This document shows positions 1 to 64,000 of a stretch of 64,000 bases of DNA, in pieces; positions within the stretch are counted from its first letter, which is position 1; the number at the start of each line of letters is the position of its first letter. Below the pieces are notes generated by a model, which saw only the letters and a program-made list of their open reading frames with translations, searched no databases and was not told the origin of the DNA. Location: the NCBI GenBank assembly GCA_015665275.1, contig JADFAL010000008.1, positions 32,094-96,093 of the forward strand, read 5' to 3'. The position numbers and the translations under genes were made by a program. Origin of the DNA: Flavobacteriales bacterium (GTDB taxonomy: Bacteria; Bacteroidota; Bacteroidia; Flavobacteriales_D; Crocinitomicaceae).

Positions 1-1
1 A

Positions 2-2080
2 TATTTTGGAGATCCAAGATTTGCGGGAATGCCGCACTTACGTGTCGTTATAGGAAATCGTGTATTGAAAGAAATGTACATTTTCATCGGGTTGCTCATT
101 CTAATGACTTCCGCGTTGATGTATTTCTTCTTCCGATCGATGCGCGTCGTTCTCATCTGTAACCTAGTTGTTGCAGTAGCGGTAATTTGGTCGATGGGGT
201 CCATTGGAGCCTTCAATTTCAAAATGACCATCATCATGGCGTTAATTCCTCCGCTGATGATCGTTATTGGAGTTCCCAACTGTATCTTCTTACTTACAAA
301 ATACCATCAGGAGGTTAAGCAACACGGAAACAAAGCCAAAGCGCTATCCCGAGTCATTAAGAAAATCGGAACGGCGACCTTCCTTACCAACCTTACCACA
401 TCACTCGGATTCCTCACATTCGTAACCACCAATTCTGATAAACTGGTACAATTCGGAATCACCGCATCGGTTAACATAATGATGGTGTTCATCCTATCCA
501 TCACTATTCTGCCGATCATTATCTCGCTTTTGAAAGCCCCGAAACCAAAGCACCTGAAACATTTGGAGCGTAAAATGGCGGTTGGGCTTCTGAATACATT
601 GGTGCACATTACGGTGAATCACAGACGTTGGGTATATATCACAACAATTGTCGTAGTTGGATTGAGCGTTGCCGGGTTGTTACAAATTAATACAACTGGA
701 AACCTTACAGGCGATCTTCCAGACGACGATCAGATCAAAGAGGACATGACCTTCATGGAGAATAAGTTCGGTGGAGCCATTCCGTTCGAAATTCTTATTG
801 ATTACAAGGAACCAAGTCGACTGAGTAAAAAGAGTACGCTCCTGAAAATTGAGAGTGCTCAGAACTTTCTTGCTGATGATACCTTATTTGCAAAATCACT
901 TTCATATGTTGATGCATTGAAAGCTGCGAATATGGCGTATTACGATAACGACTCTTCGCAATACCGATTGATCACTTCTAGAAGACATCTTGCACGAATT
1001 AACCGCTACATCGACAGTAGTTCTTACATCACCGATGCAGAAGGAGTAGGAGTTGCTATCAATGAATTAATTGATACTTCGTCGTATGTGGTGCGCATCA
1101 GAACGCAGATGAAAGATTTGGGATCTTATGAAGTTTCCGATCACATTGAAAAACTCGAAACGCATTTGGACACCATCTTGAATCCGAATCGAGATCACAT
1201 CGAAGCGTTTTACAAAGGCTATAAAAAAGGAAAGAGAAATTATTTGGATTCCATTTTAGGTAATTATTCTTCGATTGCCAATGCACTTTCCGCGAGCTAT
1301 ATTAAAAGCGATGATGATCAGTTGGCATACGATACGGAACCAATTGTCTACTTAAAAGCGAAAGCGAAAGACAAAAAATTCAAGAAGAACTTGAGAAAGG
1401 CAATTAACTTGGAATACTTTGACATTACAATCACAGGGACATCTCAGGTGGCAGCGGAAGGAACCAAATACATGGTGATCAACTTGTTTACCAGCCTGCT
1501 CTTCGCCATTATTGCCATTGCCATATTGATGGCCATCTTATTCCGAGCTTGGAGAATGGTATTGGTTTCTCTCGTTCCGAACTTCATTCCGCTTTTGTTC
1601 ACGGCAGGAATTATGGGCTGGTTTGGAATTCCATTGAAGCCATCAACACTCTTAGTCTTTAGTATCGCCTTCGGTATTTCCGTGGATGATACAATTCACT
1701 ATCTGGCTAAATACCGTCAGGAATTGAAAACAAAACATTGGGATTTGAAAGCATGTGCTGTGATGGCTATTCGCGAGGCAGGTCTGGGAATGTTCTACAC
1801 GTCCATCATTCTGTTCTGCGGCTTTATCATGTTCTCATTCTCTCAGTTTGGAGGAACACAAGCGCTTGGAATTTTGGTTTCATTGACATTATTGTTTGCA
1901 ATGATCACTAATCTTGTACTACTTCCGACCCTACTCCTTTCTTTGGAGAGACGGATTACTACGAAATCTTTCGAAGAGCCGTATTTTGATGCATATGCCG
2001 AAGAGAGCGATATCGATTGGGAACACCTTGATTTAGAGACTGAGGTGGACGACTCCAAAACACTTGAAGACGATAAATAG
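2..2080 (+). CDS. RND superfamily (MMPL/SSD-type) transporter, 5' end outside window
   Basis: 683-aa ORF with multiple TM blocks and internal duplication; the frame stays open to the window edge upstream of the ATG at 29, so the gene is truncated by the window. Confidence 0.8.
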   Translation, partial: YFGDPRFAGMPHLRVVIGNRVLKEMYIFIGLLILMTSALMYFFFRSMRVVLICNLVVAVAVIWSMGSIGAFNFKMTIIMALIPPLMIVIGVPNCIFLLTKYHQEVKQHGNKAKALSRVIKKIGTATFLTNLTTSLGFLTFVTTNSDKLVQFGITASVNIMMVFILSITILPIIISLLKAPKPKHLKHLERKMAVGLLNTLVHITVNHRRWVYITTIVVVGLSVAGLLQINTTGNLTGDLPDDDQIKEDMTFMENKFGGAIPFEILIDYKEPSRLSKKSTLLKIESAQNFLADDTLFAKSLSYVDALKAANMAYYDNDSSQYRLITSRRHLARINRYIDSSSYITDAEGVGVAINELIDTSSYVVRIRTQMKDLGSYEVSDHIEKLETHLDTILNPNRDHIEAFYKGYKKGKRNYLDSILGNYSSIANALSASYIKSDDDQLAYDTEPIVYLKAKAKDKKFKKNLRKAINLEYFDITITGTSQVAAEGTKYMVINLFTSLLFAIIAIAILMAILFRAWRMVLVSLVPNFIPLLFTAGIMGWFGIPLKPSTLLVFSIAFGISVDDTIHYLAKYRQELKTKHWDLKACAVMAIREAGLGMFYTSIILFCGFIMFSFSQFGGTQALGILVSLTLLFAMITNLVLLPTLLLSLERRITTKSFEEPYFDAYAEESDIDWEHLDLETEVDDSKTLEDDK

Positions 2081-3048
2081 TGGAAGCACTCAAAAATTAT
2101 ACGGCACTCATTGAAAAAGAGCTTGCCAAAGATCAGTTCCCGGAAAATCCAGCGGAACTTTACGATCCCCTGAGATATTTCTTAGCACTTGGTGGTAAAC
2201 GCATTCGTCCTGTACTAACACTTTTATCGGCCGAATTGTTTGGAAGCACCGCTGAAAAAGCACTTCCGCAGGCACTTGCTATTGAGATCTTTCACAACTT
2301 CACGTTGATTCACGACGACATCATGGACGAAGCGCCAACACGTCGTAAAATGCCAACGGTGCACGAAAAGTGGAATACGAATATTGCTATTCTTTCCGGA
2401 GATGTTTTGCTCATCAAGGCTTACCAATCATTGGCCCAGGTAGATGCAGATAAACTCCCGGAAGTCCTTGAAGTATTTAATACTACTTCAATTGAAGTTT
2501 GCGAAGGGCAGCAAATGGATATGAATTTCGAAGATCGTATGGATGTATCCATTAGCGAATACGTTGAAATGATTCGCTTAAAGACGTCCGTTTTGCTTGG
2601 TGGCGCGCTGGAAATAGGTGCTATTGTTGCCGGAGCGGGCAAAGAAGATCGAAAGCGCATCTATGATTTCGGTCAATACCTTGGAATCGCATTCCAAATT
2701 CAAGACGACATTCTTGACTTGTACGCTGACCCTGAGAAATTCGGAAAAATGGTTGGCGGTGATGTTGTAGCGAATAAGAAAACCTTGTTGTATTTAATGG
2801 CAGTTGGTACAGCCAATGCCGAGCAACATGAAATTCTTAAGCAACTTCAAAACGAAGAAAACATTCAGTTGAAAATATCACGCACACGTGAGTTGTTCGA
2901 TCATCTAGGAGCGAAAGAAAAGTGCCGAGAGGAAATGCTTTCATACCAAAACAAGGCCATGCAAGCACTCGATGGAATCAATGTTCCAGAAACGCAAAAA
3001 GCAGGATTGAAAGCCTTAGCAGATTTCCTTTTGACCCGAAATTGGTAG
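2080..3048 (+). CDS. Polyprenyl synthetase family protein
   Basis: LALGGKRIRP, LIHDDIMDEAPTRR and QIQDDILD motifs (both Asp-rich motifs); GTG start overlaps upstream stop by 1 nt. Confidence 0.9.
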   Translation: MEALKNYTALIEKELAKDQFPENPAELYDPLRYFLALGGKRIRPVLTLLSAELFGSTAEKALPQALAIEIFHNFTLIHDDIMDEAPTRRKMPTVHEKWNTNIAILSGDVLLIKAYQSLAQVDADKLPEVLEVFNTTSIEVCEGQQMDMNFEDRMDVSISEYVEMIRLKTSVLLGGALEIGAIVAGAGKEDRKRIYDFGQYLGIAFQIQDDILDLYADPEKFGKMVGGDVVANKKTLLYLMAVGTANAEQHEILKQLQNEENIQLKISRTRELFDHLGAKEKCREEMLSYQNKAMQALDGINVPETQKAGLKALADFLLTRNW

Positions 3049-3113
3049 CGCCAAATCACTACGAATCAACTAATTCAGTTTCATTCTAAACGTGCAGCTT
3101 CTTATATTGGAGC

Positions 3114-3653
3114 ATGCCCTTCAATCGCTTGAACCATTCTATATTGGGAGAAATCCGTCCCAGATTTGCACTTAAAATTGCAGCAGATCCGGAAAAAGCC
3201 ATGGCGTGCTTGGAAGATGGTTTCAAGAAAGATCCTACAGTAGGTGGCGTATTCGCAAAAAATCATTTGTTTTTGAAAGTCCCGGAATCCGAACAGCACT
3301 ATTGGTCGCCTGAACTTTCAGTACGCATCGAAATTGAAGAGTTCACGGATTACACAACCGTATCATGCCTCGTAGGCCCCAGACAATCGGTTTGGGCACT
3401 TTGGGCCTTTATCTACACATCAATATTATTGGTGACACTATTTAGCGGATTCTATGGTTGGGCACAATACAATGTAGATGGATATTCGGCTTGGCTCTGG
3501 GTAATTCCTTTTGGAATAATCGGGCTCTCTACCGCCTTTATTACCTCTAAGGTTGGTCAGCACAAAGGAAGGAACCAAATGCTCCACTTGATTAGTTTTG
3601 TTTACCACGAATTATCAAAAATTGGCCCGGTTGACAGACTGGAACGTCAATAA
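3114..3653 (+). CDS. Hypothetical protein with two predicted TM helices
   Basis: 179-aa ORF, hydrophobic WALWAFIYTSILLVTLFSGF and AWLWVIPFGIIGLSTAFI. Confidence 0.6.
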   Translation: MPFNRLNHSILGEIRPRFALKIAADPEKAMACLEDGFKKDPTVGGVFAKNHLFLKVPESEQHYWSPELSVRIEIEEFTDYTTVSCLVGPRQSVWALWAFIYTSILLVTLFSGFYGWAQYNVDGYSAWLWVIPFGIIGLSTAFITSKVGQHKGRNQMLHLISFVYHELSKIGPVDRLERQ

Positions 3654-3685
3654 TTTCGTTTACTTCGTAACGCTCAACACGCTAA

Positions 3686-4270
3686 ATGCACCTAGACGAT
3701 CAATCCATTCTTGAGGCGATTTCTCGCAACACAGACCGTGGTTACCACCATTTGGTGGATGCTTATGCAGATCGTGTATTTAGTACATGCCTGAACCTTA
3801 CTCGGAATCAAGAGGATGCCGAAGACGTTACCCAAGAAGTATTTACTACGATTTATCTCTCTTTGGACAATTTCGAGGGCAATTCGAAACTATCGACTTG
3901 GATCTACTCTATCGCTACGAACAAGTGCAAGGAGTTCCTGAGAAGAAAAACGCGCAAGAAAAGATCGGGCTACCATACTGAATTAGAGCAAGAAGATTCA
4001 CATTTCGTGCCCTTGCAGATTATCGACTTTCAGCATCCTGGAGTTGTCATGGAGGACAAAGAGCGTGCAAAAGTATTGTTTAGCGCCATTGAGCAATTGG
4101 CAGAAAATCAATCCCTCGCTTATACCCTTCACAAGATAGAAGGAAGAAGTTATCAGGAAGTTGCAGAAATGATGGAGGTTTCTGTGTCTTCTGTGGAGTC
4201 CTTATTGTTTCGGGCGAAGAAGCGATTGCAACAACTATTGGAAAATTATTACCGAGAAAATTTAGAATGA
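3686..4270 (+). CDS. RNA polymerase sigma-70 family (ECF) sigma factor
   Basis: DAEDVTQEVF region 2 and EGRSYQEVAEMMEVSVSSVESLLFRAKKRLQ region 4. Confidence 0.9.
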   Translation: MHLDDQSILEAISRNTDRGYHHLVDAYADRVFSTCLNLTRNQEDAEDVTQEVFTTIYLSLDNFEGNSKLSTWIYSIATNKCKEFLRRKTRKKRSGYHTELEQEDSHFVPLQIIDFQHPGVVMEDKERAKVLFSAIEQLAENQSLAYTLHKIEGRSYQEVAEMMEVSVSSVESLLFRAKKRLQQLLENYYRENLE

Positions 4271-4311
4271 CCGCAAGTTTCATTCGAATATGACATCTAA
4301 TATTAATAACA

Positions 4312-4587
4312 ATGACACCAAACGAACGCGAAATAGAGAGAACAATAAACGCAGGAGATCGCATCTCAAGCGTGCCAGCATCCGACGCACTGATGCAGCG
4401 CTTGAAACAAATTCCGGAATCTGTCCGTGAGGGGTATGCGAAAATTCCAAAGAAAGTAGTCTGGGCAGTTGCAGCGAGTATCGCTATTTTAATTGTCTTG
4501 AACGTACTTTCCGCAAGGGATTATGCGGAGGAAAACGAATCAACTCAAGAGAGCAGTTCGTATTTCGACCACCTAAAGACCTTGTAA
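4312..4587 (+). CDS. Small single-TM protein, candidate anti-sigma factor
   Basis: 91 aa, one TM helix (VVWAVAASIAILIVLNVL), directly downstream of ECF sigma gene. Confidence 0.5.
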   Translation: MTPNEREIERTINAGDRISSVPASDALMQRLKQIPESVREGYAKIPKKVVWAVAASIAILIVLNVLSARDYAEENESTQESSSYFDHLKTL

Positions 4588-4588
4588 G

Positions 4589-5035
4589 ATGAAATCAATC
4601 AAATTCTATAAGATTCTTAGCATCACCTTGTTGATTCTAAACCTTGTAACGCTGTCGATCTTTTTCATTATTGGTCCTCCGGGGCCACCGAGGCCAGGGG
4701 AAGCATACCTTGCTGAAGAAATTGGGATGACCGGATCGACAAAAAAGACCGTTGACGCATTGGAAATAAAGCACCACAAGGACAAACGAGCATTAAAAAG
4801 AAAGAATTTCGAATTGCAGAAGAAGTTGTACAATTCTTTAACGGATGAAGAGCAATCTGCTGAAATCATGCTACAAATTCATGAAAACCGAATGAAAACG
4901 GAACGTATGACTTTTGAATTCTTTCGTGAAGTGGCATCGTATTGCAACAAGAAACAACGCAAAAAACTAGATGAATCAATTGATCATGGCCTGCGCAGAA
5001 TTACAGGTAACGGAGGACCACCACCAAAAAGGTAG
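4589..5035 (+). CDS. Membrane-anchored periplasmic helical protein (CpxP/Spy/CnrX-like by architecture)
   Basis: 148 aa, N-terminal TM, Pro-rich GPPGPPRPG linker then charged helices. Confidence 0.5.
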   Translation: MKSIKFYKILSITLLILNLVTLSIFFIIGPPGPPRPGEAYLAEEIGMTGSTKKTVDALEIKHHKDKRALKRKNFELQKKLYNSLTDEEQSAEIMLQIHENRMKTERMTFEFFREVASYCNKKQRKKLDESIDHGLRRITGNGGPPPKR

Positions 5036-5109
5036 ATCATTTTCATGACAGCATTACACGAAACAAACATACAAGTACAGTAAGAGTTATTAGATTCACG
5101 TGTAATATG

Positions 5110-5144
5110 AATCCCGACTTCAATTGAAGTCGGGATTTTTATTT
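5110..5144 (+). terminator. Rho-independent terminator
   Basis: AATCCCGACTTCAATTGAAGTCGGGATTTTTATTTT perfect palindrome plus T-tract. Confidence 0.85.
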
Positions 5145-5222
5145 TCATTACCTAAAATTGTGCAGAACAATTAGGCGCGTCAGTATAAATGATCTAATTT
5201 GCAGCCTTAATTACGAATAGTT

Positions 5223-7010
5223 ATGAGACGATTGATGAACCGAAAAGCTACGGTTATTGCGGGAATGTTTTTAAGCCTTGGATTGTTATCTGCTGGCTAT
5301 GCATCTACCAAATTAGAAGGCATGAAAGCTGTAAATACTCCACCAAGATCTGGTGGTCTAGCAGCAGTAGCTATTCAAGATAGAACAGGCAGTCCGATTT
5401 CCAGTGGTTTGTGTTCAGCTTGCCATGCGGGCGGAAGTTTTGGAACAACCTTTCAAATTACCGTTCGAGATCTTGGAAATAACATTGTCACTTCCTACAT
5501 CCCAGGTGCACAGTACACTGTAGAATACATTGTTGCAGGAACAACCGGAACCCCAAGTGGATTTGGGATGCAATCTGCAATACTCGATGCATCCAACAGT
5601 AATGCAGGGAGTTTTGGTTCTGTAAGTACTACTAGCACGCAAGTTTCAACTATTGGAGGCATTCAATTTGTAGAGCAACAAGGCGCCAGCTCCTCCGGCC
5701 TTTTCATCGTTGATTGGACCGCTCCTTCCTCGGGTACGGGTAGCGTTACTGTATACGGAAACGGTATTGCGATTAATGGCAATGGGGGAACAAGTGGCGA
5801 TGCGGGATCACCAGCGGTCAATCTAAGTTTGACTGAAGATGTGCCCACTGCGATCAATTTTCCAGGGAATCCATATTGTTCTGACGCAACAAATCCAACG
5901 CCCTCGGTAGTAGGAGAGCAAGGAGGAACTTTTAGTGCTCCTCTTGGCTTAGACATCAATACTGCATCAGGTTTGGTCAATATCGCAGGGTCAACTCCGG
6001 GAACATATACCGTAACGTATTCCGGTGCTACAGAAACCGCGACATTTGATGTTACCATCAATGAAACATACAACACAACTGATGCCGTTTCTATTTGCCC
6101 CAATGAGAGCTATCAATTCGGTAGTCAAACGTTGACGGCATCCAACGTAGGATTGAATACACAAGTATTCCAAGCTTCGAATGGTTGTGATTCAACGGTA
6201 GATCTTACACTTTCTGTTTTGCCCTCACCGGTTACTCAGCTTTCTCAGTCTATTTGTTCCAACGAGACAATTCAATTCAACGGTCAAACACTGGACGCCT
6301 CGAATGCCGGTTTGAATACTTTCACAACTTCAGGTTCTAACGGTTGCGATTCCACATTAGAGTTGACTTTAAACGTTTTGTCTTTAGATACGGTTCAGGT
6401 TTCCGAAACCATTTGTCAGGGTGCAACATTCGATTTCAATGGACAAATTTTAGACGAATCCAATGTGGGATTGAATACAGCGACACTTTCCAATGTGAAC
6501 GGTTGCGATTCTATCGTGGAACTAACGTTAAGTGTCACACAAATAGACACAACTATAACTCCGAATCTTTTCTCACTAATATCGAACGAAACCAGTGCCA
6601 ATGCCAGCTTCGTATGGCTTGACTGCGAAGACAACCTAGCTATTGTTCCAAACGAAAACACTGAAACATTAAACGTTGTCGATTTCGGATCGTGGGCAGC
6701 AGTGATCACTTTAGATGGATGTGTAGACACTACGGAATGTGAAATGCCATTCTATATGGGCATCGACGAGAACAATACTTCTGCGATACAAGTATATCCT
6801 AGCCCCGCCGAAAATACTCTTTACGTGAAAAACCTATCGGATTTGACCGAAGTGGACTTCCTTCAGATTGTAAATCTCTCTGGACAACAAGTATGGTCAA
6901 ACACATCACTAACAGACGAAATAAACGTTAGTGCTCTTCCACCAGGGACCTACTTCCTGAAGGTAAGACATGCTAAAGGTGAAGACATTGTTCGTTTCAT
7001 AAAGCGATAA
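5223..7010 (+). CDS. T9SS type A sorting domain protein with N-terminal CxxCH (choice-of-anchor-like) region and three internal repeats
   Basis: SGLCSACHAGG motif; three ICxxxxxxFxGQxLxxSNxGLNT...NGCDSxxxLTLxV repeats; C-terminal VYPSPAENTLYV...GTYFLKV tail. Confidence 0.8.
   Translation: MRRLMNRKATVIAGMFLSLGLLSAGYASTKLEGMKAVNTPPRSGGLAAVAIQDRTGSPISSGLCSACHAGGSFGTTFQITVRDLGNNIVTSYIPGAQYTVEYIVAGTTGTPSGFGMQSAILDASNSNAGSFGSVSTTSTQVSTIGGIQFVEQQGASSSGLFIVDWTAPSSGTGSVTVYGNGIAINGNGGTSGDAGSPAVNLSLTEDVPTAINFPGNPYCSDATNPTPSVVGEQGGTFSAPLGLDINTASGLVNIAGSTPGTYTVTYSGATETATFDVTINETYNTTDAVSICPNESYQFGSQTLTASNVGLNTQVFQASNGCDSTVDLTLSVLPSPVTQLSQSICSNETIQFNGQTLDASNAGLNTFTTSGSNGCDSTLELTLNVLSLDTVQVSETICQGATFDFNGQILDESNVGLNTATLSNVNGCDSIVELTLSVTQIDTTITPNLFSLISNETSANASFVWLDCEDNLAIVPNENTETLNVVDFGSWAAVITLDGCVDTTECEMPFYMGIDENNTSAIQVYPSPAENTLYVKNLSDLTEVDFLQIVNLSGQQVWSNTSLTDEINVSALPPGTYFLKVRHAKGEDIVRFIKR
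6085..6540 (+). repeat. Three tandem ~150-nt protein-coding repeats
   Basis: Translated repeats ICPNESYQFGSQTLTASNVGLNT / ICSNETIQFNGQTLDASNAGLNT / ICQGATFDFNGQILDESNVGLNT. Confidence 0.75.
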
Positions 7011-7040
7011 TATCGAGTTAAAAAGCAAACCGAATTTAGA

Positions 7041-7083
7041 ATAAGAAAGGGCGTTAAGATTTGTCGAAATGTCCTTTCTTTTA
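7041..7083. terminator. Possible bidirectional terminator between convergent genes
   Basis: AAGAAAGG...CCTTTCTTTT inverted arms between stop codons at 7010 (+) and 7081 (-). Confidence 0.45.
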
Positions 7084-8628
7084 ATCAACTCGCTTCAAAT
7101 CCAAATCATGGAAATCAAAGCTGAAATCAATGTTGGGTGAAATACCTTTCATTTTGATTGCGATAGCCTTCCCATTTTCATCTAGCGTAAAGGAGGCAAA
7201 GGCATCACAATTCATTTCGCGATAATCCCATTTAATGGCGAAGGTATTTGCTTGATAGAAGAACATTTCGCCTGTGAGTCTTGGAGATCTTTTAGAAGAA
7301 AACAAAAGTTTACCATCCTTCTCTTCGATGATACAATCTCCAAACCAATCATCGCGGTAGGTTCCTGTATAATCATCTAGTTTCAAATGATCAGTTTTGG
7401 CATTTTCACATGTTTTCCAAACGGCATCTACTACTCCATTTGCTTCTCCTGTTGACCGTATCAAATACCCGGAAATACGCCCCATCCAATCAGCATCCGG
7501 AGCGCCCAGATAAGCATCCATAATTTCATTCATCACAGAAATAAAAGCGTAGCTGCCAGGAGAAGTGTTGGTGAGAACAACAATTCCTGCATTCAACTCT
7601 GGAATTAAAACCGTATGCGATAGCATGCCCGGCATTCCTCCCGTATGACTCACAATTGAATAACCGTTTTTATCTTCCAAGTCCCATCCCAATCCATATG
7701 CGTTGTAGTGCGTATTGTAAGGACCTTGTCCGACCGCAGAAGACCAAATCATCGTTTGCATTTCCCACATTTTGGCGTGTGTATTGGACTGCAATAAAGT
7801 ATCTCCATCGAACACTCCTCCATTCAGTTGGGTAATCATCCAATTGGATAAATCCTCTGCACTTGCATAAATTCCACCAGCTGCTCCGAAAACCTTGTTT
7901 GGGTCTAAATATTCGTTGATTTGTTCCAACTCACCATTTTCAGTAGAATGCGGCATCGCAATATTCTTTGTTGATTTTAAATTTTCACGATACGCCGCAG
8001 ATCGTTTCATACCGATGCGTTCCATGATTTCGTCCTCCACAAATTGATCCCAAGGCTTACCGCTTACGCGGTTAATTACTTCACCCGCAACGATGTACAA
8101 AAGGTTGTCATAATCGTATTTCGTTCTGAATTCAGATACAGGTTCTTGATGTTGAAAGCTACTGAGGATATCATCAATGGTAAAATCCGATCCATCGGGA
8201 ATAAACATTAAATCTCCAGCACCCAATCCCAAACCGCTTCGGTGTGTCACCAAATCTACAATGGTGAAGTGCTCCGTTACGTATGAATCGTACATTCGGA
8301 ACTCAGGTATGATGTCCACGACTTTATCGCTCCAGCGCAACTTTCCCTGATCCACTAACATCCCCAACGACGCTGTGGTAAAGGCTTTACTGTTTGAGGC
8401 GATACTAAAAAGTGTATTCTTATCCACCTTTGTTCCAGCATCCAATGACGCGATTCCATATCCTTTTGAGTGAATGACTTTACCATCCTGAACAACGGCC
8501 ACAGCGACACCGGCCTGCTCGACAGATTTCAAAGAAGCGTTTACTACACTGTCAATATATTCCGGAGTTACTTGACCAAAAGAAACTGATAGACAAAATG
8601 TTAAAAGAAAGGCTGCAACTATTTTCAT
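7081..8628 (-). CDS. Serine hydrolase, beta-lactamase class C-like, secreted
   Basis: SIASNSKAFT (SxxK), YDYDN (YxN-like) and HTGG motifs; likely start is MKIVAAFLLTF at 8628. Confidence 0.88.
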   Translation of the reverse strand: MKIVAAFLLTFCLSVSFGQVTPEYIDSVVNASLKSVEQAGVAVAVVQDGKVIHSKGYGIASLDAGTKVDKNTLFSIASNSKAFTTASLGMLVDQGKLRWSDKVVDIIPEFRMYDSYVTEHFTIVDLVTHRSGLGLGAGDLMFIPDGSDFTIDDILSSFQHQEPVSEFRTKYDYDNLLYIVAGEVINRVSGKPWDQFVEDEIMERIGMKRSAAYRENLKSTKNIAMPHSTENGELEQINEYLDPNKVFGAAGGIYASAEDLSNWMITQLNGGVFDGDTLLQSNTHAKMWEMQTMIWSSAVGQGPYNTHYNAYGLGWDLEDKNGYSIVSHTGGMPGMLSHTVLIPELNAGIVVLTNTSPGSYAFISVMNEIMDAYLGAPDADWMGRISGYLIRSTGEANGVVDAVWKTCENAKTDHLKLDDYTGTYRDDWFGDCIIEEKDGKLLFSSKRSPRLTGEMFFYQANTFAIKWDYREMNCDAFASFTLDENGKAIAIKMKGISPNIDFSFDFHDLDLKRVD

Positions 8629-8716
8629 GGATGATGAATTTACACGAAAGTACAAATCAAATTGAACGTTACCATTTTTAAATTGTACATTATATCAGCA
8701 AACAACACGCTACATC

Positions 8717-9454
8717 ATGTCAAAAAAACATCAAATCTCAATCCCCGATCCGTGTCAGGAAGATTGGAACGAAATGCAAGCCACTGGCCTTGGTCGTTAT
8801 TGTAACAGCTGTGAACAAAATATTCAGGATTATAGCAAATTGAGCGATAATGAACTCGTTCAATTATTAATGTCCGACAAACCGCATTGCGGAAATTTCG
8901 ATGAAGCCCAATTGGGCCGCGTTTTGCAAATGGATCGTCGAAACTTGCTTCCAACAATGAACTTGAGAGCCGTTGCGCTGGGATTTGGAATTCTTGTAAC
9001 CACAACTTCTTTTGCTTCGAACAAACCGGTAAAAACCAATTCCTTCGACTTGATCGAGGTAGCAAGAGGCACCACTTTATTTACGTATGAGGATCAAAGC
9101 TCTGACGTAGATGAATTGTGTCATTTCATTGTGATGGACACCGAGAGCAATTATTTGTCCGGAGCAAAATTAGAATTACTGGACGACAAAGGACATGTAG
9201 TAGAGGTGATTACAACGGATAAAAACGGAATGGCGAGTTACAATCGTAAAATGATCAATGAAATGCGCATTCGTGAGATTCGGGTAATTCCAAATTCAAC
9301 AAAGTACGAACGTGTTACCATTGCATTTGAAGGAGCGGAAAGAACGGATCATCAAGTAATCCAAGTAGAAGCGAAAGCGCCCAAACCAGCGAAAACGCCT
9401 AAATACAACCGACGACATATGCGTGGAGTAGTAGCCTACGGAAATAAATACTAA
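8717..9454 (+). CDS. Hypothetical protein with N-terminal Cys motif and carboxypeptidase-regulatory-like C-terminal domain
   Basis: CQEDWNEMQATGLGRYCNSCEQNIQDYS..., internal TM, beta-rich C-terminal region. Confidence 0.6.
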   Translation: MSKKHQISIPDPCQEDWNEMQATGLGRYCNSCEQNIQDYSKLSDNELVQLLMSDKPHCGNFDEAQLGRVLQMDRRNLLPTMNLRAVALGFGILVTTTSFASNKPVKTNSFDLIEVARGTTLFTYEDQSSDVDELCHFIVMDTESNYLSGAKLELLDDKGHVVEVITTDKNGMASYNRKMINEMRIREIRVIPNSTKYERVTIAFEGAERTDHQVIQVEAKAPKPAKTPKYNRRHMRGVVAYGNKY

Positions 9455-9498
9455 CGATATATTGATCCATAGACTGGAGTCACTATTCTATCAGAGCT

Positions 9499-10008
9499 TT
9501 AAAGCGAACCTTTAGGAGTGACTTTGTATTTCACTGGCCCGTCAATTTTGTCTGTAATTAAAAAGATGTACGGCTGCGTTAAAACGGTAATTGCTGCTCC
9601 TTGAGGCGATGATAACGACAGGTGCAATATATAGGATTTAGCCCCATCTGCTTGTATCTGCATTAAACTCTCGGCAGTTAATGAATATCCTCCAGTAGAA
9701 CGAACAGGTTGAAAATACGCCACGATAGATTGTTTGCCGAAGTCTACATCACTCTCATCTAGATCATCCAAAGCACTGGTCACGTGATCGACTGAATTCA
9801 TTTTTTTGCAGATCGCATTTAACTCTTTTTGCGAATTACAAACGACAATAGATTCTTCAATTCCCTCGGAACCGCCCCCCATAAGGTCACCGCTTTGAAT
9901 CAACTCAATATCAAACGATTTTGTTCCGTCCTTACCGTCTTTCATAGATTTACACGAAACTAAGATTATGGAGATCAATATCAACGCTAAGAAAGATGCT
10001 TTTTTCAT
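9499..10008 (-). CDS. Hypothetical lipoprotein
   Basis: MKKASFLALILISIILVSCKS lipobox. Confidence 0.65.
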   Translation of the reverse strand: MKKASFLALILISIILVSCKSMKDGKDGTKSFDIELIQSGDLMGGGSEGIEESIVVCNSQKELNAICKKMNSVDHVTSALDDLDESDVDFGKQSIVAYFQPVRSTGGYSLTAESLMQIQADGAKSYILHLSLSSPQGAAITVLTQPYIFLITDKIDGPVKYKVTPKGSL

Positions 10009-10219
10009 GTGCTGCTTTTTAATTCAATTGCTATAATACAAGTAACAAGCCAAAAAAAGGGCCAAAAAACCTTTTTTTACCTTAACAATAGTATGACTTT
10101 CTTGTAATCCTCGTCCATCCCACTCTTTTATTCATTGATTTCTAACAAATTATAAAACGCAACGTCCCAGTGCAACGAAAGAGATAGTGACGGCGTTATC
10201 AAGGAAACAATCGTACTAC

Positions 10220-10751
10220 ATGAAATTACTTTGTACCATATCTTTTCTATTTTGTCTTAGTCTATTATTCGGTCAACCCTGCTCCTGCCTTAAGCTTGAA
10301 GGCGGCTTTAATAGGTGCAGGCTTGTTGATGACCCTTCCTTCTTTCGGTTCAGAAACACCGGAACGGCAGCCAAAGATTGACCTGATCTCGACAATCACT
10401 AATTCAGACACATCCGAAGAAGTTGGAGATCCACCTGGAAAAAGGAAGGTATCCATTGTAGCCTTAAATGAAAGTCGAGGGATTCCAATGGAAGACGTGA
10501 AATTCAATTTCCTCAATAAAGAGAGAAAAGTTGTTTTCTATGCTACCACGGATGAAGAAGGACTTATTTCAATAAAGGAAAGTAAACTTCAGAAAAAAGG
10601 GATTGCATTTATTCAAGTTGAAGGAACTGAAGACTACGATACGATGATAATTCCGTATGAAGGGGAAGAAATCAGAATTGTCGCTAATATTCAGGTGAAA
10701 TTCATGGAGTACATGATCATTGGCATGGTGGAGCACGACAATCTTCGCTAG
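10220..10751 (+). pseudogene. Apparent frame-disrupted fusion/remnant related to the 8717..9454 family
   Basis: Signal-peptide-like MKLLCTISFLFCLSLLFGQ in one frame runs into NPAPALSLKAALIGAGLLMTLPSFGSE... in another frame; the latter resembles the internal TM and C-terminal part of 8717..9454. Confidence 0.55.
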
Positions 10752-10888
10752 TTTTTCTTACCTCTGCGACAGCGTTCGCTACAATACTTTACTTCGTCCC
10801 AATTACTTGCCCACTTCTTGCGCCACTTAAATGGTTTATCACAAGTAGCACATTGTTTTTCGGGTAGATGAACCTTATGATGCGCCAT
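10748..10888 (-). CDS. DUF2256-like small zinc-ribbon protein (46 aa), absent from ORF track
   Basis: Reverse strand [46 protein letters not shown], CxxC...CxxxC pattern; ATG overlaps photolyase 3' end. Confidence 0.88.
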
Positions 10889-12347
10889 TTCGTTTTCCGG
10901 GTTTTACATGCAGCGCTAGGATACGTTTTTTCTCTTCTTGCACCTCTTTCATTTTTCTGTGCCCCCAAATTTTGGATCTGGCCTGACGACCGCTTTCCTC
11001 TAAATTCACGAGTGGTTCTGGGTATTTTTCACCCAATTTGAAATCATACATCTCTTGCTCGAACGGAGTCATCGTCCATGGTTCGTGAATAAATTCGGCA
11101 GGACACTCTCTTAATTCCGGCACCCAAGTTCGAATGAAACTACCTTTGGGATCGTGGTCTTTGGATTGCTTCACTGGATTATAGATGCGAACGGTATTCA
11201 CACCCGTGGTTCCGGCCTGCATCTGAAATTGCGTGTAGTGAATGCCCGGTTCATAATCCAAAAAGAGCCGAGCGATATGATAAACGCCATCGCGCCAATC
11301 CTGATCTAAATGATGGCAAAAGAAAGATACCAACATCGAGCGCATTCGGAAATTAATCCAGCCAGTTTGGCGCAATGCTCGCATACACGCATCCACTAAT
11401 GGATATCCAGTTTTTCCGTTTTCCCATGCCTTGATGAATGCTTCGTTCTGATCGTGCTCGAGCAATTCATACCCCTTGTTGACGCAAATTGTCTCATACG
11501 AACATTCGGCTTCGAATTTCTGAATGAAATGACTGCGCCATTGCAACCGCATTAAAAAGGCTCTGTACGCCCGTTTGTTGTTTTCATAATTTGGATGAAA
11601 TCGGACATAGTGAAAGATTTGCCGTACACTTAAATTCCCCCAAGCAAGATATGGAGACAAGCGCGAACTCGACTTTCTACTGAATTCCGGTTTGGAAATA
11701 TGCCGTTGATAATTCCTACCTCGATCCGTAGCAAACGAATACAAATAATTCCAGCCAGCCCGCTCACCTCCCGGTTGCATTTGATGGTCTTTCACAGAAA
11801 TTTGCGCTAAAAAGTCCACTGGCAGTTCAAAATCCTTGCTTTGCCATTCCACTCCCGTCATGTTGAAATCATTCTCGATAATAGATTCACCAATGTAATC
11901 GAACCAATGATCTTCCCAACCCTTCCGGCTCCTAGATGCTCGAATAACTCCGTCTTTTTCTACATCCACCCATTGCACCTTGTTCTTTTCAAAAATCGAT
12001 GCAACTTCCTTATCTATATTCCACGTGTGTTGCGTTCCAGACTCTTGATAGCTGAATACCTGCTTCACATCAAACGCTTCGCAAAGGGATTGAAAAATAG
12101 CGGATGATGATCCGTAACATACTGTAACTTGATGTCCCGTAATCTCCAAACTTCGGTTCATTTCCATCAACGACTGATATATGAAACGATGATGCCGGGG
12201 TGCCATATCTTTGTAGTTGACAATCTCTTCATCAAATATGTACAATAACACTACCGGTAGATTTCCGTTAGATGCCAGTTTGAGTGGCTCATGATCTTGG
12301 GTGCGAAGGTCGCGCTTAAACCAAACTATGTTGATGGCCTCACGCAA
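10875..12347 (-). CDS. Cryptochrome/deoxyribodipyrimidine photolyase family protein
   Basis: [16 protein letters not shown]-terminal domain; [21 protein letters not shown] and [31 protein letters not shown]-domain motifs. Confidence 0.92.
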
Positions 12348-13419
12348 TTTCTGGCAGTACTTTTTTAAGTTCTTTCCAGTAACGGAAGAAGGATTTTTCT
12401 AGTGGAATTTCAGGATGCAACCAATCTCTGCTTTCACGAATTCCCGAAAAATGAGACGAAAACGGATGCTCTTTGAAGTAAATATCGCCCTTGACTTGTT
12501 GACGCAGCGTGGCGAAAGAACCGACGTAAATTTGAATCTCGGGGATGTTCTTGGAAAGTTCCAATACGAATTGGATCGTTTTTGAACCTAAGGGATATTC
12601 TATAAAATGATCAGGCTCTAATAGCAACACTCGATTTGCATTGATGTCTGAATGCCAATTTGGATCGAGATTGTAATGGGTATAAAGGAGTGTTGGCAAC
12701 TCGGGGTTTAAGGCTGCATTGGATTTGGGCAATTCTGTAATCACATCCATTTGAACTTCTGGTTCCAATATTTCAGGTACTGGCATATCAGTAATTCTTT
12801 CATAGGAAACGTCAAGAAAGGTGCCCCTTTGTTCGCTGTCAAAATATTTGTTGATGTTGTCCTGATTGGCATAATACCTTTTCGAACTGTTGGTACCCGC
12901 CACCCATTGCCAGCTCAATGCATTGCTGCCCCAATCGGCATCCAATAGATGTGCATACATCCAACGTGCGCCTTCTTTCCAATAAGACTGGCCCACGTTA
13001 CATACGATAGACGCTACATACATACGCATGTGGTTGTGCATATATCCCGTTTCGTATAACTCTTTTATAGCATCATCAACCGCACGAATGCCCGTTTTTG
13101 CACGAACGATTGCTTCTGGCATTTCAAAATGACTCAATCTATCTTGTGGGTGTAAAATGTCCTCGTCAATATTCTGTACTTGCCAAACCCGCTGCCAATA
13201 ATCTCTCCAGGCCAACTCCTGAACAAATTTTTCAAAGGGTCGAATCGTATCAAATCGTTCTAAGAGACTTTCATAAATCATGCGCGTGCTTAGAACGCCT
13301 CGAGAAATATAGGGAGACAACCTAGAAACGGATCCCGATTTGTAATTTCTTGAAGCTACATAACTGCGTGGGTCGAAAGCGTCTACCAATTTTAATATGT
13401 CCTTGTATTGTGTTACCAA
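12340..13419 (-). CDS. FAD-binding photolyase-like protein lacking the canonical N-terminal domain, with extra C-terminal domain
   Basis: [71 protein letters not shown]. Confidence 0.85.
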
Positions 13420-13688
13420 CGTTTCGAAACTTTATTGTTTGAAATATTTCGCTGGCGAGAACATTTAAATCGATCGATTTCTTTGGACCTTTTCTTAAGA
13501 TGCTTACTACTCGTTCCACTTTCAACGCGTTTGCGCCATAGGATGTAACTCGAACGTTTGAGTTGCGTTCGCATTATTTTTTTCACGTCATTCTCACGCA
13601 GGCCGAATTGCAGGAAAATCGCATCGAAGGGTGTTCGATCTTCCCAGGCCATTTCGATCACACGGTCTATATCAGGCTCCTGCTTCAT
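13413..13688 (-). CDS. TIGR03643/DUF2805 family protein
   Basis: IEMAWEDRTPFDAIFLQFGLRENDVKKIMRTQLKRSSYILWRKRV; next to photolyase genes. Confidence 0.85.
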   Translation of the reverse strand: MKQEPDIDRVIEMAWEDRTPFDAIFLQFGLRENDVKKIMRTQLKRSSYILWRKRVESGTSSKHLKKRSKEIDRFKCSRQRNISNNKVSKRW

Positions 13689-13854
13689 TGGCTTCGATTG
13701 CTTTGATTTTATCCAAAACTTTCTCTGCTTCTGCCATAATTCTGTCGGCTTCGGTACGATTGCTCGTGCTCATCTGTTTCGACTCCTCCAACAGCTTCAT
13801 GTACTTGGCATTCAGCTTCTCTTTCTCTGATTTCTTCTTGAACAATCCTAACAT
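13672..13854 (-). CDS. Lacal_2735-like small protein
   Basis: MLGLFKKKSEKEKLNAKYMKLLEESKQMSTSNRTEADRIMAEAEKVLDKI (60 aa). Confidence 0.75.
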   Translation of the reverse strand: MLGLFKKKSEKEKLNAKYMKLLEESKQMSTSNRTEADRIMAEAEKVLDKIKAIEANEAGA

Positions 13855-13858
13855 AACT

Positions 13859-14551
13859 CTACATATTTAAGGTGGATCGACCTCCGTCCACATGAATCAC
13901 TTGTCCGCTTATCCATGACGCTTCTTCTGATAACAAAAACGCAATGGTATTGGCGATATCTTCGGGCTCCCCCACACGACCTAATGGATGTGCTTTCCCG
14001 TGGGCTTCTTTCTTTTCTTCCGTATTGATTAATCTTCCAGCTAACTGAGTATCAGTAAGGGAGGGCGCTACGCAATTCACACGCACATGAGGAGCCAATT
14101 CAGCCGCGAGCGCTTTGGTCATTCCCTCAACGGCACCTTTAGAAATAGCTACTTGTGTATGGTATGCGAAACCGCGTTGAACTGCTACTGTAGAAACGAA
14201 GACAACGGATGCATCCGAAGCATTTCTAAGTGCTTTTACATTTGCCTGAACTGCTTTCAAACCACCAGTAACTTGGAGGCGAATGTCATCTAAGATTTCA
14301 TCTTCCGAAAAGCGGTGAAAGGGTTTTAGGTTAATGGAGCCCGGACAATAGACAATTCCATCCAACGTTTCCGGCAAGGAAATCGTGGATGTAGAATCAT
14401 TCAGTGCATCAAACGATACGTATGTTACATTATTGGCCGGAGCCGGTTCATTTGAGAAGTACGTTCCTATAACGTTTGAATTCTCTCCCAACATCACTGC
14501 TAATGCTCTACCAATACCGCTAGAGGCACCGATTACGAGGTAGTTTTTCAT
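13859..14551 (-). CDS. SDR family NAD(P)-dependent oxidoreductase
   Basis: GASSGIGRA, catalytic S/YxxxK-like region (YHTQVAISKGAV), HVDGG C-terminus. Confidence 0.88.
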   Translation of the reverse strand: MKNYLVIGASSGIGRALAVMLGENSNVIGTYFSNEPAPANNVTYVSFDALNDSTSTISLPETLDGIVYCPGSINLKPFHRFSEDEILDDIRLQVTGGLKAVQANVKALRNASDASVVFVSTVAVQRGFAYHTQVAISKGAVEGMTKALAAELAPHVRVNCVAPSLTDTQLAGRLINTEEKKEAHGKAHPLGRVGEPEDIANTIAFLLSEEASWISGQVIHVDGGRSTLNM

Positions 14552-14662
14552 CCCTTAATTTTTCCTAAAAATACGGTTTGTTTAACTTTTATCCAAAAAC
14601 GTTAAACATTTTTGTGAAATTGAATATTGACTCCTCTTTATATTTCAATGCAAATAGTCGTT

Positions 14663-15790
14663 TTAGAACATTTCCCATTCACGACTTTGAGCTCGGCGCT
14701 TCCGTTTTCTTGTCGTATCGTCCAGCGAAATTCCTTGAATGGATTGCATAATGTCTTCGTTTACCGTTGCCCACTGGTAATAGCTGTGTTCTGTAAAGCC
14801 CTTTACAATAGCTGAGCAATCGATTTGATGCACTTTGTTATGAACCATTGCTGGACGTGCATTACCGGTGTGTCCCAAACGATCACCAAAATACTTCGTG
14901 TATTCTGAGAAATGCATAGCTACGTCACCATCGTTGTAATAAATCGATACGCGGTTGCCCATTTCGTGCAAACGGTTAAATGAGCTTTTTTCCATGGCAT
15001 CGTCTCGAACGTCGGGTGCACACAAGAAAATTTGATCAAAAATACGCGGCAATGTTCCTCCGGAATACCCCAAAACTTTAGAAGCCAAAGCATTCTCTAA
15101 TACATAATTCCCCATGGAATGGCACAACAAATGGATTTTACTATCACATACACGCTCCTCACTATTCTCAGAATGCCTCTTCAAAGTAGATAAGAAATCG
15201 CGTAATTTTAGAATCCCGCGCCCCACTGACTTGGCAGAGTCGCGTGCATCGGATCGATCGGATTTATACGCTGCAAAAGGCATATTACTTCCATTGGAAG
15301 GCCAACTAAAGAGGATGACCTTTACTTCTTTATCGCCATTCTTTCGTTTCGAATTTAGCACAAACTCCAACGACAATGCCGACGCCACGGCATCTTCCCA
15401 ATCTACTGCATATCCATGCATGAAGAGAACCACATCATTGTTATCCATCATATGATTCTTGATGTCTCGGAAGAATCGTGTGGATGAGTTATTCTCAAAA
15501 TCTACTGGGCCTTCGGTTGACAAATCTTTGTAGGCATTAATGGTACTTCCTTTTTTCACCATTTTCGAAAGTTTCGCTGTCATTCCCTCACCATCACCGA
15601 CTCTATTTCCTTTGAATTTCTCTTTGAGGAATTCATTGACCGTGTTCTCGTAGTATTCAACCGTTACCTCTCCGAAACGTAAATTTTCGTGCCCGTCTGA
15701 GCTAAATTTCTTTCCATATCCATCTGGGTTCCATCGGTCTCTTCCTTCATGTTTGCGATTGGTTGCAAAGTAGATTTGTGTCTTTTTCAT
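14663..15790 (-). CDS. Alpha/beta hydrolase (DUF900-like)
   Basis: VVLFMHGYAVDWEDA and LLCHSMGNYVLENAL nucleophile elbow. Confidence 0.8.
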   Translation of the reverse strand: MKKTQIYFATNRKHEGRDRWNPDGYGKKFSSDGHENLRFGEVTVEYYENTVNEFLKEKFKGNRVGDGEGMTAKLSKMVKKGSTINAYKDLSTEGPVDFENNSSTRFFRDIKNHMMDNNDVVLFMHGYAVDWEDAVASALSLEFVLNSKRKNGDKEVKVILFSWPSNGSNMPFAAYKSDRSDARDSAKSVGRGILKLRDFLSTLKRHSENSEERVCDSKIHLLCHSMGNYVLENALASKVLGYSGGTLPRIFDQIFLCAPDVRDDAMEKSSFNRLHEMGNRVSIYYNDGDVAMHFSEYTKYFGDRLGHTGNARPAMVHNKVHQIDCSAIVKGFTEHSYYQWATVNEDIMQSIQGISLDDTTRKRKRRAQSREWEMF

Positions 15791-15862
15791 ATCAATAGTG
15801 TTGTTGGTATTAAGTGTACATTTTTTTTGTATGATTGGGCAGGTAGCGGAAGGTGGAAGGTC

Positions 15863-17092
15863 ATGGGAAAGATTGATTTTGTTTTGAACCTACTTGCCGG
15901 GTATTTGTACATTGTAACGATGATGGCAAAGATTATAGAAAGGCGGATACTGATTCTTAGAATCGTAGTCTGCCTTTTTTTCGTTTTGGGAGTTTCGCTC
16001 TCCTTCAAGGTTTGGCATTCAGACCGGATATTTCCATTACTTCCTGTATTTGATTGGATTCCTTCTTCTTCGATTGATTTTTCAAAGTTTCTAGCTATGA
16101 TTCTGAGCTTTGGCTTATTGATTGGAGCCTTCGTTCGATCGCGTAGTTACTTCATCGGTTTCTTTGCATTGTTGCTGTTTCTGCTCTTGCAGGATCAAAT
16201 GCGATGGCAACCGTGGGTGTATATTTACGTGGCTTTTTTAGTTCCATTCGCGCTTTGGAAACGTACCGACGAGCGTTTGCTTCCTTACTTTCAGTTTCTC
16301 TTGATCGGTGTTTATTTATGGAGTGGCGCATACAAATTTGGCGGTTCTTTTATTGAACTTACGTGGGATAAAATGTTGCGGACAATTCTTTTCATTGACG
16401 ATCCATCAACGCGCCAATCGCTGCACTTTTTGGGATATGGTATTCCGATAATTGAAATCCTCATTGCAGCTGGACTCTTCTTTAAAAAGTCACGTCATTT
16501 GGCCATTTTGTTTGCGATTGCCACACACGTTGTCATTCTCATTTACGTGATTACAAATCAACAGAATTCAGTTATTTATCCATGGAATTTCGCGATGATC
16601 TTTCTGGTGATTTTATGCTTCTATAAGACAGAGAATTCGATGTCCCTCTGGACTTCGAGCCTGTCGAGAAGCCAAGAACTTTCAAAAAAACTGAAACTTC
16701 AAATTGCATCAGGTGCACTGTTTTTTGTGTTATTGCCGGCTTTGAATCCCTTGGGATTGTGGGATAATTACCTATCGTTTAAGCTGTATTCCGGAACGAA
16801 TGGAGCGTTTTGCGTTGGGCTGGATAAAGATCAATACAAGAAGGTAGATCCCGCTTTGTACGATTACTTTTGGGTGGTGGAAAAACCGAATGGAAAGTAT
16901 TGGATTTATGTAAATCTTTGGGCGCTGGATGAGTTGAATGTGGCGTTTTATCCTGAGGAGCCCACCTTTCGGGAATTGGCAAGATCATTTTGCGATGGAG
17001 CTATTCCCGAGGAGAAATTAGAGTTTGTGATTTTCAAAGATGGTTTTAAGCGGAAAGGGGCGAAGGTGCTAAATTGCGCGAACTGCCAATGA
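15863..17092 (+). CDS. Multi-pass membrane protein (HTTM/DoxX-like), hypothetical
   Basis: Many TM segments; start probably 15863 or 15920 rather than the track start, which overlaps the divergent gene. Confidence 0.5.
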   Translation: MGKIDFVLNLLAGYLYIVTMMAKIIERRILILRIVVCLFFVLGVSLSFKVWHSDRIFPLLPVFDWIPSSSIDFSKFLAMILSFGLLIGAFVRSRSYFIGFFALLLFLLLQDQMRWQPWVYIYVAFLVPFALWKRTDERLLPYFQFLLIGVYLWSGAYKFGGSFIELTWDKMLRTILFIDDPSTRQSLHFLGYGIPIIEILIAAGLFFKKSRHLAILFAIATHVVILIYVITNQQNSVIYPWNFAMIFLVILCFYKTENSMSLWTSSLSRSQELSKKLKLQIASGALFFVLLPALNPLGLWDNYLSFKLYSGTNGAFCVGLDKDQYKKVDPALYDYFWVVEKPNGKYWIYVNLWALDELNVAFYPEEPTFRELARSFCDGAIPEEKLEFVIFKDGFKRKGAKVLNCANCQ

Positions 17093-17094
17093 TA

Positions 17095-18535
17095 TCAATT
17101 CGTACGATGTACTTTACGTGTTGTACCATCTGAGTATATTTCAATGTATGTCTCATCAGTAGAAGGAACGATTTCTTGCCCTAGTACATTTACTGTTTTT
17201 ATGACTTTCTTGTTGGTCGAAACATCCATTGCGGTAAGGCTCAAGGTAGATCCAATCTTTACCGCCCAATAGTCCAATAAGTTAGGATCGCCGACAACAT
17301 CATGGTCATCCGATTGAGTGGTACCAAACAACACCAAGCCGCCATCATCTGTGATATCTATCGAACCGAAGCGCTCCTCGCCAGACCCTCCTAAAATTTT
17401 ATCGTGAAGTATTTCTCCGTTGGAATCCAAAGTGAGCAACCACATATCTTCATGGTTAATCGTAGGAAAATTATACGTTTCACCAGCCGCCACAATGCGT
17501 CCGTCAGGAAATTGATTCACATGAAAAATCTTATTCCATTGATCGTTTCCTAAAGTTTTGTCCCACATAATATTACCTTGTGAATTGATCTTCACCAACC
17601 ATCCGTCTATACCATCAAAATATTCTGAAACATCGCCGTCACGTGATAAGGTATATCCGCCTATAACAAAACCTCCATCGCTTGTCTCAACAATACTTTG
17701 GGCATGATCTTGACGCGTACCACCATACCGTTCTTTCCCATATGAGCGTGCCGAACATATCCAACATTACCACCCAATAATCACTCTCACCGATAACTGC
17801 TGAAATATCTCCATCCGCCTGTCCAACCGTCCCAACAATGATATATCCCCCAAGACTAGTTTGCAATATATCGCTTGGACTTTCGGATTGCGAGCTGCCT
17901 AATGATTTCTGCCATTCGAGATTTCCATCAGTATCGAGTTTTACTACCCAGAAATCAGAGAATCCATTGTTCCCAGTAACATCCAGATCGTTTGAATTGC
18001 TAGAAGCAGCAAGGATAAACCCCAGGTCGTCAGTTTCTCGCACAACCAAGGCACCGTCATATTGAGATCCACCGTAACTTTTCTCCCAAACAATGCTGCC
18101 TGAAGCGTTTAATTTCACTACCCAGGCGTCAACATTCCCATTGTTCGATGAAACATCTCCATCATTGGATCTTGCGGAGCCAACTGCTAAGCAGCCACCG
18201 TCGTAGGTTGCTGTAATACCATATGGGTAATCAAATTGAGACCCGCCCAGTGACCGCTCCCATTCCATAGCGCCTGAGGCATTCAACTTCACAACCCAGT
18301 AATCAAACCCTCCGTTGTTTCCTGTTACATCACCACTATTCGTTCTGGTAGCGCCTACGAAATAATACCCGCCGTCGGTCGCTTGCACCAAGTCTCCCTC
18401 GTTATCCCAATCTGTACTCCCATAAAGATGTTGCCATTCTATGATCTGAGATTGAGCATAAGACATACTGAAACAAAACAGTGCAAAACTAAATTGTAAT
18501 ATGATTTTCTGAGATCGTGTTGAAATTCTGAACAT
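17095..18535 (-). pseudogene. Frameshifted secreted repeat protein (DGGY/GGSQYD repeats) with variant T9SS-like tail
   Basis: Two ORFs (17687..18535 and 17095..17598) form one repeat protein; restoring the frame near 17727-17733 joins ...LIWER to YGGTRQDHAQSIV. Confidence 0.75.
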
Positions 18536-18678
18536 GTAAAATCCATTGGTGGATATCCGAAAGTTACCACATGTTGCCGGCTGAAGCTATTAACCTTCAT
18601 ATTAAATGAACATGATTATCATAACTCAATGCTTATGAGAAATACTTGCATGCTCTTGATCTCCAAACTACCGACGAA

Positions 18679-18706
18679 AAAACCCCGACGTTTCCATCGG
18701 GGTTTT
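18679..18706. terminator. Bidirectional Rho-independent terminator
   Basis: AAAACCCCGACGTTTCCATCGGGGTTTT. Confidence 0.85.
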
Positions 18707-18800
18707 ACAACTATAAAATACGTGCTGACCGCAGTCAGCTAGTTCTGATGATCCCTCTCAGAACTTGCCCTGAAGTTTCCATCAGAGCGGGTAGAATTCA

Positions 18801-19250
18801 TTAATTATTCAACAGTGCTTTCACTGTTGCAGCGATCACTTTTCCGTCTGCTTTACCGGCTAGTTTGCCCGTCAACACTCCCATTACTTTCCCCATATCT
18901 TGAGGTCCGCTGGCTCCTGTTGCTGCAATAGCTGCTGCCGCTTCGGCTTTGATCTCTTCTTCAGACATCATTTCTGGCATATACGATTCCAAAACTCCTG
19001 CCTGAAATTTTTCTTCTTCTGCTAAGTCATCACGCCCTTCTTTCACATACAATTCGTATGTATCCGTGCGTTGTTTGAACAACTTCAAAATGATTTTAGC
19101 CGCTGCTTCATCAGAAACTTCGCCGCTTCCACCAGATGTTGCTTCTAATAACATTTTCGACTTAATGTCACGCAATACCGCCAATTTCTCTTTCTCTTTC
19201 GCCAACATCGCTGCTTTGATGTCTGCGTTAATTTGATCCATGAATGCCAT
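18801..19250 (-). CDS. GatB/YqeY domain-containing protein
   Basis: DIKAAMLAKEKEKLAVLRDIKS..., ESYMPEMMSEEEI, GPQDMGKVMGVL...GKADGKVI. Confidence 0.9.
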   Translation of the reverse strand: MAFMDQINADIKAAMLAKEKEKLAVLRDIKSKMLLEATSGGSGEVSDEAAAKIILKLFKQRTDTYELYVKEGRDDLAEEEKFQAGVLESYMPEMMSEEEIKAEAAAAIAATGASGPQDMGKVMGVLTGKLAGKADGKVIAATVKALLNN

Positions 19251-20884
19251 TAGTCTACGTTATCGTGTAAGAATGAATTGTTGCTATTCAAAGATGATCC
19301 ATCTTCGTTTTTGGAAACACTGAAACGGCTTTTTGAAGACTCTTCGCTAGGAATGGATTCGTCCAATTGTACATTGCGGCGTACATAAGCTGGCTCGTTC
19401 TCCAAATCTTGGATTCCATCAGCTTTCTTCAAGCGTTGTGTGTATTCCTGAATCTTAGACATTCGCTCTTGAGAACGCTCTTGTTGCTCCTCAGGAGACA
19501 ATACACGTTTCGTATTTGCGGTTTCCAAATCCATTTCTTCCATGTCATCCTCCAAGGTGTAGCGCTTTACTTCGCTTTCTGCTTCCTCGGCATCGGCTGT
19601 TGGTGTCACGTTCCATCCCAATTCCATTTGAGTGGATTCTTCTTCGGACTCATTTGTAGCGGAAACAGCCTCTTGTGAATTCGTTTCTGCTATCCAAGTT
19701 TCTTTCTTCTCGTATGTTGAAGTTGGCTCTTCTACTTTCGCCTCTTCTGGCTCGACAGTTTTCAAGAAAGGTTCATCCTGCTCTTCTGTCACCTCTTTTG
19801 CTCCTGCCCAAACATTTGAACTAGATTCAGTAGGAGATGACATCGGCTCAGTAACTTCTGCCTTCTTTTCGTCTTCTAAGGTTGTTACATTACGCTTTGG
19901 TGCTTTCTCGAATCCTGTGATAGGAGAAGACTGGAATCCAGTTGCGATAACAGTTACGCTCAACTTATCTGCCAAGTCCTCATCTTTCGCATGTCCGAAG
20001 ATTACGTCCGCCGTAGATCCAGCAGCATCTTGAATGAAGTCTGTAATCTCAGTGATTTCATCCATCGTAACTTCCTTATCACAATACGTAATGTTCAACA
20101 ATACGTATTCTGCACCACTGATATCGTTGTCGTTTAACAATGGAGATTCCAATGCTTGCTCAACAGCCTTCAATGCACGGTTATCGCCTTCGGCAGCAGC
20201 GCTACCCATAATAGCCACGCCACTGTTGCGCATTACCGTATTTACGTCGTTAAAGTCAACGTTGATGGCTCCAGTAACAGCAATTACTTCCGCAATTCCT
20301 CGTGCTGCTGTTGCCAAAATATCATCTGCCTTTTCGAAAGCACTCGTGATGGATAAGTTTCCGGTGATTTCACGCAAACGCTCGTTGTTGATCACCAAAA
20401 GTGTATCAACATTCTCGCGCATTTCTTCCAAACCTTCTTCGGCTTGAATGCGACGCTTGCGTCCTTCAAAATTGAAAGGAACGGTAACGATTCCTACCGT
20501 TAAGATGCCCATTTCTTTGGCAACTTTTGCAATCACAGGAGCGGCACCCGTTCCGGTTCCACCACCCATTCCAGCGGTAACGAATACCATCTTGGCTCCG
20601 TCGCTAAGGTATTCACGAATTTCTTCAATGTTTTCCACTGCCGCATTCTTTCCAATTTCAGGAAGTGATCCAGCTCCTCGCCCTTCGGTCAAAGAAGGTC
20701 CGAGTTGAATTTTGTGTGGCACTGGAGAAATTTCCAATGCTTGTAGGTCGGTATTGCAAACGATAAAATCTACGCCTTTGATACCCTGGTTGTACATGTG
20801 ATTTAAGGCATTTCCGCCGCCACCACCAACACCAATCACCTTGATGATTGATGCGTTTTCGTCTTTAGGTAGATCAAAATCCAT
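19250..20884 (-). CDS. ftsZ: Cell division protein FtsZ
   Basis: [13 protein letters not shown] and [15 protein letters not shown] tubulin signature. Confidence 0.98.
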
Positions 20885-20901
20885 TCTTAGTGTATTTTTT
20901 A

Positions 20902-20918
20902 GTTGTTGTTGTTGTTGT
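20902..20918 (-). repeat. (CAA)n tract in ftsZ 5' leader
   Basis: GTTGTTGTTGTTGTTGT on plus strand = ACAACAACAACAACAAC in the ftsZ leader. Confidence 0.7.
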
Positions 20919-20944
20919 CTTTAATTAAAGAGTTGGACGTAAAT

Positions 20945-20975
20945 CCTCCCCCTCTTTCCCCCTCCAAAGGGGGAA
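20945..20975. repeat. GC-rich palindromic dispersed repeat copy
   Basis: TCCTCCCCCTCTTTCCCCCTCCAAAGGGGGAA, shared with copies near 60 kb. Confidence 0.8.
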
Positions 20976-20977
20976 GT

Positions 20978-22261
20978 CTATTCCTCGTCGACGAACCAGG
21001 TCTTTCCACGCTGGATCATAGAATCGAAGAACGATCCTCTTGTTTTTTCGGAGTGTGTCTTTACATCACCCGTGCTTGCCGCTTCGGGTTGACGTTTTTT
21101 AGACTTCTCCAAATCTTCAAAGCCTTTCAATACCAATCCAATTCCGGTTGCGTACATCGGGCTTTTGATTGCTTCGTTGTTTGTATTGGCCAAGTGCTCT
21201 GTTGGATATCCAATTCGTGTATCCATTCCAGTTACGTACTCGAACAATTGGGTAATATGACGTAGTTGAGATCCACCACCGGTAACCACAATTCCACCAA
21301 TCAATTTCTTCTCGTATCCAGAGTTACGAATTTCGTAATGCACGAGGTCGATGATTTCTTCCATTCGTGCTTGGATGATGCTTGCCAAATTACGAATGGT
21401 AATTTCCTTTGGTGCACGGCCGCGCAATCCTGGAATGGCTACTACTTCGTTTTCTTGACTTTCACTTGCCAATGCAGAACCGAATTTTTGCTTCAGTTTT
21501 TCTGCCTGACGTTTCATGATCGTGCATCCCTCTTTGATGTCTTCGGTAATCACGTTTCCTCCAAATGGAATAACCGCCGTGTGACGAATGATCCCTTCGT
21601 GGAAAATAGCAACATCCGTAGTACCACCTCCGATATCTACCAAAACTACACCTGCCTCTTTTTCCTCATCCGTTAAAACAGAATCAGCAGAAGCAATGGG
21701 CTCTAGAATAATGTCTTTCACTTTCAATCCTGAACGTTCTACACATTTGTGAATGTTCATGGATGCTCCGATGTTGCCAGTAATGATATGGAAGTTTGCT
21801 TCCAAACGCACTCCAGACATTCCAATCGGATCTTTAATCCCTTGCTCGCTATCGATGATGTACTCTTGTGGTAAAACCGTAATGATTTCCTCACCCGGAG
21901 GCATTGCCAATTTGTACATATCATCTACCAGACAATCAATATCAATCTGAGAGATTTCACTTTCAAGATTGGTACGTGTGTGAATTCCGCGGTGCTGGAT
22001 GCTCTTAATGTGCTGACCTGCAATACCTACATTCACCGTATTAATTTTCAATTGCCCTTCAATGCGTGATTCAGCTTCCTCCACTGCACCTGCAATAGAC
22101 TGAATTGTTTTGTCAATATTGGATACCATACCGCGCATCACTCCAAGTGACTCGGCTTTACCCATTGACAAAATTTCAATTTTCCCGTGTTCATTTTTAC
22201 GTCCCACGAAGCATGCGATCTTCGTCGTACCAATATCCAATCCTACAATAACTTTACCCAT
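20978..22261 (-). CDS. ftsA: Cell division protein FtsA
   Basis: VGLDIGTTKIACFVG, VVLVDIGGGTTDVAIF, GGIVVTGGGSQL; position in dcw cluster. Confidence 0.97.
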   Translation of the reverse strand: MGKVIVGLDIGTTKIACFVGRKNEHGKIEILSMGKAESLGVMRGMVSNIDKTIQSIAGAVEEAESRIEGQLKINTVNVGIAGQHIKSIQHRGIHTRTNLESEISQIDIDCLVDDMYKLAMPPGEEIITVLPQEYIIDSEQGIKDPIGMSGVRLEANFHIITGNIGASMNIHKCVERSGLKVKDIILEPIASADSVLTDEEKEAGVVLVDIGGGTTDVAIFHEGIIRHTAVIPFGGNVITEDIKEGCTIMKRQAEKLKQKFGSALASESQENEVVAIPGLRGRAPKEITIRNLASIIQARMEEIIDLVHYEIRNSGYEKKLIGGIVVTGGGSQLRHITQLFEYVTGMDTRIGYPTEHLANTNNEAIKSPMYATGIGLVLKGFEDLEKSKKRQPEAASTGDVKTHSEKTRGSFFDSMIQRGKTWFVDEE

Positions 22262-23060
22262 CCGTTTCCTTTTTCTTGCAAACTATTTGGTCCTCGTACT
22301 TGAGGCTAATTTCTCTATATGTGTTCCAGCCTTCATAAGGCATGGCTTCTTTGTAAAATATTTTGAGTTTCTTGAATTTCTCTGCGACTTCTTTTTCAGT
22401 CAAAGCGGAACCAAAAACTACTTTTTGATCCCCCACCAGTGGTATGAGTACAAAGTCACCATTCTGTTCGAGGTGAATTTGACCTATGAGAGAATGGAAC
22501 AAGGGATCATTACAAACATAACTGGAAATACGATAGATATCATCTAGCTTTCGAATACTTTTCAAGGAGTCGTTGTTAATAATCTCCGGCAAGTTTTCAC
22601 CCTCCAAACGGTCTGAAATATTGCCTGTTACGACCAAAACTCGAGCTGCATGTACATCGGAAATTTCCATCTTTACTCCTTCATCATCGAGGTAGTACGT
22701 TTGTCCCTGTTCATTAAAGATTCTGGCAATTGGATTTCGCGTGGTTACCTCAATCTTCCATTCTCCTCCTAACCTTCTGTAAACACGCGCATCCTTTACC
22801 TGAGAAATGCTTTTCAAATATTCCTCAATCTCCCCAATCGGCAGATCGCCGGAGCGCATTCCTTTCTGCCACAAATTATGAAAATCGAGATCACTCAGAA
22901 TTTCCTCTTCTGTAATAAAATGTGCCTCCCCTTCCACATGCACCTCGATAAGTGGCTGCCCCGTGAGAATTTCATCCTGTGCTTTCTGAGTGATTATCAA
23001 AAGGGCAATCACAAGCACTGCAAAAGAGGACCACAATGTTATTCTTAACCATGGCTTCAT
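22254..23060 (-). CDS. ftsQ: Cell division protein FtsQ-like
   Basis: Single N-terminal TM, POTRA-like region, between murC and ftsA. Confidence 0.8.
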   Translation of the reverse strand: MKPWLRITLWSSFAVLVIALLIITQKAQDEILTGQPLIEVHVEGEAHFITEEEILSDLDFHNLWQKGMRSGDLPIGEIEEYLKSISQVKDARVYRRLGGEWKIEVTTRNPIARIFNEQGQTYYLDDEGVKMEISDVHAARVLVVTGNISDRLEGENLPEIINNDSLKSIRKLDDIYRISSYVCNDPLFHSLIGQIHLEQNGDFVLIPLVGDQKVVFGSALTEKEVAEKFKKLKIFYKEAMPYEGWNTYREISLKYEDQIVCKKKETDG

Positions 23061-24475
23061 GATAATAATGCGTTTTTGAGAGGTTCTACAATTCGATCAA
23101 TGTCGCCTGCACCTATGGTGAGAATGACTTGACCATTATTCTCGTATTCCAACTCATCCTGTTGCCCATCCCTTCTCGACAAGCCCGAAGTCCGGGTAAT
23201 TTCCTCAACAATTTCAGGAGCTTGTAACACTCTACTTTCTGAAGCCGTCACTTTCTCCAAAAGTGCATCGCTGGTGATTCCTGAAATGGGCTCTTCGCGG
23301 GCAGGATAGATAGGCATTAGGACAACTTCATCTAGGCGACTGAGTTGTTCTGCGAAACCGTCAAAGAAATCACGGGTACGTGTGAATAAATGCGGTTGAA
23401 ATATACCCGTGATTCTTTTTCCTGCATACAGCAATTCGACGGAATCAATTAATGCTTTTATTTCTGTTGGATGGTGCGCGTAATCATCGATGTACACCAA
23501 ATTTTCTTCTCTGATATGATACTCAAAACGACGCTTAACCCCCTTGAAGGACTCCAGCCCCTCACGAATTACTTCTTCGTTCAATCCGACAAATTCCGCC
23601 AATGCAATACAAGCAATCGCGTTCTCGGCATTATGAACTCCGGGGAGACCTAATCGTACTGACTTCCATTCCGCAATCGGCGTCTTGACATCAATCGTGA
23701 AAAAACCCTCTTCTACCCGTGGATTCCAACCGGAATAATCTGCCTCTCGACTGAGCGCATACGAAACGGAATTCTTGTGCTTCAATTCTACATCAAGGTG
23801 CCGAACCAACAGCCCTTTCGATTGAATTTGACTTGCGTATTCTCGGAAACCTTCCAAAAACGTATCGCTATTTCCATAAATATCGAGGTGGTCTGCGTCG
23901 GTAGAAGTAATAATAGAGGCAAGCGGTGTCAAGTGCAAGAAGGAGCGGTCAAATTCGTCCGCTTCGACGACCGTCCAATCGCTATTCCCTTGCACAAAAT
24001 TGGATTGAAAGTTGGAACTAATCCCACCAAGAAAAGCATTGCATTTATCATCAGACACATCCAACATATGCGCCAACATCGTACTCGTCGTTGTTTTTCC
24101 ATGTGTTCCTGCAACGGCTAATCCTTTCGTGTTTTGTGTAATCATTCCAAGAACTTCGGCGCGCTTCTTCACCACGAACCCTGCATGCTTCACATGCAAT
24201 AACTCGCCGAAATTTCTTGGAATTGCCGGGGTATACACCACCAATGTTTTATCTATATCTCTAAAACCTTCCGGAATGGATGGACCAAAATCTTCGTAAT
24301 GAATTTCAATTCCTTCTTCCTCCAATTTTGCAGTTAAAGGAGAAGGGGTTTTGTCGTACCCCGCAACAGGCCATCCCAATGAATTAAAATAGCGTGCCAA
24401 GGCCGACATACCGATTCCTCCAACGCCAATAAAATAGGCTCGGTCGAATTGCTCGATATGTTCTTTAGAAATCAT
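23057..24475 (-). CDS. murC: UDP-N-acetylmuramate--L-alanine ligase
   Basis: FIGVGGIGMSALA, GTHGKTTTSTML, DDYAHHPTEI, TIGAGDID. Confidence 0.97.
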   Translation of the reverse strand: MISKEHIEQFDRAYFIGVGGIGMSALARYFNSLGWPVAGYDKTPSPLTAKLEEEGIEIHYEDFGPSIPEGFRDIDKTLVVYTPAIPRNFGELLHVKHAGFVVKKRAEVLGMITQNTKGLAVAGTHGKTTTSTMLAHMLDVSDDKCNAFLGGISSNFQSNFVQGNSDWTVVEADEFDRSFLHLTPLASIITSTDADHLDIYGNSDTFLEGFREYASQIQSKGLLVRHLDVELKHKNSVSYALSREADYSGWNPRVEEGFFTIDVKTPIAEWKSVRLGLPGVHNAENAIACIALAEFVGLNEEVIREGLESFKGVKRRFEYHIREENLVYIDDYAHHPTEIKALIDSVELLYAGKRITGIFQPHLFTRTRDFFDGFAEQLSRLDEVVLMPIYPAREEPISGITSDALLEKVTASESRVLQAPEIVEEITRTSGLSRRDGQQDELEYENNGQVILTIGAGDIDRIVEPLKNALLS

Positions 24476-25644
24476 TTTCTTGCTACTTTCTCCAATTCGT
24501 CCACAATACTTGCAGTTGCCCCTGGCTTTGCGAGCGGAGCAATATTATTCTTCAATTCTGCGCAGCGTCCCTCATCCTGAACCAATGCCAATGCCTCTGG
24601 AATGAGTGTTTCTTTTGCCTCTACATCTTTGATCAGAACTGCGGCATCTTTACTCACCAAGGCCATAGCATTCTTGGTTTGATGGTCTTCCGCCACGTTG
24701 GGTGACGGAACCAAAATAGATGGCTTCTCAACAATGCATAATTCGGATACAGAACTGGCTCCGGCTCTTGAAATTACCACATCCGCCATCGCGTATGCTA
24801 AATCCATTCGCGTGATAAATTGTACCATTTTAACGTTTCCTAGGTTGAGTTCTCCTTCCGTCTCGACAGGCTCGACGTCCGGTTTTTTCTCTACCGAATC
24901 CGTATCTCGACTACGCTCAAGGCTCTTTAACTCACCCTTGAGTTTTTCGAAGTAGAGTTTTCCACATTGCCACAATACCTGAACATCACTTTTTTGGAGC
25001 TCTTCCAAATGTTCAACTACACTTTCGTTTAATGTTCGCGCACCAAGACTTCCTCCTATAATCAAGACTGTTTTCTTGCCTGGATCGAAACCGTAGAACT
25101 TGTATCCCTCTGCTTCCTTTCCAGCGATATCTACCATGTTTTTACGGGTGGGATTTCCGGTCATTACGATCACATCTTTCGGAAACACCGATTCCAATCC
25201 TTCGTAAGCAACACAAATCACCTTGGCTTTCCTAGCTAATAATTTGTTCGTTTTCCCGGCAAATGCATTTTGCTCTTGCAGCGCTGTTGGATACTTCATC
25301 ATGGATGCAGCCTTCAATGTAGGACCACTTGCATAACCTCCTACTCCAACTACTATTTCAGGATTGAATTTCTTTACAATCCCTCGAGCCTTCATTACAC
25401 TTTTGATAATCTTGAATGGAAGTAAGAAATTTGAAAGGGCCAATTTGCGTTTCAAACCTACAATCTCAAGGCCTTCAATTTTATATCCCGCTGCAGGAAC
25501 TTTTTCCATCTCCATTTTACCGGTAGCACCAACGAAAAGAATTTCTGCTTCGGGGTTTCGACGTTTGATTTCATCTGCAATGGCAATGGCGGGAAAGATA
25601 TGTCCTCCCGTTCCTCCACCTGAAACTATAGCTTTTTTGATCAT
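24472..25644 (-). CDS. murG: UDP-N-acetylglucosamine--undecaprenyl-PP-MurNAc-pentapeptide GlcNAc transferase
   Basis: SGGGTGGHIFPAIAIADE, GGYASGPTLKAA, GGSLGARTLN; start likely MIKKAIVSGGG at 25644. Confidence 0.96.
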   Translation of the reverse strand: MIKKAIVSGGGTGGHIFPAIAIADEIKRRNPEAEILFVGATGKMEMEKVPAAGYKIEGLEIVGLKRKLALSNFLLPFKIIKSVMKARGIVKKFNPEIVVGVGGYASGPTLKAASMMKYPTALQEQNAFAGKTNKLLARKAKVICVAYEGLESVFPKDVIVMTGNPTRKNMVDIAGKEAEGYKFYGFDPGKKTVLIIGGSLGARTLNESVVEHLEELQKSDVQVLWQCGKLYFEKLKGELKSLERSRDTDSVEKKPDVEPVETEGELNLGNVKMVQFITRMDLAYAMADVVISRAGASSVSELCIVEKPSILVPSPNVAEDHQTKNAMALVSKDAAVLIKDVEAKETLIPEALALVQDEGRCAELKNNIAPLAKPGATASIVDELEKVARK

Positions 25645-25645
25645 C

Positions 25646-26860
25646 TTATTCCGTTTCAAATACCGCGTTGTCTTCTTCTAATATTTCGTCGCTCTCGCCA
25701 TTCTCTTTTTGCTGGTTATACGCAATGGATTGCACCACCCCAAGAGCGAGACAAGTCATAATCATTGCAGATCCACCCATGGCTAAAAGCGGCATATTTT
25801 GTCCAGTAACCGGGAACATTCCCGTACACACCAGCATGTTTACGGCCGCTTGACTGAGTATGAGAATTCCGATCCCAAGGCAAACGTAACTCTCGAATAG
25901 TTTTTTAGAACTCAATCCAATCCGCATGATTCGATACAATAGAATGAGGTAGAGCATGATGAGAATTCCCGCCGCAATCGGGCCGAGCTCTTCGACATAA
26001 CTCGCATAATAGAAATCGGCGTAGGCCTCTGGTAAATATTCTTTGAGCTGTCCGTCTCCAACACCTTGCCCTCCCAGAACCCTCATTTCCCCCAAATCAA
26101 TACGACCGTTATAAATCGCATCCAAGGAGTTTTGAACCTGTGCATTTTCAATGATATTCTCATCGTTGTTTGCATGATTGAACAATCGGTTTTCCCAGGT
26201 TTCCAATCGCGGAAGAATGCGTAGATCCGGAGCAGCTTTTTGAATCAAAACAATAAACATAAACAATGCTACTCCGCCTCCAATCAATCCGGCGACTTTG
26301 AGAAAGGGAACTTTGGCAATAAACATAATGGCAAGACAGATGGCAAACAAAATGGCCGCCGTTGAAAAGTTGTCTTTCAAGATGAGTGCACAAATGACCA
26401 CAATAGGCGTAACTAGGGGCAAAAATCCTTCCCGCCAATCATTCATCACCTCTTTCTTTTTTACCAATATTCGCGAAACATAAACGATCAATGCGAGCTT
26501 GGCAAAATCAGAGGACTGAAAGGTTAGGCCTACGAATGGAATTCGCACCCATCTACCTGCATCGTTGACTCGAACACCAAAGAAAAAGGTGAACAACAAA
26601 AGACCAATTGCAAGGTAGAACCCAAATTTGGCGAGTTTGGAAAAATAGACGGGATCTCGCCTGTGTACCCAAAACATTACGCCCAAACCGATAATTACAT
26701 AGATGAAATGTTTGAACAAGTATTTGAAAGGTGTCCCTCCTTCGATTTTCACCAAAATAGGCACGAAGCTGTAAACGCTCACCAAAGAAAAGGCAAGCAT
26801 CAACAAAGTGATAATCCAAATCACCCGGTCTCCTTTCAAACGACTTAGCAAGTTACTCAT
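25646..26860 (-). CDS. ftsW: FtsW/RodA/SpoVE family protein
   Basis: Polytopic; GQNMPLLAMGGSAMIMTCLALG. Confidence 0.92.
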   Translation of the reverse strand: MSNLLSRLKGDRVIWIITLLMLAFSLVSVYSFVPILVKIEGGTPFKYLFKHFIYVIIGLGVMFWVHRRDPVYFSKLAKFGFYLAIGLLLFTFFFGVRVNDAGRWVRIPFVGLTFQSSDFAKLALIVYVSRILVKKKEVMNDWREGFLPLVTPIVVICALILKDNFSTAAILFAICLAIMFIAKVPFLKVAGLIGGGVALFMFIVLIQKAAPDLRILPRLETWENRLFNHANNDENIIENAQVQNSLDAIYNGRIDLGEMRVLGGQGVGDGQLKEYLPEAYADFYYASYVEELGPIAAGILIMLYLILLYRIMRIGLSSKKLFESYVCLGIGILILSQAAVNMLVCTGMFPVTGQNMPLLAMGGSAMIMTCLALGVVQSIAYNQQKENGESDEILEEDNAVFETE

Positions 26861-27330
26861 CCGTACTTATGAATGTATCTTTCTAATAATTCTAACTCTT
26901 CGTGTGACCCTACTCCTTCAGTAGTAAAAAGGAACACACGTCTTGTATTTTCAAAAGAGCGAACCAAATCCAACGATGCTTGAACATCTCCTGTTCCGGC
27001 AACTTTATCAATGGTGTAAATTTCTTCTCCACTCAACTTTACATTTCCATAGTCGCTAACGACCACCGTTTCAATGGTATCTAGCACTTCCGGATAATAG
27101 CGGATAGCACATTTGATTTGGCTTTGTTTCCCTACCCAAACAACTGGAAATGGGAAGTTAGAGATGACAGTAGTAAGTGCTTCGAAATGCGGATTGACCC
27201 AGGCAAATACATCCATGCTTTTCCATTTCCCAAGGGGTCGCATCGCTTCTAACGAACGTGCTCGTTCCAGTCCTTCTTTTCTTGCTTGAAGAAGATCGGA
27301 CTCAGTAGTTTTGATTGTTAGCTTTTTCAT
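26857..27330 (-). CDS. Hypothetical 157-aa protein between murD and ftsW
   Basis: Start MKKLTIKTTESDLLQARKEG at 27330, 1 nt from murD; the longer track start lies inside murD. Confidence 0.7.
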   Translation of the reverse strand: MKKLTIKTTESDLLQARKEGLERARSLEAMRPLGKWKSMDVFAWVNPHFEALTTVISNFPFPVVWVGKQSQIKCAIRYYPEVLDTIETVVVSDYGNVKLSGEEIYTIDKVAGTGDVQASLDLVRSFENTRRVFLFTTEGVGSHEELELLERYIHKYG

Positions 27331-27331
27331 C

Positions 27332-28684
27332 TTAAAGCGAACGAACGGCTTTTTTGTATTCGTTTCCGCGCTCTTCGTAATTCTCGAACAAATCGAAACT
27401 TGCACATGCCGGAGAAAGCAAAACTGTTTCTTCCTTACGCGCCAATCGATATCCATAAGCTACTGCCTCCATTGCTGAAGAAGCTTCGTAGATTTCAGTA
27501 GTAATAGCGCCAAATGCCTGTTTGATTTTCTCGTTGTCTTTACCAAGACAAATGATCGCTTTCACCTTGTCTTTGACCAATTCTGTTAATTCCGAGTAGT
27601 CGTTTCCTTTATCGACACCACCAACAATCCAAACGGTTGGCTTGTCCATGCTTTCTAGTGCGAACCAGGTAGAATTTACATTCGTTGCTTTGGAATCATT
27701 AATGAATTCGATACCGTGTACTTTCGCCACGAACTCCAATCGGTGCTCTACATTGACGAAGTCGCTCAAGCTTTCTCGAACGGATTCTTTACGGATTTCA
27801 AGAATTCTTGACGCGATTCCGGACGCCAGGGAATTCTGTGCATTGTGCTTGCCCTTGAGGGCTAAATCATGAATTGACATAGTGAATTGATCGTTTATGT
27901 TTGTTGTTATTGTTAGTTGTTCGTTGCTATTGATATATCCCCCGACTTCTTGTGGCTCGGTGAGTGAGAATGGGGCAAACTTTGCTTTGAAATCGCCCTT
28001 TGAGATGATTTCTGTAATGTTTGGGTCATCAAAATTGTAGATGAGCCAATCGTTTGCCGATTGATTTTGCGTAATTCGAAATTTGGAGGCGATATAGTTC
28101 TCCATCTTATTGTCGTAACGGTCCAAATGATCCGGTGTGATATTCATCAACAGAGCGATGTCCGCTTTGAAATCGACCATGCCATCCAACTGGAAAGAAC
28201 TGAGCTCCAAAACGTAGTAATCGAACTCTTTTTCCGCCACTTGCTTTGCGAAGCTATCACCAACATTCCCTGCCAATCCGACGTTCAAACCGGCTTTCTT
28301 TAAGATGTGATGCAAAAGCATTGTGGTGGTAGTTTTTCCGTTACTACCCGTAATACAAATTGTCTTTGCGGTATTGTAATACCCAGCAAATTCGATTTCT
28401 GAAATCACTGGAATACCTTTGGCAATTGCCTTCAGGATCAATGGTGCCATATCCGGAATTCCCGGAGATTTTACAATTAGTTTAGCGTTTAGAATACGCT
28501 CTTCCGAATGCTTTCCTTGCTCCCACTCAACCGATAAATCCGTCAATTCTTTCGCGAAATTTTCCTTCACCTTCCCGAAATCTGAGACAAAGACCTCCCA
28601 GCCCTGCTTTTTTGCAAGCATAGCTGCTCCAACGCCGCTTTCGCCAGCGCCTAAAATGGCTATATGTCCGGGAGTCGGCTTCAA
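27332..28684 (-). CDS. murD: UDP-N-acetylmuramoyl-L-alanine--D-glutamate ligase
   Basis: AILGAGESGVGAAMLAK, CITGSNGKTTTTML, NDSKATN, LLSPACASFDLFENYEERG. Confidence 0.97.
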   Translation of the reverse strand: MKPTPGHIAILGAGESGVGAAMLAKKQGWEVFVSDFGKVKENFAKELTDLSVEWEQGKHSEERILNAKLIVKSPGIPDMAPLILKAIAKGIPVISEIEFAGYYNTAKTICITGSNGKTTTTMLLHHILKKAGLNVGLAGNVGDSFAKQVAEKEFDYYVLELSSFQLDGMVDFKADIALLMNITPDHLDRYDNKMENYIASKFRITQNQSANDWLIYNFDDPNITEIISKGDFKAKFAPFSLTEPQEVGGYINSNEQLTITTNINDQFTMSIHDLALKGKHNAQNSLASGIASRILEIRKESVRESLSDFVNVEHRLEFVAKVHGIEFINDSKATNVNSTWFALESMDKPTVWIVGGVDKGNDYSELTELVKDKVKAIICLGKDNEKIKQAFGAITTEIYEASSAMEAVAYGYRLARKEETVLLSPACASFDLFENYEERGNEYKKAVRSL

Positions 28685-28685
28685 T

Positions 28686-29933
28686 TTATCTTACTTTGAG
28701 TGTTACTATGGTTATTACCGCGAGTAGGATTGCTATAATCCAAAAGCGAGAAACAATCTTCGCTTCGTGCAATCCTTTTTTCTGGTAATGATGATGGAGC
28801 GGTGCCATTTTAAAGATCCGCCTGCCCTCACCGTATCGTTTCTTAGTGTATTTGAACCAGCCCACTTGCATTACAACCGACAAGTTTTCGATTAAGAATA
28901 CCCCACAAAGAATTGGAATCAACAACTCCTTACGAATGGAAATGGCAAATACAGCAATGATTCCACCGAGCGCCAAACTTCCGGTATCACCCATAAAGAC
29001 CTGCGCCGGAAACGAGTTGTACCAGAGAAACCCGATACAAGCTCCTACAAAGGCCGAAATGAAGATTACCAATTCCTCGGCGTACGGTATGTACATTACA
29101 TCGAGATAGTCGGCGAATTTTACGTTGGTGGAGACATAAGCTAGAATTGCCAGTGCAATCCCCGCGATAGCCGAGGTTCCCGTGGCGAGCCCATCCAGAC
29201 CATCGGTCATATTCGCACCGTTCGACACAGCAATTACGATAAAAATAACCACCGGAATGAACAACAACCAACCATAGGTTCCCGCCCAATCTCCGATCAA
29301 CCAGTTATAGTTAAACTCGTTATCTTTTACGAATGGAACGGTAGTTGTCATGTCTTTGGTACGTACCCACTTCGCGTTGTCTTCAGGCTCCAAATCCTCG
29401 TGCATATCCGTTACCAAAGCTTCGTTCTGTGACAATTTATGGAAGGAATCCACCTTCTTGTGCACTTGAACATCTGGATGGAAATACAAAATGCATCCAA
29501 CGATCAATCCAACTCCTACCTGACCCACTACCTTAAATCGGCCTGCAAGACCTTCTTTGTTCTTTTTAAATACCTTGATATAATCGTCGATGAATCCTAT
29601 CGCCCCCAACCAAACAGTTGCCAACAGCATTGTGATTACGTAGATATTATGAAGCTTAGCAAAAAGCAATGTTGGAATTAATATCGCAGCAAGAATGATC
29701 AATCCTCCCATGGTTGGAGTTCCTTGCTTTGCTAACTGACCCTCCAATCCAAGATCACGCACAGTTTCTCCGATCTGCTGCTTCTGCAACATACCGATGA
29801 GGCGTTTTCCGAAGACCATAGATACGATCAAAGAAGTAATTAGGGCCATCGCCGCTCGGAACGAGATGTACTCGAACAATCCCGCTCCCGGGAAATTAAA
29901 CTCTTGTAGATAATCGAATAAATAGGTAAGCAT
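28686..29933 (-). CDS. mraY: Phospho-N-acetylmuramoyl-pentapeptide-transferase
   Basis: [41 protein letters not shown]. Confidence 0.97.
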
Positions 29934-31393
29934 TATTTATGAAGTTTTGTAAGTAGTTCGTTTACTGTGGCGAGGTCATCGAAATCGTGACGCACCCCTT
30001 TTATTTCTTGATATTTCTCATGTCCTTTCCCGGCTATTAGGATGATATCACCAGTTTCCGACATGGACACTGCAGTTTTGATTGCTTGTCCGCGATTGGT
30101 AATGGAAAGTGTTTTTCTAAAGTTGGCTGCATCCACCCCTTCCATCATGTCTTCAATAATCGCATCCGGCTCTTCGGAACGCGGATTATCTGAAGTCAAA
30201 ATCACCTTGTCGGAGAACTTACATGCGATTTCCGCCATGATTGGCCGTTTTGCCTTGTCGCGATCACCTCCGCAACCGACAACGGTAATTACCTGCTCAT
30301 TTTTCGTGCGGATATTCTCGATGGTCTTCAAGACATTCTCCAATGCATCTGGCGTATGCGCGTAATCTACGATAGCCACAACACCATCGCTGCTTCGTGT
30401 ATACTCAAATCGTCCATCTACGGATCCTAATTCGCTCAATGCCGTCAATACCTCTGTTTCATCGTCTCCCAATTCCTGAGAAACACCGAAAACCGTCAAC
30501 AGGTTGTATGCATTGAAATCACCGATGAGTCGCGTCCATAATTCCGTCCCGTTAATCGTCATTACCAATCCCGAAAACTGATTTTCCAATACCTTCCCAT
30601 GGTAGTCTGAAATTGTCTTCAATGCGTAACTACGCTTCTTTGCTGCGGTATTTTGCAGCATAATCATTCCGTTTCTATCATCAAGATTCGTCAAGGCAAA
30701 TGCTTCTTTTGACAAGTCGTCGAAAAATGCCTTTTTCACACTGATATACTCCTTGAAGGTCTTATGATAATCGAGATGATCGTGCGTGATGTTTGTGAAT
30801 GCCGCGCCCGTAAAATTCAAACCAAGAATTCGGTTTTGATGAATCGCGTGTGAACTCACTTCCATAAAACAGTGCGAAACACCAACCTCTGCCATTTCGG
30901 CAAGAAGTGCATTCAATGAAATGGGATCCGGTGTTGTATGCGTACTCGGAATGTCACGTGCACCAATCTTATTTACCACTGTAGAAATCAATCCACATTC
31001 ATACCCTAACTTTCTATAAAGGTTGAACAGTAAAGTCGTTGTAGTTGTTTTTCCGTTTGTACCTGTTATCCCGATCAACTTCATCTTCGAGGAAGGATCA
31101 TCGTAAAAATTCTTCGCGACAATTGGAAGCGCTTCGGAAGTATCATTCACCACAACCAGTTGCACGGATTCCGGAACATCGACTACCTTTTCCGCAACGA
31201 TTACTGCCACTCCCTTCTCGATTACCTGAGGAATGAAATCGTGTCCGTCGCGCACTGTTCCAACCATTGCGAAAAACACGGAGGAATTGGTCACATCGCG
31301 TGAATCAAAGGTCAAGTGATCCACCGCAATAGCTGTAGCCCCTTTCACCTCTTTGATGTGCACACCATACAATATGTCTTTCAATTCCTGCAT
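29933..31393 (-). CDS. murE: UDP-N-acetylmuramoyl-L-alanyl-D-glutamate ligase (MurE)
   Basis: [40 protein letters not shown]. Confidence 0.97.
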
Positions 31394-33492
31394 TACTCCA
31401 ATGTGATTTTCATTTGCTTTCCGCGCACCGCTGATTCTCCAGCTTGCAACGATTGCGTTTTAACCGTTCCGTATCCTTTAATAATCGCCCTCATTCCTGC
31501 GCGCTCGATGAGATACACCGCGTCTCTCGCCGACATCCCCACCACATTGGGCACCGTAGTCGTTCCTGCGAATCGTTTTTCCATTACTACTTTCGGCTCG
31601 CGCGACCTAGTAAACACCCAGTCCGACTCCTCTGACTGCGCATAAGGAACACCAAGCAATCGAAATGATTGCGCAAGGTCATAGGCGTAGCCATCTTTAG
31701 AAATAGGAAGCTCTTTTTTCTTTGGCTTTCCTGCATTTACAGGCTTATGGTACTTAAGTGCCGATGCATACACTTTATTTGCAATAGCATTAAACACTGA
31801 CCCGGAAACCACTGCACCGTAAATGCTTTGCGATGGTGCCGACACCACCACAATACATGAATAAATAGGATCTTCTGCTGGGAAGTACCCAACAAATGAG
31901 GCCTGATATTTTTTATCATCCTCCATGGTAGTTTTATCATCAAGGATTCGAGCGGTTCCAGTTTTTCCGGCAATTGAGAAGTTGGCGGAATTGATAGACT
32001 CACCTGTTCCTCGTAACATTACGCCCTTCAAACATTTCTGCAAGTCTTTCAAAGTTCTTTCGGAACACACTTGATCTATGACCACATCGGGCTTGAATGT
32101 TTTCACCTTCTCGCCATCACGATAAATTTCTTTCACAAACTGCGGCCTCATGAATCTGCCGTCGTTCGCAACCGCATTATAAAATGCCAGTGTTTGAAGA
32201 GGAGTTTGCTGCACCTCGTAACCGATAGCCATTGAAGGCAAAGACAACCCTGACCAACCTGCATCCCCAGGTTCGTAAAGCGTAGGCGTTTTCTCCCCCG
32301 AAATGGAAACCCCTAATGGATCTGCTAACCCGAAGCTTTTCAATCTGCGAATGAACTGAGAAGGATTGTTCTTATATGCCTTGTTGATGATCTCGGTAAA
32401 TACATTTGATGATTTCTCAAAAGCTTTCTGGATGGAAATCTCACCGTACCCCCAAGGGTTAGAATCCTTGAACGTTTTGTTGTAGAACGTATAATACCCC
32501 TTGGCATTTACCTGGTCGGAAAGTCGCACCTTCTTATCTTCCAACAACGCCATCAACGACGCCAATTTGAATGTGGATCCGGGCACTTCCTTTGTACCAA
32601 TTGCCTGATTGTAATGCTTCTCGCTATACCCGCCATCGGAATCTCTATGAAGATTTACCATAGCTTTCACATAGCCCGTCCTGACATCCATCACAATCAC
32701 ACACCCTTTTTCTGCTTTTTGCGATTCTAACTGACGCATTAACTCTGTGTGCGCGACGTCCTGAATAGTCATATCAAAGGTAGTGACAATGTCCGCACCA
32801 TCAATTGGCTCTTTGGTAACCAACCCTACCTTTTTCCACCCACTGGCCAACTTTCGCTCCACCTCCTCTCCTGGCTGCCCGGTCAAATAACCATTGTACG
32901 CCATCTCAATTCCGTACTTAGGCACTCCATGTCGATCCAGATTCCCAAGCGTTCTTGCCAACAACTCACCGTGCGGCAATTTGCGTTCGATGTTTTCTAC
33001 ATTGTCTATGATTCCGCCTTTGAAACGGCCCAGATTGAAGATTGGCAATTCTCGAATCTTCTTGCGTTCAAGATTTGTAACCTTAGAACGGATCGGCAGG
33101 TACTTTTTACCTCGAGTTCGTGCCTCACGAATCATTCGTTGATATTCACTCGCCGTTTTATCTGGATAAAGTCTATTCAACCCAATGCAGAGTTCGTTTA
33201 GATCGGACGCAAAAACATCTTGCGACACTACCGTTGGATCCATGTAGATATCGAAATAGGAAACAGAAGTCACCAAAGGAGTCCCGTTCGCATCAAGGAT
33301 TTGCCCACGGCGCGCCTCTCTAGGAACCGTTTTGGTAGCCAGTCGCTTTTCTCCATCACCCTTAGTCAATTGGTTGCTCGTACCATTCTGCATCTGAATA
33401 TTAATGGTCTGAAACAACACCACAAGCAAGAGCACAACGAAACCGAAGTACACTATGTACGCCCTCCAGAGTATGTCCTTCTTCTCACTCAT
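31393..33492 (-). CDS. ftsI: Penicillin-binding protein/transpeptidase with PASTA domain (FtsI-like)
   Basis: EVPGSTFKLASL (SxxK), KSSN, AGKTGTA, C-terminal VPNVVGMSARDAVYLIE PASTA. Confidence 0.95.
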   Translation of the reverse strand: MSEKKDILWRAYIVYFGFVVLLLVVLFQTINIQMQNGTSNQLTKGDGEKRLATKTVPREARRGQILDANGTPLVTSVSYFDIYMDPTVVSQDVFASDLNELCIGLNRLYPDKTASEYQRMIREARTRGKKYLPIRSKVTNLERKKIRELPIFNLGRFKGGIIDNVENIERKLPHGELLARTLGNLDRHGVPKYGIEMAYNGYLTGQPGEEVERKLASGWKKVGLVTKEPIDGADIVTTFDMTIQDVAHTELMRQLESQKAEKGCVIVMDVRTGYVKAMVNLHRDSDGGYSEKHYNQAIGTKEVPGSTFKLASLMALLEDKKVRLSDQVNAKGYYTFYNKTFKDSNPWGYGEISIQKAFEKSSNVFTEIINKAYKNNPSQFIRRLKSFGLADPLGVSISGEKTPTLYEPGDAGWSGLSLPSMAIGYEVQQTPLQTLAFYNAVANDGRFMRPQFVKEIYRDGEKVKTFKPDVVIDQVCSERTLKDLQKCLKGVMLRGTGESINSANFSIAGKTGTARILDDKTTMEDDKKYQASFVGYFPAEDPIYSCIVVVSAPSQSIYGAVVSGSVFNAIANKVYASALKYHKPVNAGKPKKKELPISKDGYAYDLAQSFRLLGVPYAQSEESDWVFTRSREPKVVMEKRFAGTTTVPNVVGMSARDAVYLIERAGMRAIIKGYGTVKTQSLQAGESAVRGKQMKITLE

Positions 33493-33953
33493 TTATTCTT
33501 TTTCTTCTTAATCCGAATCACTTTTGTCGGATTCACTGTTTCTTTCAACCCTTGCGACTCCAATTGCTCCACCAATCGCACACGTCTTGTCTCCTCTTCT
33601 AACCGTGCTTTCGACTCAAAATAATCAGATGTCACCTCATCCAATTCTGATTGCGTTGTGTTCACGTTGCGCGTTAACTCTTTTCCGTAATAACCTTTCG
33701 CAACCACTAAAAGCATCAAGAAAATGATGAAGAAGATGAAGCCTAGATTGTTCGTCATAAACTCCTTCGTTAGGAAATCTCCGTTCAGAATCTGCACGAA
33801 TGCATTCGGACCAGTTCGCTTCGAAGGCTTCTTCCCTTTTGCTGCTCTCTTCTTATCTTTTGCCGCAGCTTTATCGGCTGCCTTTTTATCTTTTTTCTTT
33901 TGCGCTGCCTCCTGCTCGTCTAACTGCGCCTTGTCTAAAAACTCGTTATCCAT
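33489..33953 (-). CDS. ftsL: FtsL-like membrane protein
   Basis: Lys/Ala-rich N-terminus, one TM, coiled-coil-like C-terminus; position between rsmH and ftsI. Confidence 0.7.
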   Translation of the reverse strand: MDNEFLDKAQLDEQEAAQKKKDKKAADKAAAKDKKRAAKGKKPSKRTGPNAFVQILNGDFLTKEFMTNNLGFIFFIIFLMLLVVAKGYYGKELTRNVNTTQSELDEVTSDYFESKARLEEETRRVRLVEQLESQGLKETVNPTKVIRIKKKKNK

Positions 33954-34863
33954 TACGTTCAGCTATTCTTAATTTAGCACTGCGTGCTCGACTATTACTT
34001 TCTATCTCTTCTTCGCTTGCCGTAACTGGGTGGCGAACAATTTCTGTGAATGGCTTGATGACATTCCCGAAAAAATCTTTGGTGATTTCACCTGAAAAGG
34101 ACCCCCGCTTCATGAAGTTTTTCACTAGGCGATCCTCAAGAGAGTGATACGACATTACCACCAATCTACCACCGGGCACCAACACCTCTTCGGTTGCCTT
34201 CAGAAACGATTCCAATACCCCCATTTCGTCATTCACTTCGATGCGAATAGCTTGAAATAACTGGGCGTTGTATTTATTTTCTTTGAACTTCGGAGCACAA
34301 GAAGCTCCAATCTCTGCCAACCTGCCGGTTGTGTTGATCGGCGCGGAATTACGCTCCTTAAGAATGGTTCGAACTAATTTCGGCGTGTTTTGAATTTCAC
34401 CATAGGACCGGAATACCCTGAAAAGATCATTCTCTTCATAAGTATTCACTACTTTCTTTGCGGTGAGGTCACCATTTTGATTCATGCGCATATCCAACTC
34501 AGCATCTCCTCTAATGGAAAAACCGCGCGCACCTTCGTCGAACTGATGCGATGACACACCAAGATCCGCAAGAATCCCGTCCACCTGCTTCACACCCAAC
34601 ATTCGAAGATGATTTTGGATGTACGCGAAATTTGCTGCTACGAAATAAAAGTTGGGTGCTTCCCATGCGTTTGCACGAGCATCAGGGTCCTGGTCGAACA
34701 CGATCAATTTCCCATTCTCGCTCAACTGATCAAACATGGCACGCGAATGACCACCACCTCCAAACGTAACATCGAGATACACGCCATCCGGACGCATCTG
34801 CAATCCATCCAGACACTCCTTAAGCATTACCGGTATGTGATAGGTATTATTCGTCATGATCAA
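33946..34863 (-). CDS. rsmH: 16S rRNA (cytosine(1402)-N(4))-methyltransferase
   Basis: HIPVMLKECLDGL, DVTFGGGGHSRAM, DQDPDA, DLGVSSHQFD, YHSLEDRLVKNF. Confidence 0.97.
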   Translation of the reverse strand: MIMTNNTYHIPVMLKECLDGLQMRPDGVYLDVTFGGGGHSRAMFDQLSENGKLIVFDQDPDARANAWEAPNFYFVAANFAYIQNHLRMLGVKQVDGILADLGVSSHQFDEGARGFSIRGDAELDMRMNQNGDLTAKKVVNTYEENDLFRVFRSYGEIQNTPKLVRTILKERNSAPINTTGRLAEIGASCAPKFKENKYNAQLFQAIRIEVNDEMGVLESFLKATEEVLVPGGRLVVMSYHSLEDRLVKNFMKRGSFSGEITKDFFGNVIKPFTEIVRHPVTASEEEIESNSRARSAKLRIAERNG

Positions 34864-35305
34864 GGTCTCCCATTACTTCATCTGCTAAATCAGCAAAATC
34901 CGCCATGGAGCCTTCGATCACTTCAAAGTACTTGGTCTTATCCCAGATTTCAATTCGATCGTGATATGCGATCAACATTACCTCCTGTTTTAATCCAACT
35001 CGATCCATATGAGCCACAGGAACAAGTGCACGCCCCGCTTTATCAAGCGAAACCAACTTTGCTCCTTGATGGAAGAGTCGGTAAAACATTCGATTTTTCG
35101 GTTTGAAGAGATTCATTTTCCCGAGTTTTTCACTCAGTTTTTCCCATTCGTAAAGTGGGAACATTGTTAAACAATCCTCGAAACCTTTGTTCAACATGAA
35201 ATCGCGTTGTGCTGCAGGAGGAAGCTGCTTCCGTAATCCGGAAGGAAACATGAAACGCCCTTTCGCGTCCAATTTTACTTCATATTCTCCTACTAATCCT
35301 GCCAT
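34847..35305 (-). CDS. mraZ: Transcriptional regulator MraZ
   Basis: GEYEVKLDAKGRFMFPSGLRKQL, LDKAGRALVP; start MAGLVGEYEVK at 35305. Confidence 0.95.
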   Translation of the reverse strand: MAGLVGEYEVKLDAKGRFMFPSGLRKQLPPAAQRDFMLNKGFEDCLTMFPLYEWEKLSEKLGKMNLFKPKNRMFYRLFHQGAKLVSLDKAGRALVPVAHMDRVGLKQEVMLIAYHDRIEIWDKTKYFEVIEGSMADFADLADEVMGDLDHDE

Positions 35306-35338
35306 GACGGTTATAATGGGATAAAAATAATCGATTTC

Positions 35339-35363
35339 TACCACTTTTTACCACCAAATTCCA
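35339..35363 (-). promoter_or_regulatory. Candidate MraZ operator upstream of mraZ
   Basis: TACCACTTTT|TACCACCAAA|TTCCATATTG: three T(A/T)CCA units at exactly 10-bp spacing (TGGNA on the mraZ strand). Confidence 0.6.
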
Positions 35364-35460
35364 TATTGTTGATAAAGTATAAACGATACAAACGAGAAAA
35401 GGTTGCATTGACAACAAAGTAATTGCCGTTTTTACTGGTAAATTAAGTCAATTAGCAAAA

Positions 35461-35480
35461 GTGGTAATAAGTGGTAAATA
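35461..35480 (+). promoter_or_regulatory. Second, opposite-facing GTGGTA direct repeat pair
   Basis: GTGGTAATAA|GTGGTAAATA, 10-bp spacing. Confidence 0.4.
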
Positions 35481-35638
35481 GAATCAAATGTGTTGATAAC
35501 TTTGGAGTTATGAACAGCCAATTATCGGGAGTGAAAGCTGAATTTGAAATGAAGTTGAGTACTTGTTGAAGGTCGGGTGAAAGCAGACGGACTGCTCGAA
35601 TACCATATCGCTATACCGTGTTATTGCTTTATTGCTTT

Positions 35639-35670
35639 ATTGCCATATAACTAAATGGTTATATAGCAAT
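35639..35670. repeat. Intergenic inverted repeat (hairpin)
   Basis: ATTGCCATATAAC-TAAATG-GTTATATAGCAAT, 12 of 13 arm positions match. Confidence 0.65.
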
Positions 35671-35792
35671 TTGGATTTTGCTTTGATTCAAACTCTGGAA
35701 TCGTTACCTTAAAGAATATCGTTAACACCACATCCTCAACAATATCCCCATACCCTAACTGACCACTGCTTCATTTAGCGTATTTTTGCGGC

Positions 35793-36725
35793 GTGAATAA
35801 CTCGTTAAGCAATTGGATTTTACTTCTCGTATTGTCGGCCATCTGGGGAAGCAGTTTCATTTTAATGAAATTGGGCATGGAGACCACATCTGGGGAACCT
35901 ATTTTCTCTCATACTCAAGTTGCAGCATTACGCATGTGTATCGCAGCACTATTTTTACTTCCCTTTGCCATCAATGCCTTACGTAGGCTAACATGGAACA
36001 ACACTTGGAAACTCGCCATAGTTGGACTTCTAGGGAATTTCGCACCTTCATTTTTATTCACGTTTGCTGAAACTGGGATTTCGACAGGTTACGCCGGAAT
36101 GCTTAACAGCTGCACCCCCATTTTCGCATTAATTATTGGTTTTGTGGCATTTCAAAACAAACTGAATGGATTACAAATTTTAGGTGTCGTTATTGGAACG
36201 ATTGGCATTGTGGGACTCACATTATCGGGGCAGAATGTTTCATTGGAAGGAAGCTGGATTCACGTGGGGGCCGTTGTATTAGCTACACTAGGATATGCCA
36301 TCAGTTTAAACACCATCAAATACACGTTGCAGCATTTAAAAAGTATAGAGATCACAGCACTCTCTTTCTTAATTATTTTGTTTCCGGGAATTCCGGCAGT
36401 GCTATTCTCAGGAACTTTTGAAACGATTAACACCAACCCTCATGCATTGACAGGACTGGGCTACATCACTGTTCTAAGTGTGATCGGAACCGCGTTTGCC
36501 GTAATCCTGTTCAATCGATTGATATCCAATTCTTCAATCTTGTTCACAAGCAGCGTAACATATCTAATTCCTTTGGTAGCGCTGTTAATCGGGATTGCTT
36601 TCAATGAGCAAATCAATGCATTTCAAATAGGATCAATGCTCGTAATTTTAAGCGGAGTATTTGTGGCGAATGTGATTGGCAGGAAGAAGAAACAAAAAAC
36701 CCGTAACGACAAGTTACGGGCATAA
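35793..36725 (+). CDS. EamA/DMT family transporter
   Basis: 10-TM pattern, WGSSFILMKLGM, GTIGIVGLTL; GTG start. Confidence 0.88.
   Translation: MNNSLSNWILLLVLSAIWGSSFILMKLGMETTSGEPIFSHTQVAALRMCIAALFLLPFAINALRRLTWNNTWKLAIVGLLGNFAPSFLFTFAETGISTGYAGMLNSCTPIFALIIGFVAFQNKLNGLQILGVVIGTIGIVGLTLSGQNVSLEGSWIHVGAVVLATLGYAISLNTIKYTLQHLKSIEITALSFLIILFPGIPAVLFSGTFETINTNPHALTGLGYITVLSVIGTAFAVILFNRLISNSSILFTSSVTYLIPLVALLIGIAFNEQINAFQIGSMLVILSGVFVANVIGRKKKQKTRNDKLRA
36691..36720 (-). terminator. Terminator for the minus-strand gene 36748..37098, lying inside the 3' end of the convergent EamA gene
   Basis: CCCGTAAC-GACAA-GTTACGGG; on the minus strand followed by TTTTTTGTTT. Confidence 0.75.
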
Positions 36726-36747
36726 ATTCATTTATTTACAATCCTTA

Positions 36748-37098
36748 CTAATGTCCGTTTGAAACCGTAATTTGGCACTCACCACCACCTGGGAAAGAGG
36801 ACTTAATTTGGAAACTCCCAGAAGGAGTAACCGCCGGAGCCCCTACAGCAGGGTCTTTAAATTCGATATTCCCTATTTGAAATCCTGAATCCACAAACGT
36901 AGACTTGAAACCGCATCCTTTAGCAAACGGAGCGAAAGAGTCGTTTCCTATATTCAACACCAACAATTGATTTGGCATTATTTTCGTTCCAAGCTTAGGA
37001 AAGTATTCCCAGTTAACATCATCCAAGATTTGATCAATATTCGTGAAAACTATAAAATCGGAACATTCATTCTGAATGGTTACTTTTGCTGACATCAT
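36748..37098 (-). CDS. Hypothetical small protein, no recognised domain
   Basis: 116-aa ORF with its own terminator. Confidence 0.55.
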   Translation of the reverse strand: MMSAKVTIQNECSDFIVFTNIDQILDDVNWEYFPKLGTKIMPNQLLVLNIGNDSFAPFAKGCGFKSTFVDSGFQIGNIEFKDPAVGAPAVTPSGSFQIKSSFPGGGECQITVSNGH

Positions 37099-37272
37099 AT
37101 TTATACATGTTTTAGTTATAATTCAAATATACATTTGAACTTTACTGCATAACTTAACATTGTATCAAAGACAGAATTCCGCGTCACAAAAGCCACAAAT
37201 CAGTGCAATAAGAAAATCAGAAACAAAAAAAGACGACCCATTGAATCGCCTTTGCTCTAATTCATTTTCAAG

Positions 37273-38868
37273 CTATTCACCAAAAGGCAAACGCCCGAAT
37301 TGTTCTTTCTTTCCGCGAATAGCGTAAAACAACACCTCGTTGATTCGATAATCTACGTTGAATAGTTTTGGAACTACAATAGCCCCAAGTTCATCCCGGT
37401 TAAAGTACATCTCGCGACTCTGCTCACCAGACTCAAGATCAATCTCACAGATTGCCACCGTGTTCTTCTTTTTGGAGATTCTGGCAGACTTCACGGATTT
37501 CCCTTGCTCTAATTCAAACTCGCCCGTGGCTTCATTATAATTGTCCGAATTGTCATTAAAGAATAGCACTAGTTTGTCACCATCAACGTAGCGGGCATAC
37601 GAACTGTAATAACCACCGTCATTCGTCGACACCTGATACTTATCAACCTTCGCCAACCACTCAAAACCTCCGTCGGAACCTACTTTGTAAGCCACAACAT
37701 CATTATAGTAATAATAGTACGTTGTGGTTGTTGCTCCAGTTTGAGCATTGTAATTTGTTACTACACGAACATAATATTGCTCCATTGTCCCAACAATACC
37801 TCCATCTTCCAAAGGATGTACTTCACGCATGATGTAACTATACAAGGTTGGCTCCTTGGCCTTCCCCTTCTTCTCTTTCTTCGCTTGCTTCTTCTTCTGA
37901 CGATCGCTCCAGTCTGCAGTAATAAAATCTTCTCCAAACTCTTCGAATCCCTCGTCGATAATAGACTGCTTCTTAAAATCGGCCTTTAAATAGAATAATC
38001 CTTTTACACCGCGAGCATCCTTGTCTCCGTATATTCCAGTAATCACAAAAATTCGATCGTTATCCGAGTTAAATGACATCGCTTCAACGCGTTTGCCATC
38101 TAAATCAATCTCCATTTCCTCAAAGTCACCATCTTGCAAATGATAAATATGAACCGAAACGTAATCATTGAAACTTCTGAATAGCTTTTTGTCCTCCGAC
38201 TCTTCGTACTCAGTAATCGTTACAAACAAATCCCCAAAGTCAGAAACATAGAATCCATCTATAGTTGAAAATTGTTCTTGAAATGGAACTTCGTACTCCC
38301 CCTCATTCAACAACTCTAAATTGGCATCGTAAATTTTGAAGCCATACGTTGCTTGCTCTTCTCGTTTTCCTGGAATTGTCCACACAACAGCGAAGAAGTC
38401 TCTGTTTTCAGATTGATAAATATTAAACGTTCCTTGAAATCGACGTCTTTTGCTTTCCATTGTATAAGAAGCTAATTCCTCAGGCTTTGAAGTAGGCTCC
38501 ATGTCGGTTCCGTATTCTTGCATGAAAAACATATTTTCACCATCCTGTCGATCTGATAAGAACACCACAAATTTATCACCAACCATGGTCGCCGCTTCAA
38601 AAGAAGCCATACTTCCATTTGGTGCGCGCAACTCCAGTTTCCCTTCTTCAATTAATTCAAGGTTTTTGTGGTAAGATCCTTCCAGTTTTCCGAATAACGC
38701 CCCTCCACTTCTTCGCAAGGCATAAAAGGAATCCCCTTGGTTAGGGATTACGTCTATTAATCTTCCAGCGCTTTTCTCAAGCTCCCCCCATTGAACCTTA
38801 CCTTGGGCATTCGCTATAACTGATGTGAATAAAAATATTGCTATTAGCAACCAGTTTGATGTTCTCAT
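37273..38868 (-). CDS. Hypothetical secreted protein
   Basis: Signal peptide MRTSNWLLIAIFLFTSVIANAQG, long beta-rich region. Confidence 0.65.
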   Translation of the reverse strand: MRTSNWLLIAIFLFTSVIANAQGKVQWGELEKSAGRLIDVIPNQGDSFYALRRSGGALFGKLEGSYHKNLELIEEGKLELRAPNGSMASFEAATMVGDKFVVFLSDRQDGENMFFMQEYGTDMEPTSKPEELASYTMESKRRRFQGTFNIYQSENRDFFAVVWTIPGKREEQATYGFKIYDANLELLNEGEYEVPFQEQFSTIDGFYVSDFGDLFVTITEYEESEDKKLFRSFNDYVSVHIYHLQDGDFEEMEIDLDGKRVEAMSFNSDNDRIFVITGIYGDKDARGVKGLFYLKADFKKQSIIDEGFEEFGEDFITADWSDRQKKKQAKKEKKGKAKEPTLYSYIMREVHPLEDGGIVGTMEQYYVRVVTNYNAQTGATTTTYYYYYNDVVAYKVGSDGGFEWLAKVDKYQVSTNDGGYYSSYARYVDGDKLVLFFNDNSDNYNEATGEFELEQGKSVKSARISKKKNTVAICEIDLESGEQSREMYFNRDELGAIVVPKLFNVDYRINEVLFYAIRGKKEQFGRLPFGE

Positions 38869-39006
38869 AGTCTTTTTCAATTTTCTCGTGATTTCAAGCG
38901 AAAATACCAATTCTACAGGATCTTCATTCGCCTGAACCCCTCAACCGTCTGACAAAAGCATCCATGCCAGCTTAAATTATTTACTTTTACACCTCAAAGA
39001 AGGTAC

Positions 39007-40233
39007 ATGTTATTCTCCTCAGGAGCTGAATTCTTTCTCGTTGCTTTTTTCCTACTATTTCAGTGGGTCACAAGAAAGTATCTTGCACTTTCAGCACAGC
39101 GAATCGTCCTTTTTGCGGGAAACATACTGATTCTCTCAACCATTATCTCCCTTGCTACACTCGGAATCCATGTGTTTATCTCATTTTTGGTATTTGGAGC
39201 GCTCGCCATCATTGCCAGAAACAGAAACAAACGCGGAACCATTATTGCGACACTTTCTGTTTTAGTCCTGATCGTTTTGTTTTGCTTGCGCAACTATCCC
39301 AAAGCCTTCGGATTTGAATCATTTCAAATGGGCAATTCGCCCGAATTATTAATCGAAAGATTAGGGATTAGTTACATTTTGTTCCGTAATATTCAATCAA
39401 TCGTAGACACATTAAAAGGTCGATTGACGGCAAAAAATCCTATTGATTACATCAACTTCATTCTATTCTTCCCGAACTTCTTGGCCGGTCCAATTGATAA
39501 GTTTTCCAACTTTCAACGTCATTTCACCCGTGCCGAAGGGAAATTGAAAAACGCATTGTTCTGGCCAGGTGTTGGACGAATTGTTATTGGTTTTCTGAAA
39601 AAATATGCGATCATTCCATTGTTCAGTATGTACGCTTTGAGCTACGAACCGTTCTTAGAATTTATGTCGCCACAAGGTGCCATTTTACTCAGTGCAGTTT
39701 GCTATTCAGCCTACATCTTCCTTGATTTTTCTGGATATTCTGATATCGCAATTGGAACGGGATATATCATGGGGATTAAAACGCCTGAGAATTTCGACAG
39801 CCCATATTTAACTACGAATATTGCCGCATTTTGGCGCAAATGGCACATGACTTTTTCGGAGTTTTTGCGCGACCTTATTTTCAAACCCATTGTAAAGCTC
39901 GTTAACAAAACTGGACTTAAACCGTTTCGAAATACCGTTTCCATTATCGGATATTTCCTAACGTTTTTCATTTGCGGAATATGGCATGGAGATACCGTAA
40001 ACTTCGTTTATTGGGGACTTTGGCACGCATTGGGACTGGCTGTATTCAAAGTATGGAGTTCTACCGGAACCTTCGAACGATTACACAATTCACAAAGCTC
40101 TGTAAAACAAGGCTTAATCACCCTCTCTGGTATCGCGCTTACTTTTTCATTTGTTACCGTCGGATGGCTTTTCTTCCATTATAAAGGTGAGGATTTGACA
40201 ATTGTTTTTGAAACATTGCTTGGCATTACATGA
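39007..40233 (+). CDS. MBOAT family O-acyltransferase, DltB-like
   Basis: FILFFPNFLAGPIDKFSNFQRHF, SGYSDIAIGTGYIMGIKTPENFDSPYLTTNIAAFWRKWHMT, GIWHGDTVNFVYWGLWHALGL. Confidence 0.9.
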   Translation: MLFSSGAEFFLVAFFLLFQWVTRKYLALSAQRIVLFAGNILILSTIISLATLGIHVFISFLVFGALAIIARNRNKRGTIIATLSVLVLIVLFCLRNYPKAFGFESFQMGNSPELLIERLGISYILFRNIQSIVDTLKGRLTAKNPIDYINFILFFPNFLAGPIDKFSNFQRHFTRAEGKLKNALFWPGVGRIVIGFLKKYAIIPLFSMYALSYEPFLEFMSPQGAILLSAVCYSAYIFLDFSGYSDIAIGTGYIMGIKTPENFDSPYLTTNIAAFWRKWHMTFSEFLRDLIFKPIVKLVNKTGLKPFRNTVSIIGYFLTFFICGIWHGDTVNFVYWGLWHALGLAVFKVWSSTGTFERLHNSQSSVKQGLITLSGIALTFSFVTVGWLFFHYKGEDLTIVFETLLGIT

Positions 40234-41393
40234 AGCTAGAAAAGTACATATCGAGATTCTACCGATTTTCTACTTTGAAGGAAGTCGGGAAAACAGGCAC
40301 TTTAGCCCTATCCATTGTTGCCTTGTTTGGACTATTCGCAATACTTTTTCTCCCATCAACAACGGACATTAAGGAATTTTCTAAAGTTTCACCAGGCGGA
40401 CTACTCACTTTGGACGCTACGCATGTTAAAAACGACGATGCGTACTTCCATGAGTTCATGAAGCGCATTAAAAAGAATGACGATGTACTGGTATTAGGAA
40501 CCTCTGAATCCGGATATTTGGATGGATATAATTACTGGGAACTCTTAAATGCGGACTCAACACTGGAAGAACAATTCTCTGTACTATATGGTGCCGGAAG
40601 ATTTTGCGAAAGGTATATCCCTAGCATGGTCAACAACCCTGAAATCTGGAAGGATCAAAAGCTTTTGGTAATCATAAATCCGGTGTACTGGCGTGAAGGG
40701 CTCTCTCGATTCAGTTTAGAATACCACGAACGCTACATGAACGAAGGAGAAGTTCGCAAGGCCCGAAGTAAATCGGATAGAAAGAATGATTTTGACCTCC
40801 TATTTGGAGGTAGCGGTGTTGGATTTATGAAGGGCCAAATGAATGTCGCCAATAACTGGATCGATCATAATGTTCACGAACTTTACTACGGAAGACTGCA
40901 CCATTTCTTTGGGCTGGAAGAAGAAAACATTGCGCATTTCACAGGTCACAGCCCAAGAACTGGATTACAAGCGCGTACTACTCCGGAACTTTTGACAGTA
41001 GCAAAATCAGAAGTACTGGAAGATTTCAACTGCACACAAGAGTTTATCAATACTGGAGATTACCTAATGACAGAACTTTTCTTGGATTCAGAGTATCGCA
41101 ATACAGCACTGGACTACTTCCTTGAACTATGTCAGCAATTGAACGTCAAACCCACTTTTGTAATCGGGCCTTACAATAAGATTCTAACTGAAAAGAATAA
41201 ACAGCAAGCTATTGCCGATCAGTACGCTCAACTACATAAAGATCTGAAGTCGACATTTGACGAAGCTGGGTTCCCATATATAGATGCATCTGAAATTTCG
41301 GATGTCCCGCATTCGTTCATCGACAAGCAGCACCATTCGAAATACGGAGGTTACTTATTGTATAAAACTATAAAGTCAGAGCTCTATGAATAA
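40230..41393 (+). CDS. DltD-like membrane-anchored SGNH-type protein
   Basis: N-terminal TM, VLVLGTSESG candidate nucleophile motif, IDKQHHSKYGGYLLY C-terminal D-x-x-H; 4-nt ATGA overlap with MBOAT gene. Confidence 0.75.
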   Translation: MKLEKYISRFYRFSTLKEVGKTGTLALSIVALFGLFAILFLPSTTDIKEFSKVSPGGLLTLDATHVKNDDAYFHEFMKRIKKNDDVLVLGTSESGYLDGYNYWELLNADSTLEEQFSVLYGAGRFCERYIPSMVNNPEIWKDQKLLVIINPVYWREGLSRFSLEYHERYMNEGEVRKARSKSDRKNDFDLLFGGSGVGFMKGQMNVANNWIDHNVHELYYGRLHHFFGLEEENIAHFTGHSPRTGLQARTTPELLTVAKSEVLEDFNCTQEFINTGDYLMTELFLDSEYRNTALDYFLELCQQLNVKPTFVIGPYNKILTEKNKQQAIADQYAQLHKDLKSTFDEAGFPYIDASEISDVPHSFIDKQHHSKYGGYLLYKTIKSELYE

Positions 41394-41499
41394 GTGGATG
41401 ATTCGTATATCGTTTGGGCTTGTTATTGCAGCCGTAATTCTGTTCATGATTATGAATAAGGAAACAGAACAGATTTCCTTTATGTACGCTGATTTTTAA
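41386..41499 (+). CDS. DltX-like microprotein (37 aa), absent from ORF track
   Basis: MNKWMIRISFGLVIAAVILFMIMNKETEQISFMYADF*: one TM, ends in FxYxxF; ATG overlaps the 3' end of the DltD-like gene by 8 nt. Confidence 0.8.
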   Translation: MNKWMIRISFGLVIAAVILFMIMNKETEQISFMYADF

Positions 41500-41630
41500 T
41501 CAACTAGACAGTTCAATTCTTTGACTGTTCGACATTTCAATTTCCTCATCAAAAAATAGCGAATAAAGCCCCAAATCTGTCAAAACATCAAAAAGACAAG
41601 TCGTCAAGTTGCATTTTTCGCTATTCATAG

Positions 41631-41659
41631 TTGCTTGTTTATAAAAAAGGCTATCTTTG
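41631..41659 (+). promoter_or_regulatory. Bacteroidota-type promoter of rplU-rpmA
   Basis: TTG-N18-TATCTTTG, matching TTG / TAnnTTTG consensus. Confidence 0.7.
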
Positions 41660-41699
41660 TCGTCCAATTTTTAGTATAAATAAATAACAAAAAAGCTAT

Positions 41700-42245
41700 A
41701 TGTACGCAATTGTAGAGATAGCAGGGCAGCAGTTCAAAGTGCAAAAAGACCAGAAGATCTTTGTTCACCGTTTGGATGCTCAAGAAGGAAAAAAAGTCGA
41801 TTTCGACAAAGTACTCCTTATTGAGGACAAAGGGAAAGTGACTCTTGGCGCCCCGGCTATAAAAGGTGCAGCAGTTTCAGCGAAAGTTGAAGAGCACGTA
41901 AAAGGTGATAAAGTAATCGTTTTCCGCAAGAAGCGCAGAAAAGGATACCGTAAAAAGAACGGTCACCGTCAGAGTTTCACTTCATTGACGATAACAGATA
42001 TCGTTGCAAGTGGAGCGAAAGTTGCGAAGCCAGCTGCTGAGAAGAAAGAAACGCCTAAAACAGAGGCTGCTCCGAAAGCAGAAGCACCGAAAAAAGAAGC
42101 GGCACCAAAAGCTGCTCCGAAAGCGGAAGCTGGAAATGATTTGAGCAAAATGACAGTTGCTGAATTGAAAGACATGGCTAAAGCAAAAGGAATCGAAGGA
42201 ATTTCTTCAATGAAGAAAGCCGATTTGATTGCTGCTTTAAGCTAA
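41700..42245 (+). CDS. rplU: 50S ribosomal protein bL21 with long C-terminal extension
   Basis: [43 protein letters not shown]; Ala/Lys/Pro linker and SAP/Rho-N-like tail. Confidence 0.95.
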
Positions 42246-42298
42246 TTTGAAATACGAATTCACACTCTCACGCAAGCGAGGGTCTAAAACGAAATAAA

Positions 42299-42568
42299 AT
42301 GGCACATAAAAAAGGAGTCGGAAGTTCGAAAAACGGTCGTGAGTCAGAAAGCAAGCGATTGGGAGTTAAAATCTTTGGAGGGCAAGCAGCTATTGCTGGT
42401 AACATTATCGTTCGTCAAAGAGGAACTCAGCACCACCCAGGTGTAAACGTTGGAATTGGAAAAGATCATACGCTTTTCGCATTGACTGACGGTGTAGTAG
42501 AATTCCGTAAAAAGAAAAACAACCGTTCGTTTGTATCTGTAGTACCTTTCGAAGGAGCAGAAGCGTAA
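42299..42568 (+). CDS. rpmA: 50S ribosomal protein bL27
   Basis: [29 protein letters not shown]. Confidence 0.97.
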
Positions 42569-42585
42569 ATAGAACGTCACAATTT

Positions 42586-42620
42586 AAAAAAGCGAGTTCC
42601 ATTACGGGATTCGCTTTTTT
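42586..42620 (+). terminator. Rho-independent terminator after rpmA
   Basis: AAAAAAGCGA...TCGCTTTTTT. Confidence 0.8.
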
Positions 42621-42670
42621 TATGTCAAAGTCGTTCATCGAGCGCGCAGAGAAATAAGGCTTCATCTAAA

Positions 42671-42702
42671 AAGTGCACTTCGACAGGCTCAGCGTACTTT
42701 TT
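42671..42702. repeat. Dispersed palindromic repeat AAGTGCACTTCGACAGGCTCAGCGTACTTTTT
   Basis: Near-identical copy at 45807..45838. Confidence 0.75.
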
Positions 42703-42767
42703 ATACCATTTTTCATTCTTCATTCTTCATTTTCCCTTAATTTCGCACTTCCAAACAAACAGGTATT

Positions 42768-44039
42768 ATGTTAGAGATACAGCGCATACGCAACGAGAAA
42801 GAAGCTATTATCGAAGGCTTAAAAAAACGCCATTTCGATGCACGCCCAATCATTGATGAATTGATTGAGGTAGACGCTTCATGGCGCTCCAAAAAAGGAG
42901 AACTGGAATCGATTGCGGCGCAAATGAACCAAATCTCTAAGCAAATCGGGATGCTCTTCAAAGAAGGTAAAGTAGATGAGGCAAATGCAGCCAAAGTCCA
43001 AACCGGAGAATTGAAGAATCAAGAAACAGCTTTGAAAGCCGAAGTGGAAACGTTGGAAGCGACCATTACAGGGTTGATGTACCAACTTCCGAATGTTCCT
43101 AACGAACTCGTAAAGACAGGAAGATCCGAAGAAGACAACGAAATTCTTGAGGAAGTCGGAAGTCAACCGAATTATGGATTTGCGCCCATTCCACATTGGG
43201 AGTTAGCGGACAAATTCAACCTGATTGATTTTGAATTGGGCGTTAAAGTGACTGGAGCCGGATTCCCAATCTACAGAGGAAAAGGAGCCAAATTGCAACG
43301 CGCTTTGATCAATTTCTTTTTGGAGGAAGCGGAAAATGAAGGATACGAAGAGTTCATTCCTCCGCATGTTGTCAACGAAGCCTCAGGCTACGGAACAGGA
43401 CAGCTTCCAGACAAGGAAGGCCAGATGTATTACATTGGGGAAGATGATTTATACTTAATTCCAACAGGGGAAGTTCCCTTGACAAATATTTATCGCGACG
43501 TCATGCTTCCAGATGGAGATTTTTCCATCAAATTGACGGGATACACACCGTGTTTCCGTCGTGAGGCTGGTTCTTATGGAAGTGATGTTCGTGGATTGAA
43601 TCGTTTGCACCAGTTCGATAAAGTAGAAATCGTTCGTATTGAGCATCCAGACAATTCAGATGCTGCTTTGGAAGACATGATCAATCATGTGAAGGGATTG
43701 TTGGAGAAACTAGGATTGCATTACCGCGTCCTTCGTTTATGTGGAGGTGATACGGGATTTGCTGCTGCATTGACGTACGATTTCGAAGTATTCTCTGCTG
43801 CTCAAGAGAAATGGTTGGAAGTAAGTTCTGTTTCCCGATTCGATACCTTCCAATCTACTCGTTTGAAATTACGCTTCAAAAATGCCGATAAGAAAACACA
43901 ATTGTGCCATACTTTGAACGGATCAGCCTTAGCGCTACCGAGAATTATGGCTGCAATAATGGAGAACTATCAAACAGAGAATGGAATAGAGATTCCTGAA
44001 GTGTTGCGCAAATTCACTGGGTTCGATTCGATCTCATAA
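42768..44039 (+). CDS. serS: Serine--tRNA ligase
   Basis: TGEVPLTNIYRD, FRREAGSYGSDVRGLNRLHQFDKVE, HTLNGSALALPRIMAAIMENYQ. Confidence 0.97.
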   Translation: MLEIQRIRNEKEAIIEGLKKRHFDARPIIDELIEVDASWRSKKGELESIAAQMNQISKQIGMLFKEGKVDEANAAKVQTGELKNQETALKAEVETLEATITGLMYQLPNVPNELVKTGRSEEDNEILEEVGSQPNYGFAPIPHWELADKFNLIDFELGVKVTGAGFPIYRGKGAKLQRALINFFLEEAENEGYEEFIPPHVVNEASGYGTGQLPDKEGQMYYIGEDDLYLIPTGEVPLTNIYRDVMLPDGDFSIKLTGYTPCFRREAGSYGSDVRGLNRLHQFDKVEIVRIEHPDNSDAALEDMINHVKGLLEKLGLHYRVLRLCGGDTGFAAALTYDFEVFSAAQEKWLEVSSVSRFDTFQSTRLKLRFKNADKKTQLCHTLNGSALALPRIMAAIMENYQTENGIEIPEVLRKFTGFDSIS

Positions 44040-44076
44040 AACCGTAACATTTTTTCTTGGGAAGCGTTTCAATACT

Positions 44077-44952
44077 ATGAAACTCTCCATCTTATTTCTC
44101 TTTGTATCGTTTATTTCCTTTGCACAGGGGCCAGATACCCTGCAATTCTATTTCGATACCGACGAACACGATTCGTTTGAACTTTCCAGTAACGACAACG
44201 AACGACTCAAAAGTCTATACAAAGAAACGCGGATTCTAGCTATTCTAGGGCATTGCGATGAGCGAGGCTCGAAAGAATACAACCTCAACTTATCGAGAAA
44301 GCGTATGGAGTTCGTGCGTCGACACTTGAAGAACGAAGGATTTGACGTTTCGAAATCGAGTAACGAAGCATTGGGCGAATCGATGGCGGAAAGCTCTGGT
44401 TTGTCATTGTCCAAATGTCGACGGGTAGATGTCTTGTTCATAGAACCGGCTATTGAAGAGGAAGAAGTTGAGGAAGAGGTTCCTATTTCAACGAGCGCTA
44501 CTACCAATATTGAGGATCGAAACACTACCAATAGCGAGGTGCCAGACACATTTGCAAATCCCGCTTTATCTGAATCCGCGATTGAGAAATTCGTGGATAA
44601 TGAGGAAACTGATGAATTGGAATTCGACCTCACTTTACTATTCGTAAATGTCTCCACGCGTGTTCTTGAAGAATCGAAGCCTGAAATGTTTCAGCTATTG
44701 GAAATCATGCAAAACAATCCAACGTTGAATGCCACATTTCACGGACATGTATGCTGTAACCCGCATCAAGAACTATCAGAGGGTCGCGCCAGAGCCGTTG
44801 CACTATTTCTACTGGAACATGGCATCGCGAGGGAACGAGTGGATTTCTTAGGACACAGCAATACGCAACCAAAAGTGTGGCCTGAAGTGACAGATGACGA
44901 TCGAAAACAAAACCGTAGAGTAGCAGTGGTATTCACAAAATCGGATGCATGA
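44077..44952 (+). CDS. OmpA family protein
   Basis: GHCDERGSKEYNLNLSRKRMEFV and GHVCCNP...GHSNTQPKVWPEVTDDDRKQNRRVAV. Confidence 0.85.
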   Translation: MKLSILFLFVSFISFAQGPDTLQFYFDTDEHDSFELSSNDNERLKSLYKETRILAILGHCDERGSKEYNLNLSRKRMEFVRRHLKNEGFDVSKSSNEALGESMAESSGLSLSKCRRVDVLFIEPAIEEEEVEEEVPISTSATTNIEDRNTTNSEVPDTFANPALSESAIEKFVDNEETDELEFDLTLLFVNVSTRVLEESKPEMFQLLEIMQNNPTLNATFHGHVCCNPHQELSEGRARAVALFLLEHGIARERVDFLGHSNTQPKVWPEVTDDDRKQNRRVAVVFTKSDA

Positions 44953-45734
44953 TAAAAACGTTGCTTCTCCCTATATTTCTTCTCTCCACATTCGTTAGTT
45001 CAGCGCAAACGTACGATACCCTCTCCATTTACTTTGCTCTGGATTCAGACCGCCCGATAGTGAATCGCACAACCGATTACGCCAATTACGAGCCACCTTC
45101 CGCAGGAATGCTAAGTGTGGTGCAATTGGAAGCACACTGCGACACGACAGGTTCCATGGAATACAATGATGACCTCGCACAACGCAGAATGGACGCCGTA
45201 CTCAGTCTAATGGAAAAAGATCGTTGGAACGTCAGCAACGCAATTAAAAAAATTTTCAGCGAAAGAAAAGCAGGAGCAGATCAAAACTATACACACGACA
45301 TTTACCGCCGAGTAGATGTAATTATCAAAATTCAAGCTCCAACGAATGCGCAATTGCTCACCATGAAGCTAAATTCATTCGCAAGCGACACCTCCCAAAT
45401 AACACGTATCGACTTGACCATTTTGTTTCATGGTGGTACAACCATGATGATGACAGAATCCATTCCGGAAGCAAAAGCACTCAAGGATTTTATGCTGGCC
45501 CATCCAGAAATCAAGGCAGATATTCACGGGCATGTTTGTTGCGGCGACAACTATCCACTTTCGTTAGGGCGCGCAAAATTGATCACAGAATTCCTAATGA
45601 AACAGGGGGTAGCTTCGGGTCGATTAACCTATCAGGGGCACAGCAATTACAACCCGAAAGTTTGGCCAGAAACTACCGACGACGAGCGAAAACAGAACCG
45701 TAGGGTGACGGTGGACTTCAAGAAAGTTAAATAG
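44949..45734 (+). CDS. OmpA family protein, tandem paralog
   Basis: GHVCCGDNYPLSLGRAK...GHSNYNPKVWPETTDDERKQNRRVTV. Confidence 0.82.
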   Translation: MIKTLLLPIFLLSTFVSSAQTYDTLSIYFALDSDRPIVNRTTDYANYEPPSAGMLSVVQLEAHCDTTGSMEYNDDLAQRRMDAVLSLMEKDRWNVSNAIKKIFSERKAGADQNYTHDIYRRVDVIIKIQAPTNAQLLTMKLNSFASDTSQITRIDLTILFHGGTTMMMTESIPEAKALKDFMLAHPEIKADIHGHVCCGDNYPLSLGRAKLITEFLMKQGVASGRLTYQGHSNYNPKVWPETTDDERKQNRRVTVDFKKVK

Positions 45735-45838
45735 ACTCGTTAACATGCAAAACATTACGCTGAGGCTCTCGAAGTTTATTGCTCGCAGACTCGTTAACAT
45801 CTGGAAAAGTGCACTTCGAGAGCCTCAGTGTACTTTTA
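45733..45838. repeat. Composite intergenic repeat: direct repeats AGACTCGTTAACAT plus inverted CTGAGGCTCTCGAAGT copies
   Basis: AGACTCGTTAACAT at 45733-45746 and 45787-45800; GCTGAGGCTCTCGAAGT at 45759-45775 and ACTTCGAGAGCCTCAGTG at 45813-45830. Confidence 0.8.
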
Positions 45839-45953
45839 GAGGACATTAGACAAAAAATATAAGACAGTCTAAAAGTGACCACAGGGAACGATCTAGTGTC
45901 TAAAAGCGAATGCAATGAAGCGGTCTAATGTCTATAATCCGTAAATTCAACCC

Positions 45954-47126
45954 ATGATTTCAGCGAACAAGGCCATCGAGCGCATTTTGGAGACTACTTC
46001 CACTTTGGAGACCATTGAGATTCCACTCCCCAAAGCATTGGGACATACGCTTTCGGAAGATGTCCTCTCCTCTATTGACATGCCTCCTTTTGACAATTCA
46101 GCCATGGATGGATATGCAATCAACGCGTGGGAATCGAATACTTACACAGTGGTTTCGGAAATTCGAGCTGGGGCAAACGCTACTGACATTTTATTGAATC
46201 CTGGAGAGGCCGCAAGAATCTTTACAGGAGCTATGGTTCCTGAATCATGCACTGCAGTAGTGAAACAAGAAATCACAACAAGAAACGGAAACTCCGTAGC
46301 GATCACCGAAGCGTTCAAATCTGGAGGAAACATTCGAAAGCGCGCAGAACAAATCGAAACTGGAGCGATTGCTTTGACAACCGGAACATTTTTGAATGCA
46401 GCCGCGATTGGTTTTCTACAAATGCTTGGGATTACATCTGTCAAAGTCTATCGAAAACCGACCATCAAATTGCTAATTACCGGTGACGAATTGGTAGCAG
46501 CGGGAAAGACGTTAGAACCCGGTCAGATCTACGAATCAAATGGCATTACAATCATTAGTGCGCTCAGAGAACTTGGGTTTGATGCAGCTTCGGTACGTGT
46601 AAATGATGATTACCAATCCACCGTTGCTAAAGTGAAAGAACTCCTGCTGGAATGCGATGTATTAATCACTTCAGGTGGAATTTCCGTGGGTGATTACGAC
46701 TTCGTTGGCAAAGCAATGGAGCAAAATGGCGTTCGAACATCTTTCTACAAGGTGAAACAGAAACCCGGAAAACCACTGTTCTATGGATTCAACAACACAT
46801 GCCATGTCTTTGCACTTCCTGGAAACCCTGCCTCTGCATTAACGTGTACCTACCTCTATGTATACCCCGCGTTGCAAAAAATGATTGGTTCAAATGATCC
46901 ACACCTGGAAATGCGTTCGTTACAGCTAGCCAATTCGTATTCCAAAAAACCCGGTCTAACACATCATCTTAAGGGTCGAATTACAGGAAATTTGGTAGAA
47001 TCTTTGGAAAACCAAAGCTCTTCTATGTTAAATTCTTTTGCACTGTCCGATTGTTTGATTGTTGTTCCGGAAGAAACAGAACATCTAGAGCCGGGCGATT
47101 CGATTTCCGTGTATATCCTCCCCTAA
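45954..47126 (+). CDS. moeA: Molybdopterin molybdotransferase
   Basis: PPFDNSAMDGYA, IFTGAMVP, TGDELVAAG, SGGISVGDYDF, LPGNPASALTC. Confidence 0.96.
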   Translation: MISANKAIERILETTSTLETIEIPLPKALGHTLSEDVLSSIDMPPFDNSAMDGYAINAWESNTYTVVSEIRAGANATDILLNPGEAARIFTGAMVPESCTAVVKQEITTRNGNSVAITEAFKSGGNIRKRAEQIETGAIALTTGTFLNAAAIGFLQMLGITSVKVYRKPTIKLLITGDELVAAGKTLEPGQIYESNGITIISALRELGFDAASVRVNDDYQSTVAKVKELLLECDVLITSGGISVGDYDFVGKAMEQNGVRTSFYKVKQKPGKPLFYGFNNTCHVFALPGNPASALTCTYLYVYPALQKMIGSNDPHLEMRSLQLANSYSKKPGLTHHLKGRITGNLVESLENQSSSMLNSFALSDCLIVVPEETEHLEPGDSISVYILP

Positions 47127-47187
47127 TTCCTTTCTTTTTACCTCTGTACTTAGTACATTTGAGCGTTATATCCTCTAAGAAATAGCG

Positions 47188-47532
47188 GTGAATAATTATC
47201 ATATCAAAAGTCGTATTTGGGTGGGTTCCGAAAAAGGAATGTTGCTAGGAGAAGGACGCATTGCGTTGTTGCGAGAAATCGACAAACACGGTTCTATTTC
47301 CAAGGCTGCAAAGGCAATGGATATGTCTTACAAGAAAGCTTGGCGACTAGTAGATGAAATGAACCGCAACGCGAAAGTCCCATTGGTTCAACAGAAAATT
47401 GGAGGAAAAGGTGGAGGCGGAACAGTTCTCAGCGATGCCGGCTCAAACGCCATTCGAATTTATACGCACTTGCAGGAAAAGGAACGGGCCTTTCTACGAG
47501 AACAAGAAATCTGGTTGCAGAATGAGTTATAG
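47188..47532 (+). CDS. Winged-HTH regulator, ModE N-terminal-like
   Basis: LLREIDKHGSISKAAKAMDMSYKKAWRLVDEMN, GGKGGGGTVLSDAG. Confidence 0.85.
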   Translation: MNNYHIKSRIWVGSEKGMLLGEGRIALLREIDKHGSISKAAKAMDMSYKKAWRLVDEMNRNAKVPLVQQKIGGKGGGGTVLSDAGSNAIRIYTHLQEKERAFLREQEIWLQNEL

Positions 47533-48079
47533 CGGAATCATATTAGCCGGCGGAAAAAGTTCGCGAATGGGTCAAGACAAGGCGCTGATGGAATTCGATA
47601 GAATCCCGATGATTCAGCATATTGCTACTTTGCTCAAAGACTTCACTAGCGAGATCATTGTGGCATCCAACAATGAAGACCACCATTCGTACGGAAATTT
47701 TGGAGTAACCGATACATACAAGAACTCGGGTCCAATGGCAGGAATTGAAGCTGGGTTGAATGCCGCTTCAAATAAATCTTGCTTAGTACTCAGCTGCGAT
47801 TCGCCGTTCATAACCAAATCGATTCTGGTTGAATTAACATCCGAAAAAGACAATGAGGCCATTATTGCAACCTGCAATGGACGTATTCACCCACTAATTG
47901 GGATTTATAGAAAATCATCAATTCAAACGATCCAATCACATTTGGACCAAAAGCAATTCAAAATGCGTCGTCTGTTGGAGGATCTAAATACGAAATACAT
48001 GCGCTTCCCGTCATCCGTTGAAAGTGCATTTCACAACATTAATACGCAAGAAGAATGGCATCAGGCAATCGGAAAGTAA
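47522..48079 (+). CDS. mobA: Molybdenum cofactor guanylyltransferase-like
   Basis: MSYSGIILAGGKSSRMGQDKALM; start 47522 overlaps the upstream gene. Confidence 0.9.
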   Translation: MSYSGIILAGGKSSRMGQDKALMEFDRIPMIQHIATLLKDFTSEIIVASNNEDHHSYGNFGVTDTYKNSGPMAGIEAGLNAASNKSCLVLSCDSPFITKSILVELTSEKDNEAIIATCNGRIHPLIGIYRKSSIQTIQSHLDQKQFKMRRLLEDLNTKYMRFPSSVESAFHNINTQEEWHQAIGK

Positions 48080-48303
48080 CGGTTACGTACTACGGAATGC
48101 TCGCAGAGAAACTCAACATTAACTCTGAGGAGTTAGAATTGCCTTCTGGAGAGATAAATCTTAGGAAGTTCTTCGTTAATAAGCATCCCGAACTGAAGTC
48201 ATTTACGTTCTCGGCGGCGGTTGATTTGGAATATATAGACACGTTAACCGAGCAAGCACTACCACAAAAAATTGATCTCATGCCTCCATTTGCCGGAGGA
48301 TAA
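48055..48303 (+). CDS. moaD: MoaD/ThiS family protein
   Basis: 82 aa, terminal LMPPFAGG. Confidence 0.9.
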   Translation: MASGNRKVTVTYYGMLAEKLNINSEELELPSGEINLRKFFVNKHPELKSFTFSAAVDLEYIDTLTEQALPQKIDLMPPFAGG

Positions 48304-48313
48304 AAATTGAATT

Positions 48314-48742
48314 ATGAAAAACTGTTTTAAAGAAGGAGCAATTTCTCCCGACTTCATCGCCACATCGATTGCGCACCATCAGGTGAAAACGCAAATTGGC
48401 GCCCATCAAATATTTCTAGGGCAAGTGCGAAACGATGAAATTGATGGAAAACAAGTTACTGCCATTGACTACTCTGCTAATGAAGAATTGGCGAATAAAG
48501 TCTTCCACGAAATTCGAGAAACAACCTTTGAAAAGTTTGATCTCACGTGCATGCACATCTATCACAGTTTAGGACGCGTAGAAAAAGGAGAAATCTGCTT
48601 GTTTGTTTTTGTTTCTTCGACGCGTCGCAAGGAAGTAATGCAAGCCATCGATTATTTGGTGGAAGAAATTAAGGCGAAAACTCCTGTTTTTGGTAAGGAG
48701 GTTTTTGAAGATGAAACACATGTTTGGAAAACTAATTCGTAG
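48314..48742 (+). CDS. moaE: Molybdopterin synthase catalytic subunit
   Basis: HHQVKTQIGAHQIFLGQVR, HSLGRVEKGE, RKEVMQAIDYLVEEIKAKTPVFGKE. Confidence 0.93.
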   Translation: MKNCFKEGAISPDFIATSIAHHQVKTQIGAHQIFLGQVRNDEIDGKQVTAIDYSANEELANKVFHEIRETTFEKFDLTCMHIYHSLGRVEKGEICLFVFVSSTRRKEVMQAIDYLVEEIKAKTPVFGKEVFEDETHVWKTNS

Positions 48743-48796
48743 TAATAAATATTGAATAATGAATCGTCTTTCATCTAGCAGTCTAAAGTCTAAAAT

Positions 48797-49708
48797 ATGG
48801 TAGATATCACACATAAAAACACCACACTTCGAACTGCGATTGCGCAAGCGATTGTCAGGGTTAGTTCTGAAGATACAATTCAGGCTGTGGTGAATAATGA
48901 AGTACCGAAAGGGAATGTCTTCGAAATGGCCAAAACAGCAGGATTGTTCGCCGTAAAAAAGACATCCGACATGATTCCGGATTGTCATCCCTTACCCGTC
49001 GAATACACCCATGTTTCTTACGAAGTAAATGATTTGGAAATTCGCGTTTTGATGGAAGTGAAAACCATTTATCGAACGGGTGTGGAAGTGGAAGCGATGC
49101 ACGGCGTTAGTGTAGTTGCGTTGACCATGTACGACATGTTAAAACCTATTGACAAAGGCATTGAAATAGGCAATATCAAGCTCGTTTCAAAGAAAGGTGG
49201 GAAATCCGATTATAGAGACAAATATAAATCGTCCATTCAAGCGGCAGTATTTGTATGTTCAGACTCCGTTCATGCTGGAACCAAAGAAGACAAAGCGGGA
49301 AAAGTCATTCAATCGAAATTAAAAAAGCACGATGTAGAAATTGTCGAGTACAAAGTTGTGCCTGATGAGGTTGATCAAATTCAAGCTGCGGCACTTGGTG
49401 AAGTTGCCAAGGGAACCGATCTAATTTTATTCACAGGCGGAACTGGACTATCTCCTCGCGATGTCACACCGGAAGCCATTCGACCGATTTTGGACCGAGA
49501 AATTCCCGGTATTGTAGAAGCCGCAAGAAGTTACGGGCAAGAACGAATGTCGTATGCCATGCTCTCCAGAAGTATTGCTGGAACGAAAGATGAAAGCTTG
49601 ATTTTGACTTTACCGGGATCGACCGGAGGAGCCACCGAAACCATGGATGCTTTGTTCCCTGCCGTGCTGCACAGCTTTCGAATCTTTAAAGGCGCGCGTC
49701 ACGATTGA
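48797..49708 (+). CDS. Bifunctional MoaC/MoaB (MogA) molybdenum cofactor protein
   Basis: TSDMIPDCHPLP, GVEVEAMHGVSVVALTMYDMLK (MoaC); FTGGTGLSPRDVTPEA, LPGSTGGATETMDAL (MoaB/MogA). Confidence 0.95.
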   Translation: MVDITHKNTTLRTAIAQAIVRVSSEDTIQAVVNNEVPKGNVFEMAKTAGLFAVKKTSDMIPDCHPLPVEYTHVSYEVNDLEIRVLMEVKTIYRTGVEVEAMHGVSVVALTMYDMLKPIDKGIEIGNIKLVSKKGGKSDYRDKYKSSIQAAVFVCSDSVHAGTKEDKAGKVIQSKLKKHDVEIVEYKVVPDEVDQIQAAALGEVAKGTDLILFTGGTGLSPRDVTPEAIRPILDREIPGIVEAARSYGQERMSYAMLSRSIAGTKDESLILTLPGSTGGATETMDALFPAVLHSFRIFKGARHD

Positions 49709-50706
49709 AAAATAACTCAGAACATATCATCGATTCCTTCGGTAGGAAACACAACTACTTGAGAATTTCCTTAACGGAGAAGTGCAACCTGCGTTGTTTT
49801 TACTGCATGCCGCTTGAAGGAGTTCCGCATCGTGAAGCTGAAAAGTTCATGAATACGCAGGAAGTTGTTGAAATTGCCAAAGAATTCGTACAACTCGGAG
49901 TCACCAAAATTCGCTTGACTGGCGGCGAACCTTTGGTGAAAAAAGGTGCGGATGAGATTATTCGCGAATTGGGGAAATTACCGGTCACGCTTTCACTGAC
50001 AACGAACGGAATTCTCGTTGATCGCTTTATTGATATTTTTAAAAAAGCTGGAATTACCTCCTTGAATGTAAGTTTGGATTCACTGCAAGAAGATCGTTTC
50101 AATGCCATTTCACGTCGATCTTACTTCGGGAAAATCATGGACAACATTCAGTTATTACTGGATAATGATTTTCGTGTAAAAATCAATGTCGTTCTGATCA
50201 AAGGAACGAATGATGACGAAATAATTGACTTTGTTCAATGGTCGGTTCGGGAAAATATCAGCGTGCAATTCATTGAATTCATGCCTTTCGACGGCAACAG
50301 TTGGGATCGTGAAAAGACGGTTTCGGAGGCAGAAATACTTTCAACGCTCGAAGAACATTTCGGACAAGAAAATCTGATCAAATTGGAAGATGCACAACAT
50401 TCTACCTCGAGAAATTTCAGAATAGATGGCGCACTGGGAACGTTCGGTATAATCAGCACTGTTACGAACCCTTTTTGCGATTCATGCAATCGTATTCGAT
50501 TAACAGCGGATGGAAAAATCAAGAACTGCCTCTTCTCCAACGATGAAGCGGATCTTTTAAGCGAGTATCGACAAGGAATTGATCTATCTCAAACAATCAA
50601 AGCGGCCATGTTCCAAAAGAAAAAGGGATTGGGTGGATTGAAGCAACTTGATAATGCAACGATGGATTCATACGACAATCGCTCTATGATTACGATTGGC
50701 GGGTAA
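49705..50706 (+). CDS. moaA: GTP 3',8-cyclase
   Basis: EKCNLRCFYCMP radical SAM motif, C-terminal FCDSCNRIRLTADGKIKNCLF and terminal GG; TTG start. Confidence 0.96.
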   Translation: MKNNSEHIIDSFGRKHNYLRISLTEKCNLRCFYCMPLEGVPHREAEKFMNTQEVVEIAKEFVQLGVTKIRLTGGEPLVKKGADEIIRELGKLPVTLSLTTNGILVDRFIDIFKKAGITSLNVSLDSLQEDRFNAISRRSYFGKIMDNIQLLLDNDFRVKINVVLIKGTNDDEIIDFVQWSVRENISVQFIEFMPFDGNSWDREKTVSEAEILSTLEEHFGQENLIKLEDAQHSTSRNFRIDGALGTFGIISTVTNPFCDSCNRIRLTADGKIKNCLFSNDEADLLSEYRQGIDLSQTIKAAMFQKKKGLGGLKQLDNATMDSYDNRSMITIGG

Positions 50707-50855
50707 GACGGCACGAAGGAGTAAGCTCGCCAACATTATCAAAAGTAATTAGAGTTAAGCGCAGAATCATGCCTCTAATCTACCACTAGTTCAGAGAATT
50801 TCAGAACAGATTTTCAAAACTCAAGGAACTAGAATTACAATTAACCCAAACGAGT

Positions 50856-50925
50856 CGTTAAAAGAACCAAAAAAGTGATTTCACCTTGCCGGAAACTTCG
50901 TACTTTCAGTTGTTCGTGCACAAAT
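50856..50925 (+). repeat. Copy 1 of duplicated promoter-like segment
   Basis: CGTTAAAAGAACCAAAAA...GAAACTTCGTACTTTCAGTTGTTCGTGCACAAAT; copy 2 at 51996-52064. Confidence 0.8.
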
Positions 50926-50951
50926 CTGCAAGGCGCAAAGAGTACTAGAAA

Positions 50952-51836
50952 TCATTCCAACCGATACTTTTTCTCTATTGTACCATCTGAGTAGATGTAA
51001 ATGAGGGTAGTATTTGGAATGTCTTTGCTTTCGCGACCCATTAGATCTGTTATACGCACAAGTTCTTTCTCCGTATTCAATTCGCTTTCTTGTAAACTAA
51101 CGAATTTGCAACCAGCATTACCATGGGCGTAGCTGAATGTAGGTTGAATCAATAGACTATCAGGATCTTCATGGAAACAGTCAAAACTGAGACCTTGTTC
51201 GAAGGCATAGAAATACGGGAAGAATCCAAATCTACTTCCAATTCCTTCTATCCAATAGTAATTGCTACCAACAACCGTGGTCAGTGGATCAAAATTGAAG
51301 CGACGGTAATAATCTCCTTCAATGAAAACCGAATCAATGGAATTCAAGGCTATTTCGTCCGTAATAGTCAAATTAAACGTATCACCTACTTGAAGACCGA
51401 AGTCATACAATAAAAACTCGTCGTTTGGATTACTGAAATCATATGTATAACCCGTATAGGCCGGTCCTGCATACGTGAGACCATCCCAGCAACTAACGCT
51501 GCTGTGCTGCATTGGCTGAAAATACACTTTGAGGCTGTCCACTCTAAAACGACCAATTTGCTGAACCAACGGTCCGCCCATCCAAATCCATTCGAACAAA
51601 TAACTTAAACCTTGGGTATGAGGCTCTGCATACACATTGTAGTAAGTTTCTCCATTTACAACGGATTGACCGTAAGAATAAATGATGTACTCGCAAAATT
51701 CATCGGTACCTTGACCTGGGGCGTAGAACCTCGTTTTATACTGCACCCAAACGGCATTACTATCCGGAAAGGGAATGTCGTGCGTTTGAGCAAACGCGTT
51801 TGTGGAAAGTAGCAGAATAATCAGCAGTTGTTTCAT
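50952..51836 (-). CDS. Hypothetical secreted protein with variant T9SS-like C-terminal tail
   Basis: Signal peptide MKQLLIILLLSTNAFAQ; tail VRITDLMGRESKDIPNTTLIYIYSDGTIEKKYRLE. Confidence 0.7.
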   Translation of the reverse strand: MKQLLIILLLSTNAFAQTHDIPFPDSNAVWVQYKTRFYAPGQGTDEFCEYIIYSYGQSVVNGETYYNVYAEPHTQGLSYLFEWIWMGGPLVQQIGRFRVDSLKVYFQPMQHSSVSCWDGLTYAGPAYTGYTYDFSNPNDEFLLYDFGLQVGDTFNLTITDEIALNSIDSVFIEGDYYRRFNFDPLTTVVGSNYYWIEGIGSRFGFFPYFYAFEQGLSFDCFHEDPDSLLIQPTFSYAHGNAGCKFVSLQESELNTEKELVRITDLMGRESKDIPNTTLIYIYSDGTIEKKYRLE

Positions 51837-51995
51837 TTAAGGAAGTTACAACAAATAATGTTGTTTGCCCATCGTTTACAATGACTCCCCCAAATGCCCC
51901 AATCCTGCACAACTAAAGTACACTTGCCCGCATTTCAGATAATTGTTGTAACGCAGACGCATTTGTTGTAATCAACCTCTAAATCCCGTAGCTTC

Positions 51996-52064
51996 CGTTA
52001 AAAGACCTAAAAACTTCTCTGCCGTTCTATGAAACTTCGTACTTTTAGTTGTTCGTGCACAAAT
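51996..52064 (+). repeat. Copy 2 of duplicated promoter-like segment, upstream of the 52 kb lipoprotein
   Basis: CGTTAAAAGACCTAAAAA...GAAACTTCGTACTTTTAGTTGTTCGTGCACAAAT. Confidence 0.8.
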
Positions 52065-52603
52065 GGACCTTCATCATATCGATTGCGCTACTTTTTACTG
52101 CTTGTGCTGATTTGAAAAAATCGGAACAAGAGGAACGAATTGATGCGATGCAAGAAAAACTTAGTTCCCTTGAAGCGGAATTGAATCAATTCGATAGACT
52201 GCTTTGGAAGACGTGGGATGATGACGCCACAAGCACCATGGAAAAGCTCAAAAAATTGGAATCCGACACGATTCCTTTGCAATTGGCTTTGGACATTGAT
52301 ACCTATCGTCAGCTGAAGGCTAAATTGCCCGGTCTGAAGAAAGGACAGGAAAATTGTTTGAATCAGGTTGAACAGATTCGATCGCGATTAAAAAAGCTGC
52401 AGGTAGATATTGAAAAAGGCAGCGGTCGTCGTGACAGGTATGATGAGTTTTTGTCAACCGAGGAGAACGAATTGAAAATATTGGAAGAGAAGTTTGCGTT
52501 CTATAAGAGCACTTATGACGAGGTTAAAACTGATTTCCCCATGGCTCAAGAAAAGGTAGATGCCATTGTTGCTGAACGAATGTTGGCAGAAGAGGTACAA
52601 TAA
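52055..52603 (+). CDS. Hypothetical lipoprotein with coiled-coil
   Basis: GTG-HKWTFIISIALLFTACADLKK lipobox; TTG at 52049 is the alternative start. Confidence 0.6.
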   Translation: MHKWTFIISIALLFTACADLKKSEQEERIDAMQEKLSSLEAELNQFDRLLWKTWDDDATSTMEKLKKLESDTIPLQLALDIDTYRQLKAKLPGLKKGQENCLNQVEQIRSRLKKLQVDIEKGSGRRDRYDEFLSTEENELKILEEKFAFYKSTYDEVKTDFPMAQEKVDAIVAERMLAEEVQ

Positions 52604-52605
52604 TT

Positions 52606-54450
52606 GTGAGAATGAAGAATATGAAGTGGATTTGGATGGTTGTTTTGTTTATTGGATTTGGTGCCAGCGCGCAACCTGTGTCTGATCAACAACTGGCGCA
52701 ACATTACTTCGACAATGAAGAGTACGACAAGGCATATGATTATTACGAGCGCCTCTATGAAATGGATCGCTCCAAGCATTATTTCAATCGACTGCTCATT
52801 TGTACAGAGCAAACCCTAGAGGATAAGGACGTTGAAAAACTGCTGAAGAAACAAATCAATTTCTTCCCGAACGATCAGGAATACGAAATTCAATTAGCAA
52901 AGCATTACGAGTATACCAAGAAGCAATCCAAGGCAGACAAAATCTACGAATCCTTGATTGATAAAATGCGAGCAAATTCGCGGGAAGTAATCAATCTATA
53001 CAATGCTTTCAAAGCTCAAGGCAAGAACGATTATGCCTTACAAACACTACAACGAGGACGTAAGTTATTGAAACAAACATACCCGCTGAACTTTCAATTC
53101 GCTGAATATTACGGTTCGCAAGGCGATACAGAAAACATGATGCAGGAGTACCTCGATTTGTTGGATTATCACGCCTCGTACAAAACTTCGTTACAGCGAA
53201 TTCTAATGAATCAAATTGATTTTACAGCCGAAGATTCTAAGGAATATGAAATTCTAAAAACAGCATTATTGCAGCGAACGCAATCGAGTCCAGGAGATAT
53301 GGTATATGCAGAAATGTTAACCTGGGTTTTTGTACAACGCCAAAATTTTGCGGCAGCATTTGTACATGTAAAAGCGATGGACAAACGTACAAAGTCTGAC
53401 GGACGCATGGTCTACGATTTAGGTATTACGTGTATTGAGAACAAAGATTATGCTACGGCAAGAAAGTCTTTCAAATATGTCGTTGATTTAGGGGACAAAT
53501 CCCCAATTTACGTTCGCGGATATAATGCTTTGCTCAATGTCAGATTCCTAGAAGTAACGCAACAACGCAACTTTTCTCAAGAAGAATTGGACGCTGCCTT
53601 GGCTGATTACGACGCTGCACTAAAACTTTTCGGGAGAAGAAGAACTTCTTTCAACTTAATGATGGAGAAAGCGCACATTCAAGCTTTCTATGCGAACCGG
53701 GCTTCTGACGCTATTGACCTATTGACAGAAGTATTGGATATTTCTGGGTTGACCGATATGCAACGCGCAACGGCAAAAATGTTGCTCGCCGACATTCATG
53801 TTTTGGATGGAGATATGTGGGAAGCATCGTTGTTGTACATGCAAATTGATTCTGATTTTAAGTTTGAAACAATTGGGCAGGAAGCGAAGTTTAAAAACGC
53901 CCGGATTTTCTACTATGACGGTGAATTCGACTATGCACAATCGCAATTGGATGTATTGAAACGGTCCACTTCGAAGTTAATTTCGAACGATGCTATCAAT
54001 CTATCATTATTGATTACCGACAATTACGGGTTGGACAGTAATTACATCGCAATGAATTGGTTTGCTCAGGCAGATTTATTGATTGAGCAACATCAGTACG
54101 ATGCCGCTTTCTTGAAATTTGACAGTATTATCAAGGAATATCCAGCGCATAGTTTGGGCGATGAAATTCAGTTAAAACGCTCTCACGCGATGGAATTGCA
54201 AGGGCGATGGAACGATGCAATATCCGAACTAGAAGAGTTATTGGAATACTATCCGGATGATATTTTGGCCGACGATGCTTTGTTCCAAATGGGTGATATT
54301 TACGAGAACCATCTTATGGACAAAGAAAAGGCATCTGAATATTACAAAATCATTTTGTTTGAGCACAAAGGCAGTTTATATACGGAAGAATCGCGGAAAC
54401 GATTTAGAAAGATTCGCGATGGAAATCCGGTGGCTGAACCCGTCAATTAA
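52606..54450 (+). CDS. Tetratricopeptide repeat protein, secreted
   Basis: Signal peptide, multiple TPR-like helices, C-terminal YYPDDILADDALFQMGDIYENHLMDKEKASEYYKIIL. Confidence 0.8.
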   Translation: MRMKNMKWIWMVVLFIGFGASAQPVSDQQLAQHYFDNEEYDKAYDYYERLYEMDRSKHYFNRLLICTEQTLEDKDVEKLLKKQINFFPNDQEYEIQLAKHYEYTKKQSKADKIYESLIDKMRANSREVINLYNAFKAQGKNDYALQTLQRGRKLLKQTYPLNFQFAEYYGSQGDTENMMQEYLDLLDYHASYKTSLQRILMNQIDFTAEDSKEYEILKTALLQRTQSSPGDMVYAEMLTWVFVQRQNFAAAFVHVKAMDKRTKSDGRMVYDLGITCIENKDYATARKSFKYVVDLGDKSPIYVRGYNALLNVRFLEVTQQRNFSQEELDAALADYDAALKLFGRRRTSFNLMMEKAHIQAFYANRASDAIDLLTEVLDISGLTDMQRATAKMLLADIHVLDGDMWEASLLYMQIDSDFKFETIGQEAKFKNARIFYYDGEFDYAQSQLDVLKRSTSKLISNDAINLSLLITDNYGLDSNYIAMNWFAQADLLIEQHQYDAAFLKFDSIIKEYPAHSLGDEIQLKRSHAMELQGRWNDAISELEELLEYYPDDILADDALFQMGDIYENHLMDKEKASEYYKIILFEHKGSLYTEESRKRFRKIRDGNPVAEPVN

Positions 54451-54513
54451 CAATTGTTTGGATTCAAATCGTAAGCATTCTTAACTCTACACGACTAAAC
54501 AAAAAAGAATGTT

Positions 54514-55158
54514 ATGAAAAGTTTATTGATACTCCCTTTAGCGTTTTTCTCACTGATGTCGTGCGCGCAGCAGTCGGGTTCTGAAGATCTAGACAAACCA
54601 AGCCAGGAAACCTTGGATTCTTTGCAAACTGCTTATTTCGCAAGCGGATGTTTCTGGTGTGTAGAAGCGGTTTTCGAATCTGTTGATGGAGTAGCCGAAG
54701 CTGTTTCTGGATATGCAGGAGGTGACAAACCAAACCCCAACTATCAAGTTGTAAGTTCTGGAAACTCACGACACGCAGAAACCGTGAAAGTCTATTACGA
54801 TTCTACGAAGGTTAGTTTCGAAACGTTGGTAGAGGTTTTCTTCAATTCACATGATCCTTCAACGAAAGATTCGCAGGGACCAGATAACGGACCTCAATAT
54901 CGATCTATTGCATTCTACCAGAATGAAAACGAAGCATCTATCATTCGAAAAAAAATTGAAGAGTATAGAGCAGCTGAAACGTTTTCAAGAATCACAACGG
55001 AAGTAACTGAATTGGAGAAGTTTTACGACGCGGAAGATTATCACCAGGATTACGAGCGTTTGCACCCAAATCAGGGATACATCAAAAGCGTATCGATTCC
55101 TAGATTGAATAAATTCAAAAAGAAGATGCCGTGGGTATTGAAGGACGGAGTTCACTAG
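54514..55158 (+). CDS. msrA: Peptide-methionine (S)-S-oxide reductase, lipoprotein form
   Basis: MKSLLILPLAFFSLMSC lipobox; YFASGCFWCVEAVFESVDGV; GPQYRSIAFY; EDYHQDY. Confidence 0.95.
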   Translation: MKSLLILPLAFFSLMSCAQQSGSEDLDKPSQETLDSLQTAYFASGCFWCVEAVFESVDGVAEAVSGYAGGDKPNPNYQVVSSGNSRHAETVKVYYDSTKVSFETLVEVFFNSHDPSTKDSQGPDNGPQYRSIAFYQNENEASIIRKKIEEYRAAETFSRITTEVTELEKFYDAEDYHQDYERLHPNQGYIKSVSIPRLNKFKKKMPWVLKDGVH

Positions 55159-55275
55159 CCCAACTTTAAAGGATTCTTGTGATCCATAACATTTGAGTGC
55201 TACTCATGACAAATGCTAGCTAGGTAAATGGAGATGTAACAGGAATTCCATTTCTTTGACTCAAAGAAGGAATCT

Positions 55276-55923
55276 ATGGGGAAACTAAAAACGGTAATAA
55301 TCGAAGATGAATTCTTCGCAGCAGACCATTTGTCTGGTTTAATTACCCGATTGGGATACCAAGTGCAGGGCATTTATCACAGCGGCGAATCTTTTCTTCG
55401 AGATACCAATTGGGATTTCGATGTAGCAATCGTAGATATTTTCCTTTCCGAAGAAATGTTAGGACTGGAAGTTGCTCAAATTATTCAAGAGCACCAGCGA
55501 CCGTTTATATTTCTAACGGCAAACAAGGACCATGTAACATTGAAAAAGGCGGCAATGCTGAGTCCAAAAGCATACATTAGTAAGCCGTTCAATGAGAACG
55601 ATATTGCCGCAGCTTTGGAAATCATCAATGCTGATCGAAGTGAGAGCATTAAAGTAAGAGGTCCTTTTGGGGCTCAGGAAATACATCCAAATGATATCAT
55701 TTTTGTAAAATCGGATGGCTCTTATATCGAAATACAAACGACCAAAAAGAAGTTTGTTCAACGCAAATTACTGAAGGAAATTGAAATGGAACTTCCGGCA
55801 AATTTTGTCCGAAGTCATCGCTCTTATATCGTCAATTTGAACTACGTGGACGAGAAACGATCCGACGAAATCAAAGCCAACGGTCATTCGATTCCTGTAT
55901 CACGAGGCCATCATCGATTCTGA
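55276..55923 (+). CDS. LytTR-type response regulator
   Basis: Receiver domain (VIIEDEFFAADHL, VAIVDIFL, KPF) plus LytTR DNA-binding domain (DIIFVKSDGSYIEIQT...FVRSHRSYIVNL). Confidence 0.92.
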   Translation: MGKLKTVIIEDEFFAADHLSGLITRLGYQVQGIYHSGESFLRDTNWDFDVAIVDIFLSEEMLGLEVAQIIQEHQRPFIFLTANKDHVTLKKAAMLSPKAYISKPFNENDIAAALEIINADRSESIKVRGPFGAQEIHPNDIIFVKSDGSYIEIQTTKKKFVQRKLLKEIEMELPANFVRSHRSYIVNLNYVDEKRSDEIKANGHSIPVSRGHHRF

Positions 55924-57567
55924 CTTTGCGGTTTCAAACTTGAAGCTGTAAACTCCTTCCTCTTGATTCAACTCATACTCGGCACCACCAATACGGTTCA
56001 CCAATCCTTTGATTAATTGAATTCCTGTACCTGGTTGGGAGTGCTCGTCATGTTTAGAATGATCTCTGTAAATAAATTCCCAGCCGCTGTTAGTTGACTT
56101 CACAGCAATTGAAATCGGTTGCAACTTCTCCTTAGAGTGTTCAATGGTGTTGGAAAGCATTTCATTCAAAATCAATCCGAAATAGACGATGCGTTCGCTT
56201 CGAATATGAATTTGATCGATATCAACTTCTATGGCATATTTAATTTCCATTTGACGGTATTGTTCTATCAATTCATTGAAGTAGAATTTCAACTCTACGA
56301 ATTCATTATGCGTATCAACGTAAAGGTGTTTGTGCAACGTAGAAATTGTTTGAATTTTCCCTTAGATACTTTGAATTATATCTGTACGAGAGTGTTCAAT
56401 CCCCTTCTTGGTAAACTCAAGCATGGAGATAATCATTTGCAGATTATTCTTAATTCGATGATTGCTTTCTACAATAAGCATTTCGTACTTCTTGTTAAGT
56501 ACATTCAACTCTTTAACATTTCGATTGAGTTTGAGTTTCAATCGACGCTCTCTAAACAAAATGATTGCGCCCAGCAACAGTAGAAGAAGTAAAATGATGG
56601 AAAAGAACACGTATTGATTGAGTTCGTAACGTTGAAGATCCAATGCTGCCTGTTTTTCAATTGCCTCCTTTTTGAATCGTTCGGTATCATGAATATTTGT
56701 AAACGCAGCCATTTGGGTTGTGTTCTTCTTTGCATGAAAATCAGAGGTTGAAGCATGCGCAAGTTCGCTCCAAGAATACCCGTTGATCGTATCGCCTTCT
56801 GCGGTTTTCACGTTGCCTATCAGACGATAAATTCCTGCTTGTAACTGATACCATTCATTCCCTTCTAGTTTCTCAAGTATTTGAGGATATAACTCATTGA
56901 AGGCATCAATTTCACCCTTCCAAATCTTGGTGATCAGAATGTTTCGCATAACCCACAATTCATTCTCGGTATCTCCAACACTGCGAAAAATGTCGGCGGC
57001 CATTTTCAGGTTTCTTTCGGCTTTTGAGAATAATTGTGCTTCAGTCACCAAATCTCCAGCATTGCCCGCTCGATCGGCCATTTCCGATTGCTTATATCCA
57101 AGTTCGTTGCGTAAACTCGCTTCTTCAGTAAAAATTCCGTAGTGCTTCGCGAGTCGAATTCCTTCATTTAGAATGTTAAGCAAAGAATCGTTGTCTACGT
57201 CTGAAAATGCAACAATATCTTGCCTATATATCGCAGCCATTCGACCCAATTTTTTGACGTGTAATTCTGGGTATTTTTTTGTGTTTTCGAGTTCTTCTAG
57301 TATGGTCATTCCTCTTCTAAAATGTTCCGTCTTCCTAAAGGTTTCCGCCTTCATTATAGAAGCTTTGATAAAATTGGTCTGATCTTTATCATCGGCCGTT
57401 TCTTCAATAATTTCATCTAACTTTTGAAGACATTCTCCCTAGAGTCCTGCGTCATCCAATTGCTCTACATCCTCAAATAGCTTCTCTATTTTCTGCGATT
57501 GCGCATATATGGAAGTACTTATTCCCAATACACACAATAACAGTAGGCATTTTACCATCTTCGTCAT
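55900..57567 (-). pseudogene. HisKA_2-type sensor kinase interrupted by two in-frame stop codons
   Basis: One continuous reading frame from ATG 57567 (MTKMVKCLLLLCVLGISTSIYAQS) to 55900, with TAG at 57441-57439 and TAA at 56364-56362; ESNHRIKNNLQMIISML H-box and LNEMLSNTIEHS ATPase on either side of the TAA. Confidence 0.8.
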
Positions 57568-57779
57568 ACGCGCAAAATTACATTTTTCTCTTTCGTTATT
57601 TTTCTCTCTTTTAAAGCGCTAACAACGTATTCTGCCTATTCACGACAAAAACATTGAATGTGCGAATGAAGGAATAAAAGAGGAGACCCGTTCACCAATT
57701 GTTCTTCCCGAAACTATTTCCTGATTTTACTCATTTTTTAGACGCTTCATTAATGCGATCTTTAGGGAAAACAAAGACC

Positions 57780-58142
57780 ATGAGAATAGAAGATTATATG
57801 AGTTCCCCGGTGATGATTACGCAACGAAATGTAAGCATTCAACATTTGAAAGATATGCTGACGCGTAAGGGATTAAGTGCCGTTCCGGTTTTGGAAGAAG
57901 ATGGAACGATTACTGGAATTGTGACTTCAAATGATTTGGTACGCGCCAATAATGAAGACGCGGTAGTTCAGGATATCATGTCGGATCGGGTGCATATTGT
58001 TATGAAAAACAATCGCGTGAAAGATGCTGCCGGAATGATGGTAAAAAACAATGTTCATCATCTTGTTGTGATGGATGAAGGTAAGGTTGTAGGCATGATT
58101 AGTTCTATGGACATTATGAAGGTGTTTTCGGAAACAGCTTGA
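57780..58142 (+). CDS. CBS domain-containing protein
   Basis: Two CBS motifs (GLSAVPVLEEDGTITGIVTSNDLV; VHHLVVMDEGKVVGMISSMDIM); probable start MRIEDYM at 57780. Confidence 0.9.
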   Translation: MRIEDYMSSPVMITQRNVSIQHLKDMLTRKGLSAVPVLEEDGTITGIVTSNDLVRANNEDAVVQDIMSDRVHIVMKNNRVKDAAGMMVKNNVHHLVVMDEGKVVGMISSMDIMKVFSETA

Positions 58143-58232
58143 GGGCCTTTAAATAATCATTTCTATCTTGTTAAATGAATTGTGGTGGTGGTCTTTGCTA
58201 GACTTTCACATAACGAGATTTAGTCAGTATAT

Positions 58233-58646
58233 ATGAGTGCGTTTCATTATGCGTTTAAGGTAAAAGATATTGAGTCAACACGGAAGTTCTATGTTGAAAT
58301 TTTAGGATGTAAGGAAGGAAGATCGACCGCTTCGTGGATTGATTTTAACTTCTTTGGCAATCAACTTTCCGGACATGTAAGTGATTCTATTCCTGAGTTG
58401 GATTATTGCGGAAAAGTGGATGGAATAAGTGTTCCTATACCTCATTTTGGCTGTTTGCTAGATCATGCCACTTTCGAAAGAATTCAAAGAAAACTGGAAG
58501 CTGAAAACATCGAATTTGTCGTAAAGCCACAATTGCGGTACGAGGGAAAAGTGGGAGAACAAATGACAATGTTTGTCTTTGATTTTAGCGGCAATCCCAT
58601 TGAGTTTAAATCCTTTTCTTCTCAAGACGACGTGTTTAAGGAATAA
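58233..58646 (+). CDS. VOC family protein
   Basis: AFKVKDIESTRKFYVEILGCKEGR...FDFSGNPIEFKSF. Confidence 0.85.
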   Translation: MSAFHYAFKVKDIESTRKFYVEILGCKEGRSTASWIDFNFFGNQLSGHVSDSIPELDYCGKVDGISVPIPHFGCLLDHATFERIQRKLEAENIEFVVKPQLRYEGKVGEQMTMFVFDFSGNPIEFKSFSSQDDVFKE

Positions 58647-58688
58647 GAATTCAATATCTCTTATTCTGTACTTCTTATTCATAACTGT

Positions 58689-59897
58689 CTACTGCCTTCG
58701 ATTCGCTAACAATGGCGGTGGTTCTCCGTTGAATGGGTTCCATCGACTAATACTTTTCGCTTCCATTCCTTTGGCGCGCATTACGGCACGATCTCCAAAA
58801 CGGTCACGGATGTGATCCATCGCTTTGTATAAATCCAAAACTTTAGGATCTTCAAATAAAGTGATTTGATGGGCACCTTCTACCAGATGACTAAAACGAA
58901 CACCTATCAACCGAACCAGTACACGGCGGTTGTACAATTTGCGATACAACTCCAGAACTAATGGTAAAATAGTGTAATCGGAAGCACTGTACGGAATCAT
59001 TTTTTGCAAGGTGTACGTTTGGAAATCAGAGTAGCGAATTTTCACAGTAATGCAGGCTGTTAGTTTATTTCCACGTCGCAATTGAAAGACTAGGTTCTCT
59101 GCCATTGCTGTCATAATTCCCTCTAATTTGTTGACATCAATCGTATCCTTATCGAAGGTGCGTTCCGTGGAAATGGATTTTCGTTCTTGGTATTGAATCA
59201 CCGGACTGTTATCAATTCCATTGGCTTTTTTCCAGATGCCGGTTCCGTGTTTTCCTAGTACTTTCTCCATCAGTTCGATAGGCATTTCCTGTACCGTTTG
59301 AATTTTTTTTACGCCCAAATCGCACAATGTTCGGTAGGTTTTGTCGCCCACCATCGGGATCTTCTTTACAGAAAGCGGGGCCAAAAATGGCTTTTCAGTT
59401 CCGGCAATCACGCTAATTTCATTGTTCGGTTTGGCTTCACCCGTAGCGACTTTAGAAACCGTTTTGTTGGTTGACAACCCAAAGGAAATGGGCAATCCAG
59501 ATTCCCGAATGATTTTCTGTCGTAACTCGGAAGAGAATTTCTGACAGCCAAAAAAGCGATCCATTCCAGAGAGATCGAGGTAGAATTCATCCACGGACGT
59601 TTTCTCATAAAGCGGCACCTCTTCCTTGATGATATCGGTGACAATACCAGAATATTTGGAGTACAGTCCAGAATTTCCACGAAGAATGACGGCTTCGGGG
59701 CAAAGTTGTTTGGCCATTCGCATGGGCATCGCCGAGTGAATTCCGAATCGGCGGGCCTCGTAACTACAGGAAGCCACGACCCCTCTGTCGGAGGTGCCTC
59801 CAATAAGAATCGGTCGGTCATTTAGCCGACTGTCTACCAAACGTTCACACGAAACGAAGAAGGTATCAAGATCGAGATGTAGTACTGATTTGCTCAT
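58689..59897 (-). CDS. dinB: DNA polymerase IV (Y-family)
   Basis: LHLDLDTFFVSCERL, YSKYSGIV, KTSVDEFYLDLSGMDRF. Confidence 0.95.
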   Translation of the reverse strand: MSKSVLHLDLDTFFVSCERLVDSRLNDRPILIGGTSDRGVVASCSYEARRFGIHSAMPMRMAKQLCPEAVILRGNSGLYSKYSGIVTDIIKEEVPLYEKTSVDEFYLDLSGMDRFFGCQKFSSELRQKIIRESGLPISFGLSTNKTVSKVATGEAKPNNEISVIAGTEKPFLAPLSVKKIPMVGDKTYRTLCDLGVKKIQTVQEMPIELMEKVLGKHGTGIWKKANGIDNSPVIQYQERKSISTERTFDKDTIDVNKLEGIMTAMAENLVFQLRRGNKLTACITVKIRYSDFQTYTLQKMIPYSASDYTILPLVLELYRKLYNRRVLVRLIGVRFSHLVEGAHQITLFEDPKVLDLYKAMDHIRDRFGDRAVMRAKGMEAKSISRWNPFNGEPPPLLANRRQ

Positions 59898-59952
59898 TTA
59901 TTCGTTTTTCCTCCCCCTACATCCCTTTGGTCTTCAGAAGCAGTGCTTCTTC

Positions 59953-60048
59953 TCCTCCCAAAGGGAATAGATTTCGGTTAATGAATTCTATTTTTGGTTT
60001 AAGCCTCCTCCCCCTACCCCCCTCCAAAGGGGGAATTGTTCTCGGTTG
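59953..60048. repeat. GC-rich repeat unit, copy A (downstream of DUF559 gene)
   Basis: CTCCTCCCAAAGGGAATAGATTTCGGTTAATGAATTCTATTTTTGGTTTAAGCCTCCTCCCCCTACCCCCCTCCAAAGGGGGAATTGTTCTCGGTT. Confidence 0.85.
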
Positions 60049-60082
60049 AAGACTTTAATCACTCATTTTGAAGGAAGCATTG

Positions 60083-60115
60083 CCTCCCCCTTTAGAGGGG
60101 GATTCGAGGGGGAGG
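60083..60115. repeat. Palindromic unit CCTCCCCCTTTAGAGGGGGATTCGAGGGGGAGG
   Basis: Perfect CCTCCCCC/GGGGGAGG arms, just 3' of the DUF559 stop codon. Confidence 0.85.
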
Positions 60116-60130
60116 ACCACAACGGGTCCC

Positions 60131-60496
60131 TCACTCTTCCCTCAAACAATAAACCGTATGAGATAACTGCATCCTGACCGAGTCAAAATCACTCAAAACA
60201 TCTCGTTCTGAAAATCGAATAATTGTGTACCCCTGTCGTTTCAGCCACTCATTTCTAATACTATCATACTCTCCCCTATTTATATGGGAATTCCCATCAA
60301 TTTCTATGATCATTCGAATCTCAGCAGCGAAGAAATCAACAATGTAGTTTCCTATTGACCGTTGTCTTTTGAAACCTACACCCAACTGTTTTCTACTTAG
60401 TAATCTCTTCCATAAAAACTTTTCTGCTTTAGAAACAGATGCATTTCGAAGTGCACGCGCTCTATCGCGCAATGCTTTGTTATAGTGGTTATTCAT
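60131..60496 (-). CDS. DUF559 / very-short-patch-repair-like endonuclease domain protein
   Basis: ARALRNASVSKAEKFLWKRLLSRKQLGVGFKRQRSIGNYIVDFFAAEIRMIIEIDGNSH...EWLKRQGYTIIRFSERDVL; probable start 60496. Confidence 0.92.
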   Translation of the reverse strand: MNNHYNKALRDRARALRNASVSKAEKFLWKRLLSRKQLGVGFKRQRSIGNYIVDFFAAEIRMIIEIDGNSHINRGEYDSIRNEWLKRQGYTIIRFSERDVLSDFDSVRMQLSHTVYCLREE

Positions 60497-60563
60497 TAGG
60501 TTAAGTTTCCTAATTAAGTTACGGAAAATCATGATGTTTTTCTTTTAATAATTTCGTTTTCTA

Positions 60564-60669
60564 TCCTCCCCCCTTCAAAGGGGGAATAATTTTCGGTCAA
60601 TGAATTCTACTTTTGGCTCAAGCCTCCTCCCCCTAGCCCCCTCCAAAGGGGGAATAGATTTCGGTTTAA
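60564..60669. repeat. GC-rich repeat unit, copy B (upstream of DUF559 gene)
   Basis: TCCTCCCCCCTTCAAAGGGGGAATAATTTTCGGTCAATGAATTCTACTTTTGGCTCAAGCCTCCTCCCCCTAGCCCCCTCCAAAGGGGGAATAGATTTCGGTTT. Confidence 0.85.
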
Positions 60670-60809
60670 AATCATCTCTTATAAAAACGCAAGAAACACA
60701 ACATCGAATCGTTGCAGTGCATACAACCTAACACGCATACCAAAACTACGATGCACATACAACGTCTCAGTTCATGCTCCTTGCGCCTTTTTCCCATAGT
60801 GATTAGGGA

Positions 60810-63800
60810 CTACTCATCTTTTCTATTGGTCCGTTTGCCATAATCTCTTCGTTTGTTCCATGTTGTTTCATTTTTATCCGTTCGTACTTCCGCATAGCGC
60901 GGATCTTCTATAATGGGCATCTTTTCCATGTAACTCGCCTCCACAATCAATGCCTCGTATTCAATGGTCACTTTTCCTTTCACTTTGTACACGCCTCCTC
61001 CGCGAAATCGGTATTTATGGGCCACATCTGGAAAATGCACGGTATCCAACCAGTTTCCCTCCACATCCAAAAAGGTTCCGAAAAACATGTGCTCTCCCCC
61101 CGAAGTTGTAGTGCGCTTGGCATGGATGTAATGCCCCATAATCCAGACTTCCTTGCCGTGGTATTTGGGGAGGTCTTTGGCGAGAACGTGAGGAACTTCA
61201 GTGGGAGTTCGAGTGTGAGTGTGAGTGTGAGTGTGAAGTTGGGCTTCGAGAGCCTCAGTCCGCAATTTTTCCATTTTATTCTTCTCTTCTTCCAGAATGA
61301 GGTTAAAGGGAGAGTAGATCGAGAAACCCAACAGCTCCATCTGATCAAATGCATCTTCTTGCCATGAGTTTTGCAAGTCTGGGATTTCGAATTCTTTGGG
61401 TTTCACACGGAATAAATCGGCCATCAGGATATCTTTTTGTGATTCCTTATTCCATTTCACGTGCGCTTCCCATAAGAGCGTTCTTTTGTCCTTTCCAGTG
61501 AATCGAAGTGCATTGATACGGATGAGAATGACAATCTGTTCCATCGATATGGGGATTCTATCGAGGATGTCATCCAAACCTTCATATGGGCCATTGATTT
61601 CTCGATCTCTCATGATCATCGTGGCGGTTTTCGTGTCAAACGAGTGTAAGAGGTGAAACCCGAGGTAGATGTCTTTTCCCTTCAGGTTCGTATATAAATT
61701 ACTGATGTTGATACATGGCGGATGAATCGTTGCTCCGAACAATCGGGCTTCGTAGACGTACAACTCAGTTCGGTAAAACCCTCCGTAATTGTTGATGGTC
61801 GCCACCATAAATTCCAGCGGATAGTAGGCTTTGAGGTACAAACATTGATAACTCTCCACCGCATAAGACGCGGAATGTCCCTTGGCAAATGCATATCCGG
61901 CAAAGCTTTCCGTCTGCATCCAAACATCCCGCGTCAGTTGGTCATCGTAGCCTTTTGCTCGACAGTTATCAAAAAACTTGCGTTTCACAGCCTGAAATTC
62001 TTCCCGCGATCGGTATTTCCCCGACATTCCCCGACGCATTTTGTCCGCCTCTCCCAAATCAAGTCCGGCGAAGTGGTGTGCTACCTTGATCACATCTTCC
62101 TGATACACCATCACACCGTAGGTTTCTGGCATCAATTTTAACAATACTGGGGGCGCCTCTTTCCGTTTCTCTGGATTGCGAAAACGTTGAATGTACGCCT
62201 GCATCATTCCCGACTTTGAAACGCCCGGACGAATGACAGAGCTCGCTGCTACCAACCCCAAATAGTCGTCAACCCGCAATTTCGTGAGCAACATGCGCAT
62301 GGCTGGAGATTCCACATAAAAACATCCGATGGGCTTGGCTTCAATGAGCATTTCACGAACTTTCGGATCCTTTTTCAGCATCGTCATGTTGTGAATATCG
62401 ATCTCAATATGCGGATCGTTGGCCTGAACAATCTCCAGTGTGTCTTTGATTTTACTCAACCCCCGTTGACTCAGAATATCGAATTTGTACAAGCCGACAT
62501 CTTCAGCAATGTGCATATCGAATTGAATGGTAGGATATCCCTTGGGCGGTAAAAATGTGCCCGAAAATGCTGCAATCGGTTTCTCTGAAACGATAATTCC
62601 GCTGGCATGAACGCTCAAATGACTGGGAAATCCGTGGATGTATTTTGAGTACTTCACCACTAACGATGAAAGATGATTCAGTTCCCAGGAATGCACACTA
62701 CCTTTCGAGAGTTTGTCAATCTCTTCTTTCGGCAATCCAAACACTTTTCCCAGTTCCCGAATCACTGCTCGATCCTTGAAGGTATTGTAGGTTGCTACCA
62801 GAGCAACATTGTTGAATCGTTCGAAGATGTAACGCGTCACGTCTTCCCGATCGCGCCACGAAAAATCGATATCAAAGTCCGGTGGATTCTGGCGATACAG
62901 ATTGATAAATCGTTCGAAATAAAGGTCCAATTCGATGGGATCTACATCGGTGATACGTAATAAATAAGCCACAACGCTATTCGCCCCGCTTCCCCGACCC
63001 ACATAGAAATAACCCTTGCTTCGTGCGTATTTTACGATGTCCCAATTCATGAGAAAATACGAGACAAATCCCATTTGTTTGATGGTGTCTAATTCCTTTC
63101 GGATTCGGGCATAAACTTCGTCCGTTATATTCGGATATCGGTAGAACAATCCTTCGTTGCACAGCCGCTCCAACAAGGCGAGATCGTTTTCTTCACTATC
63201 GGTGTAATATTTTTGATTTTGAGGAATCACATCCGGTGTAAACGAAAACGAAATCTTACAGGCGTCAAGGATAGACTTGGTATTTTCAACCAGATCTGGA
63301 AATTCACCAAACCTACGGTGCAATGCTTCTCTACTCCACAAAACATCCCCCTCTTTTGCCTGCTCCGTAGCGGGCAACTTACTCAGGAGGGTATTCAAAT
63401 CAATGGCACGCAATAATCGATGTGCATTGAAATCCTTCTTGTGACGGAAGGTCGCCGGTTGCAAAATCACCATCCGGGAAGTATCCAGTTTGTTCAGTCG
63501 GATTTGCGGTAAATCTTCCGAGCGCACTCCAATATATTCACAGCGTTTGAGTTCGCGCTCCTCTCCTTTTTTGAATGGGTAGATAGTAACTGTGTTTTTC
63601 AACTGAGGCGCTTCATCCGGGAATGGCATTTCTTCATGTAACATTTGGGAGAGGTACACATTGATGGCTTCAAAACCTTCGTTGTTTCGCGCAAGGAGAA
63701 TAAATTGTTGGTCCACACCATTACGAAAGTCAACTCCCAATACTGGATCGATTTCCAATTTCGGTGCTTCTCTCAGCAGTTCCAAACAGGCAGATGTGGT

Positions 63801-63917
63801 ATTAATGTCCGTTACCGCGAATCGGAAACAGTCATTATTTTTTGCTTCTTCTGCCAATTCTTTTGGCGACATAGCCCCATACCGCAAACTGTAATACGTG
63901 TGCGCATTCAAATACAT
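60810..63917 (-). CDS. dnaE: DNA polymerase III subunit alpha (DnaE-type)
   Basis: PHP N-terminus MYLNAHTYYSLRYGAMSPKELAEEAK, YFYVGRGSGANSVVAYLLRITDVDPIELDLYFERFINLYRQNPPDFDIDFSW; likely start 63917. Confidence 0.93.
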   Translation of the reverse strand: MYLNAHTYYSLRYGAMSPKELAEEAKNNDCFRFAVTDINTTSACLELLREAPKLEIDPVLGVDFRNGVDQQFILLARNNEGFEAINVYLSQMLHEEMPFPDEAPQLKNTVTIYPFKKGEERELKRCEYIGVRSEDLPQIRLNKLDTSRMVILQPATFRHKKDFNAHRLLRAIDLNTLLSKLPATEQAKEGDVLWSREALHRRFGEFPDLVENTKSILDACKISFSFTPDVIPQNQKYYTDSEENDLALLERLCNEGLFYRYPNITDEVYARIRKELDTIKQMGFVSYFLMNWDIVKYARSKGYFYVGRGSGANSVVAYLLRITDVDPIELDLYFERFINLYRQNPPDFDIDFSWRDREDVTRYIFERFNNVALVATYNTFKDRAVIRELGKVFGLPKEEIDKLSKGSVHSWELNHLSSLVVKYSKYIHGFPSHLSVHASGIIVSEKPIAAFSGTFLPPKGYPTIQFDMHIAEDVGLYKFDILSQRGLSKIKDTLEIVQANDPHIEIDIHNMTMLKKDPKVREMLIEAKPIGCFYVESPAMRMLLTKLRVDDYLGLVAASSVIRPGVSKSGMMQAYIQRFRNPEKRKEAPPVLLKLMPETYGVMVYQEDVIKVAHHFAGLDLGEADKMRRGMSGKYRSREEFQAVKRKFFDNCRAKGYDDQLTRDVWMQTESFAGYAFAKGHSASYAVESYQCLYLKAYYPLEFMVATINNYGGFYRTELYVYEARLFGATIHPPCINISNLYTNLKGKDIYLGFHLLHSFDTKTATMIMRDREINGPYEGLDDILDRIPISMEQIVILIRINALRFTGKDKRTLLWEAHVKWNKESQKDILMADLFRVKPKEFEIPDLQNSWQEDAFDQMELLGFSIYSPFNLILEEEKNKMEKLRTEALEAQLHTHTHTHTRTPTEVPHVLAKDLPKYHGKEVWIMGHYIHAKRTTTSGGEHMFFGTFLDVEGNWLDTVHFPDVAHKYRFRGGGVYKVKGKVTIEYEALIVEASYMEKMPIIEDPRYAEVRTDKNETTWNKRRDYGKRTNRKDE
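61213..61236. repeat. Hexanucleotide tandem repeat (GTGTGA)4 inside dnaE
   Basis: GTGTGAGTGTGAGTGTGAGTGTGA; encodes HTHTHTHT. Confidence 0.85.
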
Positions 63918-64000
63918 TATGTTCTTTTTGATGAATCCGATTGGTGGTCGGATGTTGAGGCTGAGGGACAAAATTATGAAATTCTAATCATCTTTTGATT

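Follow-up and report, generated by a model that had tools for sequence, protein, structure and literature searches.

A DltX-like microprotein encoded with an MBOAT and a DltD-like gene in Bacteroidota suggests a ligase-independent acyl relay

The window analyzed here (a stretch of 64,000 nucleotides of contig JADFAL010000008.1 from a Flavobacteriales bacterium) contains a module of three genes in the order B-D-X, namely those of an MBOAT protein, a DltD-like protein and a DltX-like microprotein (Table 1). The module probably acts as a ligase-independent, self-contained acyl relay of DltB-DltX-DltD type across the inner membrane, its chemistry being deduced from the biochemistry of PatA and DltX. 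An acyl transfer of this type was the essence of the original prediction, and it is supported by the conservation of the genes, the charge pattern of the microprotein and the genome-wide absence of DltA and DltC. The predicted gene layout is present as well: the frames of the MBOAT and the DltD-like protein overlap by 4 nt, and the frame of the microprotein overlaps the DltD-like gene by 8 nt and stops at FMYADF. The gene located 3' of the module (window positions 41700-42245) resembles that of ribosomal protein L21, extended by a long tail rich in lysine and alanine; an L21-like tailed gene follows the module in close relatives too.

Table 1. Positions of the module genes and of their predicted functional residues in the window, and of the operon DltB genes with the W-N-G sequence in other loci
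Feature	Coordinates	Strand	Remarks
MBOAT gene	39007..40233	+	408 aa; DltB-like; without fused C-terminal acyl-shuttle motif
DltD-like SGNH acyltransferase gene	40230..41393	+	387 aa; periplasmic domain preceded by an N-terminal TM helix
DltX-like microprotein gene	41386..41499	+	37 aa; one TM helix, predicted N-in/C-out; ends FMYADF
MBOAT His280 (= DltB His289)	39844..39846	+	alignment to 6bug; invariant in all MBOATs compared
MBOAT His327 (= catalytic DltB His336, IWHG)	39985..39987	+	alignment to 6bug
DltD-like Ser92 of GTSE, predicted acyl-accepting nucleophile	40503..40505	+	invariant in 15 sequences
DltD-like Asp365-x-Gln-His368, rest of triad	41322..41333	+	all 15 sequences have Asp365, Gln367 and His368
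Microprotein Tyr34, predicted acyl-carrying tyrosine	41485..41487	+	invariant in all microproteins found
Operon DltB genes with W-N-G	L115 4350-5486, L116 3686-4888, L117 4651-5814, L129-L134

Conservation and topology of the microprotein

An ORF of the microprotein type accompanies the module in 23/23 Bacteroidota genomes in which the module was found by the DltD-like profile (the window genome included). These ORFs encode 36-43 aa with a single TM helix, lie downstream of and overlap the preceding gene and end in x-x-Y-x-x-F; some of them were missed at first due to C or T as the first motif residue or to reading of the ORF in a longer frame. A 37-aa ORF occupies the equivalent place both in same-genus relatives (MBOAT identity 67-90%) and in an order-level relative with 41% MBOAT identity, and it ends in FMYADF or YIYANF. 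Retention of the ORF and its C-terminal motif beside orthologous MBOAT/DltD pairs, as the original prediction would have it, extends to ~40% MBOAT and 26-33% DltD identity. The predicted FxYxxF ending stands in its main part. Met1, Ile30, Tyr34 and Phe37 are invariant in the alignment of 15 peptides, but the first position of the motif is occupied by F, Y, C or T and is not strictly F.

The ORF is short and scores above cut-off in no Pfam or NCBIfam family, as would suit a chance or non-coding frame. This explanation is hardly credible in view of the conservation in every genome with the module and of two further results, by which it was rejected. Firstly, the codons of the microprotein in the window and in genome G025 differ with pS=0.69 and pN=0.06 (pN is far below pS), the changes at codon positions 1/2/3 being 3/2/14, and the sequence similarity stops at the stop codon of the microprotein. 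This comparison shows strong purifying selection on close microprotein pairs. Secondly, the window and 19 related loci contain 1,465 ORFs of 30-60 aa, of which only 16 have the ending [FYCT]xYxxF; each of the 16 is the microprotein adjoining the DltD-like gene, which leaves zero background matches. Judged by its sequence, the 37-aa frame represents a conserved gene, and its product a conserved family for which no family model exists.

The charge flanking the TM helix is +1 to +4 at the N-side and -1 to -3 at the C-side in 23/23 peptides, in agreement with the earlier assignment of one TM helix with the N-terminus inside. Since the N-side is positive and the C-side negative, the pattern is consistent with a periplasmic C-terminus, the topology being judged by charge alone. 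The Pfam DltX model (PF12459) gives no match to the microprotein at E up to 10. Profile-profile comparison of the microprotein with DltX gives E=1e-5 and a probability of 82% with the motifs in register. The microprotein combines the features of a DltX-type shuttle peptide: a single TM helix, predicted N-in/C-out orientation (by charge), the C-terminal xxYxxF and neighboring genes for an SGNH protein and for an MBOAT that lacks the motif.

The MBOAT and DltD-like proteins

The identities of both partner proteins were assigned correctly in the original prediction, as both pass the Pfam cut-offs and their predicted folds are closest to DltB and DltD. The MBOAT matches the Pfam family with E=7e-24, and its score with the DltB equivalog TIGR04091 (229 bits, E=9e-68) is under the 375-bit cut-off, i.e. 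outside this equivalog. Its AF2 model (pLDDT 84) has DltB 6bug as the best PDB match (E=1e-13, TM 0.78). His280 and His327 are invariant in the module MBOATs (14-genome alignment), and His327 is also invariant in Gram-positive DltB and in the fused groups. The hydrophobic residues of DltB involved in DltC docking are not kept in the module MBOAT (M302 is replaced by K/I and M309 by N; K312 is variable). Conservation of these residues is also poor in Bacteroidota DltB proteins whose genes lie next to that of a DltC, so the docking residues do not settle whether the donor is acyl-CoA or acyl-ACP.

The DltD-like protein scores 26.3 bits with Pfam DltD (PF04914) against a gathering score of 22.7 and 23.5 bits with the NCBIfam DltD equivalog against its 150-bit cut-off. 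The AF2 model of the protein (pLDDT 79) contains an N-terminal helix of residues 13-40; all its top PDB matches are DltD, with Z 21.5 for DltD structures vs 12.9 for the next fold (VIA-align). Ser92, Asp365 and His368 are invariant in 15 DltD-like sequences. By the gathering score, the fold and the Ser/Asp/His triad the protein belongs to the DltD family.

The window MBOAT ends in ETLLGIT and not in the C-terminal FxYxxF that defines the PatAB type. The fused C-terminal motif is present in 35/35 other compared fused MBOATs and in none of the module clade. Three clades are seen in the MBOAT tree: all 35 motif-ending MBOATs together (support 100/99), Gram-positive and Bacteroidota DltB (100/99) and the window group including L096, L104 and L105 (99/98). 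Because the tree is unrooted, the motif distribution can be explained by one event, either a fusion or a split. The MBOATs of L096 (1969-3861), L104 (2268-4169) and L105 (5021-6466) carry an extra C-terminal domain and are accompanied by the same microprotein; in L096 this domain gives a weak Y_Y_Y match below cut-off. The window genome itself also encodes fused-motif MBOATs ending in FIYYRF, FIYFQF and FVYLQF, and in L059 the module directly adjoins a fused-motif MBOAT (ending in QFIYFQF) and the following 326-aa ORF (7282-8700 and 8651-9631).

Small single-TM peptides often serve as assembly subunits of complexes. It may therefore be supposed that the microprotein is real but has a structural or regulatory role, with the acyl group passing from the MBOAT to DltD without an acyl-Tyr, and the variable first position of the motif would fit this. 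We regard such a role as very unlikely: the tyrosine and the terminal phenylalanine are invariant, the end of the peptide is always there, and the same ending is found on the 35 fused MBOATs, the tyrosine being acylated in PatA (PMC12148441).

Absence of DltA and DltC and distribution of the module

The original prediction noticed no DltA or DltC nearby, and this observation holds and extends to the whole genome in the module-only genomes. In the window genome (96% complete) the best match of the DltA model TIGR01734 scores 106 bits against the cut-off of 560, and the best DltA match is a protein resembling fatty-acyl-CoA ligase/olefin beta-lactone synthetase. No DltA-grade ligase was detected in module-only genomes, where the best score is 206 bits (for a 1043-aa frame) and the others are <=126, vs 415-422 bits for DltA of the operon genomes in the same search, which served as a positive control. 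For DltC, a Bacteroidota-specific profile was built because TIGR01688 alone misses the known operon DltC of G1085. This profile gives 109-123 bits in operon genomes vs 21-35 elsewhere; the window genome has no TIGR01688 match and reaches 23.7 bits with the Bacteroidota profile. The absence of DltA and DltC is the sole basis on which acyl-CoA or housekeeping acyl-ACP is proposed as the donor.

The operon genomes are those of Bacteroidota with dltC-D-X-B-A operons (G569, G1047, G1085, G1001, G1006, G1020, G859 and G831); in G856 the operon is visible up to the contig end. The order is C-D-X-B-A wherever these nine operons are complete. Their DltX-like peptide has about 47-54 aa and ends in F[VI]YQQF (9/9). 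Ligase-coupled operons with this peptide score strongly in 6/295 class genomes, and no description of such Bacteroidota operons with a DltX-like peptide was found in the papers searched. Their DltB carries Asn at the position of the catalytic His (W-N-G vs W-H-G) in 9/9 cases, while the other active-site His is kept.

These operons, as well as the DltB- and DltD-like folds of the module proteins, leave room for true D-alanylation, in which DltA and DltC would come from genes elsewhere, or a housekeeping ligase and ACP would stand in for them, and the cargo would be D-alanine or another amino acid. The ligase and carrier scores given above, along with the nature of the best DltA match in the window genome, make this reading unlikely. 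Moreover, genome G1047 holds the DltD-like and peptide genes of the module (the MBOAT gene lies beyond the contig edge) in addition to a ligase-coupled operon, which argues against the module being simply a degenerate Dlt system.

In 18 diverse loci, the genes of the microprotein, the MBOAT and the DltD-like protein are the only ones to recur. The idea of a conserved donor or acceptor gene hidden in the vicinity was considered and rejected, no neighbor being common beyond close relatives. A scan for the Bacteroidota promoter pattern gave matches at chance level.

Distant loci found by the DltD-like profile belong to Flavobacteriales, Chitinophaga MAGs and rumen Bacteroidales, as well as to more genomes of the order and class. 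Strong matches occur in 9/399 genomes of the order and 7/395 of the class (the window genome is counted in both), so the module is sporadic. A close MBOAT ortholog is present in 5/34 genomes searched within the genus of the window. The phylum-wide search was made with a narrow 6-sequence profile that matched only the window genome, so the prevalence it gives is a lower bound. In G011 the gene is divided between two contigs, and the DltD frame of L066 is apparently broken by a frameshift. A plasmid of Leptolinea (Chloroflexota) encodes a 47-aa ORF ending in WIYQGF (L069 5478-5621) directly upstream of a motif-less MBOAT (5626-7077); no DltD was seen near this MBOAT, which has a long branch and a poorly supported tree position (89/58).

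Proposed relay and comparison with known systems

In the proposed relay the MBOAT would draw on a thioester in the cytoplasm as the acyl donor, most likely acyl-CoA (e.g. acetyl-CoA) or housekeeping acyl-ACP, and move the acyl group to Tyr34 at the predicted periplasmic C-terminus of the 37-aa microprotein. Tyr34 would hand the group to Ser92 in the triad (Ser92-Asp365-His368) of the membrane-anchored DltD-like protein, and this protein may then esterify an envelope acceptor in the periplasm. We infer the acyl-Tyr and acyl-Ser steps from the biochemistry of PatA and DltX (PMC12148441): PatA auto-acetylates the tyrosine of its own fused C-terminal motif, PatB can use an acetyl-Tyr peptide, and DltX is a separate peptide in a role equal to that of the fused motif of PatA.

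Similarly to Gram-positive Dlt (DltXABCD), the module comprises an MBOAT of DltB fold that carries no fused motif, a DltD-fold SGNH partner and a separate single-TM microprotein ending in xxYxxF. In contrast to Gram-positive Dlt, DltA and DltC were not detected with it, its order is B-D-X and its MBOAT falls into a clade of its own. To our knowledge, Bacteroidota lack teichoic acids, and as far as we know a teichoic-acid acceptor of the Gram-positive Dlt type is not to be expected for the module in this phylum; this background is what would make the system teichoic-acid-independent, as the original prediction has it. The Bacteroidota dltC-D-X-B-A operons share with the module the phylum, the DltX-like microprotein, DltD and the MBOAT, but they include genes for a DltA-like ligase and for a DltC-like carrier, and their MBOATs (three tested) group with Gram-positive DltB and have W-N-G for W-H-G, which the module MBOATs do not.

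With the PatA/PatB and AlgI/AlgX-type pairs the module shares an MBOAT with an SGNH partner, the FxYxxF shuttle motif and possibly the acyl-CoA type of donor. In PatA/PatB-type pairs, however, the MBOAT itself bears the motif, fused to it by way of two extra TM helices, while in the module it is encoded by a separate gene (PMC12148441). We are inclined to regard the module as a third MBOAT-SGNH lineage beside Dlt and PatA/AlgI, in which a detachable DltX-like peptide would serve the transfer of a non-D-alanine acyl group directly from acyl-CoA or acyl-ACP to a Gram-negative envelope acceptor. According to the 2025 PatA study (PMC12148441), no MBOAT/SGNH pathway except Dlt has a DltX-like microprotein; the module is a counter-example to this statement. 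In the module the shuttle peptide occurs apart from both the D-alanine ligase and the carrier, so the two hallmarks of Dlt are not coupled. The module also offers a Gram-negative system whose peptide, MBOAT and SGNH protein are open to mutation or exchange one at a time, and it points to an unrecognized envelope modification in Bacteroidota.

Neither a ligase-free DltB-DltX-DltD module nor a Bacteroidota DltX was found described in the mainly open-access literature searched. In a few Gram-negatives, Dickeya and Pectobacterium, dlt operons have been noted to come with a DltX of similar topology (Kamar et al. 2017, PMC5541007). The module resembles these in having such a peptide in a Gram-negative; their dlt operons contain the usual gene set, whereas in the module the ligase and the carrier are absent. 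DltX in Gram-negative dlt operons is thus already known; what is new is a module free of ligase and carrier.
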